From NCBI GenBank assembly GCA_040752355.1, contig JBFMHE010000001.1, positions 310,001-374,000 of the forward strand: 64,000 nucleotides of DNA, read 5' to 3'. The position numbers and the translations under genes are program-made. The notes under the pieces are model-generated. The model did no database searches. It had not been told where the DNA came from and saw only the letters and a list, made by a program, of their open reading frames with translations. The stretch comes from Nitrospirota bacterium (GTDB taxonomy: Bacteria > Nitrospirota > Thermodesulfovibrionia > Thermodesulfovibrionales > Dissulfurispiraceae). Shown here piece after piece: positions 1-64,000 of this stretch. How positions within the stretch are numbered: position 1 is the stretch's first letter; every line of letters begins with the position of its first letter.

Positions 1-449
1 GGGGGGAACCTGCACCTCTTCACCAGCCTGATGCACACGGCGCTGCCCCCTTTCGCAGAGGTCCATCTCAGGGGCAGCGTCGAGGTCGTTCTGGAGGCGG
101 TTATCGAGGCTGTACAGCTGTCGGGAATTCTCCTCGCGTATCTTCTGTTCCTCCGCAGGACCGATCTCGCCGCACGGCTCGCGGGGAGCCGCACAGGAGA
201 GGCGGTGCGGAGCATCTGGTACGCGGGCTGGGGCTTCGATCGCCTTTACGATGCCCTGATCGTCAGGCCCTTTCTCTGGGCGGCGCGGGTGAACAGGAAT
301 GATGTCATCGATCTCCTCTATCTCGGTGTCGCGCAGTCCGCCCGCGGGCTCAATCGCCTCGCTGTCTCATTGCAGACGGGAAAGGTCCGGTGGTACGCGT
401 CGGGCATGGTCCTCGGCGCGGTCCTGCTCCTGGCGTTCGCGGTGCTGCT

Positions 450-453
<4 letters not shown>
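1..453 (+). CDS. nuoL: NADH-quinone oxidoreductase subunit L, C-terminal part (partial)
   Basis: The reading frame is open from the window edge and ends with TGA at 451-453, so only about 150 C-terminal residues are present. They show a hydrophobic segment, an amphipathic stretch resembling the lateral helix region of NuoL, and a final transmembrane helix. NuoL is a proton-pumping antiporter-like membrane subunit of respiratory complex I. The call rests mainly on position: it overlaps nuoM by 4 bases (ATGA), and nuoL-nuoM-nuoN is the standard order. The antiporter core lies outside the window. Confidence 0.8.
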
Positions 454-1983
<1,530 letters not shown>

Positions 1984-1997
<14 letters not shown>

Positions 1998-3423
1998 CCT
2001 CACCGCCTTGCTGCCCCTCATCGTGCTTGCGGCCACACCGGTCGTCGTGATGGTGGTGATCGCCTTTCACCGGAGCCACAGGGTGACCGCGCTCATTACG
2101 CTGGCGGGCATGGCAACAGCGTTCGGTATGCTCCGGCAGGCAGCGGCAGCAGGACCGCGCCGGGTGACGGCGCTCCTCGTGATCGACGCCTACGCGCTGT
2201 TTTATGTGGGGTTGATCCTGGCTGCGGGCATTATCACCGCTCTGCTCGCGTATGAGTACTTCAGGAGACGGGACGGTGCACCCGACGAGTTCTATATCCT
2301 TCTCCTGATTGCGACCGCCGGCGCCGCGGTGCTTGCAGCGAGCAGCCACTTCGCCTCCCTCTTCCTGGGGTTCGAGATGCTCAGCGTTTCGCTCTACGCC
2401 ATGATAGCCTACCAGCGAGGGAGAGAGCGCAGCGACGAGGCGGGCTTGAAGTACCTGATCCTCGCCGGGACATCGTCCTCCTTCCTCCTCTTCGGGATGG
2501 CCCTGGTCTATGCCCGGACAGGGACTATGGAGTTTACCGGCATCGCCGGGAGCGCTGCCGCGATGCAGGGGGAAGCCGTATTCATCAGCGGGCTCATAAT
2601 GATTATCGTCGGAATAGGGTTCAAACTCGCCCTCGTCCCCTTTCACCTCTGGACTCCCGATGTCTACGAGGGGGCACCGGCCCCGGTGAGCGCTTTCATC
2701 GCCACCGTCTCGAAGGGCGCTGTCTTCGCGCTCCTGCTGCGTCTCTTTGCGGTGATGGATATTCACGATTCCCCTGTCCTGACCGCTATATTCGCTCTTC
2801 TCGCTGCTGCCTCCATGCTCATCGGCAACATTCTCGCCCTCTTTCAACACAATGTAAAGCGCCTTCTCGCCTATTCATCGATTGCGCAGCTCGGGTATGC
2901 GCTGGTGGCGGCCATCGCCGGCGGCGCGCTCTCCGCAACCGCGGTGAGCTACTATCTTGCCGCCTACTTCATAACGATCCTGGGCGCCTTCGGCATTGTC
3001 TCTCTCCTTTCGGGGGGCGAGGCCGAGGCCGAGATGATCGAAGAGTACCAGGGGCTCGCCTGGCGGAGGCCCTGGATCGCCGGGAGCCTGACGGCGCTGC
3101 TGCTCTCCCTCGCGGGCATCCCGCTCACCGCTGGCTTCATCGGCAAGTTCTATGTGGTCGCCGCAGGGGCGAGGTCGGCCTTGTGGCCGCTGCTCATCGT
3201 CCTGGTCATCAGCAGCGCCATCGGGCTCTTCTATTATCTGCGCGTTATCGCCGCCCTGTACGCGCGCGTTCCGGAAGAAAGAGAACGCGCCGGCATAGCG
3301 CCGTTCCTTTCCTTCACCGGGAGCGCGGTACTGATACTGCTCATCACCGCGCTCATCGTCCTCGGCATCCATCCCTCGCCGCTCATCGCCCTGCTCGAGA
3401 CCACCGTGGCCCGCCTGCTGTGA
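1984..3423 (+). CDS. nuoN: NADH-quinone oxidoreductase subunit N
   Basis: A 479-residue polytopic membrane protein, the third antiporter-like subunit of complex I. It carries GFEMLSVSLYAMIAYQR with the conserved glutamate near residue 131, and KLALVPFHLWTPDVYEGAP with the channel lysine near residue 214. The ATG at 1984 lies inside the nuoM 3' end, so the genes are tightly coupled. It appears to be the last gene of the nuo operon, because the next gene follows after about 180 bases and is unrelated. Confidence 0.96.
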
Positions 3424-3609
3424 GCGGATGTAAATAAAGCCTGTGGAGGGTCCTTTCGGCTGCCGGTCTACCGCCCGGCTCCATTTTATTGTATGCTGAG
3501 TGGTATATCTCGGACGGCGGTGTTGAGTTGAGTTATATAAGATATGTTAAAGTACTATGCTGAAAACGAGATGCGCTTAGCGAAGAGATGATGCGAGGTG
3601 TCCGGAGCC

Positions 3610-3993
3610 ATGCCTGAGAACAGAAGTGCGAGAACCGCAGTACTGCTTGCAGAAGACGATGGAGGGATCAGGTTCCTGCTCAAGACGCTCCTTGAGCAGG
3701 CCGGCTATGCCGTTATCGAAGCTGCCAACGGCGAGGAGGCGGTGAAGGCGTATATCGGCAACAGGGACGTTATACAGCTCGTTCTGCTCGATGTCATGAT
3801 GCCCAAGAAGACGAGCAAAGAGGTCTGCGAAGAGATCGGCAAGATCAATCCCGATGTCAAAACGATCCTGATGAGCGGGTATCCCAAGGAAGTTTTACAG
3901 GGGAGAGGCCTCCTCGAAGAGGGCGTTGCGTTCCTTTCGAAACCGGTGGACCCCCAGGAGCTCCTGAAGAAAATGTCCGAACTGCTCTCGTAA
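3610..3993 (+). CDS. Stand-alone response regulator receiver protein
   Basis: A 127-residue protein that is only a CheY-type receiver domain. The acidic pocket EDD is at residues 15-17, the phosphorylatable aspartate is at about 61 (LLDVMMP), a serine sits in ILMSGYP, and the conserved lysine is in FLSKPVD. No output domain follows, so it probably signals by protein contact or in a phosphorelay. No histidine kinase is adjacent. A GTG at 3598 would add four residues; ATG 3610 was preferred, but the ribosome-binding sites do not clearly decide. The 185 bases upstream show no gene. Confidence 0.85.
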   Translation: MPENRSARTAVLLAEDDGGIRFLLKTLLEQAGYAVIEAANGEEAVKAYIGNRDVIQLVLLDVMMPKKTSKEVCEEIGKINPDVKTILMSGYPKEVLQGRGLLEEGVAFLSKPVDPQELLKKMSELLS

Positions 3994-4141
3994 CCATCGC
4001 GGGGCCGGGGGCCCCTTCAGCCTTCATCCTTCAGATTGTTCAGGCATGTCTGTTCATGAGGGTTCTCTATGCCGCGTCGGCCGGTCCCTGGCAGCCCCTG
4101 AAAACGGCGCCAGGGCAGCGGTCACCCTGGGTTACGTGAGT

Positions 4142-4432
4142 CTAGAATGAGAGTTCTTTTCGTTTCGAGTCCTTTTCGGCGGTCAGTCCCGACATCTTAT
4201 ACATGAGCGTTTTGTCCTGCCGGGGGATGAAACGCGCATTCAGTCCGCTGATCGAGAATTTAACGCCGCCGTTGACCCCCTCTTTGAGGAGGTTGTCCAT
4301 CTCGAGATAGGCGACCTTGTAGCCGGTATTGACGCCCTCGTTGATACCGAAGAGCCATCCGCAGGCGAAGCTCGCGGGAATCGACAGGATCACCAGTATA
4401 CGTTTCAGTTTCTTCATGTTCAGTATGCTCAT
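4142..4432 (-). CDS. Small membrane-anchored protein of unknown function
   Basis: Encodes 96 residues with a basic N-terminus (MKKLKRI) and one hydrophobic segment at about residues 11-30 containing a cysteine and glycines, so it is probably anchored in or exported across the inner membrane. The rest is polar and matches no family I recognise. The start at 4432 is supported by a perfect AGGAGG at 4441-4446, eight bases upstream. Upstream in its leader is a perfect G7-A-C7 inverted repeat (4460-4474). It may share a transcript with the small gene ending at 4571. Confidence 0.6.
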   Translation of the reverse strand: MSILNMKKLKRILVILSIPASFACGWLFGINEGVNTGYKVAYLEMDNLLKEGVNGGVKFSISGLNARFIPRQDKTLMYKMSGLTAEKDSKRKELSF

Positions 4433-4570
4433 CTCTCAAACCTCCTTGCGGTGCTTCCAGGGGGGGACCCCCCCTTTGTTACCTCTTATCCGCTTGATGA
4501 TGAAGCTTTCAGTATACCATCTTTAATCTACCAGTGCAGGGGCCCCCGATGCACCGGAACGATAGGCCTA

Positions 4571-4783
4571 TTAATAATTTTTATGGTCCTGCCCGGTGGC
4601 GATGATGCCGGTCCAGCTCGACTCATAGCCCACATGCATCTCTTCAACCGGGGCGTCGACGAGGGAGGGGTAGCTTTCCCCCAGGTCAATCATCAGAGAA
4701 TAACGCTCCCTGATGGAAAGGGTCTGGTAGAGGGGTGATTCCATCAATATAGAGATAAGTTTACGAAAACCGCAACCGCTCAT
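4571..4783 (-). CDS. Small protein of unknown function (70 aa)
   Basis: Encodes about 70 residues starting MSGCGFRKL. It is soluble-looking, with one serine/leucine-rich helix-like stretch and an acidic middle. No family is recognised. The start at 4783 is chosen because a near-perfect GGAGGTGA lies at 4788-4795. A longer frame would start at 4822 without such a site. About 36 bases further upstream a sequence resembling a sigma-54 -24/-12 element is present (4819-4833), with one deviation in the -12 box. Confidence 0.55.
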   Translation of the reverse strand: MSGCGFRKLISILMESPLYQTLSIRERYSLMIDLGESYPSLVDAPVEEMHVGYESSWTGIIATGQDHKNY

Positions 4784-4818
4784 ATACTCACCTCCGGTAC
4801 GATGTCGAAAAATATATT

Positions 4819-4833
4819 TCAAGTTGCGTGCCA
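4819..4833 (-). promoter_or_regulatory. Possible sigma-54 promoter (imperfect)
   Basis: On the minus strand this reads TGGCACGCAACTTGA. The -24 half is perfect and the GG-to-GA spacing is 10 bases, but the -12 GC is GA. It lies about 36 bases before the start of the 70-residue gene at 4783. The -12 deviation makes it only a candidate. Confidence 0.3.
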
Positions 4834-5083
4834 GCGATGCCCGGAATGGGTGCTATCAGACCGCGATCAATGGATAAATATGCCAATATAACAAAAACTT
4901 GCGTACTGGAGAAGAGGCGCCGTCGATGGGACCGGAGCGCCTGTTGTGATAAGCGTGATTATGAGCTTGTCTGAAATGGCCGGGCCATTTTGAGCTATCT
5001 ATCAGGCCAGCGGGGTGAAATGATCCCGCTGTAGCGCCATGTCATCCTAATGGCGGCAAGGGGGTATCGGTCTCTCCGCAACA
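4834..5083. other. Non-coding stretch with three consecutive hairpins
   Basis: No credible gene lies between the small genes starting at 4783 and ending at 5186. The region holds perfect inverted repeats at 4974-4990 (AAATGGCC/GGCCATTT), about 5009-5030 (AGCGGG/CCCGCT) and about 5035-5056 (CGCCAT/ATGGCG). They are followed by the terminator at 5084-5121. Three closely packed stems suggest either a small structured RNA or decayed palindromic repeats; I cannot tell which. Confidence 0.35.
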
Positions 5084-5121
5084 GAGAAAAAGAGGCCGTG
5101 TGGTTGGAGGGGCACACGGCC
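5084..5121 (-). terminator. Rho-independent terminator of the 5186-5497 gene
   Basis: A perfect 9-bp stem GGCCGTGTG/CACACGGCC (5094-5102 and 5113-5121) has a 10-base loop. Read on the minus strand it is followed by TCTTTTTCTC. It sits 65 bases after the stop codon of the minus-strand gene ending at 5186. Confidence 0.8.
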
Positions 5122-5185
5122 GTCAGGAGAAAAGAGTATGTCAGTAATTAAATGGTAGCAGAAAAAAGGAAGCTGTCAACTTTTT

Positions 5186-5497
5186 TTATTTCTCCCGTGT
5201 ATCGCGATAGGGCTCGACATCGTCGATCGATACCTTGAAGAGCTGCTCCTCTCCCGGTTTCGTGATAATCAGGTCTTTGCATATCTTGTACTCTTTGCCC
5301 TGATAATGGCTTCGGTCGCAGATCTCTTTCACTGTGTAGACCTTTTTCTTGTAGACGACCCTGCCGTGGTGGTGCACGCTCTCCAGGACGCTGTCGATCC
5401 TCTGCTGCCTTCCCCGCAGCATCAGTTTTCTCACCAGCAGGGTCGTGAGATATCCTGCTGCCAGAAGGGCGGTCACTACGTACGCGATCTGTTCCAT
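5186..5497 (-). CDS. Small membrane-anchored protein of unknown function (103 aa)
   Basis: Starts MEQIAYVVTALLAAGYL, an N-terminal transmembrane helix. A basic linker follows, then a polar domain rich in lysine and tyrosine with the phrase KKKVYTVKEIC. It is most likely a single-pass protein with its soluble part in the cytoplasm by the positive-inside rule. ATG 5497 is preferred because GAGGCTGAGG precedes it; a longer frame reaching 5842 would read through the opposite promoter region and is unlikely. No family is recognised. Confidence 0.6.
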   Translation of the reverse strand: MEQIAYVVTALLAAGYLTTLLVRKLMLRGRQQRIDSVLESVHHHGRVVYKKKVYTVKEICDRSHYQGKEYKICKDLIITKPGEEQLFKVSIDDVEPYRDTREK

Positions 5498-5762
5498 AGT
5501 ATATTCCTCAGCCTCCTTCGAGAGGGCGCTTCCTTGCGGGCCCCCTCTTCCCAAGCATATAGCATTAAGCATATCCCATGCCAGTGCCGATAATAAAGAG
5601 AGATGGTTGAAAACAGGGGGATGATGCCGTACCGCCCTGAAGCGTAAAGGCGTGAACTGGAGGGACTCCCCTACAGGAAGGGAAAAATATTCCTCGCACC
5701 TATTCATTAATAATGATCGTGGCGGTGAGCGGTTCGCTTGAATCGACGGCACGGAGCATGGT

Positions 5763-6506
5763 ATGATTGAGACGATGAAGAGATGGTTGATTTTGTTAGC
5801 GATGCTGCTCGCGACCGGCGAGGCGAAGGCCGATATTTTCACCTACCAATCGCCCGACGGCTCTGTTCACTTTACGAATTGCCCTGTCGATAAGAGCGGC
5901 AGGATCGTTTACAAAGAGCAGCAGACCCCCAAGGAGAGCCCCAAAAAAGAGGCGGCGCCGGTCCGTGCGAAGAGGGAGCCGTCTCCCCGCTCGTTCGACC
6001 TCCACTCGCTTGTAGAGGAAAAGGCGCGGCAGCATGACATGGACCCCCAGCTCATCAAGGCGGTGATCAAGGCCGAGTCGAACGGCAACCCCAACGCGGT
6101 CTCGCCGAAAGGCGCCTGCGGCCTGATGCAGCTGATGCCCGGCACTGCATCCCTCCTCGGCGTCGCCGATATCTTCGACCCCGAGGAGAACGTCGACGGC
6201 GGGACCCGATATCTCAAGTATCTGCTCGAGAAGTTCGGCGGCAACACGGTCCTCGCCCTTGCCGCTTATAACGCAGGGCCGAAGCGCGTCGAGAAGAAGT
6301 GGGCCGTCCCCTCCATCCCCGAGACCGTGGCCTATGTAAAGAAGGTGATGGCGTCCTATACGGGAACGGCGCCCATCACCATGACGGCGCAGGAACTGCA
6401 GCGCGAAATAAAGAAAGAGTATAACCGCATCAAGCGGTTCGTTCAAGAGGACGGCACCATACTCTTTACCAATTCGTATCTCGCCACTTCGTATCAGAAA
6501 AAATAG
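5763..6506 (+). CDS. Lytic transglycosylase (SLT domain) with DUF4124-like N-terminus
   Basis: A 247-residue protein with a signal peptide at about 1-23 (hydrophobic run ending AKA), a DUF4124-like segment DIFTYQSPDGSVHFTN, a basic linker, and an SLT domain from about residue 80. The catalytic glutamate is near 105 in KAESNGNPNAVSPKG, followed by GLMQLMPGTA and LALAAYNAGP, the classic SLT motifs. It cleaves peptidoglycan glycan strands in the periplasm. GGAG six bases before ATG 5763 supports the start. The C-terminal tail is charged and of unknown role. Confidence 0.9.
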   Translation: MIETMKRWLILLAMLLATGEAKADIFTYQSPDGSVHFTNCPVDKSGRIVYKEQQTPKESPKKEAAPVRAKREPSPRSFDLHSLVEEKARQHDMDPQLIKAVIKAESNGNPNAVSPKGACGLMQLMPGTASLLGVADIFDPEENVDGGTRYLKYLLEKFGGNTVLALAAYNAGPKRVEKKWAVPSIPETVAYVKKVMASYTGTAPITMTAQELQREIKKEYNRIKRFVQEDGTILFTNSYLATSYQKK

Positions 6507-6515
6507 GGCTATCCG

Positions 6516-7502
6516 ATGACCACTGCGGCAGGGACGTTGCGGGAGGAAATACTACGGCTGAAAGCTGAACGCAAGGCGATCATCCTCTCTCATAATTATC
6601 AGCGCGACGAGGTGCAGGATATTGCCGATTACGTAGGTGATTCGCTCGAGCTTTCTCGTATTGCCGCGACACAGGAATGCGAGGTCATCGTCTTCTGCGG
6701 CGTCCACTTCATGGCCGAGAGCGCCTCGATCCTCTCTCCCGACAAGGTGGTCCTCCTGCCCGAGATCAGCGCCGGCTGCCCCATGGCGGAGATGGTGCAG
6801 GTCAGGTCTCCCCGGAGCGTCTGGAAGACCTTCCCCGGCTATGCTGTCCAGCCGGTCTTCGTCTTTCCCCATGACTTTACTCTGAGGGACATCAAAGCGC
6901 GTTACCCCGGCGTGCCGGTCGTCGCCTATGTCAACACAACGGCCGAGGTGAAGGCCGAGAGCGATATCTGCTGCACGTCGGCCAATGTCGTCAAAGTGGT
7001 CGAGTCGCTGCCCGATGAGCGGGTCATCTGTATCCCGGATCGCAATCTCTCGATGTGGGCGGCCAGGAACACCAGGAAAGAGATCATCGCTTGGGACGGG
7101 TTCTGCCATGTCCACGACAGGGTCACCAAAGAGGATGTCGAGCGGGCGAGAGCGGAGCATCCTGCCGCGCTCTTCATGGCGCATCCCGAGTGCAGGCTCG
7201 AGGTGCTCGAGCTCGCCGACCACGTAACGAGCACGTCGGGCATGCTGCGGTTCGCCCGCGAATCCGGTGCGAGGGAGCTCATCGTCGGCACCGAGCTGGG
7301 GCTGATGCACCGCCTCACGAAAGAGAACCCGGGCAAGATATTTCACCCGCTCAGAAGAGACATGATCTGCCCTAATATGAAGAAGACCACCCTCGGCAGC
7401 ATCCTCGCCGCGCTCAAGGAGATGAAGCCGGTGATCAAGGTGCCGGAAGAGATCCGGATACCCGCAAAGCGCGCCCTCGACCGGATGCTGGCGATACGGT
7501 AA
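6516..7502 (+). CDS. nadA: Quinolinate synthase
   Basis: A 328-residue protein that condenses iminoaspartate with dihydroxyacetone phosphate to quinolinate in de novo NAD synthesis. The family needs an oxygen-sensitive [4Fe-4S] cluster held by three cysteines. Conserved cysteines are seen at 88 (AGCPMAEM), 151-152 (CCTSANVV), 196 (DGFCHVH) and 284 (CPNMKKTT). The N-terminal SHNYQRDEVQDIADYVGDS motif is typical. No nadB or nadC is adjacent. The gene starts 9 bases after the transglycosylase stop, so they may be co-transcribed. Confidence 0.96.
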   Translation: MTTAAGTLREEILRLKAERKAIILSHNYQRDEVQDIADYVGDSLELSRIAATQECEVIVFCGVHFMAESASILSPDKVVLLPEISAGCPMAEMVQVRSPRSVWKTFPGYAVQPVFVFPHDFTLRDIKARYPGVPVVAYVNTTAEVKAESDICCTSANVVKVVESLPDERVICIPDRNLSMWAARNTRKEIIAWDGFCHVHDRVTKEDVERARAEHPAALFMAHPECRLEVLELADHVTSTSGMLRFARESGARELIVGTELGLMHRLTKENPGKIFHPLRRDMICPNMKKTTLGSILAALKEMKPVIKVPEEIRIPAKRALDRMLAIR

Positions 7503-7515
7503 GGAGTCACACGTA

Positions 7516-7687
7516 CAGCGGGGCGATCTGCAATGAAAAGTTGTTCCCAGCGATACCTTGAAGTATTAGCTAACCACGACTATAGCCTTACTGGAAAACC
7601 AGGTATATTCTTTAGCGATGAACTTGCAAAGCCCGTGATGGGATTCATCGCTTTGGAACGGCTTTTCATTGCAGATCGCCCTGCTGT
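7516..7687. repeat. 172-bp inverted-repeat element with internal hairpins
   Basis: The arms at 7516-7541 and 7662-7687 are reverse complements over 26 bases with one mismatch. Pairing continues inward with GTTCC/GGAAC. Inside are further complementary pairs: ATACCT/AGGTAT, and AGCGATGAA/TTCATCGCT (7613-7651). An open frame crosses it, but its peptide has no recognisable features and depends on the repeat. The layout resembles a MITE or a structured RNA. It sits between nadA and the methyltransferase gene. Confidence 0.6.
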
Positions 7688-7704
7688 GTTCTGGGAACAG
7701 GTAC

Positions 7705-8820
7705 ATGAATCCTCTTGAGCAGAAAATAGCCGATAGAATCCGTGCCGAGGGGCCGCTCAACTTCGAGACCTTCATGGAGATGGCGCTCTATTATCCCGGC
7801 CTCGGATATTACACGAGAGAGGCCGCGCGCATCGGCAGGGCAGGGGACTTCTACACCAGTCCCCATCTCCACTCGCTCTTCGGCGCCATGCTCGGCAGGC
7901 AGCTCGAAGAGATGTGGCAGCTCATGGGGAGGCCCGATACGTTGCATGCCGTGGAGATGGGCGCCGGAATGGGATACCTGGCGAAGGACCTGCTCGACTA
8001 CCTAAAGCATAAGGAACTATATCCTTGTCTGGCCTATACGATCATCGAGCTGAATCCGTCGATGCGGCGCAACCAGGAGGAGCTGCTCCGTGAGCACACG
8101 GGGAAGGTGTCGTGGGCATCGGCGCTCCGTGACCTCTCTTCGATGAGGGGCTGTATTGTATCGAATGAGCTCCTCGACGCCTTTCCGGTGCGTCTTGTCG
8201 AGATGGATGACGAGCTTTCCGAGGTTTATGTTTCGGTATCGGAGGAAGGCCACTTTATCGAAGTGAAGAAGCCCTGCTCTCCGGAGATAGCGGACTACTT
8301 CGCTGGCTTCTCGATCGCGCTGCCCAAGGGGTTCAAGACCGAAGTGAACCTGCGCATCAGGGAGTGGCTGCAGGATATCTCCCGCTGCCTCGAAGAGGGT
8401 TTCGTGCTGACCATCGACTACGGCTATTCCGCGGGCGACTATTACAGCGAGGATCGGAGCCGCGGAACGCTCCTCTGCTACCATCAGCACCAGCTCAACG
8501 AGAATCCCTACCAGCACATCGGCGAACAGGACATGACCGCGCATGTCAATTTTTCCTCCCTCAAGAAGTGGGGAGAGCAATACGGGCTGAAGGCGGTCGG
8601 CCTCTGCTCGCAGGGACCCTATCTCGTGGCGCTCGGCATCGATGAGGTGATCACCGAGCGGTACGGCCCTGCCCCCGACCCCTTCGAGATGGCGAGAGTG
8701 AAGAAGCTGCTCTTCCCGCAGGGCATGGGGGAGTCCCACAAGGTGATGATACAGTATAAAGGGAAAGCCGACCCGCATCTCCGGGGCTTCTCGTTCCGCA
8801 ACCAGGCCGGAAAGCTCTAG
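7705..8820 (+). CDS. SAM-dependent methyltransferase, MidA/NDUFAF7 family
   Basis: A 371-residue protein matching the COG1565/Methyltransf_28 family. Visible motifs are LYYPGLGYYTR near the N-terminus, the SAM-binding VEMGAGMGYLAKDLL, SNELLDAFPVR, and DYGYSAGDYY. The mitochondrial homologue NDUFAF7/MidA methylates an arginine of a complex I subunit during assembly. A role in complex I maturation here is only an inference, since nuo genes lie 4 kb upstream. ATG 7705 was chosen over an upstream frame that runs through the inverted-repeat element. The stop overlaps the convergent gene's stop in a CTAG tetramer. Confidence 0.88.
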   Translation: MNPLEQKIADRIRAEGPLNFETFMEMALYYPGLGYYTREAARIGRAGDFYTSPHLHSLFGAMLGRQLEEMWQLMGRPDTLHAVEMGAGMGYLAKDLLDYLKHKELYPCLAYTIIELNPSMRRNQEELLREHTGKVSWASALRDLSSMRGCIVSNELLDAFPVRLVEMDDELSEVYVSVSEEGHFIEVKKPCSPEIADYFAGFSIALPKGFKTEVNLRIREWLQDISRCLEEGFVLTIDYGYSAGDYYSEDRSRGTLLCYHQHQLNENPYQHIGEQDMTAHVNFSSLKKWGEQYGLKAVGLCSQGPYLVALGIDEVITERYGPAPDPFEMARVKKLLFPQGMGESHKVMIQYKGKADPHLRGFSFRNQAGKL

Positions 8821-9593
8821 CGCGCTACCTTGCCGAGGTATTCTTCCAGACGGGAGATGCTTTTCAAGAGCCGCTCCGGGGTGTGGGCCTCTATGGTGTG
8901 GATGCACGGCTTTCCCTTGAGCAGAGAGAAGAGCGTGGAGAAATCTATGGCGCCTTCTCCCAGGGGAAGATGCTGGTCGGCGCTCCCGTCGTTGTCGTGC
9001 AGGTGGAGCTCGATGAGGTGATCTCCCAGTGCGTCGATCCATGCCCCGAGAGGGAGCGATGAGAAGAGGTTTGCGTGGCCGGCGTCGAAGCAGATGCCGA
9101 AGTCGCGGGCGTTCATCTCTTGCATCAGGAGCTTCAGGTTCGACGGCTCGTCTTCGAAGATATTCTCGATAGCGATCATCGCGCCGACGCGCCGAGCCCG
9201 CTCGAGCAGGGGCGCCCAGGTCTCGAGGCTCTTTTCGAGCCACAGGTCCACCCTGAGCGCATATTTCCACTTCTCGTACCCCGAATGAAACACGATCGCG
9301 CGCGGCTTCAGCGCCTCGGCAGCATCGAGCACCTGGTGGAAGCGCTCCATCGTTACCGCCCGCACCTTTGCATCGACCGCGCCGGGCGAGAGGTCCATGA
9401 ACGGCGCATGGAAGGTGAGCGAAGGGTTGTGTGTCAGCATTCCCGAAACCCTTTCGAGGCCGCCCGGCGCGAGCGTATCGAGGACCTGAGCGCCGAAGTA
9501 TATCTCGAGATTCAGTCGATGCTCGAGAATAAAGGGGAGGTGCTCATCGATCTTGTCGTAGGGGACATGAGCATGCGGGGAAGTAATGCTCAT
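8817..9593 (-). CDS. Sugar phosphate isomerase/epimerase-like TIM-barrel protein
   Basis: 258 residues resembling the AP-endonuclease-2/xylose-isomerase-like superfamily. It has [33 protein letters not shown], and [25 protein letters not shown], which place the metal-binding Glu, His and Asp of this fold. The substrate cannot be assigned from sequence. It overlaps the upstream FmdB-like gene by 4 bases (ATGA), so the two are translationally coupled. It faces the methyltransferase gene tail to tail. Confidence 0.8.
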
Positions 9594-9910
9594 GTGGAGG
9601 AGGCGGGCTCCTTCTTCGTATCCGCTTTGGGTTCGGCCTTCGCCTCTGCCTTGGCTCCTGCGGCGCCGTCCGGTTTATCGGGAGCCGCTTTCTTGTCCGC
9701 AGCCTCTTTGCCTTTGGCGTCGCCTTCGGACTTCCGGGCGTAGTCGGTGACGTACCAGCCCGACCCTTTCAGGACAAAGGAGGTGTTCGAGATGAGCTTC
9801 TTCACCTCGCCGCCGCACTCGGGACAGGCCGCCAGGGGGGAATCGCTGAATTTCTGGATGATCTCGTGGCTCTTTCCGCATTTGAGACACTCGTACTCAT
9901 ATATCGGCAT
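9590..9910 (-). CDS. FmdB family zinc-ribbon protein
   Basis: 106 residues starting [16 protein letters not shown], the FmdB/CxxC regulatory family signature. A zinc ribbon is formed by CLKCG and [12 protein letters not shown], followed by FKG-like [16 protein letters not shown]. The C-terminal 40 residues are a low-complexity Ala/Lys/Glu tail that varies in the family. FmdB was named from formamide/amide operons, but its biochemical role is unproven. A minus-strand promoter-like TTGAAC/TATAGT pair lies at about 9952-9980. Confidence 0.88.
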
Positions 9911-10031
9911 CGGCTATTGTTCCTCCTCGATGAAACACTGTAGTATAATAACTATAACCAAGCATCGCGGGTCAGTTCAAGCCGCACGGTGGCTGCCGCC
10001 GGTTCCTTCAGCGGGGAAACCTTTTGTATTA

Positions 10032-10062
10032 TTGACTTTATCGGAAGGTTTCTGCTTAAATA
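10032..10062 (+). promoter_or_regulatory. Putative sigma-70 promoter for rplU-rpmA
   Basis: TTGACT at 10032-10037 and TTAAAT at 10056-10061 are separated by 18 bases, about 33 bases before the rplU start. The -35 box is enclosed by an AAACCTT/AAGGTTT inverted repeat. Confidence 0.5.
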
Positions 10063-10094
10063 TTAAGTCGAAATCGTTACGGAGGTATCATAAC

Positions 10095-10409
10095 ATGTAT
10101 GCAATAGTCGTGGCAGGAGGCGAACAGATACGGGTCGCTGCCGGAGATACGGTGAAGGTCGACAGGATCAACGGCGACGTCAACACCGAAGTGGTGCTGG
10201 ATAAAGTGCTCATGATCTCCGGTGAGGGCAAGACCGTTACGGGCAGGCCCTATATCGAAGGCGCACGGGTAAAGGCCGAAATCGTCGGCGCAGGGAGGAC
10301 GGACAAGATACTCGTCCTGAGGACCACTCCCAAGAAGGCCCACAATAAAGTGAGAGGCCACCGGCAGCACTACACCACGCTTAAGATCAAAGAGATCATC
10401 GGAGGATAA
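10095..10409 (+). CDS. rplU: 50S ribosomal protein L21
   Basis: 104 residues beginning [18 protein letters not shown] and ending with the rRNA-binding [14 protein letters not shown] motif, the normal L21 length and layout. It is a structural protein of the large ribosomal subunit. GGAGG precedes the ATG at 10095 by nine bases. It is followed one base later by rpmA; the rplU-rpmA-obgE order is widely conserved in bacteria. Confidence 0.97.
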
Positions 10410-10410
10410 C

Positions 10411-10695
10411 ATGGCACATAAAAAAGGCGTAGGAAGCACGAGAAACGGCCGTGACAGCGAGTCGAAACGGCTCGGAGTGAAGAAGTACGGCGGGCAGGTC
10501 GTCCGCGCCGGCAATATCCTGGTGCGGCAGCGCGGGACCAAATTCCACCAGGGGCTCAATGTCGGCAAAGGGTCCGATGACACGCTCTTCGCCCTGGTCG
10601 ACGGCGTCGTCAGGTTCGAGAGAAAAGACAAGACCAGAATGAAAGTGAGCGTCTACCCGGTAGCGGAGTCCCAGCCGGCGCCGGCGAGCGCGTAA
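10411..10695 (+). CDS. rpmA: 50S ribosomal protein L27
   Basis: 94 residues beginning [16 protein letters not shown], the standard L27 N-terminus that reaches towards the peptidyl-transferase centre. The core [25 protein letters not shown]-type sequence follows. There is no cleavable Firmicutes-type N-terminal extension. It is directly behind rplU, and a terminator-like hairpin follows at 10717. Confidence 0.97.
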
Positions 10696-10716
10696 CAGCA
10701 GAGCGAATCGTTACGA

Positions 10717-10750
10717 GAGGCGGGTCATGACGAGTGACCTGCCTCTTTCA
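10717..10750 (+). terminator. Terminator-like hairpin after rpmA
   Basis: GAGGCGGGTCA (10717-10727) pairs with TGACCTGCCTC (10735-10745) with one G-T pair, followed by TTTCATTTC. It would separate rplU-rpmA from obgE, possibly with readthrough. Confidence 0.65.
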
Positions 10751-10794
10751 TTTCAGCATCACTTCAGTAATCTCATAGTACCCTTTCTTTAACT

Positions 10795-11811
10795 ATGCAA
10801 TTCGTCGATTACGTAAAAATTCAGGTGAAGGCCGGCGACGGCGGGCGGGGATGCGTGAGCTTCCGCCGCGAAAAGTTCGTCCCCCGGGGCGGCCCCAACG
10901 GCGGCGACGGCGGGCGGGGCGGCCATGTCATCCTGCGCACCGACAGAGAGCTGAACACCCTTTACGACTTCCGCTACCGCAAGGAGTATAACGCCGAGCG
11001 CGGAGAGCACGGCAAGGGAAGCAATAAGCACGGCAGGGACGGAGAGGACCTCATCATCCCCGTGCCGGTCGGAACCGTGGTCAGGGATGCCGGGACCAAC
11101 GAGGTGGTCGCGGACCTCGATCACGAGAACCAGGAGCTGATCGTCGTCCGGGGAGGGCGGGGTGGCCTCGGGAACGCCCATTTCGCCACCGCAACGCGCC
11201 AGGCGCCGAAGTTCGCCCAGCCCGGAGAGCCGGGCGAAGCGCGACAGCTCACGCTCGAGTTGAAGCTCCTCGCCGATGTCGGCCTCATCGGATTGCCGAA
11301 CGCCGGGAAGTCGACGCTCATCTCGGTCATCTCCGCAGCCCGTCCGAAGATCGCGGATTATCCTTTCACCACGCTCATCCCCAACCTCGGCGTGGTCAAG
11401 CTCGAGGACTTCCGGAGCTTTGTCGTGGCCGACATCCCGGGGCTGATCGAGGGCGCGCATCGCGGCGCAGGGCTCGGCTTCCAGTTCCTCCGGCATGTGG
11501 AACGGACCTCGCTGCTGCTCCACCTCGTCGACTGCTCTGACCTGCTCACGAGCGACCCTGTCGAGGATTTTGAAAAGATAAACCGAGAATTAGTATTATA
11601 CAGTCCCGAGCTGGAGCACAAGCCGATGGCGGTGGCCGGGACCAAAACAGACCTGGCGCACGAGAAGGCGCGGCTGAATAAGCTCCGCGACTACTGCACG
11701 GCAAAGGGGCTCGATTTCTTCGCGCTCTCCGCTGCGACCGGCGAGGGAGTGCGTGAGCTCGTGATATACCTCGCCGAAAAGGTGAAAGAGCAGCGGAGCA
11801 GCGGTCGATGA
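10795..11811 (+). CDS. obgE: GTPase Obg/CgtA
   Basis: 338 residues. The glycine-rich Obg domain comes first ([19 protein letters not shown]). The G domain follows with Walker [11 protein letters not shown] near residue 165, switch region [16 protein letters not shown], and TKTD for guanine specificity. The C-terminal OCT domain is absent, as in many Gram-negative ObgE proteins of this size. It is an essential GTPase of 50S ribosome assembly and stress signalling. There is little Shine-Dalgarno signal at the ATG. proB follows after 10 bases. Confidence 0.96.
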
Positions 11812-11821
11812 AGGTGACAGC

Positions 11822-12922
11822 ATGAGCAGAGTCGTCATAAAGATCGGCAGCAACATCCTGGCCGACGCCTTGGGCGGATTAAACCAGAAGCGGATATCCT
11901 CCATCGCCCGCGATGTCTCGGAGGTCTGCGCTCAAGGGCACGAAGTGGTCATCGTCTCCTCCGGCGCCGTCGCCGCAGGCATGAAGAAGCTCGGGCTCAA
12001 GGAGAAGCCGAAAGAGATACGCCTCAAGCAGGCCGCTGCTGCGGTGGGACAGTCATCGCTCATGTGGGCTTATGAGAAGAGCTTCGAGCGCCACAAGCGC
12101 AAAGTCGCGCAGGTGCTGCTCACGCGCGAGGACTTCTCCGACCGCGAGCGCTATCTCAATGCGAAGAACACGCTCGTGACGATCCTCTCCTACGGCGTCA
12201 TCCCGGTCATCAACGAGAACGATACCGTCGCCACAGCCGAGATCAAATTCGGCGACAACGACCAGCTCGCCGCCCTCGTCTCGGGCCTCATCGATGCCGA
12301 ACGCCTCATCATCCTTTCTGACGTTGACGGCCTCTATCCCGTCGATCCCCGGCAGGACCCCGACGCCGAGGTGATCCCCTATGTGGACGAGATAACGCCC
12401 GAGCTCGAAGCCGCTGCCGGAGGGACCGGCAGCACCGTGGGCACCGGCGGCATGTACTCGAAGATCCTTGCAGCGCGGAAAGCGCTCTCCTACAACATAC
12501 GCGTCAATATCGTCAACGGCCGCAAGAAGGGCCTCATCGCCTCGCTTCTGCAGGGCGGCCACGCCGGCACCGAGTTCAGGCCGAAGGCGAAGAGCATCTC
12601 TTCCCGGAAAGGCTGGATCGCCTATGCCGTGAAACCCAAGGGCAGCCTCATCATGGACGACGGCGCCGTAAATGCGATCCTGAAATCGGGCAAAAGCCTG
12701 CTCCCCTCCGGCATCGTCACGGTCGAAGGCGCCTTCGACATCGGCGACGCCGTCTACTGCGTAGACTCAAAAGGCGCCCGCATCGCCAAGGGCATCGTCA
12801 ACTATTCCTCCGTCGACATCTCCCGCATCAGAGGCAAAAAGACCTCCGAGATAGAGTCCCTCCTCGGCTACAAATACTCCGACGAGGTTATCCACAGGGA
12901 TAATCTCGTGGTGCTGGCGTAG
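11822..12922 (+). CDS. proB: Glutamate 5-kinase
   Basis: 366 residues, the long bacterial form. An amino-acid kinase domain (VVIKIGSNIL at the start, SSGAVAAGMKKLG, NENDTVATAEIKFGDNDQL, GTGGMYSKILAA) is followed by a C-terminal PUA domain from about residue 275. It phosphorylates glutamate in the first step of proline synthesis. AAGGTGA precedes the ATG. proA is not adjacent; downstream is a repeat-rich transposase locus. Confidence 0.96.
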   Translation: MSRVVIKIGSNILADALGGLNQKRISSIARDVSEVCAQGHEVVIVSSGAVAAGMKKLGLKEKPKEIRLKQAAAAVGQSSLMWAYEKSFERHKRKVAQVLLTREDFSDRERYLNAKNTLVTILSYGVIPVINENDTVATAEIKFGDNDQLAALVSGLIDAERLIILSDVDGLYPVDPRQDPDAEVIPYVDEITPELEAAAGGTGSTVGTGGMYSKILAARKALSYNIRVNIVNGRKKGLIASLLQGGHAGTEFRPKAKSISSRKGWIAYAVKPKGSLIMDDGAVNAILKSGKSLLPSGIVTVEGAFDIGDAVYCVDSKGARIAKGIVNYSSVDISRIRGKKTSEIESLLGYKYSDEVIHRDNLVVLA

Positions 12923-13054
12923 CACTTCGGCTGTCATCCTCTTTCCTTAACCTGTATTCACTTTGCGTCGTTCTTATTATTCGACATAGCCCCGCGTTTC
13001 GTTGAATAAAAGAAACGACTCGATTAAACTTGACCTTAATAAAAATGAAGATAT

Positions 13055-13100
13055 GACGATAAGGATAAGACGATAAGTAAGGACGATAAGGGACGATAAG
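13055..13100 (+). repeat. Short direct repeats GACGATAAG upstream of the transposase element
   Basis: GACGATAAG occurs at 13055, 13069, 13082 and 13092, and again at 13248 in front of the second copy of the element end. The remaining sequence from 12923 to 13054 is A+T-rich with no recognisable gene. Confidence 0.7.
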
Positions 13101-13241
13101 GGTCAGACTTAATACTTGATTAAAGCGTTCGGTTTTGTTACTGTTCTGCATGGCGAGAAAGACGCGTATTGAGTTCGAGGGAGCCCTCTATCACGTCATT
13201 ACACGGGGCAATCAGAAACAGAAGGTCTTCAGAACTAAAGG
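13092..13241 (+). repeat. 156-bp-period duplication of the transposase 5' end, first copy
   Basis: The segment from about 13092 to 13241 recurs from about 13248 with only a few differences. The repeat unit contains the element end GGGTCAGACTTAATACTTGA, a short leader and the first 31 transposase codons. The copies part company after AGAACTAAAG. It looks like a recent tandem duplication or an abortive second insertion. Confidence 0.8.
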
Positions 13242-13275
13242 TCATAAGACGATAAGGGTCAGACTTAATACTTGA
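13150..13275 (+). pseudogene. Truncated 5' fragment of the Y1 transposase
   Basis: From ATG 13150 the frame gives MARKTRIEFEGALYHVITRG and then matches the full transposase up to FRTK. It then runs into the second copy of the element end and stops at 13273-13275 after 41 residues. It lacks the HUH histidines and the catalytic tyrosine, so it cannot be a working transposase. Confidence 0.8.
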
Positions 13276-13305
13276 CTAAAGCGTTCGGTTTTGTTACTGT
13301 TCTGC

Positions 13306-14235
13306 ATGGCGAGAAAGGCGCGTATTGAGTTCGAAGGAGCCCTCTATCACGTCATTACACGGGGCAATCAGAAACAGAAGGTCTTCAGAACTAAAGAGGA
13401 CTTCCAGACCTATCTCGATATACTGCTCCGTTATAAAGATCGACATCGCTTCTCTCTCTATGCCTACGTCCTGATGAACAATCATATTCACCTGCTCATA
13501 GAGACCGCCTCTGTCTCTCTTTCCAAAACCCTCCAGGGCGTCAATCAAACCTATACCATGTACTTCAACCGGAAGTACCGTACCGTTGGGCATCTCTTTC
13601 AGGGGCGCTATAAGGCGATTCTGTGCGAAAAGGATACGTACCTGCTGGCCCTGGTTAAATATATCCACCTGAATCCCGTACGGGCCACCCTGACGCAGAG
13701 TCCTGATAGCTACCCGTGGAGTAGCCATGGAGTGTATATGCGCCCAACTGCAAAAGAGGCTCTAGTGGACACGAGACTTGTCCTGCCGCTGTTCAGCAAA
13801 AGGGAAGAGAGTGCACGGAAACTGTACCGTTCCTTTATGGGGGAGGAGATCAGCATTACGAGGGAAGACGTGTATCGGACAATTGACCAGCGGTTAATAG
13901 GTAGCAGCCGTTTTGTCGAGGAGATTATCGAAAAGCAGAAGGTCCCTCTTGAACGAAAGAGAAGAAAGCATGGGCTTTCTCTTTCGGAAATCGCTCGGGG
14001 CATCGAGAGAGCACATGGTGTCACGCTGAAAGATCTTCGTTCAAAGAGCAGGGTGAAAGAGATTGCTTGGTGCAGGAAGCTGTTGAGCATTGCGGCACTG
14101 GAGTATGGATACAGGGGAAAGGAGGTGGCGGCATTTGTCCACAAAGACCCGGCGATGATCTCACGGCATGTGAGCGAGAGGGCAGAATTGGCGGAGAAGC
14201 TGGAAGTCTTTCTGTTGTCGATAGAAGAGGAGTGA
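13306..14235 (+). CDS. Y1 (HUH) transposase, REP-associated/IS200-like, with DnaA-C-like tail
   Basis: 309 residues. The N-terminal Y1_Tnp domain has GALYHVITRGNQ, the HUH motif NNHIHLLIE (His 60 and 62), HLFQGRYKA, and the likely catalytic tyrosine near 119 in KYIHLNPVRA. From about residue 200 a helical domain resembles the C-terminal DNA-binding part of DnaA (LSEIARGIERAHGV...SISRHV-like). Such proteins cleave single-stranded DNA at hairpin-bearing ends and are often associated with REP sequences. ATG 13306 matches the start of the truncated upstream copy. The gene is intact. Confidence 0.88.
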   Translation: MARKARIEFEGALYHVITRGNQKQKVFRTKEDFQTYLDILLRYKDRHRFSLYAYVLMNNHIHLLIETASVSLSKTLQGVNQTYTMYFNRKYRTVGHLFQGRYKAILCEKDTYLLALVKYIHLNPVRATLTQSPDSYPWSSHGVYMRPTAKEALVDTRLVLPLFSKREESARKLYRSFMGEEISITREDVYRTIDQRLIGSSRFVEEIIEKQKVPLERKRRKHGLSLSEIARGIERAHGVTLKDLRSKSRVKEIAWCRKLLSIAALEYGYRGKEVAAFVHKDPAMISRHVSERAELAEKLEVFLLSIEEE

Positions 14236-14260
14236 AGAGCGGTAGTAATTCAAGTATTAA

Positions 14261-14343
14261 GTCTGACCCCCTTGATCCCTTGAGTCTGACCCCCTTGACT
14301 TGATTAGTCTGACCCCCTTGACTTGATTCATAACCCCCTTGAT
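14261..14343 (+). repeat. Tandem copies of GTCTGACCCCCTTGA at the right end
   Basis: The unit occurs at 14261 (slightly altered after it), 14284-14298 and 14307-14321, with a degenerate fourth copy near 14330. The spacing of the last two full copies is 23 bases. They lie between the transposase stop and the convergent glyS stop. Confidence 0.75.
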
Positions 14344-14356
14344 TCATCCTCTCGTC

Positions 14357-16453
14357 TTACTGTTCGCTCAGTTTCGAGAAGTCGGCGACCTGGAAGGCGA
14401 GGGCCTGTACGCTCTTGATGAGGCCGAGGCGGTTCTGTTTGATCTCTTCGCTTTTATCCATGATGAGGACCTTGTCGAAGAATGTGTTGATCGGCGCCCT
14501 GAGACCGAGGAGCGCTTCTAACGCTTCGGCATACTTTCCTTTGGCGATAGCGGCAGCTACCTTCGGGGCGATAGCAGCGACGGACTTCCGGAGTTCGCGC
14601 TCCTCGTCGTGCGCGAAGAGGTCCTCGCGGACCGGGGGCATATCGCTCTTCGGCGCGATGTTGTTTACCCGCTTGATCGCGAGGAGGAAGGACTCGTAAT
14701 CGGGCCTCGTCTTGAACGCCTGTACCGCATCGAGCCGTTCTTTCACCGCGGCGAGGGGATCGCTGGCGACGAACCGCGTAATCGCCGCAATCGCATCGGG
14801 CGTAGAGCCCGAGGACTGGAAGACCGAGTCGATACGCTGCTCGAAGAACTTGATGAGGTCCGCCATGAGCGTCTCTTTATCGCGGACAGCGAAGGGCTCG
14901 AGCGCCTTGTCGAGGAGCGCCGGGATGCTCATGGGATAACGAGTATTGAGCAGGATGGCGATGATGCCGAAGGTCTGCCTCCTCAGCGCGAAGGGGTCTT
15001 CTGAGCCGGTCGGCGAGAGGCCGATCGAGAAGAAGGAGGCGATATTGTCGAGCTTGTCCGCGAGGCTCACGACCGAACCGGTGGCGGTCCCGGGGACTCT
15101 GTCTCCTGCGTGGCCGGGGAGATACTGCTCGGCGAGCGCTTGGGCGACCTCGTCGGGGTGGCCGTCGTGACGGGCGTAGTAGCTTCCCATGATGCCCTGC
15201 AGCTCGGTGAACTCCCGTACGGCGCCGGTGATAAGGTCGGTCTTCGAGAGCAGGGCGGCGGTATGGGAGTGCTCCTTCTTATCGGGGCAGCAGCGGTCGG
15301 CGATGAAATCCGCCAGCGCGGCAACGCGCATCGTCTTGTCGAAGAGCGTACCGAGTTTGTCGTGGTAGACGACCTTCTTCAGCTCCTCGACCCGGTCGGC
15401 GAGCTTCACCTTCCTGTCCTCGTCAAAATAGAAACGGGCGTCCTCGAAACGCGCCTTGATGACACGCTCGGCGCCTTTCTTCACCATCACGGCATTGCCC
15501 TGCTTGGTGTTGCTCACAATGATGAAGTGGTTGGTGAGCTGTCCTTTCTTCTCTTTGCCCTCGAGGGCAAAATACTTCTGGTGGCCTTTCATGACCGTGA
15601 TCAGCAGCTCCTTCGGAAGGGAGAGATACTCCGCGGGGAAGTCGCCCAGGACCGGCATCGGGTATTCGACGAGGAAGCTCACGTGCTGGAGCAGCTCTTC
15701 GTCTTCGACCGGCACTGCAGCGGCCGAGGCGGCGAGCTTGGCGATGCCTTCTGCGATGATCTTCTTTCTCTCTTCGGGATCGATGACGACGAAGCTGTTC
15801 CTGAGCTGGCTCACGTAGGTCTTGCTGTCCTTGATCTCGAATGCCGCCGGAGCGAGGAACCGGTGTCCCCGCGTGCTGTTGGAGCTCTTGACGCCGTCGA
15901 TGTCAAAGGATATCTTCTTGTTGTTGCAGGTAGCCAGGATCCAGTGGATCGGCCGGGCGAACCTGAAGGTCCCGTCGCCCCAGCGCATCGCCTTGGGGAA
16001 GGAGAGGCTCGCGATGAGCCGGGGCAGCAGCTCGGGCAGCAGCTCTTCCGTAGGCTCGGCCTTCTCTTTGACGACGGCGACCAGGTAGGTCCCTTTCCCC
16101 TTCTCGCGGCGTTCGAGTGCGGTGAGGGAGAGCCCGTGGGTCTTCGCAAAGGCCTCGGCCGCTTTTGTCGGATTCCCCTCCTTGTCGAAGGCAGCGGTGA
16201 CCGGCGGGCCCCATACTTCCTTCTCGGCAGCCTCCTGACTGGCGGCGATCTCGGCTATCAGGGTGAGTCTTCGCGGCGTGGCGAAGGTCTTTATCGAAGC
16301 GACGGGGATGCGGTAATCGGCGAACATGCTCTCCGCTATTTCACGGAGCCTCTCCATCGTCGACGGATAGAACCGGGCCGGTATCTCCTCGGTGCCGATC
16401 TCGAGGAGCAGGAGGGGGGAGGCTGTCGTCTCGGTAGCTTTATTGTGTGTCAT
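14357..16453 (-). CDS. glyS: Glycine--tRNA ligase beta subunit
   Basis: 698 residues, the normal GlyS length. It begins with LLLEIGTEEIPARFYPSTMERL, and has FPKAMRWGDGTFRFARPIHWI, VEYPMPVLGDFPAEYLSLPKELL, and a C-terminal HD-like region with SLADKLDNIASFFSIGLSPTGSEDP and a DALR anticodon-type end. With GlyQ it forms the alpha2beta2 synthetase charging tRNA-Gly. ATG 16453 was chosen because further upstream the frame runs through glyQ; the two genes are 14 bases apart. The 3' end abuts the transposase element. Confidence 0.96.
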   Translation of the reverse strand: MTHNKATETTASPLLLLEIGTEEIPARFYPSTMERLREIAESMFADYRIPVASIKTFATPRRLTLIAEIAASQEAAEKEVWGPPVTAAFDKEGNPTKAAEAFAKTHGLSLTALERREKGKGTYLVAVVKEKAEPTEELLPELLPRLIASLSFPKAMRWGDGTFRFARPIHWILATCNNKKISFDIDGVKSSNSTRGHRFLAPAAFEIKDSKTYVSQLRNSFVVIDPEERKKIIAEGIAKLAASAAAVPVEDEELLQHVSFLVEYPMPVLGDFPAEYLSLPKELLITVMKGHQKYFALEGKEKKGQLTNHFIIVSNTKQGNAVMVKKGAERVIKARFEDARFYFDEDRKVKLADRVEELKKVVYHDKLGTLFDKTMRVAALADFIADRCCPDKKEHSHTAALLSKTDLITGAVREFTELQGIMGSYYARHDGHPDEVAQALAEQYLPGHAGDRVPGTATGSVVSLADKLDNIASFFSIGLSPTGSEDPFALRRQTFGIIAILLNTRYPMSIPALLDKALEPFAVRDKETLMADLIKFFEQRIDSVFQSSGSTPDAIAAITRFVASDPLAAVKERLDAVQAFKTRPDYESFLLAIKRVNNIAPKSDMPPVREDLFAHDEERELRKSVAAIAPKVAAAIAKGKYAEALEALLGLRAPINTFFDKVLIMDKSEEIKQNRLGLIKSVQALAFQVADFSKLSEQ

Positions 16454-16467
16454 ACGCAGTGTCCGGA

Positions 16468-17337
<870 letters not shown>

Positions 17338-17374
17338 GATACCTCTTCTGCAAGAAGATAAGAATGAATAGACA

Positions 17375-17403
17375 TGTTAAATGAAACCTTCTTCCTTTGT
17401 CAA
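17375..17403 (-). promoter_or_regulatory. Putative sigma-70 promoter of glyQS
   Basis: On the minus strand TTGACA (17398-17403) and TTAACA (17375-17380) are 17 bases apart, about 38 bases upstream of the glyQ start codon. Confidence 0.6.
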
Positions 17404-17458
17404 ACAAAGGAGTCCTCCTCATTTCCCCTGGTAGCCTCTCGATTTTCCATCTCTGAAA

Positions 17459-17488
17459 TTGACGGTGCCGGCGCCGGTAAGGTATAAT
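17459..17488 (+). promoter_or_regulatory. Putative sigma-70 promoter of the 17641 gene
   Basis: TTGACG (17459-17464) and a perfect TATAAT (17483-17488) are separated by 18 bases. The spacer contains the palindrome GCCGGCGCCGG. The likely transcript has a leader of about 145 bases before the chosen start. Confidence 0.6.
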
Positions 17489-17640
17489 CACGCCTATGTT
17501 GTTGTCTATGTCTTTGGGTGCATCGCAGTACGCCGCATGGTTTGAAAGCAGGAAAAAGGCAGCTTCCGCTCCGCCCGCGTTTCCTTTCCCTCTGCCTGAG
17601 TGCTCCGCCTGTCTTAAAAAGCATGGATTGCGAGGCGGCG

Positions 17641-18600
17641 ATGCGTGTTCGTAGCGCCGCTGCAGCGCTGATCGTGCTCTTCCTCGTGCTCTGTGCTCCC
17701 CGCAGCTCCCCGCTTGCCGAAGTTCAGGCGAACCATGCCCGAATCGGGGGGGCAGCGCTCCCGTCCGAGTACGGGGAGGTCATCTATCGCTACAATGAGC
17801 GGAGCCCTCACCAGCTCTATGTCATCGGGATCAAGCACCGGAGCACCGCCAACCGCAAGAACGGCCTTTTAACGGCGCGGGCCCAGGCCGAGACCTTCAA
17901 GATCGGCGAGTGGCTTATTCGCAACGAAGGGGTCGAGCTCCTCTTTCCCGAGGGGTTCTTCGAGCGAAGCACGCTCCCCGATGCGGGAGATGCGGGGGCT
18001 CCTTCCCCTCTCGAGGGGCAGGCAACTGCGCGGGAACCGCTCGACCTCTCGATGCTGGAAGCGCGGCTGGGGGACGATTCGGTCTTCGTGAATGCAGAGA
18101 TGCTGCTCGGCGAGCACTACCGTATCAGGAAGAAGCAGGCCGAGGACAGGGAGCTCTACGATGCGGCGAGCGACAGCCTCTCGCGCCTGGAGCAGAGCGA
18201 TAAACGCTCGTATGACTACCTTGCCTTGCTCTCCCGTCTCGAGTACCTGCAGCAGCGCAGGACCGCGGCCATGCTCCAGGCGATTCCCGGGGCGATCGAT
18301 GACGCCTTCACGAAGGGTGAGATCAGGAACAGAAAGGCGCTCCTCACCATAGGGATGAACCATCTCCTCGAGCTTATCACGTACGTCAAAGAGAACAAGA
18401 TCGCCATATACTGCCCGCCTTTTGTCCCCGGGAGCGACAAGGACTATATTGCCGACGTCGCACTCTGCAACGGCGATTTCGGCCTCACCGTCATCATCCC
18501 CCGGGTGCTCGCCGACAACCGTGAGGTGCTGACCATGACGAGGCTGCATACGCTCGTCCCCTCACGCGCAGAAGAGCAGTCTTCTCCTCCCCGTCCTTAG
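17641..18600 (+). CDS. Secreted protein of unknown function (weak TraB/GumN-like features)
   Basis: 319 residues from ATG 17641, beginning with a signal peptide MRVRSAAAALIVLFLVLC. Possible earlier starts are 17623 and 17518. The mature part begins with a strand-rich stretch containing LYVIGIKHRS, faintly like the VIGTxH motif of TraB/PrgY/GumN-type proteins. It then has a helical middle and LLTIGMNHLLELI near the end. I see no catalytic residues that would settle the function. GAGGCGG precedes the start. It is divergent from glyQ. Confidence 0.65.
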   Translation: MRVRSAAAALIVLFLVLCAPRSSPLAEVQANHARIGGAALPSEYGEVIYRYNERSPHQLYVIGIKHRSTANRKNGLLTARAQAETFKIGEWLIRNEGVELLFPEGFFERSTLPDAGDAGAPSPLEGQATAREPLDLSMLEARLGDDSVFVNAEMLLGEHYRIRKKQAEDRELYDAASDSLSRLEQSDKRSYDYLALLSRLEYLQQRRTAAMLQAIPGAIDDAFTKGEIRNRKALLTIGMNHLLELITYVKENKIAIYCPPFVPGSDKDYIADVALCNGDFGLTVIIPRVLADNREVLTMTRLHTLVPSRAEEQSSPPRP

Positions 18601-18675
18601 CTCCAGCCGTCGAAAGCATTTCAAAAAAAAAGCCGTTTGTTTATAATTTAAGATAATTGTTCGAGGTGGTGCAGT

Positions 18676-18879
18676 ATGAAGCTCTGTTGTCCTGTCTGCA
18701 AGAGAACAACGACCTGGGAGGAGAACCCGTGGAGGCCGTTCTGTTCCGAGCGATGCAAGCTCGTCGATCTCGGCAAATGGGCTGCGGAAGAGTACAAGGT
18801 CCCCGGAGAGCCGTCCCGGGATGAAGAGAACGAGCGGTCCGGAGAGGACCGGGAAGCCGGAGAGACGAGAAATACATAA
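18676..18879 (+). CDS. yacG: YacG family zinc-binding protein (DNA gyrase inhibitor)
   Basis: 67 residues with CPVC near residue 5 and [15 protein letters not shown], the four-cysteine zinc site and helix of YacG. A typical acidic C-terminal tail follows. E. coli YacG binds GyrB and inhibits gyrase. The start codon follows GAGGTGGTGC. dapB begins 20 bases downstream. Confidence 0.9.
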
Positions 18880-18899
18880 ATACACGCGAGGAGGATTCG

Positions 18900-19703
18900 A
18901 TGGTACGCATAGGGGTTACCGGTGCAACGGGGAGGATGGGCAGCAGGATCGCGGCGCTGGCGAAGGAGCATCACGGCATAACGCTCGCCGCCGCGATCGA
19001 GAGGAAGGGGCACGAGGGCGTCGGCAAGGATATCGGCCAGCTCCTCGGCATCGGCGAGACCGGCGTGGCGCTTGCGGACTCAATCGATTCCGTTATCGGG
19101 CAGTGCGACGTGATCATCGACTTCACCTCCACGGCCGCCACGCTGCAGCACGCGAAGCGGGCGGCGCGTGAGAAAAAGGCGATGGTCATCGGCACCACCG
19201 GCTTCTCGAAGGAGGAGGTGGCGACGATCAAAGAGCTGAGCGCCTCCCTGCCGGTCGTGCTCGCGCCCAATATGAGCGTCGGCGTGAATCTCCTCCTGAA
19301 GGTTCTCCAGGATATCGCCAGGGTCCTCGGCGACGACTACGACATCGAGATCGTCGAGGCCCACCACCGGCTGAAGAAGGACGCCCCGAGCGGCACGGCG
19401 CTGAAGATGGCCCAGGTCATCGCCGAAGCGGTCGACCGGAACCTCGACGAGGTCGCCGTTTATGCGAGAAAGGGGCTCATAGGGGAGCGGACCAAAAAAG
19501 AGATCGGCATACAGACGGTGCGCGCCGGGGATATTGTCGGGGAACATACGGTGCTCTTCGGCGGACTGGGAGAGCGCATCGAGGTGACCCACAAGGCGTC
19601 GAGCAGGGACACCTTTGCGCGGGGCGCCCTCAAAGCAGCGTTATGGATTTCTGGCAGGAAGCCGGGGCTCTACGATATGCAGGATGTGCTGGGACTCAAA
19701 TAA
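18900..19703 (+). CDS. dapB: 4-hydroxy-tetrahydrodipicolinate reductase
   Basis: 267 residues. The N-terminal nucleotide-binding VRIGVTGATGRMGSRI, IDFTSTAATLQH, the GTTGFSKEE loop, the active-site EAHHRLKKDAPSGTALKM with its His-His and Lys, and the C-terminal FARGALKAALWISGRKPGLYDMQDVLGL are all typical. It catalyses the NAD(P)H-dependent step of lysine and meso-diaminopimelate synthesis. No other dap gene is adjacent. GAGGAGG lies just upstream of the ATG. Confidence 0.97.
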   Translation: MVRIGVTGATGRMGSRIAALAKEHHGITLAAAIERKGHEGVGKDIGQLLGIGETGVALADSIDSVIGQCDVIIDFTSTAATLQHAKRAAREKKAMVIGTTGFSKEEVATIKELSASLPVVLAPNMSVGVNLLLKVLQDIARVLGDDYDIEIVEAHHRLKKDAPSGTALKMAQVIAEAVDRNLDEVAVYARKGLIGERTKKEIGIQTVRAGDIVGEHTVLFGGLGERIEVTHKASSRDTFARGALKAALWISGRKPGLYDMQDVLGLK

Positions 19704-19764
19704 AGCTCACGGCTGATAGCCCATAGCATAAGGTGTGCTGCGAGCTATCAGCCCCCGTGCTTTA
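19702..19764. terminator. Long hairpin between convergent dapB and ferritin-like gene
   Basis: CACGGCTGATAGC pairs with GCTATCAGCCCCCGTG around a loop of about 23 bases. Flanking AAAGC and GCTTTAT let it act in both directions. The repeated AGC/GCT heptads resemble the array at 59493-59601. Confidence 0.55.
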
Positions 19765-20247
19765 TCCCTCGACGATGCTGTGCTCCTGCCACATGAACCA
19801 GTTGCCCGTGTCTTTCATGAAGCTGTAGGTGTTCGAGAAGATGGCGAAGTGCTGCTCCTCCTCGCGCACGAGGCGCTCGAAGAGCTTTTTCTCTTTCTCG
19901 GTCGAAGCTTCCGCGGCGGCTTTCCGGTAAAAGGCCGCTCCCTCCTTCTCCATCTGCATCGCTATCTTGAAGGCTTCCATCTCGTCGCTGGTAGCGCTCA
20001 CCCGCTGCATCATCTGGTCTTTCATCTGCTCGAAGATGGTCTTGACCTGCCCCACGGGGCTCGCCTCCTTGAAGGTGAGCTCCAGCCCTCTGAGCAGCTG
20101 GTTGAGCATCTCTATATGGCGCTTCTCATCCTCTGCAATGGACAGGAACATCTTCCTGCCCACGGGATAGTTCGTCCTATCCGCTGCCTCGCTGTAGAAC
20201 GTTACGGCGTCCGTCTCCATTTTCAACGATACTTCGATAGAATTCAT
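19762..20247 (-). CDS. Ferritin-like diiron protein (rubrerythrin domain without rubredoxin)
   Basis: 161 residues forming a four-helix bundle. Iron-ligand motifs are seen as METDAVTFY, EDEKRHIEML, MEKEGAAFY and REEEQHFAIF, the paired E...ExxH arrangement of rubrerythrin/ferritin-like proteins. The C-terminal rubredoxin domain of true rubrerythrins is missing. A separate rubredoxin gene lies just upstream in the same direction (16-base gap), which would supply the electron-transfer partner. A likely role is peroxide or oxygen detoxification in an anaerobe (inference). Confidence 0.88.
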   Translation of the reverse strand: MNSIEVSLKMETDAVTFYSEAADRTNYPVGRKMFLSIAEDEKRHIEMLNQLLRGLELTFKEASPVGQVKTIFEQMKDQMMQRVSATSDEMEAFKIAMQMEKEGAAFYRKAAAEASTEKEKKLFERLVREEEQHFAIFSNTYSFMKDTGNWFMWQEHSIVEG

Positions 20248-20263
20248 GGCGCCTCCCCGGAGT

Positions 20264-20422
20264 TCAGATCTTCTCGAACATATCTTTTGAAGCGCCGCAG
20301 ATGGGGCAGACCCAGCTGTCGGGGATCTGCTCGAAGGGGGTGCCGGGCGCTACACCGGAATCGGGATCTCCTGCCTCGGGATCATACACGTAGCCGCAAA
20401 TAGTACATTTCCACTTTTCCAT
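20264..20422 (-). CDS. Rubredoxin (52 aa)
   Basis: Starts [19 protein letters not shown] and ends with [16 protein letters not shown]. Two CxxCG knuckles bind a single iron, and the aromatic residues (Trp4, Tyr11, Tyr13, Trp39) are those of classical rubredoxin. Length is normal. GGAGGACCT directly precedes the ATG. It is a small cytoplasmic one-electron carrier, probably the partner of the adjacent ferritin-like protein in reducing peroxide. Confidence 0.95.
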
Positions 20423-20476
20423 AGGTCCTCCGGTCGTTGGTGTAGTGACAAGTCTCCCTTAATCCTAAAGCAAAAC

Positions 20477-21796
20477 CTATGGCCTGTCAATTTCCTGGGG
20501 CAGGGGTTCGCGCTCGATCTTTTCCATCTTTACCTTGGCGATTCTCTGGGCGACCATCTCGACGACGCGGAGGCGTTTGCTGTCGACCTCGATCGTATCC
20601 CCGGGCTTGGGGATCCTCTGGAGGTTGGTGACGATGAAGCCGCCGAGGGTCTCGTAGTCCTCCGATTCGGGGATTTCGAGATGGTAATCTTCGTTCAGGT
20701 CGCTGACGCTGGTCGAGGCATCGATGATCATGGAGCCGTCGCTCAGGGTGATCACCGGGCTCTCGGTGTCGTACTCGTCCCTGATCTCGCCGACGATCTC
20801 TTCGAGGAGGTCCTCGAGGGTCACCAGTCCGGATACCCCGCCGTACTCGTCGATGACTATGGCCATGTGGACCCTTTTGCGCTGCATCTCCCTGAGGAGG
20901 ATACTGATCTTCATCGTTTCGGGAATGAAGATGGGGGGCTTGACGATCTTATGTATTTCGACTGTGCCGGTACGGGAAAGGATGTTATAAAAGTCCTTTG
21001 CGTAAAGGATCCCCCGTACGTCGTTGAGGTCCTTCCCGATGACGGGATAACGCGAGAACTTCTCTTCGGAGATGATCGCCTTCACTTCGTCGGCGGTCAT
21101 GCCGATGCCTATGGTGACCATCTGGGGGGAGGGGATCATCACCTCCTTGACCGAGGTGTCGGTAAATTCGAAGACGCTATGGATCAGCTCTTTTTCGTCG
21201 GGCTCGAAGACCCCCTGTTCGCCGCCTTCCTCGATGAGCAGCTTGACCTCCTCTTCCGATATATAATGGCGTTCGGTAAAGGCCTTCCTGTTGAAGGGCT
21301 TGAGGAGGAGATTGGTGCTCGCCGTCAGTATACGGACGAAGAGCGTCGCCAGTTTCGAAAACTTCTCGACCTTGGGGGCTGCCCAGAGGCCGATGCCTTC
21401 GGCATTCGAAAGGGCGAGCGATTTCGGAATCAATTCGCCGAAGACAAGGGTGAAATAGGTAAGCGCCAAGACAACAATGCCTATCGCTATAGCTTCGGCA
21501 TACGCTGCAATGAGCGGTACCGGTGCAGTGGCAATAAGGGGCTCTATAACCTCGACCGCGGCAGCGCCGCCGATAGCGGAGGCAAAAACGCCGGCAAAGG
21601 TGACGCCGATCTGGATTGTTGCCAGAAACCTGTCGGGGACCTCGCGGAGCCTGTTCAGCACGTCCGCATTTTTTCTCCCTTCGTCGATCATCTGTTTGAT
21701 GCGCGATCTCCGTATGGTGACCACGGCGATCTCAGAGGCGGCAAAGAAGCCATTGAGCAGGATAGATATAAATATTAAAGAGAGATCAAACCACAT
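20477..21796 (-). CDS. CNNM/CBS-domain membrane protein (hemolysin C/CorC family)
   Basis: 439 residues. An N-terminal CNNM (DUF21) membrane domain (LNGFFAASEIAVVTIRRSRIKQMI, then helices to about residue 160) is followed by two CBS domains at about 200-325 (VMIPSPQMVTIGIG, RVHMAIVIDEYGGVSGLVTLEDLLEEIVGEI) and a C-terminal CorC_HlyC domain. Homologues are linked to Mg2+/Co2+ efflux; the hemolysin label is historical. The most likely role is metal-ion homeostasis. A promoter lies about 140 bases upstream. Confidence 0.9.
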   Translation of the reverse strand: MWFDLSLIFISILLNGFFAASEIAVVTIRRSRIKQMIDEGRKNADVLNRLREVPDRFLATIQIGVTFAGVFASAIGGAAAVEVIEPLIATAPVPLIAAYAEAIAIGIVVLALTYFTLVFGELIPKSLALSNAEGIGLWAAPKVEKFSKLATLFVRILTASTNLLLKPFNRKAFTERHYISEEEVKLLIEEGGEQGVFEPDEKELIHSVFEFTDTSVKEVMIPSPQMVTIGIGMTADEVKAIISEEKFSRYPVIGKDLNDVRGILYAKDFYNILSRTGTVEIHKIVKPPIFIPETMKISILLREMQRKRVHMAIVIDEYGGVSGLVTLEDLLEEIVGEIRDEYDTESPVITLSDGSMIIDASTSVSDLNEDYHLEIPESEDYETLGGFIVTNLQRIPKPGDTIEVDSKRLRVVEMVAQRIAKVKMEKIEREPLPQEIDRP

Positions 21797-21936
21797 AGTG
21801 TATCACAATGAACGCCGGGACGGGGAAGAACAAAGCGGGGATGAAATGGATTCCCTGCTCTCCGCGGACGACTGGTCGAAATTATGAGGGTAGCGATATG
21901 TTCCCTGTTCGGATTGGTTGGGGTCCATACATCCTT

Positions 21937-21963
21937 ATTATACCATTTTTCTTATTTTTTCAA
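21937..21963 (-). promoter_or_regulatory. Putative extended -10 promoter of the CBS-domain gene
   Basis: Minus strand TTGAAA (21958-21963), a 15-base spacer ending TGG, and TATAAT (21937-21942). The phrase AATGGTATAATA recurs about 50 bases upstream. The rest of 21797-22007 shows no gene. Confidence 0.5.
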
Positions 21964-22007
21964 GAAGGGGCAACGAGAGCGAATATTATACCATTGCTAT
22001 TTTCAGG

Positions 22008-23243
22008 TCAGGGATTCACGGTAAGGATATTTCTTACGATCTCGGGATGATGGGCGATGAGTCTCAGTTCATCATCGGTGAGTGTCTTCTGGGTATGGAG
22101 ATTGGCATACTGCACCAGCTCGAGGATCCTCCTCGCCTCGTTGTCGTCATGGAACTCTATGCCCAGCTTGGCGTAGACATGGCGGAAGCCCTTGATACCG
22201 CCGTACTCGCCGGTGGTGATGACGCGGCCCGTCTCGAGGAGCTCCGGCTCACCCCGTCCCACATCTTCGGGGTCATATAACTCATAGTTCCTCCGGTCTT
22301 TCAGCGCTCCATCGGCATGGATGCCGGACTCGTGCGCAAAGGCGTTGGCGCCGACGCCCACCTGGGTTATCGGGATGGGGAGATTGAACGCATACGAGGC
22401 GTAGCGGGCGACCTTCCAGGCCTTTCCGAGATCGACATGCTCGTCGAGCGGTACCTTGTCGCGCAGTCCCTGGGAGAATTTCAGGGCGAGGATCGTCGAG
22501 ACGAGATCGCAGTTGCCGGCGCGTTCTCCGTATCCATTGATCGTCGTATTGATATAGGCGTCGATGCCGGCCTCGATGGCGCCCTGGGCTCCTGCAAGGG
22601 AGACGGCCTCCGCCATGCCGAGGTCGTTATGGCAATGCATCTCTATCGGAAACTTAGTGGCGAGGGAGAGGGCCTTGATCCGCTCATAGATGGTGATGGG
22701 ATCGTCGGTGCCGAGCGTATCGCAATACCTGACCCGGTCGGCGCCGGCCTCTTTGCCCATGAGGGCGAACTCGATCAGCCGGTCGAGCCCGGTCCTCGAG
22801 GCATCCTCCGCGTTGACGCCCACCGTCTCGGCCCCGAGCTCCCTGGCGAGCTTTACGGACTGGGCGACCGTCTTGAGGATGTCCTTCCAGGTCTTCTTCC
22901 CCTGGAACTTTCCCTGGAGCATGATCTCGGACGTGGACATCGAGAGGTTCAGATGCCTGACCCCGGGGCAGTTCTTGAAGGTCAGCCTGACATCCTCGGG
23001 GACCGCGCGGCACCACGCCTCGAGATGCATACGCCTGATGACCCCCGCCTTGGCGAGCTCCATATTGGCATTGATGTAATTGATCTCGTGCTTGAGGGTC
23101 GGGAAGCCGATCTCGCTCTGGTAGACGCCCATCTCGTCGAGATAGATGTTCAGCAGCGTCTTCGCGAGCTTCGGCAGCAGGATCCTCGACGTCTGGACAC
23201 CGTCCCTGTTCGTGACATCTATCAAATAGACCTTGTGTCCCAC
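22008..23243 (-). CDS. Homocitrate synthase-like acyl-CoA/2-oxoacid condensing enzyme (candidate Re-citrate synthase)
   Basis: 411 residues of the LeuA/NifV/homocitrate synthase HMGL-like TIM barrel. It carries DVTNRDGVQTSRI at the start, EMHCHNDLGMAEAVSLAGA with the metal-binding HxH, GYGERAGNCDLV, and NAFAHESGIHADG. The canonical RDGEQ is RDGVQ, and the C-terminal LeuA regulatory domain is absent. That argues against 2-isopropylmalate synthase. Options are homocitrate synthase, a citramalate-type enzyme, or the anaerobic Re-citrate synthase. It follows ilvN by 31 bases, so it is probably co-transcribed with ilvBN. Confidence 0.75.
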   Translation of the reverse strand: MGHKVYLIDVTNRDGVQTSRILLPKLAKTLLNIYLDEMGVYQSEIGFPTLKHEINYINANMELAKAGVIRRMHLEAWCRAVPEDVRLTFKNCPGVRHLNLSMSTSEIMLQGKFQGKKTWKDILKTVAQSVKLARELGAETVGVNAEDASRTGLDRLIEFALMGKEAGADRVRYCDTLGTDDPITIYERIKALSLATKFPIEMHCHNDLGMAEAVSLAGAQGAIEAGIDAYINTTINGYGERAGNCDLVSTILALKFSQGLRDKVPLDEHVDLGKAWKVARYASYAFNLPIPITQVGVGANAFAHESGIHADGALKDRRNYELYDPEDVGRGEPELLETGRVITTGEYGGIKGFRHVYAKLGIEFHDDNEARRILELVQYANLHTQKTLTDDELRLIAHHPEIVRNILTVNP

Positions 23244-23274
23244 GTGATCTCCCCCCGGCCTGCCTGCACGCAGG

Positions 23275-23763
23275 CTACTTCTTCCTCATGATCTCGCGGG
23301 CTATGGCGACCTTGCCGGTCCGGACGAACTCCTTGATGCCCATGGGCTTCATCAGCTCGATGAAGGCCTCGATCTTCTTCTCGTCGCCGGTGATCTCGAT
23401 GGTGTAGGTCGTGGGGCTCGAGTCCACGACCTTTCCCCTGAATATCTCGGTGATCCGGAGCGCTTCGGCCTTGGTGTCCTGCCGCGGGGCGACCTTGATG
23501 AGCACCATCTCCCGCTCGACATGGTCGAGCTCCGTGAGGTCCGTAACCTTAATCACATCGATCAGCTTGTTGAGCTGCTTGGTGATCTGCTCGATGACCC
23601 AGTCGTCGCCGGTGGTGACGATCGTCATGACCGAGACCTGCGGATCGATCGTCTCTCCCACCGAGAGGCTTTCTATGTTATAGCCCCTGCCGCTGAAAAG
23701 GCCGGAAATCCTCGAAAGCACGCCGAATTTATTCTCAACGAGTACCGAAATCGTATGCCGCAT
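23275..23763 (-). CDS. ilvN: Acetolactate synthase small (regulatory) subunit
   Basis: 162 residues. The N-terminal ACT domain ([35 protein letters not shown]) is followed by the small-subunit C-terminal domain ([38 protein letters not shown]). It regulates the ThDP-dependent large subunit and confers valine feedback inhibition in the family. It lies 12 bases after ilvB. Confidence 0.96.
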
Positions 23764-23775
23764 CTCTCTCCTCCG

Positions 23776-25509
23776 TTACTTTACTGCCTTGAGTTTCTTT
23801 TCCGACTTCTTTTCTTTCTCTTCGAAGAGCATCGTATCCAGCGTGGCGCCGGCAGGGACCATGGGGAAGACCTTCTCTTTCCAGTCGACGACGAAGTCCA
23901 TGAAGACCGGCCTCTTGGTCTTGAATGCCTCCTTGAGCACGGGATCGACCTCGCTCGGCTTCGTCGCCCTCAGGCCGACCGCTCCGTACGCGTGAGCGAG
24001 CTCGACGAAGTCGGGCGTGACATCGAGGCTCGTGTGGGAATACCGCTCCTGGAAGAAGAGCTCCTGCCACTGCCGCACCATGCCGAGAAAGCGGTTGTTC
24101 AGGATCGCGACCTTCACCGGCAGCTTGTTGATGACCGCGGTGGCGAGCTCCTGGATGTTCATCTGGATGCTGCCGTCGCCCGCGATATCGATGACGAGCT
24201 TGTCCGGGTAGGCAAGCTGTGCCCCGATGGCAGCGGGGAAGCCGTAGCCCATGGTCCCCAGGCCGCCCGAGGTGAGCCAGCGGCGGGGCTTGTCGAACTT
24301 ATAGAACTGCGCAGCCCACATCTGGTTCTGCCCCACCTCGGTCGTGATGATCGCGTCCCCTTTGGTGAGCTCGTAGATCCTCTCGACCACGAACTGGGGC
24401 TTGATGGTCGAAGCGGAAGGGGTGTAGGTCATCGGCCGCTCACGCTTCCACTCATCGACCTGCTTGAGCCAGGCCTTCCGTATTTCGCCCCACTGCTCCT
24501 TGTTATCCTTCTTGAGCATCTTGTTGAGTACCGCGAGGACGCGCTTGACGTCGCCGACGATCGGGATATCGACGCGCACATTTTTCCGTATCGAGGTGGG
24601 GTCGATGTCTATATGAAGGATCTTCGCATGGGGCGCGAAGCCCTCGATCCTCCCGGTCACCCGGTCGTCGAAGCGCATGCCGATGGCGATGAGGAGGTCC
24701 GACTCCTGGATACTCTTATTGGCAAAGTAGGTGCCATGCATGCCGAGCATGCCGAGAGAGAGCTTATGACTGCCCGGGAAGCTGCCCAGGCCCATGAGGG
24801 TCATGGTGACCGGGATATTCGTAATCTCGGCCAGCTCCTTTACCTCGTGAGACGCTTCGGAGAGCACGCAGCCGCCGCCGGCGATGATCACCGGCTTTTT
24901 GGCCTTCGCGATCTCGTGGGCCGCCCGCTCGATCATCCATTTGTTGCCCTCGTAGGTGGGATTGTAGCTCCTGATATCGACCTTCTCGGGCCAGACGAAG
25001 TCGGCCTTCCCCGCCGTCACATCCTTCGGAAGGTCGATGACCACCGGACCGGGCCGGCCCGTGGTCGCTATATGGAACGCCTCGCGCAGCTGGGAGGCGA
25101 GGTCCTTCACGTCCTTTACAAGGATGTTGTACTTAGTGCAGGGCCGCGTGATGCCGACGATATCCGCCTCCTGGAAGGCGTCGTTGCCGATCAGGACCGT
25201 CGGCACCTGCCCGGTGAGCACCACGAGGGGAATGGAATCCATCGCCGCGGTCGCGATGCCGGTGACGGTATTGGTGGCGCCCGGTCCGGAGGTCACGAGC
25301 GCTACGCCCGGTTTGCCGGTAGCCCTCGCATACCCGTCCGCGGCATGCACCGCCCCCTGCTCGTGGCGGGTAAGGATGAGCTTGATGTCCTTGTCGTCGT
25401 AAAAGAGATCGAAAAGGTTGAGGATGACGCCTCCGGGATAGCCGAAGATATGCTTGACCCCTTCCCGCTTGAGACACTCCAGCACTATTTCTGCACCTGT
25501 CACTTTCAT
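23776..25509 (-). CDS. ilvB: Acetolactate synthase large (catalytic) subunit
   Basis: 577 residues. The ThDP-enzyme layout is clear: [20 protein letters not shown] with the catalytic glutamate, [12 protein letters not shown], the central FAD-binding-like domain, and the C-terminal [18 protein letters not shown] and [15 protein letters not shown] thiamin-binding motifs. It condenses two pyruvates, or pyruvate with 2-oxobutyrate, in branched-chain amino acid synthesis. AAGGAG precedes the ATG. It heads the ilvB-ilvN-homocitrate-synthase-like operon. Confidence 0.96.
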
Positions 25510-25655
25510 GTGGTTACTCCTTGCCGTTGAACAACATTCATACGTTGGTTATGGTATAAGGTACTAAAATAGCATAAGTTTCGGTCTCATTTCCATAGTG
25601 TCGCACGTCGACGGGCCGGCTCCTCCGTTTTTTCGGCCTTTCGCCAGCAAATCCT

Positions 25656-25684
25656 TTGACAAGACGATCGATTTGTGCTTTAAT
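25656..25684 (+). promoter_or_regulatory. Putative sigma-70 promoter of the pyr operon
   Basis: A perfect TTGACA (25656-25661) and TTTAAT (25679-25684) are separated by 17 bases. Transcription would start near 25691, just before the PyrR-binding leader. The rest of 25510-25655 shows no gene. Confidence 0.7.
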
Positions 25685-25689
25685 AGAGG

Positions 25690-25791
25690 AGCCTTTAAGG
25701 ATAGTCCCGTGAGACTAAAAGGAGACCAGGTGAATTGCGTATCACTACATAATCAGAGCCTTTCCCGTCATGCGGGAAAGGCTTTTTTATT
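25690..25791 (+). promoter_or_regulatory. PyrR-dependent attenuator (binding loop plus terminator)
   Basis: AGTCCCGTGAGACT at 25703-25716 matches the PyrR-binding loop consensus (ARUCCNGNGAGGYU-like) and is flanked by CCTTT/AAAGG-type pairing. A strong terminator follows: GCCTTTCCCG (25758-25767) pairs with CGGGAAAGGC (25773-25782), then T6. In known systems UMP-bound PyrR stabilises the binding loop, which frees the terminator and lowers pyr expression. The first gene downstream is pyrR, as expected for autoregulation. Confidence 0.88.
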
Positions 25792-25803
25792 AGTGCGGCA
25801 TAG

Positions 25804-26346
<543 letters not shown>

Positions 26347-26349
26347 GGC

Positions 26350-27267
26350 ATGTCCAATCACCTGGTAGGCATAAAAGAGCTCTCGAAGGAGCGCATCTCC
26401 CGGATACTCGATACCGCCTCCTCTTTCAAGGATGTGCTCAAGAGGGATATCAAGAAGGTGCCCGCGCTGAGGGGGAAGACGGTGGTGAACCTCTTCTTCG
26501 AGCCCTCGACACGGACGAAGACCTCGTTCGAACTGGCGGAGAAGCGCCTGAGCACCGATGTGCTCAACTTCTCGGTGCCGACCAGCAGCGTGGTCAAGGG
26601 GGAGAGCCTTTTCGACACCATCAAGACGATCGAAGCCTACGGCGTCGATTTCATCGTCATCCGCCACGGCTCGAGCGGGGTGCCCCATTTCATAGCGCAG
26701 CACATGGCTGCTTCGGTGATCAACGCGGGCGACGGTACGAACGAGCATCCCACCCAGGCGCTGCTCGACGCCTTCAGCATCATCGAAAAGAAAGGGTCGC
26801 TGGAAGGGCTCACGATAGCCATTGTCGGCGATATCGTCCACAGCCGCGTCGCCAAGTCGAACATCTACCTGCTTTCGAAGTTCGGCACCCGGGTGCGGCT
26901 CATCGGGCCGCCTGCCTTGATTCCCGATATGCGGGAGTATGGCGTCGAGGTCTTCTACGATATCGACGAGGGATTGCGAGGGGTGGATGTTGTCATGATG
27001 CTCAGGATACAGATGGAGCGGATGAGCAGGGGCTTCTTCCCCTCGACCCGCGAGTACTTCAAGTACTGGGGATTGAGCAGGGAGCGTCTCGCGCTTGCGA
27101 ACAGCGACGCCATTGTCATGCACCCGGGGCCGATGAACCGCGGTATCGAGATCGCCTCTGAGGTTGCGGACAGCCCGCAGTCGGTGATCCTCGATCAGGT
27201 GACGAACGGCATCGCCGTGCGCATGGCGGCGATGTATATCCTGGCAGGGAGCGAGGGATATGAGTAA
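26350..27267 (+). CDS. pyrB: Aspartate carbamoyltransferase catalytic subunit
   Basis: 305 residues. The carbamoyl-phosphate motif [29 protein letters not shown], and [11 protein letters not shown] are all present. It commits carbamoyl phosphate to pyrimidine synthesis. No pyrI regulatory subunit is seen in the window, which fits regulation by PyrR at the RNA level. It overlaps pyrC by 8 bases. Confidence 0.97.
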
Positions 27268-28573
27268 GGAGCTGCTGATAAGGAACGGACGCATCATCGA
27301 TCCTGCACAGGAGATCGACGGTATAGGAGACCTCCTGTGCGAGGGTGGCCGCATAAAGGAGCTGCGGATGCACGCGCCCGGGCAGAAGGCGAAGACCGCG
27401 AAGCCGCCCCGCGAGAACGGCGACCTCCAGGTGATCGATGCCGAAGGCAGGCTGGTGCTCGCCGGGCTCATCGACATGCACACGCACCTGAGGGAGCCGG
27501 GCTATGAGCACAAGGAGACGATACGCACCGGTACGCTCGCTGCGGTGAGGGGAGGCTTCACCGCGGTCTGCCCGATGCCCAATACCAGCCCGGTGAACGA
27601 CAATCCTACGGTTACGGCCTTCATTATCAAGAAAGCGCTCGAGCAGGGCTCCTGCGCGGTCTATCCGATCGGGGCCATCACCAAGGGACAGAACGGCGAA
27701 GAGCTGGCCGAGATGGGCCTCATGTATGACGCGGGATGTATCGCCTTTTCTGACGACGGCCGGCCGGTCATGAGCAGTATCATCATGCGGCGGGCGCTCG
27801 AGTATTCGAAGGTCTTCGACGTGCCGATCATCTCTCACTGCGAGGACATGACCCTCACCGACGGAGGGGTCATGAACGAGGGAAAGCTCTCGGCATCGCT
27901 CGGACTGAGGGGGCTGCCCGCGGCAGCGGAAGAGGTGATGGTGGCGCGCGATATCCTTCTCTCCGAGCTCACCAGGGGACGGCTGCATATTGCCCATGTC
28001 TCGACCGAGGGATCGGTCCGGCTGATCCGTCAGGCAAAGGAGCGGGGCGTGCCGCTCACGGCAGAGACCTGCCCGCACTACTTCTCGGTCACCGAGGATG
28101 CGGTCGGGGGGTACGACACCAATGCGAAGGTAAACCCGCCGCTGCGTACGGAGCGGGATGTGGCGGCGATCAGGGAGGGCCTGCGCGACGGCACGATCGA
28201 CGTCATCGCCACCGACCATGCGCCGCACCACCGGGACGAAAAGAACCTCGAGTTCGACAAGGCGCCGTCCGGTATTTCCGGGCTCGAGACGGCCCTCGGG
28301 CTGAGCATGCGGCTTGTCCACGACGGTCTGCTGTCGCTCCCCGGTCTCGTCGAAAAGCTTGCGTACCGCCCGGCGAGGATACTCGGCATTGACAAGGGAA
28401 CCCTGAAGCCCGGCATCGATGCCGATATCGTCATCGTCGATGCGGAACGGGAGGTGACCGTAGCGCCCGGGGAGTTCGCCTCGAGGGGCAAGAACACCCC
28501 CTTCGGGGGATGGACCCTCAGGGGATGCGCGGTAGTGACCATCTATAAAGGGAAGATCGCGACCGTTGTGTAA
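27260..28573 (+). CDS. pyrC: Dihydroorotase (type I)
   Basis: 437 residues, the long class I form. It has [23 protein letters not shown] with metal-binding His-x-His, [22 protein letters not shown]-type active-site sequence, and the C-terminal amidohydrolase strands. It cyclises carbamoyl-aspartate to dihydroorotate. The 8-base overlap with pyrB indicates coupling. Its TAA stop is the first base pair of the structured repeat element that follows. Confidence 0.96.
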
Positions 28574-28774
28574 GGGACTTGGAGCATCTAACATGATGAG
28601 TAGAAAGAGCCGGACGAGGCAGAGTGCATTCGTCTCATTCTCGACGGGCATCCGGCCCGTCTCCGAGGCTAGGACAGCTCGGAATCGAGTCGTACCGACC
28701 CGCTTCGCCGTCCTGGCTCCGCCTGGGCTGTCCAAGCCGCTCATGTACTCTACCTCATCCGACTCCAAGCCCTT
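28572..28774 (+). repeat. Structured dispersed element, copy A (between pyrC and carA)
   Basis: An outer stem AAGGG(A)CTTGGAG/CTCCAAGCCCTT and a second stem GGACGAGGCAGAGTGCAT (28612-28629) with its near-complement at 28743-28760 enclose a core at 28634-28706. The core is almost identical to the reverse complement of the 46613-46792 copy, including AGCTCGGAATCGAGTCGTAC. Inside are hairpins GACGGGC/GCCCGTC and GTCG/CGAC, and the pair GGACAGC/GCTGTCC. No convincing gene lies in the 237-base gap. It is in the same sense as the pyr operon. Confidence 0.7.
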
Positions 28775-28810
28775 TCATTTTGTTAAGAGCTCTCAATATC
28801 GGGAGGATGA

Positions 28811-29920
28811 ATGAGCAAGGCACTGCTGGTGCTCTTCGACGGCACCGTATTCGAAGGAACAAGTTTTGGCGCTGCGGGTGAGGCCGTGGGCGAGGTGGTC
28901 TTCAACACCTCCATGACGGGCTATCAGGAGATCCTCACCGATGCGTCCTATAAGGGGCAGATCGTTACCATGACCTATACCCAGATGGGGAACTACGGGG
29001 TGAACAAGGGAGATGCAGAATCCAGCGGGAGCCCCAAGGTGGAAGGCTTTATCGTAAAGGAGCACCTCGATTTCCCGAGCAACTGGCGGTCCGAGGCCTC
29101 CCTGGGAGAGTATCTGAGGGGCCACGGCATCGTCGGCATCGAGGGCATCGATACGAGGGCGCTCACGAGGCATCTGCGCAATCACGGCGCCCAGCCCGGC
29201 ATCATCTCGACCGTTGATCCCGATCCGCAGAGCCTCCTCGGGAAGGTACGGATCTATCCGGGTATATCGACCTTCGATCTCGTCAAGGAGGTGACCACCG
29301 GCAGCAGTTATGAATGGAGCGAGGGCTGCTGGAAGTGGTGCGCTGTCGAGCGGAAACCTTCTGCCCTGAACGTCGCTGTCTATGACTTCGGGGTGAAGTT
29401 CAATATCCTGAGGAACCTTGCCGAGGCGGGCTTCAGGGTTACCGTCGTCCCCGCCCGCACTCCGGCGGAAGCGGTGCTCGAGATGAATCCCGACGGCATC
29501 ATCCTGAGCAACGGGCCGGGCGACCCCGAGGCCGTGACCTACGGCGTCGAGAACGCGAAGAAGCTCATGGGCAAAAAGCCGCTATTCGGCATCTGCCTGG
29601 GACACCAGATCATCGGTCTCGCCCTGGGCGGCAGGACCTACAAATTGAAGTTCGGCCACCACGGGGGCAACCACCCGGTGAAGGACCTCGATACCGGCAG
29701 GGTCGAGATCACCTCGCAGAACCATAATTACTGCGTCGATATCCATAGCCTCCGCGACCAGGTCTCTCTGACCCACCGCAATCTCTACGACGGCACCGAA
29801 GAGGGCATGCGCCATGTGGAGCTCCCGCTCTTCTCGGTGCAGCACCACCCCGAGGCAGGTCCGGGCCCCAACGACTCGGCGCACCTGTTCAGGCGGTTCA
29901 GGGAGATGATCGAGGGATAG
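28811..29920 (+). CDS. carA: Carbamoyl-phosphate synthase small subunit
   Basis: 369 residues. The N-terminal CPSase_sm_chain domain ([33 protein letters not shown]-type sequence) is followed by a class I glutamine amidotransferase with [17 protein letters not shown] (nucleophile Cys) and [12 protein letters not shown] (His and Glu of the triad). It delivers ammonia from glutamine to CarB. GGGAGGATGA precedes the ATG, a strong ribosome-binding site just after element A. Confidence 0.97.
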
Positions 29921-29926
29921 GGAGCA

Positions 29927-30532
29927 ATGGAGAGCTCTGCATCATATCGGATCGAGATGACGGATGGCCTGTTTCGGTTGGAAACCGCCTCCTTCAAGGC
30001 AGAGAAGGGGAGCGTTCTCCATAGCGGCATCTACAACCGCGAGCTCGCCTCGAGTCTCGCCGCCGGCGCCGGGGTCATGCTCCTCGGCTTTTTTTTTGCC
30101 GTGGCGGCGACGGTCACGGCCGTGCATTACTTCGGCGCGCTCCTCGTCTTTGTGGCGCTCTTCCTCTTCTTCAGGACCTTTGTGTTCCGCGACCCGGTGC
30201 TCACGACCGTTATCGATAAAGAGCGCGGCGAGGCGACGATCTCGGTCCCGAAGCCCTTCGGCGCGAAGAGCATCTCTTTTCCGCTCGCTTCAATCGCCGC
30301 GATACGGCAGGACTGCCGGAGAGAGGCGCCCGAAAACCCCGACGGCGTGAGGATCGTCGAGCAGATCTCCGCACAGCACGGAACCGTTATTCCCGGGTTC
30401 GGCAGGACCGCCGAATTCTATACCGTCGAAGTGGAGCTCCATGACGGGAGACGATGGGTGGTCTTCTCGTCGGAAGACCCTTCTGCCGCCGAAGACGTTG
30501 CGTCAAAAATGAAACTGTATATAGAGAGGTAA
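29927..30532 (+). CDS. Membrane protein of unknown function inserted between carA and carB
   Basis: 201 residues. A polar N-terminus is followed by two adjacent transmembrane helices at about 45-85 ([22 protein letters not shown] and [14 protein letters not shown]) and a C-terminal beta-rich cytoplasmic domain with repeated basic and hydrophobic strands. The arrangement is loosely like small PH-like or DUF-type membrane proteins, but I do not recognise the family. It is 6 bases after carA and 2 bases before carB, so it is certainly in the operon. Confidence 0.75.
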
Positions 30533-30534
30533 GA

Positions 30535-33500
30535 ATGCCGAAGAGAACTGACATCAAGAAGATACTGCTGATCGGATCGGGCCCTATCGTCATAGGACAG
30601 GCGTGCGAGTTCGACTATTCCGGCACGCAGGCCTGCAAGGCCCTGAGGGAGGAGGGGTACACCGTCGTCCTGGTCAACTCCAACCCCGCTACCATCATGA
30701 CCGACCCCGAAACAGCCGATGCCGTCTATATCGAGCCGTTGTCGGCCGAGATCGTCGAGCTCATCATCAAGAAAGAGAGGCCGGACGCCCTCCTGCCGAC
30801 CATGGGAGGACAGACCGCGCTCAACCTCGCCGTAGAACTTTCGGAAGCGGGAATACTCGACCGGTACGGCGTCGAGCTGATCGGCGCAAAGCTCCCGGCC
30901 ATCAAGAAGGCCGAAGACAGGGAGCTCTTCAAAGAGGCGATGCGCCGCATCGGGCTCGAGGTGCCCCGCAGCGCAGCCATCACCAGTCTGAAAGACGGTC
31001 TCGATATCATCGAGCACCTCGGGTTTCCCGCCATCCTGAGGCCTGCCTTCACCCTCGGCGGCACGGGCGGGGGCATCGCCTATAACATCGAGGAATACCG
31101 TGAGCTGCTTGAGAAGGGGCTGAAGCTGAGCCCGGTGCAGCAGGTGCTCGTCGAGGAGTCGGCGCTCGGCTGGAAAGAGTACGAGCTCGAGGTGATGCGC
31201 GACTGCAAGGACAACGTGGTCATCATCTGCTCCATAGAGAATTTCGATCCCATGGGCGTCCACACCGGAGACTCGATCACCGTGGCCCCGGCGCAGACCC
31301 TCTGCGATAAAGAGTACCAGAGGATGAGAGACGCCGCGATCGCCGTCATCAGAGAGATCGGCGTCGATACAGGAGGGTCCAATATACAATTCGCCATCAA
31401 CCCCCAGAACGGGAAGATGATCGTTATCGAGATGAACCCCCGGGTCTCGCGCAGCTCTGCCCTCGCGAGCAAGGCGACCGGCTTCCCTATCGCCAAGATA
31501 GCGGCAAAGCTCGCCGTAGGCTACTCGCTCGACGAGATCAGGAACGATATCACCCGGGAGACCCCCGCTTCGTTCGAGCCGACTATCGACTATGTGGTGA
31601 CGAAGATCCCGCGCTTCACCTTCGAGAAGTTCGCCGAGGCGGACCCGACGCTTACGACGCAGATGAAATCGGTCGGCGAAGTGATGTCCATAGGCAGGAC
31701 CTTCAAGGAGTCGCTGCAGAAGGCGTTGAGGAGCCTCGAGATCGGCTCTGCAGGGCTCGAGCCGGTCGATATCGCGGAAGAGGAGCTGCGGTCGAAGCTC
31801 AAGACCCCCAATGCCGAGCGGTTGTGGTGTGTGGCGCAGGCGATGAGGCTCGGCATGAGCAGTGATGAGATAGTTTCCCTCACCGCCATCGATCCGTGGT
31901 TTCTCAAGAACATGGAGCAGCTTGTCGGGATGGAGGAGATACTGAAGGATCAAGGGGCAAGGGTCATGGGTCATGGGTCCGAAAACCGCGCCCCTTGCCC
32001 TTTGCCCCTTGCCCCTGAGGTGTTGAGGCGGGCAAAGGAGTGGGGCTTCTCCGACAGGCGGATCGCCGCGCTGACCGGGGTGACCGAAAAAGATGTCCGT
32101 GATGCGCGGAGAGGGCTCGGCATCGTCCCGGTCTATAAGCTGGTCGATACCTGCGCCGCGGAATTCGAAGCGTATACGCCGTACCTCTATTCGACGTATG
32201 AAAGACCTTTTTATAGGGTCATGGGTCATGGGTCACGGGTCACGGGTCAGGAAAAGGATATTCTTGCCCCTTGCCCCTTGCCCCTTGTCCCTGCTGCCGA
32301 GTGCGAAGCGAATCCGACGGACCGGAAGAAGGTGATTATCCTGGGCTCCGGCCCGAACAGAATAGGGCAGGGTATAGAATTCGATTACTGCTGCGTCCAT
32401 GCGGTGTTTGCGTTGAGAGAGATGGGGTACGAGACGATCATGGTAAACTGCAATCCCGAGACGGTGAGCACCGATTACGATACCGCCGACCGGCTCTATT
32501 TCGAGCCGCTCACGATCGAAGACGTTCTCAGCATCGTCGAGCGGGAGAGGCCCGAAGGAGTGATCGTGCAGTTCGGGGGGCAGACGCCGCTCAAGCTCGC
32601 CGTTCCCCTCGAAAAGGAGGGAGTGCGGATCCTCGGCACCTCGCCCGACTCGATCGACAGGGCCGAAGACCGGAAGCGGTTCAAAGAGCTGCTGCACAAA
32701 CTGAACCTCAGGCAGGCCGAGAGCGATACCGCGATGTCCTGCGAGGAGGCGGTCGGCGTGGCGAGCAAGATATCCTACCCGGTGATGGTGCGGCCTTCCT
32801 ACGTGCTCGGCGGAAGGGCGATGGAGATCGTCTATGACGAGAACTCGCTGACCGATTACATGAAGCGGGCGGTCAAGGCGTCGCCCGAGCACCCGATCCT
32901 TATCGACAAGTATCTCGAGGACGCGATCGAGGTCGATGTCGACGCGCTCTCGGACGGCGTGGACGTTATCATCGGCGGCGTGATGGAGCATATAGAAGAG
33001 GCGGGGGTCCACTCGGGGGATTCGGCATGCTCCATTCCCCCGTACTCGCTGCCGTCCGGCATCGTCGATGAGATCAAGCGGCAGGCAAAGGCGTTGGCAA
33101 AGGAGCTCAAGGTCATCGGTCTGATGAACCTCCAGTTCGCGGTAAAGGACAATGAGATATTCATTCTCGAGGTCAATCCCCGGGCATCGCGCACCATTCC
33201 CTACGTCAGCAAGGCGACCGGGGTTCCGCTCGCCAAGATGGCGGCAAAGGTGATGATGGGCGCCACCCTCAAGGAGCTCGGGCTGACCGGGGAGCGGGAG
33301 ATCCGGCATGTGGCGGTCAAAGAGGCGGTCTTCCCCTTCGATAAGTTCCCCGGCGTCGATACCATACTGGGGCCGGAGATGAAGTCTACGGGAGAGGTGA
33401 TGGGGATCGATACCGATTTCGGTCTCGCCTATGCAAAGGCGCAGGCCGCGAGCAGCAATAAGATCCCGACCTCGGGGAAGATCATCATCAGCGTCAAGGA

Positions 33501-33888
33501 CAAGGATAAAGAACGGACTATCGACATCGCCAGGAAGCTGGCCGATATGGGGTTCCAGATCATCGCGACCAGGGGGACGGCAAAGTATCTCTCCGAGCAG
33601 GGCATTCCGGTTGTGGTAACGAACAAGGTCGCCGAGGGGCGGCCCCACATCGTCGACCTGATCAAGAACCGCGAAGTGAGCTTCATCATCAACACCGTGA
33701 CCGGAGCCCAGGCGCAGCGGGACTCGCTCTCGATACGGAGGAGCGCCCTGCAGTTCAAGATACCGTACACGACCACGATCTCCGGGGCGCGCGCCGTCGT
33801 CATGGCGATCGAACAGCTGAAGAAAAAAGAGTTGAGCATCAAGGCGATACACGAGTATCACCAGAGCGTGGCAGGGATCCAAAATTAA
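30535..33888 (+). CDS. carB: Carbamoyl-phosphate synthase large subunit with two in-frame repeat insertions
   Basis: 1117 residues, against about 1075 usual for the family. Two ATP-grasp halves are clear: N-terminal [22 protein letters not shown], and the second half from [22 protein letters not shown]. The C-terminal MGS-like allosteric domain follows. The extra length is two in-frame insertions in the oligomerisation region, at 31951-32016 (about 22 residues) and 32203-32298 (about 32 residues). Both encode RVMGHGS and APCPLPL. Catalytic domains look intact. The start follows GAGGTAAG. Confidence 0.96.
31951..32016 (+). repeat. In-frame short tandem-repeat insertion in carB, first
   Basis: The DNA has heptamers GGGTCAT followed by an inverted-type array of CCCCTTG, with AAGGGGCAAGGG at its left border able to pair with the CCCTTGCCCCT side. 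It encodes [22 protein letters not shown]-like residues absent from ordinary CarB. Confidence 0.8.
32203..32298 (+). repeat. In-frame short tandem-repeat insertion in carB, second
   Basis: The same two heptamers, GGGTCAT/GGGTCAC (four units) and CCCCTTG (four units), separated by an A-rich spacer. It encodes 32 residues between YSTYE and ECEANPT, which are contiguous in ordinary CarB, so the borders are sharp. Confidence 0.85.
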
Positions 33889-33927
33889 TGGGAAATTTAC
33901 ATCGGAAGACGGTATACTTTGGTAAGT

Positions 33928-34527
33928 ATGGCATCGAACGGCTTTGAATCGCTCCTCGACGAGTCGGTGAAGATACACGGGCATCTCTGCCCGGGGCAGG
34001 TGCTGGGGGTGCGCATGGCGCTCCTCGGTCTCAGGGAAATCGGCATCGAGGAGCCGAAGGGAAAGGACCGGAAGAGCCTTATGGTCTTCATCGAAATGGA
34101 CCGGTGCGCCACGGACGCCGTGCAGTCGGTGACAGGCTGCAGCCTCGGCCACCGGACGATGAAGTTCATGGACTACGGCAAGATGGCGGCGACCTTCGTC
34201 AATCTGAAGACCGGCAAGGCGACGAGGGTCATCGCAAAGGAAAGTGCGCGGGAGGATGCGCGGTCCTACTGCCCCGATATCGGCGATAAGTACGCAGCGC
34301 AGCTCGAAGCATACAAGGTCATGCCCGATGAGGAGCTCTTCGATACCATGGAAGTAACCGTGCAGATAAAGCCCGAGGATATGCCGGGGAGGCCGTTGAG
34401 ACGGGTGATATGCGAGCAGTGCGGGGAGGCGGTGCAGGACATGAGAGAGATCAGCAGCGGGGGGAAAACGGTCTGCAGGGCGTGCGCCCATGATGCGTAT
34501 TATAAGCCCGCTCCGTGCCGGCGGTGA
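33928..34527 (+). CDS. FmdE family protein with C-terminal zinc finger
   Basis: 199 residues from ATG 33928. The FmdE domain has HGHLCPGQVLGVRMALLG, DRCATDAVQSVTGCSLGHRT and DYGKMAATF with conserved His and Cys residues. The last 45 residues contain CEQCGEAVQD and VCRACA, a four-cysteine zinc ribbon. FmdE genes occur with molybdenum formylmethanofuran dehydrogenase and other Mo/W enzymes; the biochemical role is unknown. A TTG nine bases earlier is the alternative start. TATACT lies only 9 bases before the ATG, hinting at a leaderless transcript. Confidence 0.88.
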   Translation: MASNGFESLLDESVKIHGHLCPGQVLGVRMALLGLREIGIEEPKGKDRKSLMVFIEMDRCATDAVQSVTGCSLGHRTMKFMDYGKMAATFVNLKTGKATRVIAKESAREDARSYCPDIGDKYAAQLEAYKVMPDEELFDTMEVTVQIKPEDMPGRPLRRVICEQCGEAVQDMREISSGGKTVCRACAHDAYYKPAPCRR

Positions 34528-34542
34528 TTTTTTAATTCTTTC

Positions 34543-34565
34543 CGTTATGCACAAATGTCATAACG
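34543..34565. promoter_or_regulatory. ModE-type molybdate operator
   Basis: CGTTATG-N9-CATAACG is a perfect inverted repeat very close to the E. coli modA operator (CGTTATA-N10-CATAACG). It lies 27 bases before the start of the ModE-like gene, so autoregulation or control of the downstream MoeA-like gene is likely. Confidence 0.7.
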
Positions 34566-34592
34566 GCTGAACGTGAAGAGGTATCGGTTCCT

Positions 34593-34931
34593 ATGGAGAT
34601 ACGATCGAAGCTCTGGATAGAAATAGACGGAGAGCCGGTCTTCGGCAGGGGGCGAAACCTTCTGCTGAAGGCGATCGACCGGTATGGCTCGATCAACCAG
34701 GCGGCGAAGGAGATCAATATCTCCTATAGGAAGGCCTGGAGCTACATCAAGGCGATGGAGGACCGGCTCGGCATCAGGCTTGTAGAGCGTCAGAGCGGCG
34801 GCAAGAACGGCGGCGGCGCGCTCCTTACCAAGGAGGCGCTTGAGTTCCTGAGGAAGTACGAGATGCTGGAAGAGGGTATACGGGAGGCGGTGGATGAGAG
34901 GTTCGAGGCCGTGTTCGGGAAGAATCGCTGA
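34593..34931 (+). CDS. ModE-like winged-helix transcriptional regulator
   Basis: 112 residues matching the N-terminal DNA-binding domain of ModE/LysR-type regulators: GRNLLLKAIDRYGSINQAAKEINISYRKAWSYIKAMEDRLG, then LVERQSGGKNGGGALLTKEALEFL. The C-terminal molybdate-binding (MOP) domains of E. coli ModE are absent. Molybdate sensing would therefore need another protein, or it may respond to something else. A ModE-type palindrome lies directly upstream, and the neighbours are FmdE and MoeA-like genes. Confidence 0.88.
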   Translation: MEIRSKLWIEIDGEPVFGRGRNLLLKAIDRYGSINQAAKEINISYRKAWSYIKAMEDRLGIRLVERQSGGKNGGGALLTKEALEFLRKYEMLEEGIREAVDERFEAVFGKNR

Positions 34932-34972
34932 GCTGAGCAATTCCCGTGTGATGGTAAAGGAAGGAGGCCGGT

Positions 34973-36100
34973 ATGTGCGATCTGCGGGATGAGAGAGTCG
35001 AGCTGAAGAAGGGGATGAGGACAGTGCCCGTCGCTGAGGCGGTCGGGATGGTCCTGGCGCACGATATTACCGAAATCCGGACCGGCGAGTTCAAGGGCAG
35101 GGCCTTCAAGAAGGGCCATATCGTCACTGCCGCTGATATCGAGCATCTCCGCCGGCTCGGGAAAGAGCATCTATATGTGCTCTCTATCGCCGGGGACGAG
35201 ATGCATGAGGACGAAGCAGCCTACGCTCTCGCCGGAGCGCTGAAGGGAGAGGGCATCGCGATTCAAGGAGAGCCGAAAGAGGGGAAGATCACGCTCCTCG
35301 CCGATAGAGACGGGCTGCTCACGGTGAATGCGCCGCTGCTCGCCCGGTTCAACCTGAGCGGCGAGGTGATGTGCGCTACGCTGCATACCAATACGGTCGT
35401 CAGGAAAGGGGATGCCGTGGCCGGCACGAGGGCGCTGCCGCTTATCGTGAAGCGGTCGGCGGTCGAGGCTGCCGTTGCCCTTGCCCGGAGCGCCGGGCCT
35501 GCGCTCTGCGTCAGAGAGATGAGGGCGCCGAAGGCGGGCGTGGTGATCACCGGGAACGAGGTGTATTACGGAAGGATAAAGGATGCCTTCGCGCCGATCA
35601 TTACTGCCAAGGTGGCGGCGTTCAACGGAGAAGTCCTCGGGGTGTATTATGCTCCTGACGACGAAGAGACGATCGCGGCCCGTCTCCGGGAGCTGATCGC
35701 TGCCGGCGCCGATCTGCTCATCACCTCGGGAGGGATGTCGGTGGACCCCGACGATGTAACACGGTTTGCCATAGAACAGCTCGGCGTTGTCGAGTCTTCG
35801 TACGGCTCAGCGGTGCTCCCCGGCGCAATGGTGATGGTGGCGTACGTCAGCGCGGAGGCGCGGAGGAACGGAGGAGACAGAAGCGCGGAAGCGCGGGAGG
35901 AGGGAGGTGACAGGCTCATTCCGGTGATCGGCATCCCGGCCTGCGGGATGTATCACAAGACCACTGTCTTTGATCTTATCCTCCCCCGGATCCTCGCGGG
36001 AGAACGTATCGGAAGAAAGGAACTGGCCGAGCTCGGACATGGGGGGCTCTGCCTCAACTGCCGCGAATGCCGGTTTCCCTTATGTCCTTTCGGCAAGTAA
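34973..36100 (+). CDS. MoeA-like molybdopterin-binding protein
   Basis: 375 residues. The N-terminal part (VPVAEAVGMVLAHDITEI, RAFKKGHIVTAADIEHLRRLGKEHLYVL) is followed by a MoCF/MoeA-type molybdopterin-binding domain with VVITGNEVYYGRIKDAF and LITSGGMSVDPDDVT. The C-terminus is cysteine-rich (LCLNCRECRFPLCPFG). It probably acts in Mo-cofactor handling. A 22-residue in-frame tandem duplication (35849-35914) lies in a loop before IPVIGIPACGM. AAGGAGG precedes the ATG. Confidence 0.85.
   Translation: MCDLRDERVELKKGMRTVPVAEAVGMVLAHDITEIRTGEFKGRAFKKGHIVTAADIEHLRRLGKEHLYVLSIAGDEMHEDEAAYALAGALKGEGIAIQGEPKEGKITLLADRDGLLTVNAPLLARFNLSGEVMCATLHTNTVVRKGDAVAGTRALPLIVKRSAVEAAVALARSAGPALCVREMRAPKAGVVITGNEVYYGRIKDAFAPIITAKVAAFNGEVLGVYYAPDDEETIAARLRELIAAGADLLITSGGMSVDPDDVTRFAIEQLGVVESSYGSAVLPGAMVMVAYVSAEARRNGGDRSAEAREEGGDRLIPVIGIPACGMYHKTTVFDLILPRILAGERIGRKELAELGHGGLCLNCRECRFPLCPFGK
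35849..35914 (+). repeat. 33-bp tandem duplication inside the MoeA-like gene
   Basis: Two 33-base units encode SAEARRNGGDR and SAEAREEGGDR. Each unit is G/A-rich with internal GCGCGGA repeats. It breaks an otherwise conserved loop without shifting the frame. Confidence 0.8.
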
Positions 36101-36146
36101 TAGTTGTTTGACTTAAACCGGCAATTTTGCTATGCTCTTTCCAACC

Positions 36147-36920
36147 ATGAAGCGGCTGGTTGTCCTCCTTCTTTTATTGCTGTCCTTCACTGCTGCCGAG
36201 GCCTTCGAGGTGAAAGGGCTCCAACCCCTGCCGCCCTTCGGCGTTTTCTCGACTTTCAGCGCCGAGAGCCTCAGGCAGAACAAGGTCGGTCTCGGCATCA
36301 CTGTCGAACGATCGAACGACCCCGACTTCTATCGCACTATCGCGCACCTCGCCTACGGCCTGCACGACAGGCTCGAATTCAATTTCACGCTTCCCTATAT
36401 CACGGACTGGGAAGACCGCGTGGACGGATTCGAGGATGCCCAGTTCGGCATCAAGCACCGTGTCATGGATGAGGGGGACGTCTACCCGGCGGTCGCCTAT
36501 ATGCTCACCGTGGCCCCGCCTTCGGGCAGGGATGAGTTCACGACCGAAGGGGGAGTCGGAGCAGGGCTTCTGCTCTCGAAGAAGATCGGTCCTTTCAAAG
36601 GCCATTTCAATCTCCTCTATACCAAACCCGACGACGGCGATCTGCACGAGGAGTACGCAGTGAATGTCGGGGCCGAGCTGGCGGTTGCGCACAACTCGAA
36701 GGTGCTCGCCGAAGTGGTAGGCAAGAAGAATTTCTTTAAAAATAAGATCGACCTGCTCGAGTGGCGGCTCGGCTACCGGATCGCCACTACCGAGTCGATA
36801 TTCACCACCCTGGGAGCAGGGTTCGACATAAAGAACCGGACTCCCGATTTCAGGCTGATGTTTTCCGTAAGCATTATCCTTCCCAAAGAGGAGCGTCCCC
36901 TCCAGCGGATTTACGAATAG
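36147..36920 (+). CDS. Outer-membrane beta-barrel protein (Phenol_MetA_deg/transporter-like)
   Basis: 257 residues. The signal peptide MKRLVVLLLLLLSFTAAEA is followed by alternating beta strands such as LEFNFTLPYITDW, QFGIKHRVMDEGD, PAVAYMLTVAPPSGRDEFTTEGG and an aromatic-containing final strand. The pattern matches the MetA-pathway/OmpL-like barrel family seen in many Gram-negative genomes. The substrate is unknown. The start at 36147 is chosen from the signal peptide; 36132 is an alternative. It supports a two-membrane cell envelope. Confidence 0.75.
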   Translation: MKRLVVLLLLLLSFTAAEAFEVKGLQPLPPFGVFSTFSAESLRQNKVGLGITVERSNDPDFYRTIAHLAYGLHDRLEFNFTLPYITDWEDRVDGFEDAQFGIKHRVMDEGDVYPAVAYMLTVAPPSGRDEFTTEGGVGAGLLLSKKIGPFKGHFNLLYTKPDDGDLHEEYAVNVGAELAVAHNSKVLAEVVGKKNFFKNKIDLLEWRLGYRIATTESIFTTLGAGFDIKNRTPDFRLMFSVSIILPKEERPLQRIYE

Positions 36921-36945
36921 CGCTTTATGCTATAATTAAATCTGT

Positions 36946-37326
36946 ATGTTTGATCTCGGAATTCAAGAGCTCATTGTCATCTTTGTCGTCGCGCTTCTCG
37001 TCTTCGGCCCCAAAAAACTTCCCGAACTCGGCAGATCCCTCGGAAAGGGGATCGCGGAGCTCAAAAAAGCGATGCAAGGGGTAAAAGAGCAGATGGACGC
37101 GGAGATGCGCGACATAAAGGACCCGCTGAAAGAGACGCTCACCTTTAATCCGGGCAATCCGGGCGCCCCCGGTGACCCGGGGACATCGGGAGCCTCTTCC
37201 CCGCAATCCAAAGAGGATGAACCGCAGCAGGAGGTTGCGCAGGGCGAGCCTGCCGCTCCTGCGCCTGACAGCACTGCGCCGGCAGAAGGCAAAAAGCGGA
37301 AGAAATCCCGGGGCACAACCGCGTGA
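36946..37326 (+). CDS. Sec-independent translocase protein TatA/TatB
   Basis: 126 residues starting MFDLGIQELIVIFVVALLVFG, the single transmembrane helix, then PKKLPELGRSLGKGIAELKKAM, the amphipathic helix. The acidic, proline-rich tail is longer than that of most TatA and closer to TatB. It forms the Tat export channel with TatC, which follows. A TATAAT at 36931-36936 lies only 9 bases before the ATG, with no Shine-Dalgarno, suggesting a leaderless mRNA. Confidence 0.92.
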   Translation: MFDLGIQELIVIFVVALLVFGPKKLPELGRSLGKGIAELKKAMQGVKEQMDAEMRDIKDPLKETLTFNPGNPGAPGDPGTSGASSPQSKEDEPQQEVAQGEPAAPAPDSTAPAEGKKRKKSRGTTA

Positions 37327-37354
37327 GCCGCGGCGCATGAACCGCGGGGTGAGC

Positions 37355-38158
37355 ATGGACGTGGACAGGGAAGAAGAGAAGCTGCCCCTTACCGAGCACC
37401 TGGGCGAGCTCAGGAAGCGGATCGTCGTATCGCTCGTCGCGGTACTCGTCACCTTCTCGATCACCTTCGCCTTCTCGGAAGAGATCTTCAGGCTCATCAT
37501 GTTCCCCCTCAAGTACAACCTCGACTTCTCGGTGCGTGAGCTGTATGTGCAGTTCGTCCCCCAGGACAAGCTCCAGAATACGAAGCTCGTCTTTCTCGCT
37601 CCTGCGGAGGCGTTCTGGATGAACCTCAAGGTCGCGTTCGTCGCGGGGCTCATACTGGCGCTGCCGGTCATCTTTCTCCAGGTGTGGAAATTCATCGCTC
37701 CGGGGCTTCTGTCGCATGAGAAGAAGTATGTGCTTCCTTTCATCATCGTCGCGACGGTGCTCTTCCTCTTCGGCGCTGCCTTCTGTTTTTTCATCGTCCT
37801 CCCCTTTGCCATGGGGTTTCTCCTCACGTACAAGGTCGGCGACTTCCTCATGCCCATGCTCTCGGTAGGGCAGTACGTGGATTTCTGCCTTAAATTCATT
37901 CTCGCCTTCGGCGCCGTCTTCGAGCTCCCCGTTATCATCGTCTTCCTGACCAGGATGGGTATCGTCACTCCCAAGGGGCTTGCACGGAACAGGAAGTATG
38001 CGGCTCTCGTTGCATTCGTTGTTGCAGCGTTTTTGACACCGACGCCCGATGCCTTCAACCAGATCCTTATGGCCCTGCCGATAATGGTCCTCTATGAGCT
38101 CGGGATCTGGATCTCGCCGCTCTTTGCCAGGAGGAGGCAGGATGCTGCCGGGGCATAG
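37355..38158 (+). CDS. tatC: Sec-independent protein translocase TatC
   Basis: 267 residues. It has LTEHLGELRKRIVVSLVAV, APAEAFWMNLKVAFVAGLILALPVIF, YQVWKFIAPGL-type sequence and about six transmembrane helices, the hallmark of TatC, the twin-arginine signal receptor. ATG 37355 is chosen because GGGGTGA lies just before it; 37337 is possible. Its position directly after tatA/B supports the call. Tat export is used for folded cofactor enzymes, including Mo enzymes. Confidence 0.94.
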   Translation: MDVDREEEKLPLTEHLGELRKRIVVSLVAVLVTFSITFAFSEEIFRLIMFPLKYNLDFSVRELYVQFVPQDKLQNTKLVFLAPAEAFWMNLKVAFVAGLILALPVIFLQVWKFIAPGLLSHEKKYVLPFIIVATVLFLFGAAFCFFIVLPFAMGFLLTYKVGDFLMPMLSVGQYVDFCLKFILAFGAVFELPVIIVFLTRMGIVTPKGLARNRKYAALVAFVVAAFLTPTPDAFNQILMALPIMVLYELGIWISPLFARRRQDAAGA

Positions 38159-38184
38159 AAGGCTATGGTGAGAGGCATGTAGCG

Positions 38185-38463
38185 GTGGCGGATGCCGGCA
38201 AGAGGAATTTCAAGGCGATAGCCGCGGATATCGCGGAGGGATTCATCACCGTGAATCCCATCTTTCTGAAACCCTTTGACGCGAATGCGCTGAAACTGCT
38301 CTGCACGACCATCGAGCGGAGGCAGAGCGAACTGCGCGCCGAGCCGTTCCCCTACCATGATCTCCTGCTGATACGAAAAAGGAACCTGAGACTCCAGCGG
38401 CTCTTCACCGCCCTCTCGGTCATCAAGAACTACGCCCGCGACCGGAAGATGACGATCTCCTAG
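38185..38463 (+). CDS. Conserved-looking small protein of unknown function (92 aa)
   Basis: Begins at GTG 38185, because the only upstream ATG in frame is followed by a stop. The protein is basic and helical, with KAIAADIAEGFITVNPIFLKPFDA, ERRQSELRAEP, and RLQRLFTALSVIKNYAR. There is no membrane segment and no recognised domain. It lies 26 bases after tatC in the same direction and its stop overlaps the stop of the convergent Gx gene by 4 bases. Confidence 0.55.
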   Translation: MADAGKRNFKAIAADIAEGFITVNPIFLKPFDANALKLLCTTIERRQSELRAEPFPYHDLLLIRKRNLRLQRLFTALSVIKNYARDRKMTIS

Positions 38464-38963
38464 CCCGACTTTTCGAGCTCTGCCAGCAGGTATTTCGAAA
38501 CGAGCCCGTTGACTGCTCCGGTCACTGTCCCCGCGGTGATCAGGATCGGGGCGACGAGCAGAATCCCCTCGATCCTTTGGACAAAGAGCAGGTAGGCGAC
38601 GAGGAGCTGCGCTGCATTGTGGAAGAACGAGCCTACAAGGCTGATGCCGAGCGTGCTGAAGAGGCGGGGAAAGAGAGCGGCGGTGGCTCCCATCGCGAGC
38701 GTGCCCGCCATGCCGCCGCTCAGGCTCAGGAAGAAGGCAGGACCGAGAAAGGTTCCCAGGAAGAGCGAGCCGAGCAGCACCCGCACCCCTGTAACCATCA
38801 GGGCAGCCTTCATGCCGTAGAGCGGGAGGGTTACAAGCGTGACGATGTTGGCTAATCCCAGGCGGAGCCACGGGACCGGCGAGGGGACGACTGCTTCGAA
38901 GCCGTGGAGGGCGAGCGCATAGGCGGACAGAAGGGCGATACGGTACCTATCCCGTGATTGCAT
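38460..38963 (-). CDS. Gx transporter family membrane protein (heptaprenyl diphosphate synthase component I-like)
   Basis: 167 residues with five or six hydrophobic helices: LHGFEAVVPSPVPWLRLGLANIVTLVTLPLYG, TFLGPAFFLSLSGGMAG, and GSFFHNAAQLLVAYLLFV. The sequence matches the Gx/HepT-I ECF-like family. Despite the historical name, its usual genomic partners are ApbE and a NusG-II protein, as here. It overlaps the NusG-II gene by 17 bases. Confidence 0.85.
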   Translation of the reverse strand: MQSRDRYRIALLSAYALALHGFEAVVPSPVPWLRLGLANIVTLVTLPLYGMKAALMVTGVRVLLGSLFLGTFLGPAFFLSLSGGMAGTLAMGATAALFPRLFSTLGISLVGSFFHNAAQLLVAYLLFVQRIEGILLVAPILITAGTVTGAVNGLVSKYLLAELEKSG

Positions 38964-39333
38964 CCAGGGTGTTCTTCTCTTTCGGGGCGGTAATGGTCAC
39001 GACGACCCTGTTGGGGAGGCATACGACAGCGCCCCTCGTCACCCACTCCTGGTGAAGGCAGAGCTTGTTGTGGCACGGCGACTCCGTCACCCGTACCCTG
39101 CGGTCCCGCACCTCGACGAGCGTCTTTCCCAGGGGACCGTCGACGGCAACGGTCGTGTTGCGGTCGAGGGGGAGCGAATAGAGCAGCGTGCCCTCCACTT
39201 CGATCGTCACCGCAGAACCCTCCGGCATCGCCTCCCGCGCAAAGACGAAGCTGTAGAGCGAGAGGCAGAGGAAGAAGAGCAGCAGCAGCCCGTCTCCGAA
39301 GGTCGTTTTATGATTTGTGCGTTCTGAATTCAA
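38947..39333 (-). CDS. NusG domain II-containing protein
   Basis: 128 residues. An N-terminal transmembrane anchor (GLLLLFFLCLSLYSFVFA) is followed by an extracytoplasmic NusG-II beta domain with SPCHNKLCLHQEWVTRGAVVCLPNRVVVTI. The cysteines in CHNKLC and VVCLP may form a disulfide or a cofactor-related site. The function is unknown, but it nearly always sits between ApbE and Gx. Its start overlaps apbE by 26 bases. Confidence 0.85.
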   Translation of the reverse strand: MNSERTNHKTTFGDGLLLLFFLCLSLYSFVFAREAMPEGSAVTIEVEGTLLYSLPLDRNTTVAVDGPLGKTLVEVRDRRVRVTESPCHNKLCLHQEWVTRGAVVCLPNRVVVTITAPKEKNTLDAITG

Positions 39334-40333
39334 GGGTCCCTTTCAGTCCTTCCGAAACGGTTATGGCGCCGTCTCCGCCGATGATGAGTCCTTCGATGCC
39401 GGTGCGGTGCAGGAGCTGCATACCTTTCTCCGGGCCGAGGATGCATACCGCCGTCGAGAAGGCGTCGGCAAGGGCTCCCTCCCGGGAGAAGACGCTCGCC
39501 CCGCGGCAGTGGTTGACGGGATACCCGGTCCTCGGGTCGATGAGGTGGTGGTAGCGGACCCCTTCCCGTATGAAAAAACGTTCGTAGTCGCCCGAGGTGG
39601 ATACCGCCCTGTCTCTGAGCCCCGTCGTTGCGAGCAGCTCATCCGCGGAGGAAGCACCGGCAGGCCGGGGATTCTTGATCCCTATGCGCCAGGCGCTCCC
39701 ATCGGGCTTCAGGCCGAAGGCCTTGATGTCGCCGGCTACGGCAACGAGCCCCGCGGTTATCCCTCTCTCCCGGAGCGTCTCGACCGCTCTATCCGCCGCA
39801 TACCCTTTTGCAATGGCGCCGAGGTCGATCTTCATTCCTTTCCGCTTCAGGAAGACCGTCGATTGTGCGGCATCGAGCACGACATCCTTGTAATTGACGA
39901 GCGGCAGCGCCTTCCGGAGCGCCGCGGGATCGGGGAGCCTCTCTGCGTGAAAGTCCCAGAGGGCGCTTACCGGGCCTATTGTGATATCGAAAGCCCCGCC
40001 GCTCTGTTCCGAAACAGAGAGCGCTTTGGCGATGATGTCCAGAACAGGAGGGGATACGCGCACCGGACGCTCTCCTGCCGCTCTGTTGATGGCCGTTACT
40101 TCACTGTCAGGGGAGAAGAAGTCGAGCTGCCTGCCGAGGGACGTGATGGTCGAAAAGGCCTGATCGATCGCGGCCCTGGCTTCAGCCTCGGACGCCGATA
40201 CGACCGTAACGGACACGAGTGTGTCCATCGAGGCCCTGCTCTCCTTGAAAAGCTCCGGCCTGTCTGCTCCGCAGGACAGGAGCACGCCTCCCGCAATCAT
40301 CACCAGTATCAGACGAAAAAGCCTCATTGCCAT
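39308..40333 (-). CDS. apbE: FAD:protein FMN transferase
   Basis: 341 residues, a lipoprotein by its N-terminal lipobox LLSCG near residue 21. ApbE motifs follow: SRASMDTLVSVTVV, IDLGAIAKGYAADRA, a DIKAFG strand, YHHLIDPRTGYPVNH, and ALADAFSTAVCILGP. It attaches FMN covalently to Thr/Ser of extracytoplasmic or membrane flavoproteins, for example in Rnf/Nqr or reductase systems. No target flavoprotein is adjacent. It is the first gene of the apbE-NusGII-Gx set, all overlapping. Confidence 0.94.
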   Translation of the reverse strand: MAMRLFRLILVMIAGGVLLSCGADRPELFKESRASMDTLVSVTVVSASEAEARAAIDQAFSTITSLGRQLDFFSPDSEVTAINRAAGERPVRVSPPVLDIIAKALSVSEQSGGAFDITIGPVSALWDFHAERLPDPAALRKALPLVNYKDVVLDAAQSTVFLKRKGMKIDLGAIAKGYAADRAVETLRERGITAGLVAVAGDIKAFGLKPDGSAWRIGIKNPRPAGASSADELLATTGLRDRAVSTSGDYERFFIREGVRYHHLIDPRTGYPVNHCRGASVFSREGALADAFSTAVCILGPEKGMQLLHRTGIEGLIIGGDGAITVSEGLKGTLEFRTHKS

Positions 40334-40504
40334 AAATGCACCTCAATACCTGATATGGTACCATAGAAGCAGGGTGCAAGACTGCGTACCGGGACAGCGA
40401 AACAGGGCTGCCTTATGTTTAAAAAATTAACAGCATGATAAAATAATATACAAAAAGACCCCTCTCCGGGGGCGGGCGGAAGGAGTTTCCCCCTGAAACA
40501 GTCG

Positions 40505-40519
40505 TGGCACGGCGCTTGC
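40505..40519 (+). promoter_or_regulatory. Sigma-54 promoter
   Basis: TGGCACGGCGCTTGC is an exact match to the -24/-12 consensus (GG and GC ten bases apart). It lies 66 bases before the start of the 40585 gene. The rest of 40334-40584 shows no gene. Confidence 0.85.
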
Positions 40520-40584
40520 TTTTACAGGGCATCGGGGACGCCGGCACGGCCGGCCTCCACTATCAGGGCCAGAGGAGGGTCTTT

Positions 40585-40959
40585 ATGAACGAGGGAGTCA
40601 AAATATACGGGTTGTGCCTGGAGCGGCTGAAGCACCAGATAGGGAGGGCGAAGGAGAGGGCAGCGTCGCCGTCCCTGGTCCCGCACGCTTCACGATTTAT
40701 CCTGGAATCGTACTGTACGGATGATTATGGAGAGCTCATCGATATTCTCGAGCTCTATGACGTGGGGGAAGGGTCTGTCGACCAGGTCCGCGAGAAGCTC
40801 GATGAGCTCGCCTACACGGTCTCGGTGCTGACCCGCGAGGCGGTCCACTTCGCTCCGGATGCAGAGGGGGTATGGGGGATTTATGTCACCCTGCGGAAGA
40901 GCGATGCCCCGCTGCCGGAGCAGGCGAACGTTGCCGCTTCGGCAGCGGTTGCAGCGTAG
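40585..40959 (+). CDS. Small protein of unknown function under sigma-54 control (124 aa)
   Basis: Starts [20 protein letters not shown] after GAGGAGGG. It is soluble, with helices, an acidic stretch [19 protein letters not shown], a strand-like RREAVHFAP-type segment and an alanine-rich tail. No family is recognised. The sigma-54 promoter just upstream and cysK about 60 bases downstream suggest a nitrogen- or sulfur-stress-linked role, which is inference only. Confidence 0.65.
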
Positions 40960-41020
40960 CAGGAGGACACGCAATGACATCAGGGATAAAGGAATAGCCA
41001 AGGAGTGGCCAAGGAGCAGA

Positions 41021-41947
41021 ATGATGAGAATATTCGACGATATTACGAAGACCATCGGCGGGACGCCGCTGGTGAGGCTGAACCGGGTGACGCGGGGAGC
41101 TGTTGCGACCGTGGCTGCCAAGCTCGAGTCGTTCAACCCGCTTTCGAGCGTAAAGGACCGGATCGGGGTGGCCATGATAGAGGCCGCCGAACAGCAGGGG
41201 ATACTGAAAGCCGGCTCGGTCATCATAGAGCCGACGAGCGGCAATACCGGCATTGCGCTCGCCTTCGCTGCAGCGGCAAAGGGCTACCGGCTGATACTGG
41301 TCATGCCGGAAACCATGAGCGTGGAGCGGCGGCATATCCTCCAGATATTCGGGGCGGAACTCGTGCTGACCCCCGGAGCGGAAGGCATGAAAGGCGCTAT
41401 ACGGAAGGCGGAGGAGTTATGCGCTGCAACGCCGGGCTCCTATATGCCGCAGCAGTTCAAGAACCCGGCGAACCCCGAGATACACAGGAAGACGACTGCA
41501 GAGGAGATCTGGAACGATACCGACGGAGCGGTCGATATCCTCGTTGCCGGCGTCGGCACCGGGGGGACGATTACCGGCGTTTCTGAAGTCATCAAGAAGA
41601 GAAAGAGCGGGTTCAAGGCGATCGCGGTGGAGCCGGCCGGCTCCCCGGTGCTCTCCGGCGGCAGCCCCGGGCCGCACAAGATCCAGGGCATCGGAGCGGG
41701 GTTCGTCCCCGATGTGCTCAACAAGGGGATCATCGATGAGGTGATCAAGGTCACGGAGGAGGCGGCGGGTGAAACGGCGAGGAGGCTCGCACGGGAGGAA
41801 GGTATCCTCGTCGGCATCTCGAGCGGCGCCGCTGCCTGGGCCGCCCTCGAAACAGCGCGCAGGGAAGAGAACAGGGGCAAGCTCATCGTGGTCGTGCTCC
41901 CCGATACCGGAGAGCGGTACCTCTCGACATGGCTCTTTAAAGAGTAG
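41021..41947 (+). CDS. cysK: Cysteine synthase (O-acetylserine sulfhydrylase)
   Basis: 308 residues. The PLP lysine is near 45 in [30 protein letters not shown] binds the substrate carboxylate, and [13 protein letters not shown] holds the PLP phosphate. It makes cysteine from O-acetylserine and sulfide. AAGGAG precedes the ATG-ATG start at 41021; 41024 is equally possible. It is followed by a cysteine desulfurase after 27 bases, so cysteine made here can feed Fe-S assembly. Confidence 0.96.
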
Positions 41948-41974
41948 CGCTTACCAGGAGAGGGGCGAGGGCGG

Positions 41975-43135
41975 ATGAAGAGGATCTATCTCGATTGCGC
42001 CGCCACCACGCCGGCCGATCCCGAGGTCGTCCGGTCGATGTCGCCGTATTTCAGTGGAGTCTACGGCAATCCCTCGAGCATGCACTCCCTCGGATACGAG
42101 GCTCGGGCCGCGGTCGAGGACGCGAGAGCGGTCGTCGCGGGAGCTCTGGGAGCCCGGCCGTACGAGATCGTCTTTACGAGCGGGGGGACCGAGAGCGATA
42201 ACGCAGCGATCAAAGGCGTCGCTTTCGCCAACCGCAGCCGCGGCAACCACCTCATCGCCTCCGCTGTCGAGCACCACGCTGTTCTCGAGTCCTGCGCCTT
42301 TCTCGAAAAGAACGGCTTCTCGGTCACCTATCTCCCTGTCGACGGCGAGGGGCTCGTCGCGCCGGACGATGTCAGGAAGGCGATCACGAGCAGGACGGTC
42401 CTCATCTCCGTCATGCACGCGAACAACGAGATCGGCACGATGCAGCCCGTCGGAGAGATCGGGGCCATCGCACGGGAGGCGGGTATTTATTTCCATACCG
42501 ATGCGGTGCAGACCTTCGGGCATCTGCCCTTTACGGCAAGCGACCTCCAGGCGGACCTCCTGAGCGTCTCTGCCCATAAGCTCTACGGGCCGAAAGGGGT
42601 GGGAGCGCTCTTTATCAGAGAGGGAACGAGGATCGGCCCCTTCATGCACGGCGGCAACCAGGAGAAGGGGAGGCGGGCCTCCACCCACAACGTGCCGGGT
42701 ATCGTCGGTTTCGGAAAGGCGGTAGAGATCGCCTCGGGAGGGGTCGGGGAAGAACAGCAGCGGCTGACCCGGCTGCGAGACCGGCTGATCAACGGCGTCA
42801 TCGAAAATATCCGCCACGCCCGGCTCAACGGTCATGCCCGGCTGAGACTTCCGGGCAACGCGCACTTCTCCTTCACCAATGCCGAAGGCGAGCTGCTGCT
42901 CCATGCCCTCGACAAGCGGGGCATCGCCTGCTCGACAGGGTCGGCCTGCAGTGCAGAGAGCACGGGGCCTTCCCATGTCCTCCTCTCCCTCGGACTGCCG
43001 CACCACCTGGTGACCGGCTCCCTGAGGTTCTCCTTATGCAAGTATACGACCGAAGAGGATATCGATCATCTGCTCGCGGTACTCCCCGAGGTCGTGAGAG
43101 AAGTCCGCTCGCTCTCGCCGTTCCGGGAGTGCTGA
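41975..43135 (+). CDS. Cysteine desulfurase (IscS/NifS family)
   Basis: 386 residues. It starts RIYLDCAATTPADPEV, contains TSGGTESDNAAIKG, the PLP-binding lysine near 202 in SVSAHKLYGPKG, and the catalytic cysteine loop ACSTGSACSAES near 323, the group I NifS/IscS layout. It removes sulfur from cysteine for Fe-S clusters and other thio-cofactors. No iscU or nifU is adjacent in the window. NifS and IscS cannot be told apart here. Confidence 0.94.
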   Translation: MKRIYLDCAATTPADPEVVRSMSPYFSGVYGNPSSMHSLGYEARAAVEDARAVVAGALGARPYEIVFTSGGTESDNAAIKGVAFANRSRGNHLIASAVEHHAVLESCAFLEKNGFSVTYLPVDGEGLVAPDDVRKAITSRTVLISVMHANNEIGTMQPVGEIGAIAREAGIYFHTDAVQTFGHLPFTASDLQADLLSVSAHKLYGPKGVGALFIREGTRIGPFMHGGNQEKGRRASTHNVPGIVGFGKAVEIASGGVGEEQQRLTRLRDRLINGVIENIRHARLNGHARLRLPGNAHFSFTNAEGELLLHALDKRGIACSTGSACSAESTGPSHVLLSLGLPHHLVTGSLRFSLCKYTTEEDIDHLLAVLPEVVREVRSLSPFREC

Positions 43136-43271
43136 TACGGACATTCAGAAAGCCTGCTTGTCTGTTGGTCGGCCTGGACGATAGTTCTTGTCTTTAATCG
43201 GTGTAGCATATTATCATTAATCGGTTTTTGATACGGGCACCCGACGATCGCTCAGGTAGCTGCTCGAAGGG

Positions 43272-43304
43272 TGTCACTTTACCGCAAAAGAGAATAAAGT
43301 AACA
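43272..43304. promoter_or_regulatory. Inverted repeat upstream of the DUF433 gene (possible operator)
   Basis: TGTCACTTTA (43272-43281) and TAAAGTAACA (43295-43304) are reverse complements except for one base, 13 bases apart, and end 20 bases before the DUF433 start. The site would suit autoregulation of a toxin-antitoxin pair. The remaining 43136-43271 shows no gene. Confidence 0.45.
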
Positions 43305-43323
43305 GTAAGGCGAGGTGAGCACA

Positions 43324-43554
43324 ATGAAGAGGCTGACGAGGATAACGTTTAACCCCGAGATAATGGGCGGCAAACCATGCATCAGGGGAATGCGTGTTAC
43401 AGTCGGTATGATCGTCGGGATGATCGCTGCCGGCCATTCCAGAGAGGAGATCTTAGAACTCTATCCCTATTTGGAGGCTCCGGATATCGATGAGGCGCTT
43501 TCATACGCCGCTTGGAGATCGGAAGAGGTCGATCTTCCCTTTCAGCCGGTATGA
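43324..43554 (+). CDS. DUF433 protein (putative antitoxin)
   Basis: 76 residues with the DUF433 signature ITFNPEIMGGKPCIRGMRVTV followed by a helix-turn-helix-like region (MIVGMIAAGHSREEILELYPYLEAPDIDEALSYA). GAGGTGAG precedes ATG 43324. DUF433 proteins are typically paired with a DUF5615 PIN-like partner in a type II toxin-antitoxin arrangement, and that partner follows here. Confidence 0.88.
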   Translation: MKRLTRITFNPEIMGGKPCIRGMRVTVGMIVGMIAAGHSREEILELYPYLEAPDIDEALSYAAWRSEEVDLPFQPV

Positions 43555-43567
43555 GACTCTTGCCAAG

Positions 43568-43936
43568 ATGAGACTCCTGATCGATATGAATCTCTCTCCC
43601 CTATGGGGCGAAGTGCTTGCAGGTGAGGGGATAGAAGCGATTCACTGGTCAACTGTCGGATCTGCTGCTGCGATGGATAAAGAGCTTATGGCATGGGCCA
43701 AAGGGAGCGGGTATATCGTAATAACCCATGATCTCGACTTCGGGACTATCCTTGCGGCAACGGGAGCCGATGCCCCCAGTGTTATTCAGTTGCGCTTCCA
43801 GGATCTGGCGCCGGAGAGCGCGAAAAAGCATATCATCAAAGTATTGCATGATTTCCGGCGCGAGCTCGAGGAAGGCGCTCTTGTCAGTATAGACGAGGAC
43901 AAGGCTCGCATAAGGATATTGCCGTTAGAGCGATGA
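43568..43936 (+). CDS. DUF5615 PIN-like protein (putative toxin)
   Basis: 122 residues. MRLLIDMNLSPLWGEVLAGEGIEAIHW is the PIN-like N-terminus with its acidic residues. WSTVGSAAAMDKELMAWAKGSGYIVITHDLDFGTIL carries the second acidic cluster. PIN-fold proteins are Mg2+-dependent RNases; activity here is inferred. It lies 13 bases after the DUF433 gene in the same direction. Confidence 0.86.
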   Translation: MRLLIDMNLSPLWGEVLAGEGIEAIHWSTVGSAAAMDKELMAWAKGSGYIVITHDLDFGTILAATGADAPSVIQLRFQDLAPESAKKHIIKVLHDFRRELEEGALVSIDEDKARIRILPLER

Positions 43937-43984
43937 ATCCCGCCGGGAAGAGGCCCTCTGCCGGTCTGAGGGAGCATACAGCCG

Positions 43985-46501
43985 CTAGACCATGCGTTGG
44001 GCGAGGAATTTGCCGGTGTGGGACTTCTTGTTCTTCGCCACCTCTTCAGGAGTGCCCGTGGCGATGATCTTCCCTCCGTCGTTGCCGCCTTCAGGCCCGA
44101 GATCGATGATATAGTCGGCTGATTTTATGATGTCGATATCATGCTCGATGACGACCACACTGTTGCCCATATCGACGAGTTGGTTGATCACGTTGAGCAG
44201 GCGCTGGATATCGACGAAGTGGAGCCCGGTCGTCGGCTCATCGAGGATATAGAGCGTATTCCCCGTCGCCTTTTTGCCGAGCTCTTTCGCGAGACGCAGG
44301 CGCTGCGACTCGCCTCCCGAGAGGGTGGTGGCGGGCTGGCCGAGCTTCAGGTAGCCCATGCCCACGTCCTCGAGAACGGCGAGGCGCTGCCTGAGCGGGG
44401 GAATGGCGCTGAAGAACTCCTGGGCCTCCGAGATGGTCATCTCGAGAATATCGGAGATATTCTTGCCCTTGTAGTAGATGTCGAGCGTCTCCTTATTGTA
44501 GCGCTTGCCCTTGCAGACGTCGCAGGTGACGTACACGTCGGGCAGGAAATGCATCTCGATCTTCTTCAGGCCGTCGCCCTGGCATGCCTCGCACCGGCCG
44601 CCGGGCAGGTTGAAGCTGAAACGGGACGCCTTGTATCCCCGGGCGCGGGCCACGGGAAGCTGGGTAAAGAGGTCGCGGATGAAGGTGAATATGCCGGTAT
44701 AGGTCGCCGGGTTGGAGCGCGGGGTCCTTCCGAGGGGGGACTGGTCGACGCAGATGACCTTATCGACCTTTTCGAGCCCCTCGATGGCGTCGTGCTTGCC
44801 GGGGATGACATTGCTTGCGTAGAGGTGCTTCGCGAGCGTCTTGTAGAGGATCTCGAAGATGAGCGTGCTCTTGCCCGAGCCCGAGACCCCGGTGACGCAG
44901 ACGAAGGTCCCGAGCGGGAGCGTGACATTGATATTCTTCAGGTTGAACTCCGCTGCATTGCTGATGATGAGAAAGTCCTTCGGCTTCCTCCTCTTCTCGG
45001 GAACCGGGATGGTCGCCCTGCCGCTCAGGTAGCGGCCGGTGACGGAGGATTCGCTCCCCTGTATCTCTCCGGGCGAACCGGCGGCGATCACCCATCCGCC
45101 GTTCTTGCCTGCGCCGGGACCCATATCGATGATATAATCCGCTCTCCTGATCGTCTCCTCATCGTGCTCGACGATGACCACGGTATTGCCGGCATCCCGG
45201 ATGGCGTCGAGGCTCCGGAGCAGCTTGGAGCAGTCCCTGGGGTGGAGCCCTATGCTCGGCTCGTCGAGGATGTAGAGGACGCCGGTGAGCGATGAGCCGA
45301 GCTGCGTCGCGAGCCTGATCCTCTGCGCCTCTCCCCCGGAGAGCGTCAGCGACGGCCGATCGAGGGTCAGGTAGCCGAGCCCCACCTTATCGAGAAACGA
45401 CAGGCGGTCCGCTACTTCCTTTATCACTCTCTTCGAGATCGCCAGCTCGCGCTCGGAGAGGGCGAGGCCGGCGATGAACTGCTGCGCCTCGACGACCGAC
45501 ATCCGCGAGAACTGCCCGATGTTCGTCGTCCCCACCTTCACATGGAGCGCTTCCTTGCGCAGGCGCATGCCGCTGCAGAGCTTGCAGGGCGTGAGGTGGG
45601 TCAGCTCGTGGTTGTACATGTCGTCACCCTGCTCCTCGTCGCCCAGACCTTCGAATCCCATGCCGTTGCAGCGCGGGCAGGCGCCGTAGCGGCTGTTGAA
45701 GGAGAAGAGCCGCGGCTCAATCTCGGGATAGCTGATCCCGCACTGGGGGCAGGCGAGCGTCTTGCTGAAGGGGATGTCCCGCTGCTCATCGACCAGGTTG
45801 ATGATGACCGTATCCGCGTATTTCAGCGAGGTCTCTATCGCCTGCTTTATCTGGCGCTCGACGCTGTGCTTGATAATGAAGCGGTCGATGACGATCTCTA
45901 TGGTATGCATCTGCTGCTTCTTGAGCGAAATGTCGTGGGTGAGCTCCACCATGGTCCCGTCGATGCGGGCCCTGACGAAGCCGTCCATCCTCATCTTCTG
46001 GAGCTCTTTCTTGTACTCTCCCTTCCTCCCCCGCACAATCGGGGCGAGCACCTGTATCCTCGTGCCTTCGGGAAGCGATGAGACGGCAGTGATGATGTTC
46101 GTGATATCCTGGGTCGAGATGATGGAGCCGCAGTGGTAGCAGTAAGGGATGCCGATCCTCGTGTAGAAGACCCTCATGTAGTCGTAGACCTCGGTGATGG
46201 TCCCCACGGTGGAGCGGGGGCTCCTGGTCACCGTCTTCTGGTCGATGGCTATGGCAGGAGAGAGCCCGTCGATGGAATCGAGGTCCGGCTTCTGCATCTG
46301 TTCGAGGAACTGCCGCGCATAGGCGGAGAGGCTCTCGACATAGCGCCGCTGTCCCTCGGCATAGATGGTATCCATGGCGAGGGACGACTTGCCCGACCCC
46401 GAGGGGCCGGTGATCACCGTTATCCTGTCCCGCGGAATGGAGATGTCGATATTCTTGAGGTTGTGCTCCCGCGCACCCTTGATGACGATAAACTCTTGCA
46501 T
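43985..46501 (-). CDS. uvrA: UvrABC system protein A (short form)
   Basis: 838 residues with two ABC modules: Walker A GPSGSGKSSLAMDT and GVSGSGKSTLIFEI, signatures LSGGEAQRIRLATQLGSS and LSGGESQRLRLAKELGKK, and zinc-type clusters CPQCG...CPRCNGMGF and CEACQGDGLKK...CDVCKGKRY. It is the damage-sensing ATPase of nucleotide excision repair. It is about 100 residues shorter than E. coli UvrA, mainly in the first-half insert region, but no frame break is seen. The 48 bases beyond its stop hold no gene before the DUF5615 end. Confidence 0.95.
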   Translation of the reverse strand: MQEFIVIKGAREHNLKNIDISIPRDRITVITGPSGSGKSSLAMDTIYAEGQRRYVESLSAYARQFLEQMQKPDLDSIDGLSPAIAIDQKTVTRSPRSTVGTITEVYDYMRVFYTRIGIPYCYHCGSIISTQDITNIITAVSSLPEGTRIQVLAPIVRGRKGEYKKELQKMRMDGFVRARIDGTMVELTHDISLKKQQMHTIEIVIDRFIIKHSVERQIKQAIETSLKYADTVIINLVDEQRDIPFSKTLACPQCGISYPEIEPRLFSFNSRYGACPRCNGMGFEGLGDEEQGDDMYNHELTHLTPCKLCSGMRLRKEALHVKVGTTNIGQFSRMSVVEAQQFIAGLALSERELAISKRVIKEVADRLSFLDKVGLGYLTLDRPSLTLSGGEAQRIRLATQLGSSLTGVLYILDEPSIGLHPRDCSKLLRSLDAIRDAGNTVVIVEHDEETIRRADYIIDMGPGAGKNGGWVIAAGSPGEIQGSESSVTGRYLSGRATIPVPEKRRKPKDFLIISNAAEFNLKNINVTLPLGTFVCVTGVSGSGKSTLIFEILYKTLAKHLYASNVIPGKHDAIEGLEKVDKVICVDQSPLGRTPRSNPATYTGIFTFIRDLFTQLPVARARGYKASRFSFNLPGGRCEACQGDGLKKIEMHFLPDVYVTCDVCKGKRYNKETLDIYYKGKNISDILEMTISEAQEFFSAIPPLRQRLAVLEDVGMGYLKLGQPATTLSGGESQRLRLAKELGKKATGNTLYILDEPTTGLHFVDIQRLLNVINQLVDMGNSVVVIEHDIDIIKSADYIIDLGPEGGNDGGKIIATGTPEEVAKNKKSHTGKFLAQRMV

Positions 46502-46612
46502 GAGAACGCTCTCTGAAAACTCCTCTCAAGTGATACAATAACTTTTTACTATAACCTAAACGGAGCTATTCTTTCATCCATCTCTAGTCAGGGATAGGGC
46601 AATTACGTGAGG

Positions 46613-46792
46613 ATGAATAGGGAGGGGGAGCGAGGCGAGGCATTTGGAGCGGCATGGGCAGCCCTGGCGAAATCCAGGGATGGTGAAGCGGGTCGGTACG
46701 ACTCGATTCCGAGCTGCCCCGCCTCGGAGACGGGCCGGATGCCCGTCGAGAATGAGCGCAAATGCCTCGCCTCGCTCCCCCTCCCTATTCAT
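46613..46792 (-). repeat. Structured dispersed element, copy B (between the DUF3108 gene and uvrA)
   Basis: Perfect 34-base inverted ends (46613-46646 and 46759-46792) close the element. On the minus strand the core contains hairpins GACGGGC/GCCCGTC, CTCG/CGAG, GTCG/CGAC and CCCTGG/CCAGGG, plus the pair GGGCAGC/GCTGCCC. The core matches copy A at 28572-28774. The right arm includes the last codons and stop of the DUF3108 gene. Open frames across it are artefacts of the repeat. Confidence 0.75.
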
Positions 46793-47921
46793 TAGCATGC
46801 CCTGCATCCAGGGACTTGAGCTTTGCGGTGACGGTGCCGATGGGAACTTTGGTCTCGACCCTCACCGGGATCTTCCGTTCATCATTGGTGAGCCAGATGA
46901 AGATATCCCCGCTCTTCTTGAAGAGCCCATCGGTCGTGAGGACCGGCTGCACCTTGATGGTCTCCACATCGCCGCCTCCCGGCAGCTCCGCCTGCTCTTT
47001 GGCGAGGACCTTCACCTCGACCTTGATGAACTTGTTGCTGTCGAAGACATCGATATAGACCGGCTTGCCGATCTCGAGGGTCTGTGTCCTCAGGTAGTAG
47101 AAGCCGGAAATGACATCCCATATCGGCGGCTCCGCAACCGTGTGCTCGTCTCTGGTCCCCTTGAGATGGTTGAGGAAGGTGATCTTCTTCGACGCGAAAT
47201 CGAAGAGCGTCTCTTTGTCGCTGCGGTACTTGCCTTCGCGCTGTTTTATCTTGAAATGCGCCGGAACGCCCCCGACGATCCTGCTCTCCGAAAAATCCTC
47301 CACCTTGTAGAACGCCGAGATGACGGGAGCGGAGCGCACCCTCGAGGTGATGGTGACCTCGTCCTCGCTGCTGACCGCATCGAGAACAGCGCTGCCCACG
47401 TAGATCCCTGCCCAGTAGATATCGAAGGCGAGTCGCTCCTGGAATGCTGTTTTTAAAAGAGGAGCAAGCGCTTCGACTTTCTGCTGCTCTGCAGCAGCCG
47501 GTTCAGCGGTATTCCCGGCGCTTTGTGGAAGAGCTTCGGCATCCTTCGGCTCCGTGCGGCTTATGTGCTCTCCGGGAGGCTGGTCACCAACGCTGCTCTC
47601 TTCTCCGCTAAGGCGTGTTTCTTCCTTCTTAACAGGAGGGCCGGCATTCTTTTCCTCTGAGGATGATTCACCGGATGTGCTCATCAGGGGCATGGGTACC
47701 GGAGCTGATAAAGAGGGTTCCTTGCCACCTTTATCGGTAACGGGCCGGTCTTCTGCTACCAATCGCGCTAAGAGTAGTGTTGTAGAAAGGGGGGCAGGAA
47801 GCATGAATCCCCCGCGCGACGTGACGCCTGCGATAACGAAGAGATGCAGTGCCACGGAGAGGACAAGAGGAACGAGAAGGGGAATAACGATTTTTTGGGA
47901 CACTCTCATAGAGAAAACCAT
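46785..47921 (-). CDS. DUF3108 domain-containing protein
   Basis: 378 residues. An N-terminal transmembrane helix (VIPLLVPLVLSVALHLFVIAGV) is followed by a long low-complexity Pro/Ser/Glu linker to about residue 155 and a C-terminal DUF3108 domain (LAFDIYWAGIYVGSAVLDA, YKVEDFSESRIVGGVPAHFKIKQREGKYR, FDSNKFIKVEVKVL). The domain resembles periplasmic or envelope proteins with an LolA/LppX-like beta fold. The exact function is unknown. Its final three codons lie inside the arm of structured element B. Confidence 0.85.
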   Translation of the reverse strand: MVFSMRVSQKIVIPLLVPLVLSVALHLFVIAGVTSRGGFMLPAPLSTTLLLARLVAEDRPVTDKGGKEPSLSAPVPMPLMSTSGESSSEEKNAGPPVKKEETRLSGEESSVGDQPPGEHISRTEPKDAEALPQSAGNTAEPAAAEQQKVEALAPLLKTAFQERLAFDIYWAGIYVGSAVLDAVSSEDEVTITSRVRSAPVISAFYKVEDFSESRIVGGVPAHFKIKQREGKYRSDKETLFDFASKKITFLNHLKGTRDEHTVAEPPIWDVISGFYYLRTQTLEIGKPVYIDVFDSNKFIKVEVKVLAKEQAELPGGGDVETIKVQPVLTTDGLFKKSGDIFIWLTNDERKIPVRVETKVPIGTVTAKLKSLDAGHANE

Positions 47922-48025
47922 ATCCGGCGCATTTTTACTTATTTTAACTCCATTCCTGATAAAACGCCTCCCTTTTTATTCCTCATGCCCCTGTCTTCAT
48001 GGAGAGCGTTAAAGGTAACACCAAG

Positions 48026-48052
48026 TAAAGATTCACCTGCAAGCACCGATAA
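48026..48052 (+). promoter_or_regulatory. Sigma-28 (FliA) promoter
   Basis: TAAAGATT-N11-ACCGATAA fits the TAAAGTTT-N11-GCCGATAA consensus with one change in each half. It precedes the binding-protein/chemoreceptor pair by 125 bases. FliA promoters are usual for motility and chemotaxis genes. The rest of 47922-48176 shows no gene. Confidence 0.75.
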
Positions 48053-48176
48053 AAGCACTAGTATGCTTGCATTATACTGATGCTACTTATCGTAACGCAA
48101 GAGCTCCTTGAGCTCAGAGACGCGGGGGAGAAAACTACGTGCACGGCAACGCACGTCACACAACAGGGAGGATGGA

Positions 48177-49454
48177 ATGACAGGGGAAGGCAATGCTCGG
48201 GCGTATATTCTTCTTGTTTCACTTATCGCGTTTTGCATGGTTTTCGGCGGTGTTTTTCATGCTTCGGCAAGCGATGCGGTAAAGATCGGGCTCAACTATC
48301 CTGAAACAGGTCCTTATTCGAAACAGGGACTGGACCAGCGCCGTGCCGCTGATATGGCGGTAGAGGAGATCAATGCAGGCGGCGGCATCATGGGAAAAAA
48401 GGTGCAGCTCGTCTACCGTGACACTAAAAGTAACGCGAAACAGGCAAAAGAGAACGCCCTCGAGCTCTTCGAGAAAGAGGGGGTGGAGATGGTCTTCGGG
48501 GGGTCATCGAGCGCCGTAGCAATCGCAACGGGAAAGGTTGCAAAGCAGAAGAAAAAACTCTTTTTCGGCACCCTGACCTATTCCACCGAGACGACCGGCG
48601 AGGAAGGGCATAAATACCTCTTCAGGGAGTGCTACGACTCCGGTATGGCGGCGCGGGCGCTGTCGGACTATCTGAAAAAGAACTTTTCGGGGAAAAAATT
48701 CTTTTATATAACGGCGGATTATACCTGGGGCTGGACTACCGAGGATGAATTCAGGAAACAGACCGGCACTACCGATAAGGATGCCCATAAAGGAATACTC
48801 ACCAAGCTCGGCACCACTGATTTCAAGAATGTGCTGGGCATAGCAAAAGAGGTGAACGCAGAGGTGCTCGTCCTGGTGCAGTTCGGTCGTGACATGGAAA
48901 TATCGGTCAAACAGGCGTATGAGATGGGATTGAAAGATACGATGCAGATAGTGGTTCCCAATCTCACCGAGGATATGGCCGAAGGCGCAGGCCCCGAAGC
49001 AATGGAAGGGGTGATAGGCGCGCTGCCCTGGACCTGGAGAATACCTTTTGATGAGAACTATCCGAAGGGCGTCGACTTTGTCAAAAAATTCGAGGGAAAG
49101 TACAAACGCTATCCGACGACATCAGGGGCTTCGGCGTATGTCATTCTCTACCAGTACAAGGAGGCGGTGGAGCGCGCCAAAACGTTCGATACCGCGGCGG
49201 TAATAAAGGCGTTGGAGGGACATAAGTATACCGGCCTCAAGGACGAGCAGTACTGGAGGGATTGGGACCACCAGTCGGTACAGACCGTGTATGCGGTGCG
49301 GGGAAAGAAAGCGGCTGAAGTGAAGAAAGACAAATATCAGCTCGATTACTTTGAGATCATCAATAAAATGGACCGTGAGAAGGCTGCGATAACGTTTGCC
49401 GACTGGTCGGCAGTGAGGGCAAAGGTGGGCGCTCCGGCGTCTCTCGAGGAGTAG
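48177..49454 (+). CDS. Branched-chain amino acid-type ABC substrate-binding protein
   Basis: 425 residues. A signal peptide (ILLVSLIAFCMVFGGVFHASA) is followed by a Peripla_BP_6/LivJ-like fold: VKIGLNYPETGPYSKQGLDQRRAADMAVEEINAGGGIMGKK, FGGSSSAVAIATGKV, and GASAYVILYQYKEAVERA. GGGAGG precedes ATG 48177. No transporter membrane or ATPase genes are present; a chemoreceptor gene follows 65 bases later. It therefore most likely presents a ligand to that receptor. The ligand is not predictable. Confidence 0.9.
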   Translation: MTGEGNARAYILLVSLIAFCMVFGGVFHASASDAVKIGLNYPETGPYSKQGLDQRRAADMAVEEINAGGGIMGKKVQLVYRDTKSNAKQAKENALELFEKEGVEMVFGGSSSAVAIATGKVAKQKKKLFFGTLTYSTETTGEEGHKYLFRECYDSGMAARALSDYLKKNFSGKKFFYITADYTWGWTTEDEFRKQTGTTDKDAHKGILTKLGTTDFKNVLGIAKEVNAEVLVLVQFGRDMEISVKQAYEMGLKDTMQIVVPNLTEDMAEGAGPEAMEGVIGALPWTWRIPFDENYPKGVDFVKKFEGKYKRYPTTSGASAYVILYQYKEAVERAKTFDTAAVIKALEGHKYTGLKDEQYWRDWDHQSVQTVYAVRGKKAAEVKKDKYQLDYFEIINKMDREKAAITFADWSAVRAKVGAPASLEE

Positions 49455-49519
49455 GGGAACCCGAGAGAGGCGGCAGGGGAGGGGGGATGTGATGATACGG
49501 CAACATAAGGAGCGCTTTC

Positions 49520-52000
49520 GTGACAATCAAGGTAAAACTGAGGCTCAATGCCGTGGTGGTGCTCGTGGCGATGACGTTCGTCGTCGGAGCAGCCGTTATC
49601 GGCATCAGGTCCATACGCGGCAATATCAATGAACTGACCCAAAAAACCACCCCCTACCAGTTGAAGGCATTGAATCAGCAGCGGGCGCTTCAGGCCCATG
49701 CAGCAAGCCTCCTCACCATGTCGACAGCGGCGTCGCTCGGCGAGTACAAGCAGTCGGCGGAAGGCGTTTCTTCAACGCTCTCCCAGGTTAAGAAGGCAGG
49801 TGAAGACATCGCAAAGCTCAGGGCAGGCGCTTCCTCGGAAGACCGGGCGATTTCGGACCTGACCGGTTCGATCCTCAACACTGTTGAAAAAAAGCTCGTT
49901 GCCCACGATACAGCGGCTGCTGCAGTCAATGCAATCAAAGCCAGAGTGGCGGAGGCGTCAAGAAAGATGAAGGAGCTGGACACCTCGATACGACGGCTCC
50001 AGCAGGGCACGGCAGGTACCATGATCACCGGCGTCGACGGCCTCATCGCGGCAAACCAGCAGGTGACCAATCTTTCCATCGTGCGAGACGGCTTTAAAGA
50101 CTTGAACCTCTACATCTCCCGCATCCCCTCGACGAATGACAAACGGTCGGTTGCACAGCTGCGGGAGAATATCGGCGCAACGATCAAAAATGTCATACAG
50201 GCGCTGAAGAATACGAAGGGAATGGAGAAAGCAGCGGGCGATATGCTCCAGAGGCTCAATGTACTCAACGAGAAGGTCACGGCGGCAAAAGGTCTGGCGG
50301 CATTGAAGCTCAAGCAGATCAATGATGAGGACGACAGCCTGAAAGAGAGGATCGAGACGCTGGCAAAAGAGGGCAGCTATGAAATCACCTACATGATGCC
50401 CACGGTGGAACGCGAGATGGAAAACGCGAGCTCGGCATTGAAGGCAACTACCGGGGGGATGTCGAAGCAGGTCAATGCATTCTCCGATACCAACAATGTC
50501 CTTACCCTGTCGTCATCGCTTTCACTTTTGAACGCTTCGATCGAATCGCACATCAACCACTGTATAAACGAACGGAACCGCCAGGGTTTCGAGAGTGCGG
50601 TGGTCCTGATAAACAGCCTCATTGCCCAGGCGGATGCAACAGGCCAGAAGTTGAGAGCTCTTTTGAGCAAGGGCAACTATCAGAATGAAATGAAAATGCT
50701 CTCCGCTTCACTGGGAGCGCTCGCTGCAATGAAAAGCGAGTTTTCAAAGCAAGGGGGTGTTGTCGAACGGCTCAGGGCATCTCTGGCACACCTGGAGGAG
50801 CTCGAAAAGCTCAACGCACGGATGAAAGACATCGTTGCAAAGCAGCTCGAAGAGAGCAACAAGGAGGTGTCGGTCGCCGGATCGAACCAGGAGGCCGCAG
50901 TACTATCGGTGAATAAGGTTGCCAATTCCACTATCGTCATGGTGGGTCTGGTCGGCGTATCGGCGGTGATCATTGCCCTGATCATGGGGGGGTGGATAAG
51001 CGCTTCCATTTCGAACCCGTTGAGGGAGACGGCGGATATGGTCATCGACATCAGCAAAGGCAGCGGCGACCTGACGAGGCGGCTCAGCGTAAAGAGCAAC
51101 GATGAGATAGGGGCGGTGTGCAAAGGATTCAACGACCTCGTTGAAAAGCTCCACACGAGCATCTCCCATGTTTCTGAAAAGGTCGATATCGTAGTGACCT
51201 CTGCAAGCGAGCTGTCGGCAACCGCCGAGCAACTGTCGCGGGGCTCGCAGTCGCAGGCCGAGCAGACGACCTCTCTCTCATCATCGGCCGACGAGATGTC
51301 GCACGCCATACTCGACGTCGCGCGGAACGCGCAGTCCACCTCGGAAGCAGCGGAGGAAACGAGAAAGATGGCGCAATCCGGAGAAGAGGTGGTGAGGGAC
51401 GCGATCGAGGGGATAAAGGCGGTGGCGGCCTCTATCGATACCATATCCTCGTCGATCGACGAGCTTTCCCGTGATTCCGAAAAGATCGGCGAGATATCGT
51501 CGGTGATCAAGGATATCGCGGATCAGACCAACCTGCTCGCCCTGAATGCAGCCATTGAAGCGGCGCGCGCCGGTGAACAGGGACGGGGATTCGCGGTGGT
51601 CGCCGATTCGGTGCGGCAGCTCGCTGAACGTACCGCTGCAGCAACGACCGAGATAGCCGGGATGATCAAGTCCATTCAGGGCGGAGCGCACCGCTCCTCG
51701 ACGCACATGCGCCAGGGATTGGAGGATGTGAGCAACGTTGTGGCAAGGGCCAACAGGGCTGAAGAATCCCTTAAAGAAATCGTCCGGAAGATAGAGGAGC
51801 AGACAGGGCTTATCCGCCACATGGCGACTGCATCGAACCAGCAGTCGGTAACCGTTGATTCGATGGTCACCAATATCAATGGTGTGGCCGACGCGTCAAA
51901 GGAGTTCGCTTCAGGAACTGCACAGATAGCAAGGACCGCTGAAGACCTGGACAAGGTTGCCGGAGAGCTCCAGGGAGTCGTCAAACAGTTCAGATTATAG
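49520..52000 (+). CDS. Methyl-accepting chemotaxis protein
   Basis: 826 residues. A transmembrane helix at about 10-30 ([18 protein letters not shown]) is followed by a long periplasmic helical domain to about residue 470, a second helix ([20 protein letters not shown]), HAMP, and the MCP signalling domain with the tip [21 protein letters not shown]. No C-terminal CheR-binding pentapeptide is seen. The start is GTG 49520 with AAGGAG upstream. The unusually large all-helical sensor domain, plus the adjacent binding protein, suggest indirect ligand sensing. Confidence 0.95.
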
Positions 52001-52016
52001 AGAGAGCCGGTAGTAA

Positions 52017-52047
52017 AAAGCCCTCCGGTGTAGTGCCGGAGGGCTTT
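52017..52047. terminator. Bidirectional terminator between the chemoreceptor and fhs
   Basis: AAAGCCCTCCGG and CCGGAGGGCTTT form a 12-base perfect stem with a 7-base loop, A-rich on one side and T-rich on the other. It serves both convergent genes. Confidence 0.85.
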
Positions 52048-52064
52048 CATGATGAAGTGAGATA

Positions 52065-53828
52065 TTAGAACACGCCCTTTACCTTGCCGGTCTCGACATC
52101 GACATCGACCCTGCGGTAGGCGGGGTCTGAAGCGGTCCCCGGCATCAGGGTTATGGACCCTGCGACAGGAACGACGAAGCCAGCTCCCTTGTAGGTGAGG
52201 ATGTCGCGGATAGAGAGCCTCCAGCCCTTGGGGACACCCTTCAGGTTCGGGTTGTCCGAAAGGCTGAGATGGGTCTTGACCATACAGGTGCCGAGCTTCG
52301 CAATCTCGGGATCAGCCTCGAGCCGCTTCGCCTTTGCAGCAGCTTCGGCAGAATAATCAACACCGTCTGCGCCATAAACCTCGGTGGCGATCAGCTCGAT
52401 GCGCTTGCGGAGCGGGGTGTCGAGCTCGTAGAGGAACTTGAAGTCGTTCGGCTCGTTGCAAGCGTCGATGACTGCGTCGGCGAGCTCGAGTGCGCCCTCA
52501 CCGCCGTACTGCCAGTGTTTGGAGACAGCAACACGGGCGCCGGCAGCCTCTGCAATCCTCCGGACAGCCTTGATCTCGTTCTCGGTATCGGTGTAGAAGG
52601 CGTTAACGCAGACAACCGGGTTGATGCCAGCTTTCTTGATAACATTTACCAGGTGGATCAGGTTGTCACAGCCCTTCTCGACCCAGCCCACGTTCTCGCC
52701 CTTGTACTCCTCAGGAATCGGCTTGCCGGGGACCGGGATCGGAGCGCCGCCGTGGCACTTCAATGCCCTGATAGTAGCGACGAGAACGGCCGCATTCGGC
52801 TTGAGATCTGAGTAGCGGCACTTGAGGTTCCAGAACTTCTCGAAGCCGATGTCGGCGGCAAAGCCCGACTCGGTAATATTGTAATCGCCGAGCTTGAGAG
52901 CGACTCTGTCGGCGATGATCGACGACTGACCGATGGCGATATTGGCGAACGGACCAGCGTGGACGAACACCGGCTGGCCCTCGATGGTCTGCATGAGGTT
53001 CGGGTTCAGCGCCTCGACCATCCAGGCGGTCATGGCGCCGGCAACGCCGAGGTCTTCGGTAGTGACGGGCTCGCCGGTCTTGCTGTAAGCAACGACGATT
53101 TTGCCCATTCTTTCTCTCATGTCCTTGAGGTCTTTTGCGACGGCCAGGATAGCCATGACTTCGGAAGAGACCGCGATCGCGAAACCGGACTGCATCATGA
53201 AACCGTCGGTCTTGCCGCCGAGGCCAATGACTATGTTTCTGAGGGCCTGGGCGCAGAAATCGATGATCCACTTCATTTCTACATTGCGGGGATCGATGTT
53301 GAGCCTCTTCAGTTTCCGCTTTGCGAGCTGCTCGTCGGTATAGTTCGCCTCATGCTGCATCCGGGAGGTAAGGGCGACCATGGCGAGGTTGTGGGAGTTC
53401 ATGATCGCATTGATGTCGCCGGTGAGACCGAGCGAGAACGGGGTGAGGGGAATGCATTGCGAAAGACCGCCGCCCGCTGCCGAGCCCTTGATGTTCATGG
53501 TCGGGCCGCCGGAAGGCTGGCGGATCGCGGCGACGACATTCTTGCCGCGTTTCCCCATGCCCTGGGTGAGACCCATGGTGGTGGTCGATTTTCCCTCTCC
53601 CAGCGGGGTCGGGGTGATCGCGGTGACGTCTACGTATTTGCCGTCAGGCCTGTTCTTGAGACGCTCCAGGACGCTCTTGAAATCGACCTTTGCGACGTAG
53701 TGGCCGTGGGGGAGGAGCTCCTGCTTCTCGAGTCCGAGCTGCTCGGCCAGCTCGTAGACGGTCTTCATGTTCTTTTCTGCTGCTTCGGCGATTTCCCAAT
53801 CGGCGTGCTTCGTTGGATCCAGCGGCAT
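52065..53828 (-). CDS. fhs: Formate--tetrahydrofolate ligase
   Basis: 587 residues. It carries the ATP motif [18 protein letters not shown] near 70, then [19 protein letters not shown] and the C-terminal [18 protein letters not shown]. It makes 10-formyl-THF from formate, ATP and THF, the second step of the methyl branch of the Wood-Ljungdahl pathway and also a C1-assimilation enzyme. AAGGAGG lies just upstream of the ATG. It follows a formate dehydrogenase gene set in the same direction, which fits coupled formate use. Confidence 0.96.
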
Positions 53829-53885
53829 ACTGACCTCCTTGCGTTCTGTTTATATTTTATTTTTGAGACAAGGCGGAGGTGAGGC

Positions 53886-54344
53886 TTAGTAATTCACGAG
53901 CGCTTTGATGAACTTGTCATTCATGCGGCGAACGTTCATTCCCGAAATTATAGCAATATTCTTTATGATCTTCAACATAATAAACGGCTCTTTTTTTTCC
54001 ATCTCCTCGAAGGCTGCCGTGGGAAACAGCAATAGCTCCGCCGCATCAAAGGCTTTTGCGTCGCTGCAGTGGTGGGTCTTTTCGAGGACCGCGATTTCGC
54101 CCATGAAGTTGCCCCTGCTCAGGATGACCAGCGGCTGCCGCCAGCCGTCAGGAGTGGTCTTCGAGATCTCTACGCGGCCCCTGGTGATCATATAAATCCC
54201 CCGTGAGGGTTCGCCCTCCCTGAAGACAGAGGTGTCCTTCTGGGCGTTGAGAGTCGTCAGCAGCGGAATGATCTTCCCGATCTCATTCTCGTCGAGCCCC
54301 CTCAAGAGGGTCTGGACCTGCAATTCGACGCGTATGTCGGCCAT
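53886..54344 (-). CDS. Cyclic nucleotide-binding domain protein without DNA-binding domain
   Basis: 152 residues forming one CAP-family cNMP-binding domain (KDTSVFREGEPSRGIYMITRG, LVILSRGNFMGEIAVLE) and a C-terminal helix. There is no helix-turn-helix afterwards, so it is not a classical Crp/Fnr regulator; it may act by protein contact. The ATG at 54344 overlaps the fdhA stop (GTGATG arrangement), indicating coupling to formate dehydrogenase. Whether it binds a nucleotide is unknown. Confidence 0.85.
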   Translation of the reverse strand: MADIRVELQVQTLLRGLDENEIGKIIPLLTTLNAQKDTSVFREGEPSRGIYMITRGRVEISKTTPDGWRQPLVILSRGNFMGEIAVLEKTHHCSDAKAFDAAELLLFPTAAFEEMEKKEPFIMLKIIKNIAIISGMNVRRMNDKFIKALVNY

Positions 54345-57151
54345 CACTGTTCCTCCTCGTCGGAATTTAACGCCGGCAGCGGCTCAATGCGCACCGGGGT
54401 GTATTTATAAGAGGGCGTTTTCGCATAGTCGAGCGCCTTTTCGCTGGTGAGCAGATTTGCGGCTGCTTCGGCATAGTGGAGCGGCAGGAAGACCTCCCCA
54501 CGGGCGACGCGTTCGGTGATGCGCACCCCCAGCGAAACGCTCCCGTGCCGAGAGGTCACGGTGACGGGAGCTCCATCCTCGATACCGAGCGAGCGGGCGT
54601 CGTCGGGATTGACCTCGAGATAGGGCTTTCCGGCGTGCTTCTCGATAGCGGACACCCGGCGCGTCATGGAACCGAAATGGTACTGGAAAAGGTTCCTTCC
54701 CGTCGTCAGGACAAAGGGGAAGTCTCCGCTCCGTTCCTCCCTCGGCGGGGCGAAGGGGACAGGGGTAAAGGAGACTCTTCCGCGAGGAAATCCTCCTTTA
54801 TAGAGGAAGGGCGTTCCGGGATGGCTCCGGGTGGGAGAGGGCCACTGGATTCCTTTCTCCTCTATCCTGGTGTAGGTTATTCCTTCGAGGGCCGGCCAGA
54901 GGCTGCCGAGCTCCTCGAAAACCTCTTCCGGCGAGGCGTAGTTCATCTCGCAGCCCATGCGCTTCGAGAGCTCGGCGATGATCCAGGAGTCGGCCTTCGC
55001 CTCGCCGGGCGGGAGCACGGCCCTGCGCACGCGCTGCACCCTGCGCTCGGTGTTGGTGAAGGTGCCTTCCTTTTCGGCGAAGCAGACCGCCGGCAGCACG
55101 ACATCGGCGCGCATGGCCGTCTCGGTGAGGAAGATATCCTGGACCAGGAGGAACTCGAGCCGCTCGAGCCCTTTTACCGTATGCTGCTTGTTGGGCTCGC
55201 CCAGAACCGGGTCCTCTCCCATCACGTAGATCGCCTTGATCGCTCCCTCCGCCGCCTTCTCCGTGATCTCGGGCGCTGTCAGGCCCGGCTTCGAGGGGAG
55301 TGAGACCGCCCACGCATGCTCGAACTTCTTCCGGACCTCGGGAAGGGCGACCCGCTGGTACCCGGGCAGGACATTCGGCAGGCAGCCGGCATCACAGGCG
55401 CCCTGGACATTGTTCTGTCCCCGCAGCGGATTTATACCGGTGTTCTCCCTGCCGATATTGCCGGTCAGGAGCGCCAGGTTCGCGATTGCGTTCACATTGG
55501 CGGTCCCGTGGGCATGCTGGGTAATGCCCATCGTATAGTAGATAGCCGCCTTGCGGGAGCTTCCGTACATGACCGCTGCCTTGATGATCGTCTCTTTCGG
55601 GACGCCGGTGAGCCGCTCGCCTGCCTCGGGCGTGAACTCGTCGAGCGACCGCTTCCACTCGTCGAATCCCGCTGTATGGTCATCGATGAACGATCGGTTA
55701 TGAAGCCCCTCATTGAGGATGACATGGGCCATGGTGTTGAGGAGCGCCACATCGGTCCCGGGCCGCTGCCGCATCCAGAGGGCGGCAAACCTCGTCATGG
55801 CGATCTTGCGCGGGTCGGCGACGATGATGCGCGCTCCCTTCCGGCAGGCCGTGATCATCTGGTTGGCGATGACCGGGTGGGACTCCTTCGTATTGGAGCC
55901 GATGATGAAGATGACCTCGTTTCCTTCGACTTCGCGAATCGAATTGGTCATCGCTCCCGAGCCGAAGATCGTGGCCAGACTGGCCACCGTGGGCGCGTGT
56001 CAAAGCCGGGCGCAGTGGTCGACGTTGTTCGTGCCCACCGCCGCGCGCATGAACTTCTGGAAGAGGAAGTTCTCTTCGGTCGTGCAGCGGGCAGAGGAGA
56101 GCCCGGCGATGGCGTCAGGCCCGTGGGCATCCCGTATCTCCCGCAACCGCCGGGCAGCATAATCGAGCGCCTCGTCCCACGAAACCTCTCTGAAAAGACC
56201 GTTCAAACCGTTTCTAAAAGCCTGGTTCAAACCGTTTAAGCCGTTCAAGTCGTTTAAACCGTTTGAACGGCTTGAACGGTTTGAGCGGTTTGAACGGTCC
56301 TTTATTCTTATAAGCGGTTTCGTAAGGCGGTCGGGGCTCGCGACGAACTCGTGGCCGAAGCGGCCTTTGACACAGAGAAGCCCTTTATTGACGCCCTTCT
56401 CCTCCTTCGCCGTCACGCGCACGATGGCGTTGTCTTTTACATGCAGGGTGATGGTGCAGCCGGTGCCGCAATAGGGACAGGTCGTATCCACCTCCCGTAT
56501 CTTCCAGTACCGTCCCTTCCCGATCCAGTCCTTTGCCACGAGCGCGCCGGTAGGGCAGACCATGACGCACTGGCCGCAGAACTCGCAATCGAGGTCCCGC
56601 TCGAAGGGCGGGCATATCTTGGTCGAGAATCCCTTGTAAGCGAAATCGATGGCGCCTGCTCCCTGCACCTCGTGGCAGATCTTGACGCAGCGGCCGCAGA
56701 GTATGCATTTCTCCATATCCCGGTCGATAAAGGGATTGCCGTCTTTTCGGGGATAGACTCTCCGTTCGCCGCTGAAGATCGGGTTCCGTATCCCGTACTT
56801 GTAGGCGAGCTCCTGCAGCTCGCATTCGCCCGTCTTCTGGCAGACCATGCAGTCGTAGGGGTGATCGCTGAGCATCAGGTCGATGATATCCCTGCGGAGG
56901 TCCTCGATATACGGCGAGTTGGTGATGATCTCCATGCCCTCTTCCACCTCGGTGGTGCAGGAGGTCACCGGCTGTCCCTTTATTTCGACGAGACATATCC
57001 TGCAGGCGCCCGAAGAGGATATCCGGGGATGGTGGCAGAGCGCGGGGATATCGATTCCCATCCGGCGCGCAGCTGCGAGCACCGTCGTCCCCTCCGGGGC
57101 TTCACCCTCGATGCCGTTGATCCTGAAGCGAACCGTTCTCTTGTTCTCCAT
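54344..57151 (-). CDS. fdhA: Formate dehydrogenase catalytic subunit, selenocysteine-containing
   Basis: 935 residues, read through an in-frame TGA at 56000-56002 as selenocysteine (residue 384) in NNVDHCARL-U-HAPTVASLA, the exact FdhH/FdhA context. The N-terminus carries a [2Fe-2S] set (Cys 39, 50, 53, 65), a NuoG-type HxxxC-x2-C-x5-C set (97, 101, 104, 110), two [4Fe-4S] sets (149-159 and 189-199) and the molybdopterin-site cluster (225, 228, 232, 260). Bis-MGD-binding domains follow. A repeat-derived insert lies at residues 286-319. It is a soluble, NuoG-like Fdh. Confidence 0.95.
55971..55987 (-). promoter_or_regulatory. SECIS hairpin of fdhA
   Basis: GTGGCC and GGCCAC form a perfect 6-base stem around loop AGTCT, 12 bases after the UGA. 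The position and the G-U-containing loop match the fdhF-type bacterial SECIS element that recruits SelB. Confidence 0.8.
56195..56296 (-). repeat. Nonamer array inserted in frame in fdhA
   Basis: On the coding strand, units of AACCGTTCA are followed by units of AACGGTTTG, their near reverse complement. They encode SNR/SSR repeats and then NGL/NDL repeats, residues 286-319. The insert sits between the molybdopterin-cluster segment and FREVSWDEALDYAA, where relatives have only a short linker. Confidence 0.8.
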
Positions 57152-57153
57152 GG

Positions 57154-58917
57154 CTATACTTTCTTTATCGCCTTGAATTTGCATGCCTTGTAACAGGCCC
57201 CGCACTTCACGCAGAGGCCGCTGTCGATCCGGTGCGGCTTCTTCACCTCGCCGGTTATGGCGTTCGCAGGGCACTTCTTCCTGCAGAGCCCGCACCCCTT
57301 GCACAGGTCGTCCGCTACCACGAAGGTGATCAGCGCCGTGCAGACGCCGGCGGGGCATTTCTTATCGCGGATGTGGGCGAGGTACTCGCCTTTGAAGTGG
57401 GAGAGGCTCGTGATGAAAGGATTGGCAGCGGTCCTGCCGAGACCGCAGAGCGACGAGGCGGACATGATCGCGCTGAGCCGTTCCAGGGTGAAGAGGTCGG
57501 CCTCTTCGCCGTTGCCGTCGGTTATTTTAGTCAGCAGCTCGAACATGCGTTTGGTTCCGACCCTGCAGGGCGTGCATTTGCCGCAGGACTCCCGCTGGAG
57601 GAATTCGAGCAGGAACCGGGTGACCGAGACGATGCAGTCCTCCTCATCGAAGACCACCATGCCTCCTGACCCGACGATGCTGCCCACCTTCGAAAGGTTT
57701 TCGTAGTCGAGCCCCATATCGATCATCGAGACCGGGATGAGGCCGCCCGAGGGGCCGCCGACCTGGACCGCCTTGAGCGCCCTCCCGCCGTCGATGCCGC
57801 CGCCGATACCGTACACGATATCTCTCAGCGACATGCCCATCGGGATTTCGACGAGACCGTTGTTCTTCACCTTGCCGGAGAGGGTGAACACCTTCGTGCC
57901 CTTGCTCTCTTCCGTTCCGATCGAGGAGAACCATGCAGGCCCTTTGCCGATAATGATGGGTATATTGGAGAGCGTTTCGGCATTATTGATGACCGTCGGC
58001 TTTCCCCATAGCCCCCGCTGGGCAGGGAAGGGGGGCCGCGGCCGCGGCATCGCCCGCTTGCCCTCGATCGACTCCATCAGCGCCGTCTCCTCGCCGCAGA
58101 TGAAGGCCTCGGTGCCGAAGCTGAACTCTATATCGAAATCGAACCCGGTGCCGAAGAGGCCCTTTCCCAGGAAGCCCTTCTCCCGGGCCTGCGCAATCGC
58201 GGTGCGCAGCCGCTCGACCGAGAGGTGGTACCGCTCGCGGATATAGAGATACCCTTTGTCCGTACCGATCGCGTACCCGCCGATCAGCAGGCCCTCGATG
58301 ATCGCGTGGGGATTCCCCTCGGCGAGCGCCCTGTTCACCTCGCCGATGTTGCAGATGATATACTTGGGCGCATCCGGCTGGTTCCGGCATATCTTCCATT
58401 TTCTTCCGGTAAGGAATCCGCTTCCGCCCCGCCCCCGCAGCCCGGAGAGATAGACCTTCTTGATCACCTCATCCGGCGTCATGGAGGTGATGGCCCGGCG
58501 CGCGGATTTGTAACCGTTCATGCCGAGATACTCGTCAATGCTCTCGGGGCTTATCTCGCCGCAGGGGCCGAGCACGATCTTGTGCTGCTTGCTGTGGAAC
58601 GATTCGTAATCGTCATTGACGAGCCACTCGGCGACAGGCGTTCCGTCGAGAATGTGCTCTTTCACGATGCGCTCGACCATAATAGGCTTTACCGACTGGT
58701 AGGTGCGCTTACTGCCGTTTATGATGACGTCGACGAGCACGTCTTTTGAGCAGAAGCCCCTGCATCCGACTTCTTTGTAGCCGCACCGCTTCCCTATGCG
58801 CGCCTCGATGCCGCTCTCCTGGATGAGGCGCTTGAAGGACCTGATCACATCGGACCCGCCCGACGCCCTCCCCGACGTGCCGAGGCAGACTTTTATTTCG
58901 ATTGACGTATCTTCCAT
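57154..58917 (-). CDS. fdhB: Formate dehydrogenase NuoF-like iron-sulfur flavoprotein subunit
   Basis: 587 residues. An N-terminal thioredoxin-like [2Fe-2S] domain is followed by a NuoF core with GRGGSGFLTGRKWK (FMN) near 161-174 and GEETALMESIEG near 276, an SLBB domain, a [4Fe-4S] CGKCTPC-x39-C set (445-491), and two C-terminal ferredoxin clusters (539-549, 569-579). The canonical NuoF segment NADE-EPG-x-KDR is missing: residues 190-204 read NIGEVNRALAEGNPH. The N-terminal domain keeps Cys 11, 52 and 56 but Gly replaces the second cysteine at 16. NAD+ binding is therefore doubtful. Confidence 0.88.
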   Translation of the reverse strand: MEDTSIEIKVCLGTSGRASGGSDVIRSFKRLIQESGIEARIGKRCGYKEVGCRGFCSKDVLVDVIINGSKRTYQSVKPIMVERIVKEHILDGTPVAEWLVNDDYESFHSKQHKIVLGPCGEISPESIDEYLGMNGYKSARRAITSMTPDEVIKKVYLSGLRGRGGSGFLTGRKWKICRNQPDAPKYIICNIGEVNRALAEGNPHAIIEGLLIGGYAIGTDKGYLYIRERYHLSVERLRTAIAQAREKGFLGKGLFGTGFDFDIEFSFGTEAFICGEETALMESIEGKRAMPRPRPPFPAQRGLWGKPTVINNAETLSNIPIIIGKGPAWFSSIGTEESKGTKVFTLSGKVKNNGLVEIPMGMSLRDIVYGIGGGIDGGRALKAVQVGGPSGGLIPVSMIDMGLDYENLSKVGSIVGSGGMVVFDEEDCIVSVTRFLLEFLQRESCGKCTPCRVGTKRMFELLTKITDGNGEEADLFTLERLSAIMSASSLCGLGRTAANPFITSLSHFKGEYLAHIRDKKCPAGVCTALITFVVADDLCKGCGLCRKKCPANAITGEVKKPHRIDSGLCVKCGACYKACKFKAIKKV

Positions 58918-58933
58918 TGCCCGTCCAGGAGGC

Positions 58934-59419
58934 TTACAAGAGATAGCCGAGGAACTCGTCCTCCTTCTCGTATCCCTTGAGGAGCTTGGCGACGCCCTCG
59001 GGGTCGGTAGTGCCGTAGACCTCATTGTTGAGGATAACGACCGGAGCGATGCTGCAGGCGCCGATGCAGGTCGCCTTTTCTACGGTGAAGGAGAGATTCG
59101 CGGTCGTATCTTCGCCTTCAGGCAGAGAGAGGGTCTCCCTGACCTTCTTGAGAATCTTGTCGCCTCCCTTGATATGGCACGCGGCACCGCAGCAGACGGT
59201 GACGGTATTCTTGCCGACCGGCTTGAGCCGGAACTTGGGATAGAAGGTGATCACCCCGAAAAAACTGCTCTCGGGTATATCGAGCTTGCGGGAAAACCAG
59301 GCGACGGCATGCTCCGGCACATAACCGAAGGCATCCTGAATTCTCTGCAGGAGCGTAATAAGGTTCCCGTTGGCAGCGGAGAAATCGTTCAGGATCTTAT
59401 TGAGCAGTTTATCGTCCAT
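58934..59419 (-). CDS. fdhC: Formate dehydrogenase NuoE-like [2Fe-2S] subunit
   Basis: 161 residues of the NuoE/thioredoxin-like [2Fe-2S] family. It has a helical N-terminus (LLNKILNDFSAANGNLITLLQRIQDAFGYVPE), CCGAACHIKGG with cysteines near 76-81, and CIGACSIAPVV with cysteines near 118-122. It would pass electrons between the NuoF-like subunit and partners. ATG 59419 has no clear Shine-Dalgarno; a TTG at 59437 is possible. It is the first gene of the fdhC-fdhB-fdhA-cNBD-fhs set. Confidence 0.92.
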   Translation of the reverse strand: MDDKLLNKILNDFSAANGNLITLLQRIQDAFGYVPEHAVAWFSRKLDIPESSFFGVITFYPKFRLKPVGKNTVTVCCGAACHIKGGDKILKKVRETLSLPEGEDTTANLSFTVEKATCIGACSIAPVVILNNEVYGTTDPEGVAKLLKGYEKEDEFLGYLL

Positions 59420-59492
59420 GAGAGAGTATTGTACCAATAACGTCGAAATTATCCTATAAACTATATAATTCTATTAAAATTATTAATCAATC

Positions 59493-59601
59493 GCCATCAG
59501 CCATCAGCTCTCGGCAATCAGCTATCAGCAATAAGACTCGAGGACAAAGCTGAGAATAGCAAGGCTGATGACTGACTGCTGATGGCTGAAAGCTGATGGC
59601 T
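59493..59601. repeat. Inverted arrays of CAGC-type heptamers between fdhC and glnD
   Basis: The left array repeats units like CATCAGC (about 59494-59532). The right array (about 59563-59600) repeats the complement GCTGATG. A 30-base unique spacer separates them. No gene is seen from 59420 to 59658. The divergent fdh and glnD promoters should lie here, but I cannot place them firmly. Confidence 0.7.
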
Positions 59602-59658
59602 TGAAATATGGTAAACTCTTAAAGCGTCCCGACGCCGGAAGGGTATGATTTCAGAGCG

Positions 59659-62277
59659 ATGAAGCAGACGTTCAGCGAGAGGTTATGTGAAGAGACCGTG
59701 GTACTCCTGCGCTCCGGACAAGACGGTGCAGCACTCTGCCACTCACTGACCGGAATTGTGGATACCCTCCTCATCGCCCTCTTCAATGAGGTCACCACGG
59801 GGGAGGTCACCACCCCGCCTCCACCGGCATCGCCTCCGGACAGAAGAGCTGCGGTGCGCCGGCGATTTCCGGCAGAGGCGCTGCCCTGCGGTCTCGCCCT
59901 CGTAGCAGTGGGAGGGTATGGCCGGAGGGAGATGGCTCCCTATTCGGATATCGATCTCATGCTGCTCGGCAGGTCGAGGGACGCCCGTACCGCCGGGACC
60001 GCCCAGGCAGTACTGTATCGCCTCTGGGATGAAGGGCTGAACATAAGCCACTGCTTCAGGACGCTGGATGAATGCGTCGAGGATTCGATGGCGGACATTG
60101 CCACGCGGACAACGCTGATCGAGTCGAGATTCCTCGCCGGAAGCCGGGATCTCTTCGACGACTTCAGGAAAGACAGCTACCAGAAGATCCTCTTCAAAAA
60201 GAAGAAGGAGTTCGTCAGCGGGCTCCTGAGGGATATCGCTACCCGGCATAAGACCTATGCCGAGTCGATATACCTCCTCGAGCCGAACCTCAAAGAGGGC
60301 CAGGGGGGGCTGCGGGACCTCCACTCACTGGCGTGGCTCGCCAGGGTCGAGCTGCATCTCGCCGATCTCCGGGCGCTCGAGTCGCTCATGTCCGCTCACG
60401 ACTGCCGCCAGCTGCTCCGCGCCTATGACTTCCTGCTGAAGACGCGGGCAGGGCTCCATGCGCTCTCGCGGCGGAAGAACGACGTCCTCTCCTTCGAGCT
60501 CCAGGAGGGCGCCGCATCACTGCTCGGGTTCAAGGATACCAAACGCTTCACCGCAGAGGAAATCCTGATGCGGCTTTATTACAAAAAGGCCCGGACCGTA
60601 ACCGATGTCCTTTCCGGGATCATGGGCCTCTGCGGCCGCCGCTACGTGAACGTTCCGATGAGCTTCAGCGTGAAGAGGCTTACCGATGACTTCTCTCTCT
60701 CGAAAGACGAGATCATTGTCAAGGACAGAGCGCTCCTTAAAAATACGGATAAGATATTCGAAGCCTTTGCCCTCGCCTCATCGACCGGAAAACGATTGAG
60801 CGCTCACCTGAAAGAGAGCATCAGGAGCAGGTCGCTCTTCATCAATAAAAGAACGAGGGCCTCCAGGACCGCTGCAGAGCACTTCATGGGCATCCTGCGG
60901 GGAGGCAGGGTCTACCAGACGATACGGGAGATGCACGAGACCGGGGTGCTCGACCGGTTCATCCCCGAATTCGGCGCGCTGCGGCATCTCGTCATATCCG
61001 AGCCGTATCACCGGTATACCGTCGACGAACACTCCCTTATAGCGCTGAAGAACATCGAAGCGATCAGGGAGGGCCGGCAGGCGAGATTCTTCTACCTCGG
61101 CGATATCCTCAAAAAGGTGAAACAGGAGGTCCTCTTCCTCGCCGTGCTCCTCCATGATATAGGGAAGGGGATATCCAAGCAGCACGAAGAGGCGGGCTAC
61201 AGCATGCTGAAAGGGGTTATGGAGCGGTTCGCTATAGACCGCGTCGACCGGAAGATCATCTCCTTTCTCGTAAAGAACCACATCGTCCTCTCGAAGCTCG
61301 CCCTGACGCGCGATATCGATGCGCCCGAGACCATCGCACAGCTGGCTGAAGTCGTTGAGTACGAAGAAAACCTCGACGCTCTTTACCTCATGACCTATGC
61401 GGATATGTCCGCGGTGAATCCCCGCTTCTGGACAGAATGGAAGGCCTATCTTCTCCACGCGCTCTATACGAGGACCAAAGAGCACCTGAAGGGAGCGAAG
61501 GGGCAGTTGACCGTAGCCGAAGGCAGACTGAAGGAGTTCGCCGCCACCATGCCGGGCAGGTACCTGATTGCCAATACAAATGATATAATAAACGCCGATT
61601 ACGCGCTTTCGGAAAGGGCCCGGGGAGAGGGGATCGCTGCGACCATAACGGAACGGGAGGACGGCACTGCGGAGGTCGCCCTGGCGACCCGCGACATGCC
61701 CGGACTCTTTGCGAATATCGCCGGAGTCCTGAGCTCGAAAGGACTCAACATAAGAAGCGCACGGCTCTATACCGGGGCGACCGGGCTCGTGATCGACAAG
61801 ATCACCGTCTCTAACTGGAGCGAGGTGTGGTGGACAGGCATGGAAGAGCAGATCAGGAACGACCTTCGGGCAGCGATACTCCCTGTGGCGAAAGGGGCGG
61901 CTGTCACCGCCTGTGCAACAGCGCCGCAGGAAAGGACGGCAGGCCTTTTTTCGAGCAATGCGCCGGGAGAGGGCTTCTTCAGATTCGAAACGTTCATAGA
62001 GATCGACAATGAGGCGTCTGCCGATCACACTATCCTCGAGCTCTTTCTCCCCGACCGGTTCGGCCTGCTGCGGGACATCGCGCTGCGTCTCTGCGAGCAC
62101 CGGATCGATATCATCGCTGCGGTCATCAATACCGAAGAGGGTATCGCCCAGGATGTCTTTTACCTCCAGCACAGGGGCGGCAAGCTCCCGGCGGAAAAAA
62201 TCCTCGACCTCTTGCCGGCGCTGCAGCTTCCGGCAGGGGGCGGGAGGCGCGAGCTGAATCTGCCGGCGGCCCGCTGA
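59659..62277 (+). CDS. glnD: [Protein-PII] uridylyltransferase
   Basis: 872 residues. The nucleotidyltransferase motif GGYGRREMAPYSDIDLMLLG (Asp 97 and 99) is followed by the GlnD-specific GLRDLHSLAWLAR region, an HD domain near residue 497 (VLLHDIGKGISKQHE), and two C-terminal ACT domains near 670 and 790. It uridylylates and deuridylylates PII in response to glutamine, the master nitrogen sensor. A proline-rich insert near residues 50-70 is variable. The start codon is the first ATG after the repeat arrays. Confidence 0.95.
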   Translation: MKQTFSERLCEETVVLLRSGQDGAALCHSLTGIVDTLLIALFNEVTTGEVTTPPPPASPPDRRAAVRRRFPAEALPCGLALVAVGGYGRREMAPYSDIDLMLLGRSRDARTAGTAQAVLYRLWDEGLNISHCFRTLDECVEDSMADIATRTTLIESRFLAGSRDLFDDFRKDSYQKILFKKKKEFVSGLLRDIATRHKTYAESIYLLEPNLKEGQGGLRDLHSLAWLARVELHLADLRALESLMSAHDCRQLLRAYDFLLKTRAGLHALSRRKNDVLSFELQEGAASLLGFKDTKRFTAEEILMRLYYKKARTVTDVLSGIMGLCGRRYVNVPMSFSVKRLTDDFSLSKDEIIVKDRALLKNTDKIFEAFALASSTGKRLSAHLKESIRSRSLFINKRTRASRTAAEHFMGILRGGRVYQTIREMHETGVLDRFIPEFGALRHLVISEPYHRYTVDEHSLIALKNIEAIREGRQARFFYLGDILKKVKQEVLFLAVLLHDIGKGISKQHEEAGYSMLKGVMERFAIDRVDRKIISFLVKNHIVLSKLALTRDIDAPETIAQLAEVVEYEENLDALYLMTYADMSAVNPRFWTEWKAYLLHALYTRTKEHLKGAKGQLTVAEGRLKEFAATMPGRYLIANTNDIINADYALSERARGEGIAATITEREDGTAEVALATRDMPGLFANIAGVLSSKGLNIRSARLYTGATGLVIDKITVSNWSEVWWTGMEEQIRNDLRAAILPVAKGAAVTACATAPQERTAGLFSSNAPGEGFFRFETFIEIDNEASADHTILELFLPDRFGLLRDIALRLCEHRIDIIAAVINTEEGIAQDVFYLQHRGGKLPAEKILDLLPALQLPAGGGRRELNLPAAR

Positions 62278-62295
62278 GGGGGAGAAGAGAGGACT

Positions 62296-64000
62296 ATGCG
62301 GAGAAAGGTCATTTCCATAGCAGTGTTCGTGCTCTGTTTCGGGGCGCTCCTCTATGTATTGCGGGGGCCTAACGTATCGAACGCGCTGAAGAAGATCATC
62401 CTTCCCGAGCTCGAGCTGGTGACCGGCAAGAAGGTCATCGCGCAGAAGATCTATATCAATATCCTGCCGCTGTTCATCGAGATGAAAGGGGTCAAGCTCT
62501 TCGACGACGAGGGCGAGAGAATCCTCGAGGTTGAGCGCGTCAAGGGCTATATCGGCCTCTCGGGACTGCTCAAGAAGGAGCTGACCGTCAAACGTCTCGT
62601 CTTCAAAACCGCCGCAGTGCACGCGGAAAGGGCTCAGCTGGAAGAGATCATCGACCATGTGAAGACCTACCTCGAAGAGGAACGCACACCCGCAGTCAAG
62701 GTGGTCATCAAGTCTGTCGAGATCAGCAGAAGCGTCGTGGCCCTCCGGGACCGCGATGCGCTCCTCACGCTCGGCGCGCTCGATGCCCTGGTCATCGCCG
62801 CAGAGGCGCCCCGCTGCAGGATCTCGTCCCGTGAACTGGTGTTCAGAAAAGAGGGGATCCCCGAAGTGGCGGGAGCGCTCGAGGCGCACCTGACGGTGAA
62901 CGGCACGGCGCTCGAGCTCACGAGCCTGAAGCTCGCCGTGGATCGGTCCGGGATTACGACATCGGGCGTCCTGGATACCGGGAAAACAAGCGGCGCCTTC
63001 CAGGCCGAAATAGACCTTGTCGTCGATTCGGTCAAGAAGCTGTTCGGGCTGAAGAGCAGCGGCGCAGGGGACCTTTCGGCAAAGGGCAGGGTCACCTTGG
63101 ACGGACGGAAGCAGGATATCAATGCGGTCGCCGTCGATCTGAAAATCAAGGGCGAATTCTATCTCGAGACCCTTATGGAGCTCCTCAAGGTAACGGAACC
63201 GCTCAGGGGCTCTGTGCGCCTGGACGGCGAGGTGAAGGGCCCGCTCGGCGACCTCAAGGGAAAAGGACATGCAGAGCTCGTGAAGGGAAACCTCTTCACT
63301 GTCCCGGTCGACGCGCTGACTTGTTCTATAACGTACGAGAACGGTGAAATGCATTTTACGGACGGCAAGGCCCGGCTCTACGGCGGGAGCGCCGCAGCCG
63401 AAGCGATGATCCGCCTCCCTGTTGTCACCGAGTATCGCGTGCAGGTCTCGGTGCGCGAGGTGAGCAGCAGAGGGCTCTTCACCCTGATCGGCTGGACCCC
63501 CCCTATACCCGAGGGCAGGGTGAGCGGCGAGATGTACACCGCCGGCGACACCTTCAGCCCCCGGGGCCACTTCGTGTACAGCAGCGCATCGAAGGGAGGA
63601 GATGTCCTCGACCGTGTCAGGGAGATCAGGGGCGTTTACGCCATGAGCAATGACAGTGTCCGGTTCGATACCCTGACGGTCGCCACGGCGTCCTCGTCGG
63701 TGGCAGCAACGGGCAGCGTCGATCTGAAGGCAGGCACGCTTCAGTTCAGGGGAAGCGGGACGACCGGGGAGGTGAGCGACCTCTCCGCCCCGTACTTCAC
63801 GGCCCTCTCGGGTCCGGCGACCTTTACCGCATCCCTTTCGGGGCCTTCTGCCGATCCCGTACTCGACCTCCAGTTCTCGGGCCGGAACCTCACCCTGGCG
63901 ACCGGGAGACTCGGCCTGCCGGAGCTCTTGCATACCCTCTCGTTTCCCTTCGAGGCGGTCGAGGGGGCGGCAACGTACCGTAAAAACCTCCTGACCCTGA
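62296..64000 (+). CDS. AsmA-like/DUF748-type envelope protein (partial, cut by window end)
   Basis: At least 568 residues are present and the frame runs off the window. It starts MRRKVISIAVFVLCFGALLYVL, a single N-terminal membrane helix. It continues with ALKKIILPELELVTGKKVIAQKI and many beta-strand repeats typical of AsmA, YhdP or TamB-type proteins, large periplasmic beta-helical bridges implicated in phospholipid transport to the outer membrane. GAGAGGAC precedes the ATG, 18 bases after glnD. The subfamily cannot be settled without the C-terminus. Confidence 0.8.
   Translation, partial: MRRKVISIAVFVLCFGALLYVLRGPNVSNALKKIILPELELVTGKKVIAQKIYINILPLFIEMKGVKLFDDEGERILEVERVKGYIGLSGLLKKELTVKRLVFKTAAVHAERAQLEEIIDHVKTYLEEERTPAVKVVIKSVEISRSVVALRDRDALLTLGALDALVIAAEAPRCRISSRELVFRKEGIPEVAGALEAHLTVNGTALELTSLKLAVDRSGITTSGVLDTGKTSGAFQAEIDLVVDSVKKLFGLKSSGAGDLSAKGRVTLDGRKQDINAVAVDLKIKGEFYLETLMELLKVTEPLRGSVRLDGEVKGPLGDLKGKGHAELVKGNLFTVPVDALTCSITYENGEMHFTDGKARLYGGSAAAEAMIRLPVVTEYRVQVSVREVSSRGLFTLIGWTPPIPEGRVSGEMYTAGDTFSPRGHFVYSSASKGGDVLDRVREIRGVYAMSNDSVRFDTLTVATASSSVAATGSVDLKAGTLQFRGSGTTGEVSDLSAPYFTALSGPATFTASLSGPSADPVLDLQFSGRNLTLATGRLGLPELLHTLSFPFEAVEGAATYRKNLLTL

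What the first reader, a model, noticed from the sequence alone, without database searches (positions are those of the whole stretch)
7516..7687. A second, unrelated multi-hairpin element upstream of the MidA-like gene
26-base arms with one mismatch close a 172-base unit that contains two further complementary pairs (AGCGATGAA/TTCATCGCT and ATACCT/AGGTAT). Its layout is like the 28.5/46.7 kb element, but the sequence is different. It sits immediately before the methyltransferase start, where it could also affect expression.
Basis: seen in the sequence. Interest (0 to 1): 0.55.

Follow-up and report, generated by a model that had tools for sequence, protein, structure and literature searches.

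The report
Mobile hairpin repeat with strand-specific fold
The 173-base hairpin between nadA and midA is one copy of a family of small mobile repeats found throughout one class of Nitrospirota bacteria, in which the pairing arms change sequence but stay complementary on one particular strand, so the folded single strand (probably an RNA) seems to be what is preserved.

Summary
Window 7515-7687 has 33-nt arms, 91% complementary, and folds far better than shuffles (z -8). It is not unique: its genome holds 8-9 copies, and a covariance model finds relatives in 62 of 176 genomes of the order (up to 61 hits per genome) and, in the phylum sample, only within the class Thermodesulfovibrionia. The closing motif GCGAYACCTTA / RTCGC persists while the outer arms diverge with compensation: 34 of 34 pairs show double changes.

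Arm mismatches are almost all G.U on one strand (133 vs 12 A.C in 81 representatives; 21 vs 0 in the BLAST-found set), so one strand, as RNA or ssDNA, is under constraint. Active subfamilies look like MITEs: inverted ends, 4-bp (some 8-bp) target duplications, a nested insertion. None of 20 other genomes with adjacent nadA-midA carries the insertion. Copies lie antisense to co-directional neighbours 75:11; the window copy is a sense exception.

Tests for REP/RAYT, reverse transcriptase, an IS sharing the ends, Rfam and an own promoter were negative. The mobilising enzyme and the function of the fold are unknown.

The parts
7515..7687 (+). whole hairpin element, constrained (core-forward) strand on +, sense to nadA and midA
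7515..7547 (+). left arm (variable sequence, complementary to right arm)
7655..7687 (+). right arm
7550..7554 (+). GCGAT, 5' strand of the conserved inner closing stem, followed by conserved ACCTT
7647..7651 (+). ATCGC, 3' strand of the conserved inner closing stem
7555..7646 (+). subfamily-specific loop (type A: AAGTATTAGCTAACCACG...TATAGCC...AAAACCA)
7614..7652 (+). inner hairpin AGCGATGAA/TTCATCGCT predicted in this copy; alternative to the conserved closing stem, not a consensus helix
6516..7502 (+). nadA (quinolinate synthase, PF02445), upstream neighbour
7705..8820 (+). midA-like methyltransferase (PF02636), downstream neighbour

Best explanation
A copy of a class-wide family of small non-autonomous mobile elements (MITE-like) built as [ends]-[variable complementary arms, ~30 bp]-[conserved GCGAYACC.../...RTCGC stem and loop]-[arms]-[ends]. 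Shown: dispersal in many copies, target duplications in young subfamilies, an insertion absent from relatives, compensatory change in the arms, strong G.U polarity on one strand. Inferred: it moves by a transposase acting in trans, and the folded core-forward strand, most likely as RNA, is under selection because something binds or processes it. The window copy is an old insertion between nadA and midA. Transcription of that pair would put a hairpin of about -85 kcal/mol into the mRNA, a plausible RNase III substrate (inferred).
For: 5 copies by BLAST in the own genome, 8 convincing plus 1 weak by covariance model. 62/176 genomes of the order, up to 61 hits in one. 54/395 in the phylum sample, all labelled same class or nearer. 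34/34 pairs with double changes, 92.6% of cells paired against 38.6-49.7% when slid. G.U vs A.C 133:12 in 81 representatives and 21:0 in 14 BLAST-found elements. 17 of 32 copies with located ends have an exact 4-bp duplication; two exact and two 7/8 8-bp duplications among ten G027 copies. One copy nested in another element. Insertion absent in 20/20 relatives with the adjacent gene pair. Antisense:sense 75:11.
Against: No transposase or IS sharing the ends was found. The window copy itself shows no recognisable duplication or CCTTACAG-type end. No promoter signal distinguishes the RNA 5' side. G.U polarity would also fit a single-stranded DNA hairpin. Counts come from related sequences and are not independent. 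The covariance model scores G.U as a pair, so model-found members may be enriched for it (the 14 BLAST-found ones are not).
Confidence: 0.72

Rival explanations
1. The constrained form is a single-stranded DNA hairpin recognised on one strand by a recombinase, as with integron attC sites or IS200/IS605 ends, rather than an RNA.
For: Strand polarity, conserved asymmetric C/TT internal loop and conserved mismatches; no promoter signal.
Against: Young copies carry inverted ends and variable-sequence target duplications typical of double-strand DDE transposition. Y1 transposase not found in G017, which has copies, and 0 of 20 Y1 loci carry a convincing element.
Confidence: 0.18
2. A cis-acting regulatory hairpin (attenuator or processing site) that controls midA.
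For: It sits 17 nt before midA in sense orientation and folds very strongly.
Against: Absent at 20 of 20 other nadA-midA junctions; no common neighbour gene across copies, which are mostly antisense to their neighbours.
Confidence: 0.06
3. A REP/RAYT-type palindrome system.
For: Dispersed intergenic hairpins; Y1 transposases in 121 of 176 genomes of the order.
Against: Among 20 Y1 loci one weak 22.6-bit model hit; no long inverted repeat of this kind in the 6 loci inspected; copies have target duplications.
Confidence: 0.02
4. A retron-like or other RT-dependent RNA element.
For: Long paired RNA ends around a conserved AGCGA motif recall a retron msr-msd (recalled resemblance).
Against: RVT_1 not found in G000, G004, G011, G017, G018, G019, G029, which carry copies.
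Confidence: 0.02

Closest known systems
Bacterial MITEs such as Correia/NEMIS of Neisseria and QMITE2 of Coxiella (passages of review PMC10969869 read)
   Same: 100-230 bp, non-coding, multi-copy, inverted ends pairing over long stretches, target duplications, stable transcript fold, possible RNase III cleavage or sRNA production.
   Different: In ordinary MITEs the ends are the conserved, transposase-recognised part (established knowledge). Here the arms drift with compensation, the apical closing motif is conserved across a class, and mismatches show strand polarity. No parental IS found.
Pneumococcal BOX, RUP and SPRITE repeats (passages of PMC3049150 read)
   Same: Dispersed structured repeats, two of the three families with ends folded together and TSDs.
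   Different: The passages read report enrichment between convergent genes, not a strong antisense bias to co-directional neighbours; no relation in sequence was tested.
REP/BIME with RAYT
   Same: Intergenic palindromes in many copies.
   Different: No RAYT association; much longer; target duplications.
Integron attC and IS200/IS605 hairpins (recalled)
   Same: Conserved structure with variable sequence and strand polarity through bulges.
   Different: Conserved part is apical; no cassette arrays seen; TSDs present.

Membership tests
MITE | Short, non-coding, multi-copy, dispersed | tested here: met
MITE | Terminal inverted repeats | tested here: met
   CCTTACAGTTGCATAAAA/...TATGCAACATTAAGG in G013, G011, G277 etc.; GGTAGTGTCTCAG in G027. 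Not recognisable on the window copy.
MITE | Target site duplication | tested here: met
   17 of 32 exact 4-bp; 8-bp in G027, two exact and two 7/8 of ten printed; none seen for the window copy
MITE | A parental autonomous transposon with the same ends | tested here: not met
   9 end matches in 26 genomes and the G013 ends listed gave no transposase; a parent may be lost or in other genomes, so MITE-like is used, not a named IS family
REP/RAYT | RAYT gene flanked by the repeats | tested here: not met
   one weak partial hit among 20 Y1 loci
Retron | Reverse transcriptase present | tested here: not met
   not found in own genome and six other carrier genomes
Known Rfam RNA | Score above gathering threshold | tested here: not met
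   window, 0 hits; 18 loci, no family above its threshold
Integron attC | RYYYAAC/GTTRRRY core sites and an integron integrase | not tested
   no such core sites noticed by eye; integrase not searched
Structured non-coding RNA | Compensatory changes and wobble tolerance on one strand | tested here: met
Structured non-coding RNA | Expression | not testable with these tools
   no RNA-seq; promoter scan negative

The most novel reading that the evidence does not exclude
The elements are mobile genes for a structured RNA, a bacterial counterpart of SINEs: the RNA core is the persistent entity across a whole class, while the transposable ends are exchanged (at least two end types with 4-bp or 8-bp duplications around homologous cores), and the RNA recruits or controls the machinery that copies it.
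Probability: 0.2. Interest if true: 0.88.

Novelty: new variant of a known kind. Interest (0 to 1): 0.6.

Why it matters
It is a dispersed repeat whose pairing arms are replaced copy by copy while one strand's fold is kept, which is unusual for a MITE and makes it testable whether a bacterial mobile element depends on a structured RNA (or strand-specific ssDNA). It also supplies a marker family for poorly studied Nitrospirota and may break up operons such as nadA-midA.

Tried and rejected
Rfam at gathering threshold on the window and at E<=5 on 18 loci: nothing consistent. Search for a recurrent neighbouring gene in 93 loci: only generic genes and spurious ORFs over the repeats. Exact pattern AGNCTTTNCCNGCGAYACCTTA in GTDB genomes and IMG/VR: Halomonas L124, deltaproteobacterial L139 and viral L196/L197 hits inspected and rejected as chance. 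Plasmid and phage DNA searches: none. RT dependence, RAYT association, IS with the same ends, own sigma70-like promoter on the RNA 5' side (left better than right in 65 of 125, p 0.79): none supported. An idea that the RNA's ACCTTA matches the CCTTA ends (as in IS110 bridge RNAs) was dropped, because subfamilies with other ends keep a similar internal motif. A TATAAA-like -10 in the left spacer noted early was not borne out. The first gene-orientation count mislabelled the window copy because of a spurious ORF; the repeat used stricter ORFs. Arm identities are gapped and inflated and are not used.

Full report
Observation. The window at 7515-7687 holds 33-nt arms that are 91% complementary. 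As RNA the region folds at -85.7 kcal/mol, z -8.2, with no shuffle of 200 as stable; the opposite strand is similar. It lies between nadA (PF02445, stop at 7502) and a midA-like methyltransferase (PF02636, ATG at 7705). Element GC is 47% against 59% for the window.

Copies. A DNA search of the window's genome found four further places, at 78-85% identity, mostly over the inner 115 bases only. Outside that core the arms differ from copy to copy yet pair within each copy. A covariance model R1 from 14 elements found in the same genome the five known copies (148-168 bits), three more (62-71 bits), one weak place (39.8 bits) and one reverse-strand shadow of a real copy at 50 bits. That shadow is a warning that palindromic arms alone can score about 50 bits, so weak hits in other genomes are less certain. 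In the order R1 matched 62 of 176 genomes at E<=0.001, with only 15 candidates scored per genome. With 150 candidates scored in 11 genomes, counts ranged from 8 to 61 (G013 61, G027 57, G019 55, G004 41). In a phylum-wide sample 54 of 395 genomes matched at E<=1e-6, all labelled same class or nearer; how many of the 395 lie outside the class was not printed. The order is taken as Thermodesulfovibrionales from the titles of matching records.

Anatomy. Of 23 elements printed (7 more had short loci and were not printed), 22 keep ACC directly after the inner closing stem; L060 has GCC there. The common plan is an outer arm, a region near AAAAGNCTTTNCC, GCGAY-ACCTTA, a subfamily-specific loop, RTCGC, TTGNAAAG, and the complementary arm. 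Many copies also carry a tandem mismatch in the arms that reads as G.A/A.G (offsets 15-17). On 74 aligned elements (one of them the L004 shadow) all 34 model pairs show changes on both sides, 92.6% of cells are paired against 38.6-49.7% for slid partners, and the covariation score is 0.685 against 0.213 for shuffles. That alignment was fitted to the structure, which favours it; the unfitted MAFFT alignments give 26 of 34 and 30 of 35 pairs with double changes.

Strand polarity. Arms were aligned by a DNA-symmetric method, so G.U and A.C mismatches are equally detectable. In 133 elements there were 221 G.U-type and 24 A.C-type mismatches on the core-forward strand. In 81 representatives under 85% identity there were 133 and 12 (58 elements with more G.U, 4 with more A.C, 19 ties). 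In the 14 elements found by BLAST rather than by the model there were 21 and 0 (10, 0, 4). A double-strand cruciform would show both kinds equally. The simplest reading is that the core-forward single strand, as RNA or ssDNA, is under structural selection. Shared ancestry means that the p values overstate the evidence.

Mobility. In G013 most copies are near-identical up to sharp ends CCTTACAG...TTAAGG, and one is inserted inside an element of another subtype. With both ends located in 32 copies of several genomes (9 others not located), 17 have an exact 4-bp duplication, mainly TTAA, TTTA, TCAA, TTGA. In G027 a subfamily with GGTAGTGTCTCAG ends shows 8-bp duplications, AATAAAAG and CCATATTC exact and two at 7/8, out of ten copies printed. 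So homologous cores travel with at least two kinds of ends. The pattern of the first kind of end in 26 genomes gave 9 matches with no transposase beside them, and most listed G013 matches pair up as elements or lie at contig ends. Of 30 fetched midA loci, nadA is adjacent in 21: the own genome and 20 others. Only the own locus carries the element; the other gaps run from -1 to about 100 nt, one is 235 nt. The window copy is therefore best read as an insertion in this lineage, although its own ends have decayed and I could find no duplication.

Orientation. In 147 copies with simple ORF-based gene calls, 130 have both neighbours within 400 nt: 75 antisense to two co-directional genes, 11 sense, 28 between divergent and 16 between convergent genes; 14 were too far and 3 at contig edges. 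The bias holds below and above 50% GC (58:8 and 17:3). The window copy is sense to both neighbours by the Pfam-supported genes. The cause is unknown. It is compatible with selection against the constrained strand appearing in mRNA, but no promoter signal was seen on the 5' side (65 of 125, p 0.79).

Known systems. Rfam: no match. Reverse transcriptase: not found in seven carrier genomes including this one. RAYT/Y1: present in 121 of 176 genomes, not found in the carrier G017, and one weak hit among 20 loci. Plasmids and phages: none. Literature: searches listed no paper whose title or abstract start describes such a repeat in Nitrospirota. In the passages seen, PMC12306157 lists Thermodesulfovibrio yellowstonii in a table of REP predictions, and a review of MITEs and a paper on pneumococcal repeats describe folded transcripts and RNase III cleavage. 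The library holds only open-licence papers.

Verdict. A real, mobile, MITE-like family with a strand-specific conserved fold: a new variant of a known kind. The function of the fold and the enzyme that moves it are open. An effect on midA is possible but secondary.

Noticed in passing
window 28580-28780 (+) and 46600-46800 (-): The other hairpin element has the same design: a nearly identical inner core (ATTCTCGACGGGCATCCGGCCCGTCTCCGAGGC...CTCGGAATCGAGTCGTACCGACCCGCTT) with diverged arms that pair in each copy; a second unrelated family.
   Followed up: partly
L090, L084, L205 right flanks: Pieces resembling the second family (CATTCTCGAAAGGCATCCCGCC...) lie directly beside elements of the first family, suggesting that the two families nest or share targets.
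   Followed up: no
L101 1298-1476(+)/1501-1685(-) and L109 1501-1687(+)/1717-1895(-): Two elements of different subtypes in inverted orientation, 24-29 nt apart, in two places of one genome, with similar spacers.
   Followed up: no
G013 contig ends: Many contigs of this MAG start or end inside an element copy; the repeat appears to break assemblies.
   Followed up: no
L303 between nadA and midA (235 nt): A different unidentified insertion-like stretch at the same junction in another genome.
   Followed up: no
L208: A copy with a longer apparent target duplication (TCATAACTTG...) and a truncated left end, unlike the usual 4 bp.
   Followed up: no

Follow-up and report, generated by a model that had tools for sequence, protein, structure and literature searches.

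REP/REPIN sequences, which are accompanied by RAYT transposases, are dispersed hairpins near gene ends, for which a polarity of the folded strand is expected. Repeats of the REPIN/RAYT or IS200/IS605 type typically form tight hairpins in spacers. The ERIC/IRU, Correia/NEMIS, and MITE-like repeats are 100-200 bp long, non-coding, dispersed in spacers, and bounded by inverted ends, and the transcripts of ERIC/IRU and Correia/NEMIS are expected to form long hairpins (PMC2229807). CsrA-sequestering small RNAs of the CsrB/RsmZ type expose GGA motifs (CAGGATG, ANGGAX) in the apical loops of stems that are variable in sequence; the high-affinity site of CsrA/RsmE is the hexaloop ANGGAX, along with related pentaloops (PMC4005645). 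Template switching between inverted repeats homogenizes the arms and inverts the spacers (PMC8604942), and it also creates or mends RNA hairpins (PMC8794818). Here we describe a palindromic repeat of Nitrospirota that resembles each of these systems in some respects.

The window, that is, the whole stretch of 64,000 nucleotides that was analyzed, contains two copies of this repeat, A and B (Table 1). The arms of copy B are exact reverse complements of 34 bp each, as claimed in the sequence-only reading, and are separated by a 112-nt spacer; the RNA fold has a free energy of -124.7 kcal/mol, compared with a mean of -75.1 for shuffled sequences (z -11.6). Copy B is matched at window positions 46629-46776 (E value 6.7e-27) by a covariance model that was derived from 31 copies of the family. 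The reading that the DUF3108 gene takes its stop codon from the right arm holds as well, with the overlap confined to the stop and the last 1-2 codons: besides the TAG (46787-46785), the arm takes in the terminal Glu codon and two bases of the Asn codon. The DUF3108 domain itself is complete (residues 166-369 of 378) and ends 9 residues short of the stop. Most simply, the stop codon was captured by an arm reaching into the neighboring gene, via either insertion beside the stop or arm extension.

Table 1. Positions, within the window, of the two repeat copies, the parts of copy B, and the adjoining genes
Feature	Positions	Strand	Basis
pyrC (dihydroorotase by its sequence), gene preceding copy A	27260..28573	+	
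Copy A, full hairpin, 211 bp; extra outer stem GAGC..TAACA/TGTTA..GCTC	28582..28792	-	
Copy B, entire hairpin, 180 bp	46613..46792	+	exact arms, fold, covariance-model match
Copy B, P1 left arm; locus-specific distal portion ATGAATAGGG	46613..46646	+	
Copy B, conserved junction strand GAGCGG	46647..46652	+	(nearly) invariant columns, alignment A1
Copy B, P2 arm (three-way junction), in a long version with the own-genome insert GTCGGTACGACTCGATTCCGA	46653..46721	+	
Copy B, P3: CCTCGGA, then hairpin GACGGGC-CGGAT-GCCCGTC, loop with GGA	46722..46747	+	
Copy B, conserved junction strand GAGAATGAG	46748..46756	+	invariant in 31/31 sequences
Copy B, P1 right arm; covers the TAG, the final codon, and part of the adjoining codon of the DUF3108 gene	46759..46792	+	
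DUF3108 gene; stop codon within the copy B arm	46785..47921	-	

Copy A carries GGA in the loops of both P2 and P3. It had been read as beginning at the pyrC TAA; the full hairpin actually starts 8 nt past this codon (28571-28573). Nor do the two copies lie in the sense of their upstream genes: with the strand that carries the core GAGCGG...GAGAATGAG taken as forward, both are antisense. The window contains other repeats as well. A 33-nt inverted pair (7515-7547 and 7655-7687, 91%) with a 107-nt spacer has an architecture like that of copy B, and the core of the copy B family was not matched there. The region 31946-32285 is occupied by AGGGGCAAGGGTCATGGGTC-type repeat runs, with two 71-nt copies that are 77% alike. 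A Y1_Tnp (RAYT-like) gene (13339-13668, + strand) adjoins two 149-bp tandem copies (13092-13396), which have an inverted partner at 14250-14281; these 149-bp repeats apparently are a different repeat system.

The repeat family is widespread across Nitrospirota. BLAST followed by the covariance model put the copy number in this genome, 3.57 Mb in size, at about 50; the copies are short, non-coding, and dispersed in intergenic spacers, as is typical of bacterial MITEs. Matches were obtained in 22 of the 31 genomes of the same GTDB family (f1), with up to 98 copies per genome, and, with 11 candidates scored per genome, in at least 57 of the 296 genomes of the phylum sample. In family f2, each of the 16 genomes carries the repeat, and in f11, 18 of the 20 do. 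No Rfam family was matched at the gathering score anywhere in the window, and copy B and its relatives produced only sub-threshold matches, such as c-di-GMP-I-GGC at 19.4 bits; with a gathering score of 59 bits, this identity was rejected. Neither the viral contigs of IMG/VR nor the plasmids of PLSDB contained a match to the element, and among the papers searched, we recognized none that describes such a Nitrospirae repeat or a dispersed repeat linked to CsrA.

In the alignment, the core consists of the outer stem P1, GAGCGG, the P2 arm, CCTCGGAG, the P3 hairpin, and GAGAATGAG, that is, a conserved three-way junction in which P1 is closed by the hairpins P2 and P3. Both sides change in 25 of the 36 pairs, a level reached in none of 500 shuffles, and 88.6% of the alignment cells are paired, to which neither shuffling nor sliding comes close. 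The outermost arm sequence varies from locus to locus while remaining palindromic (for example, GTAATCCC/GGGATTAC in L011, GCAGCC/GGCTGC in L012, and ATGAATAG in copy B). Thus, the conserved terminal inverted repeat of a MITE is lacking: the arms are always present, but each locus has its own distal sequence. The covariation of the arms could be mutational in origin, for example, produced by template switching, rather than selected. In several copies (L021, L024, L050, and L143), the tip of P2 or P3 is swapped for longer nested hairpins, such as CCCCAAAAAGACGTTGTCTTTTTGGGG.

The mismatches within the arms are distributed asymmetrically between the strands. On the forward strand, under symmetric scoring, there are 187 G-T mismatches vs 26 A-C, counts that are drawn from related copies; the ratio is 64:22 once identical within-genus events are collapsed to one. 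The excess appears both in copies antisense to co-directional genes (89:9) and in sense copies (35:3) and recurs in other families (56:8 and 16:6). Because this excess is independent of the direction of the host gene, it is the element's own forward strand that folds, and because neither a cruciform nor folding within the host mRNA would produce it, the folding molecule appears to be the single forward strand, as either RNA or ssDNA. No conserved promoter for the element was seen.

Among genomes of the same genus, the copy number drops from 27 to 1, and empty orthologous sites are present. From these observations we infer mobility, and the element very probably is a non-autonomous mobile palindromic repeat. 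Comparison by eye with relatives at 12 sites, several of which have flanks too diverged for the purpose, revealed no direct target duplication. At L095 and L092, one distal arm has its counterpart in the native sequence, and the other arm is an inverted copy thereof. Of the 29 filled orthologous pairs, 10 are inverted. In one of these (L098/L066), the two copies share the unique arm, with a similarity equaled by about 0.6% of random pairs, and differ in the orientation of the core, which is best explained by inversion of the core in place; the other nine, in which the distal arms lack a clear match, could be independent insertions. Between a flagellar-type gene and an endonuclease III-type gene (both named from sequence), the element is forward in G012 and G017 and reverse in G044 and G022, in conflict with the relationships among the genera. 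Template switching probably renews the arms of the repeat and inverts its core. The earlier suggestion that the perfect arms make copy B the younger of the two copies is thus unsafe because template switching can restore arm perfection. At L118 and L133 (relatives of genus g5), the orthologous spacers are filled by a different insertion, with the ends AAGTTGAGCGATTTTA...AGAATCGCTCAA, and the L096, L102, and L103 copies are nested in another composite repeat.

The stems of P2 and P3 vary freely, whereas their apical loops retain GGA (CAGGATG, CTGGATG, CATGGACG), and loops such as CATGGACG and CAGGATG agree with the ANGGAX hexaloop and the related pentaloops (PMC4005645). This genome encodes CsrA (G000:C1:253115-253270). 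By the loop finder, at least one GGA loop is present in 191 of the 224 copies from CsrA-bearing genomes vs 7 of the 41 copies from genomes lacking CsrA; the Fisher p value of 1e-17 overstates this association, given that the copies are not independent and the comparison comes down to a handful of lineage contrasts. The 7 exceptions comprise 4 of the 35 copies in family f2 and 3 of the 4 in the f1 genomes G009 and G010. GGA-looped copies occur in each of the CsrA-bearing families f1, f3, f4, f5, f7, f9, f12, f15, and f26, and most copies in CsrA-bearing genomes carry one or two GGA, as would suit a Csr/Rsm sponge; in the f11 genomes without CsrA, none of the 9 copies has a GGA loop. GGA-looped copies, otherwise absent from f11, were found in G313, G320, and G321 (L381-L383, L399, and L400). 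In f1, the element was present in each of the tested genomes that encode CsrA and missing from 6 of the 8 genomes without CsrA in the first sample; G009, by contrast, gave no CsrA match, although it has 28 copies whose GGA loops are mostly intact. Across the phylum, the presence of CsrA does not predict the element, and many CsrA-bearing families are without it. A strict requirement of CsrA for carrying the element was rejected: the CsrA-less families f2, f11, and f13 are rich in copies, so CsrA is dispensable for its persistence. The literature searched yielded nothing on CsrA control in Nitrospirota. We see roughly even chances that the forward-strand RNA is a CsrA binder, as predicted from the loops of P2 and P3.

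The placement of the repeat was assessed against uncurated gene calls predicted here with a codon model. Of the 57 copies from this genome included in the counts, 33 have co-directional genes on their two sides, 11 convergent ones, and 13 divergent ones. In the co-directional spacers, the hairpin is closer to the stop than to the next start in 24 of the 33 cases (sign test p 0.014), typically 13-38 nt past the stop; in families f2 and f11, this is so for 37 of 48 copies, at about 10 nt past the stop. With a few doubtful gene calls set aside, only 3 of the 57 hairpins overlap a stop, by 2-8 nt. The target preference for translation ends proposed from the two copies in the window therefore survives as a tendency to lie close to stops, but not as placement exactly on them. 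Orientation in co-directional spacers is biased, with 65 antisense and 25 sense copies in family f1 and 36 and 12, respectively, in f2 and f11 (an antisense share of about 73%), but is not fixed.

These patterns bear directly on the alternative, raised in the sequence-only reading, that the element is a cis-acting 3'-UTR structure. On this view, the hairpin in the upstream gene's mRNA would stabilize, process, or terminate the transcript, in the manner of REP or NEMIS elements. The stop-proximal placement and biased orientation fit this explanation, and a long stem on either strand would block 3' exonucleases. The polarity of the wobble pairs, however, tracks the strand of the element and not that of the mRNA, so that antisense copies keep the forward-strand fold; furthermore, copies in both orientations occur, including at orthologous sites, which itself disfavors a function in the host mRNA, and nearly a quarter of the copies in this genome are in divergent spacers. 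The 3'-UTR idea is thus only partly supported, and we consider such a role quite improbable. A template-switch origin could also be taken further, to an inert relic in which template switching alone keeps the palindromes perfect and the folded strand is not under selection. Arm ends that are locus-specific and still palindromic, as well as inverted orthologs, would be expected in this case, but the strand asymmetry of the mismatches, the invariant junction bases, and the conservation of the GGA loops amid changing stems make it very unlikely.

The other alternatives invoke a mobilizing enzyme. Under one of these, the element is a non-autonomous repeat transposed as ssDNA (REPIN/RAYT-like or derived from IS200/IS605), and a Y1 HUH transposase would recognize the folded ssDNA, the GGA loops being features read by this enzyme instead of CsrA sites. 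The excess of G-T over A-C suits ssDNA as well as RNA, tight hairpins in spacers fit such repeats, and Y1_Tnp genes were identified in 20 of the 31 genomes of family f1, with 6 in the present genome. Against this, no copy of the element was found in the 30 fetched Y1_Tnp loci with their flanks, so that Y1/RAYT was rejected as an adjacent mobilizer; G022 has 34 copies, yet no Y1 match; and the GGA loops largely track the presence of CsrA. Transposition of this kind appears unlikely. Copying back of a retroelement-type RNA (a retron or group II intron derivative) by a reverse transcriptase would account for the RNA-like structure and the strand polarity; however, RVT_1 had no match in the copy-rich genomes G000, G012, G022, G046, G009, and G017, which led us to reject reverse transcriptase as the mobilizer, and Rfam gave no match. 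Barring a reverse transcriptase that acts in trans or is missing from the assemblies, this possibility is already largely refuted, and it is extremely remote. No transposing enzyme for the element was found, neither of the two kinds of enzymes examined, Y1 and RT, fitting the data.

On balance, we lean toward an explanation that combines a mobile-like palindromic repeat, arms maintained by template switching, and a forward-strand RNA predicted to bind CsrA. The forward strand of copy B folds into a long P1 closed by the three-way junction with the hairpins P2 and P3. The element accumulates in intergenic spacers, chiefly soon after stops and chiefly in antisense orientation. Template switching during replication would keep the arms perfect, stretch them into the flanks, and sometimes flip the core in place; the stretching of the arms into flanking DNA would have led to the capture of the DUF3108-gene stop codon. 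Where CsrA is present, the forward-strand RNA would bind this protein through the GGA motifs in the loops of P2 and P3 and so serve as a small RNA for decoy or docking, whereas in lineages without CsrA, the element persists with altered loops.

If this explanation is correct, a dispersed repeat of Nitrospirota links mobile-like DNA with CsrA, a global regulator. More tentatively, and at somewhat less than even odds, a selfish or domesticated phylum-wide repeat may spread a paired CsrA-binding RNA module to tens of intergenic spacers, a module whose genome-wide copy number could tune free CsrA, whose loops would be lost along with CsrA, and whose orientation would be reset by inversion in place through its own arms. 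The repeat provides hundreds of natural replicates of palindrome evolution, including arm renewal, extension into genes, and core inversion, which would make template-switch mutation directly measurable. It also carries two warnings: perfect arms give no age for an element, and a stop codon within a hairpin can stem from arm extension instead of stop-codon targeting.

In comparison with the known systems, the Nitrospirota element shares with ERIC and NEMIS the expected long-hairpin transcript but has locus-specific arm ends in place of a fixed terminal sequence and a pair of GGA hairpins that branch from a conserved three-way junction; neither a direct target duplication nor TA ends were seen. 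Compared to REP/REPIN, the arms are far longer and the conserved junction core is larger, and there is no association with the resident Y1/RAYT genes. Whereas the CsrB/RsmZ RNAs contain many sites and are encoded by one or two regulated genes, the element has two predicted sites per copy and tens of dispersed copies; it is known here from sequence, without a known promoter or an Rfam match. Homogenized arms, extended palindromes, and inverted spacers are likewise the products of template-switch (quasipalindrome) mutation (PMC8604942, PMC8794818), which has been described for other loci and organisms and which we infer here for a conserved family with cores of about 90 nt.
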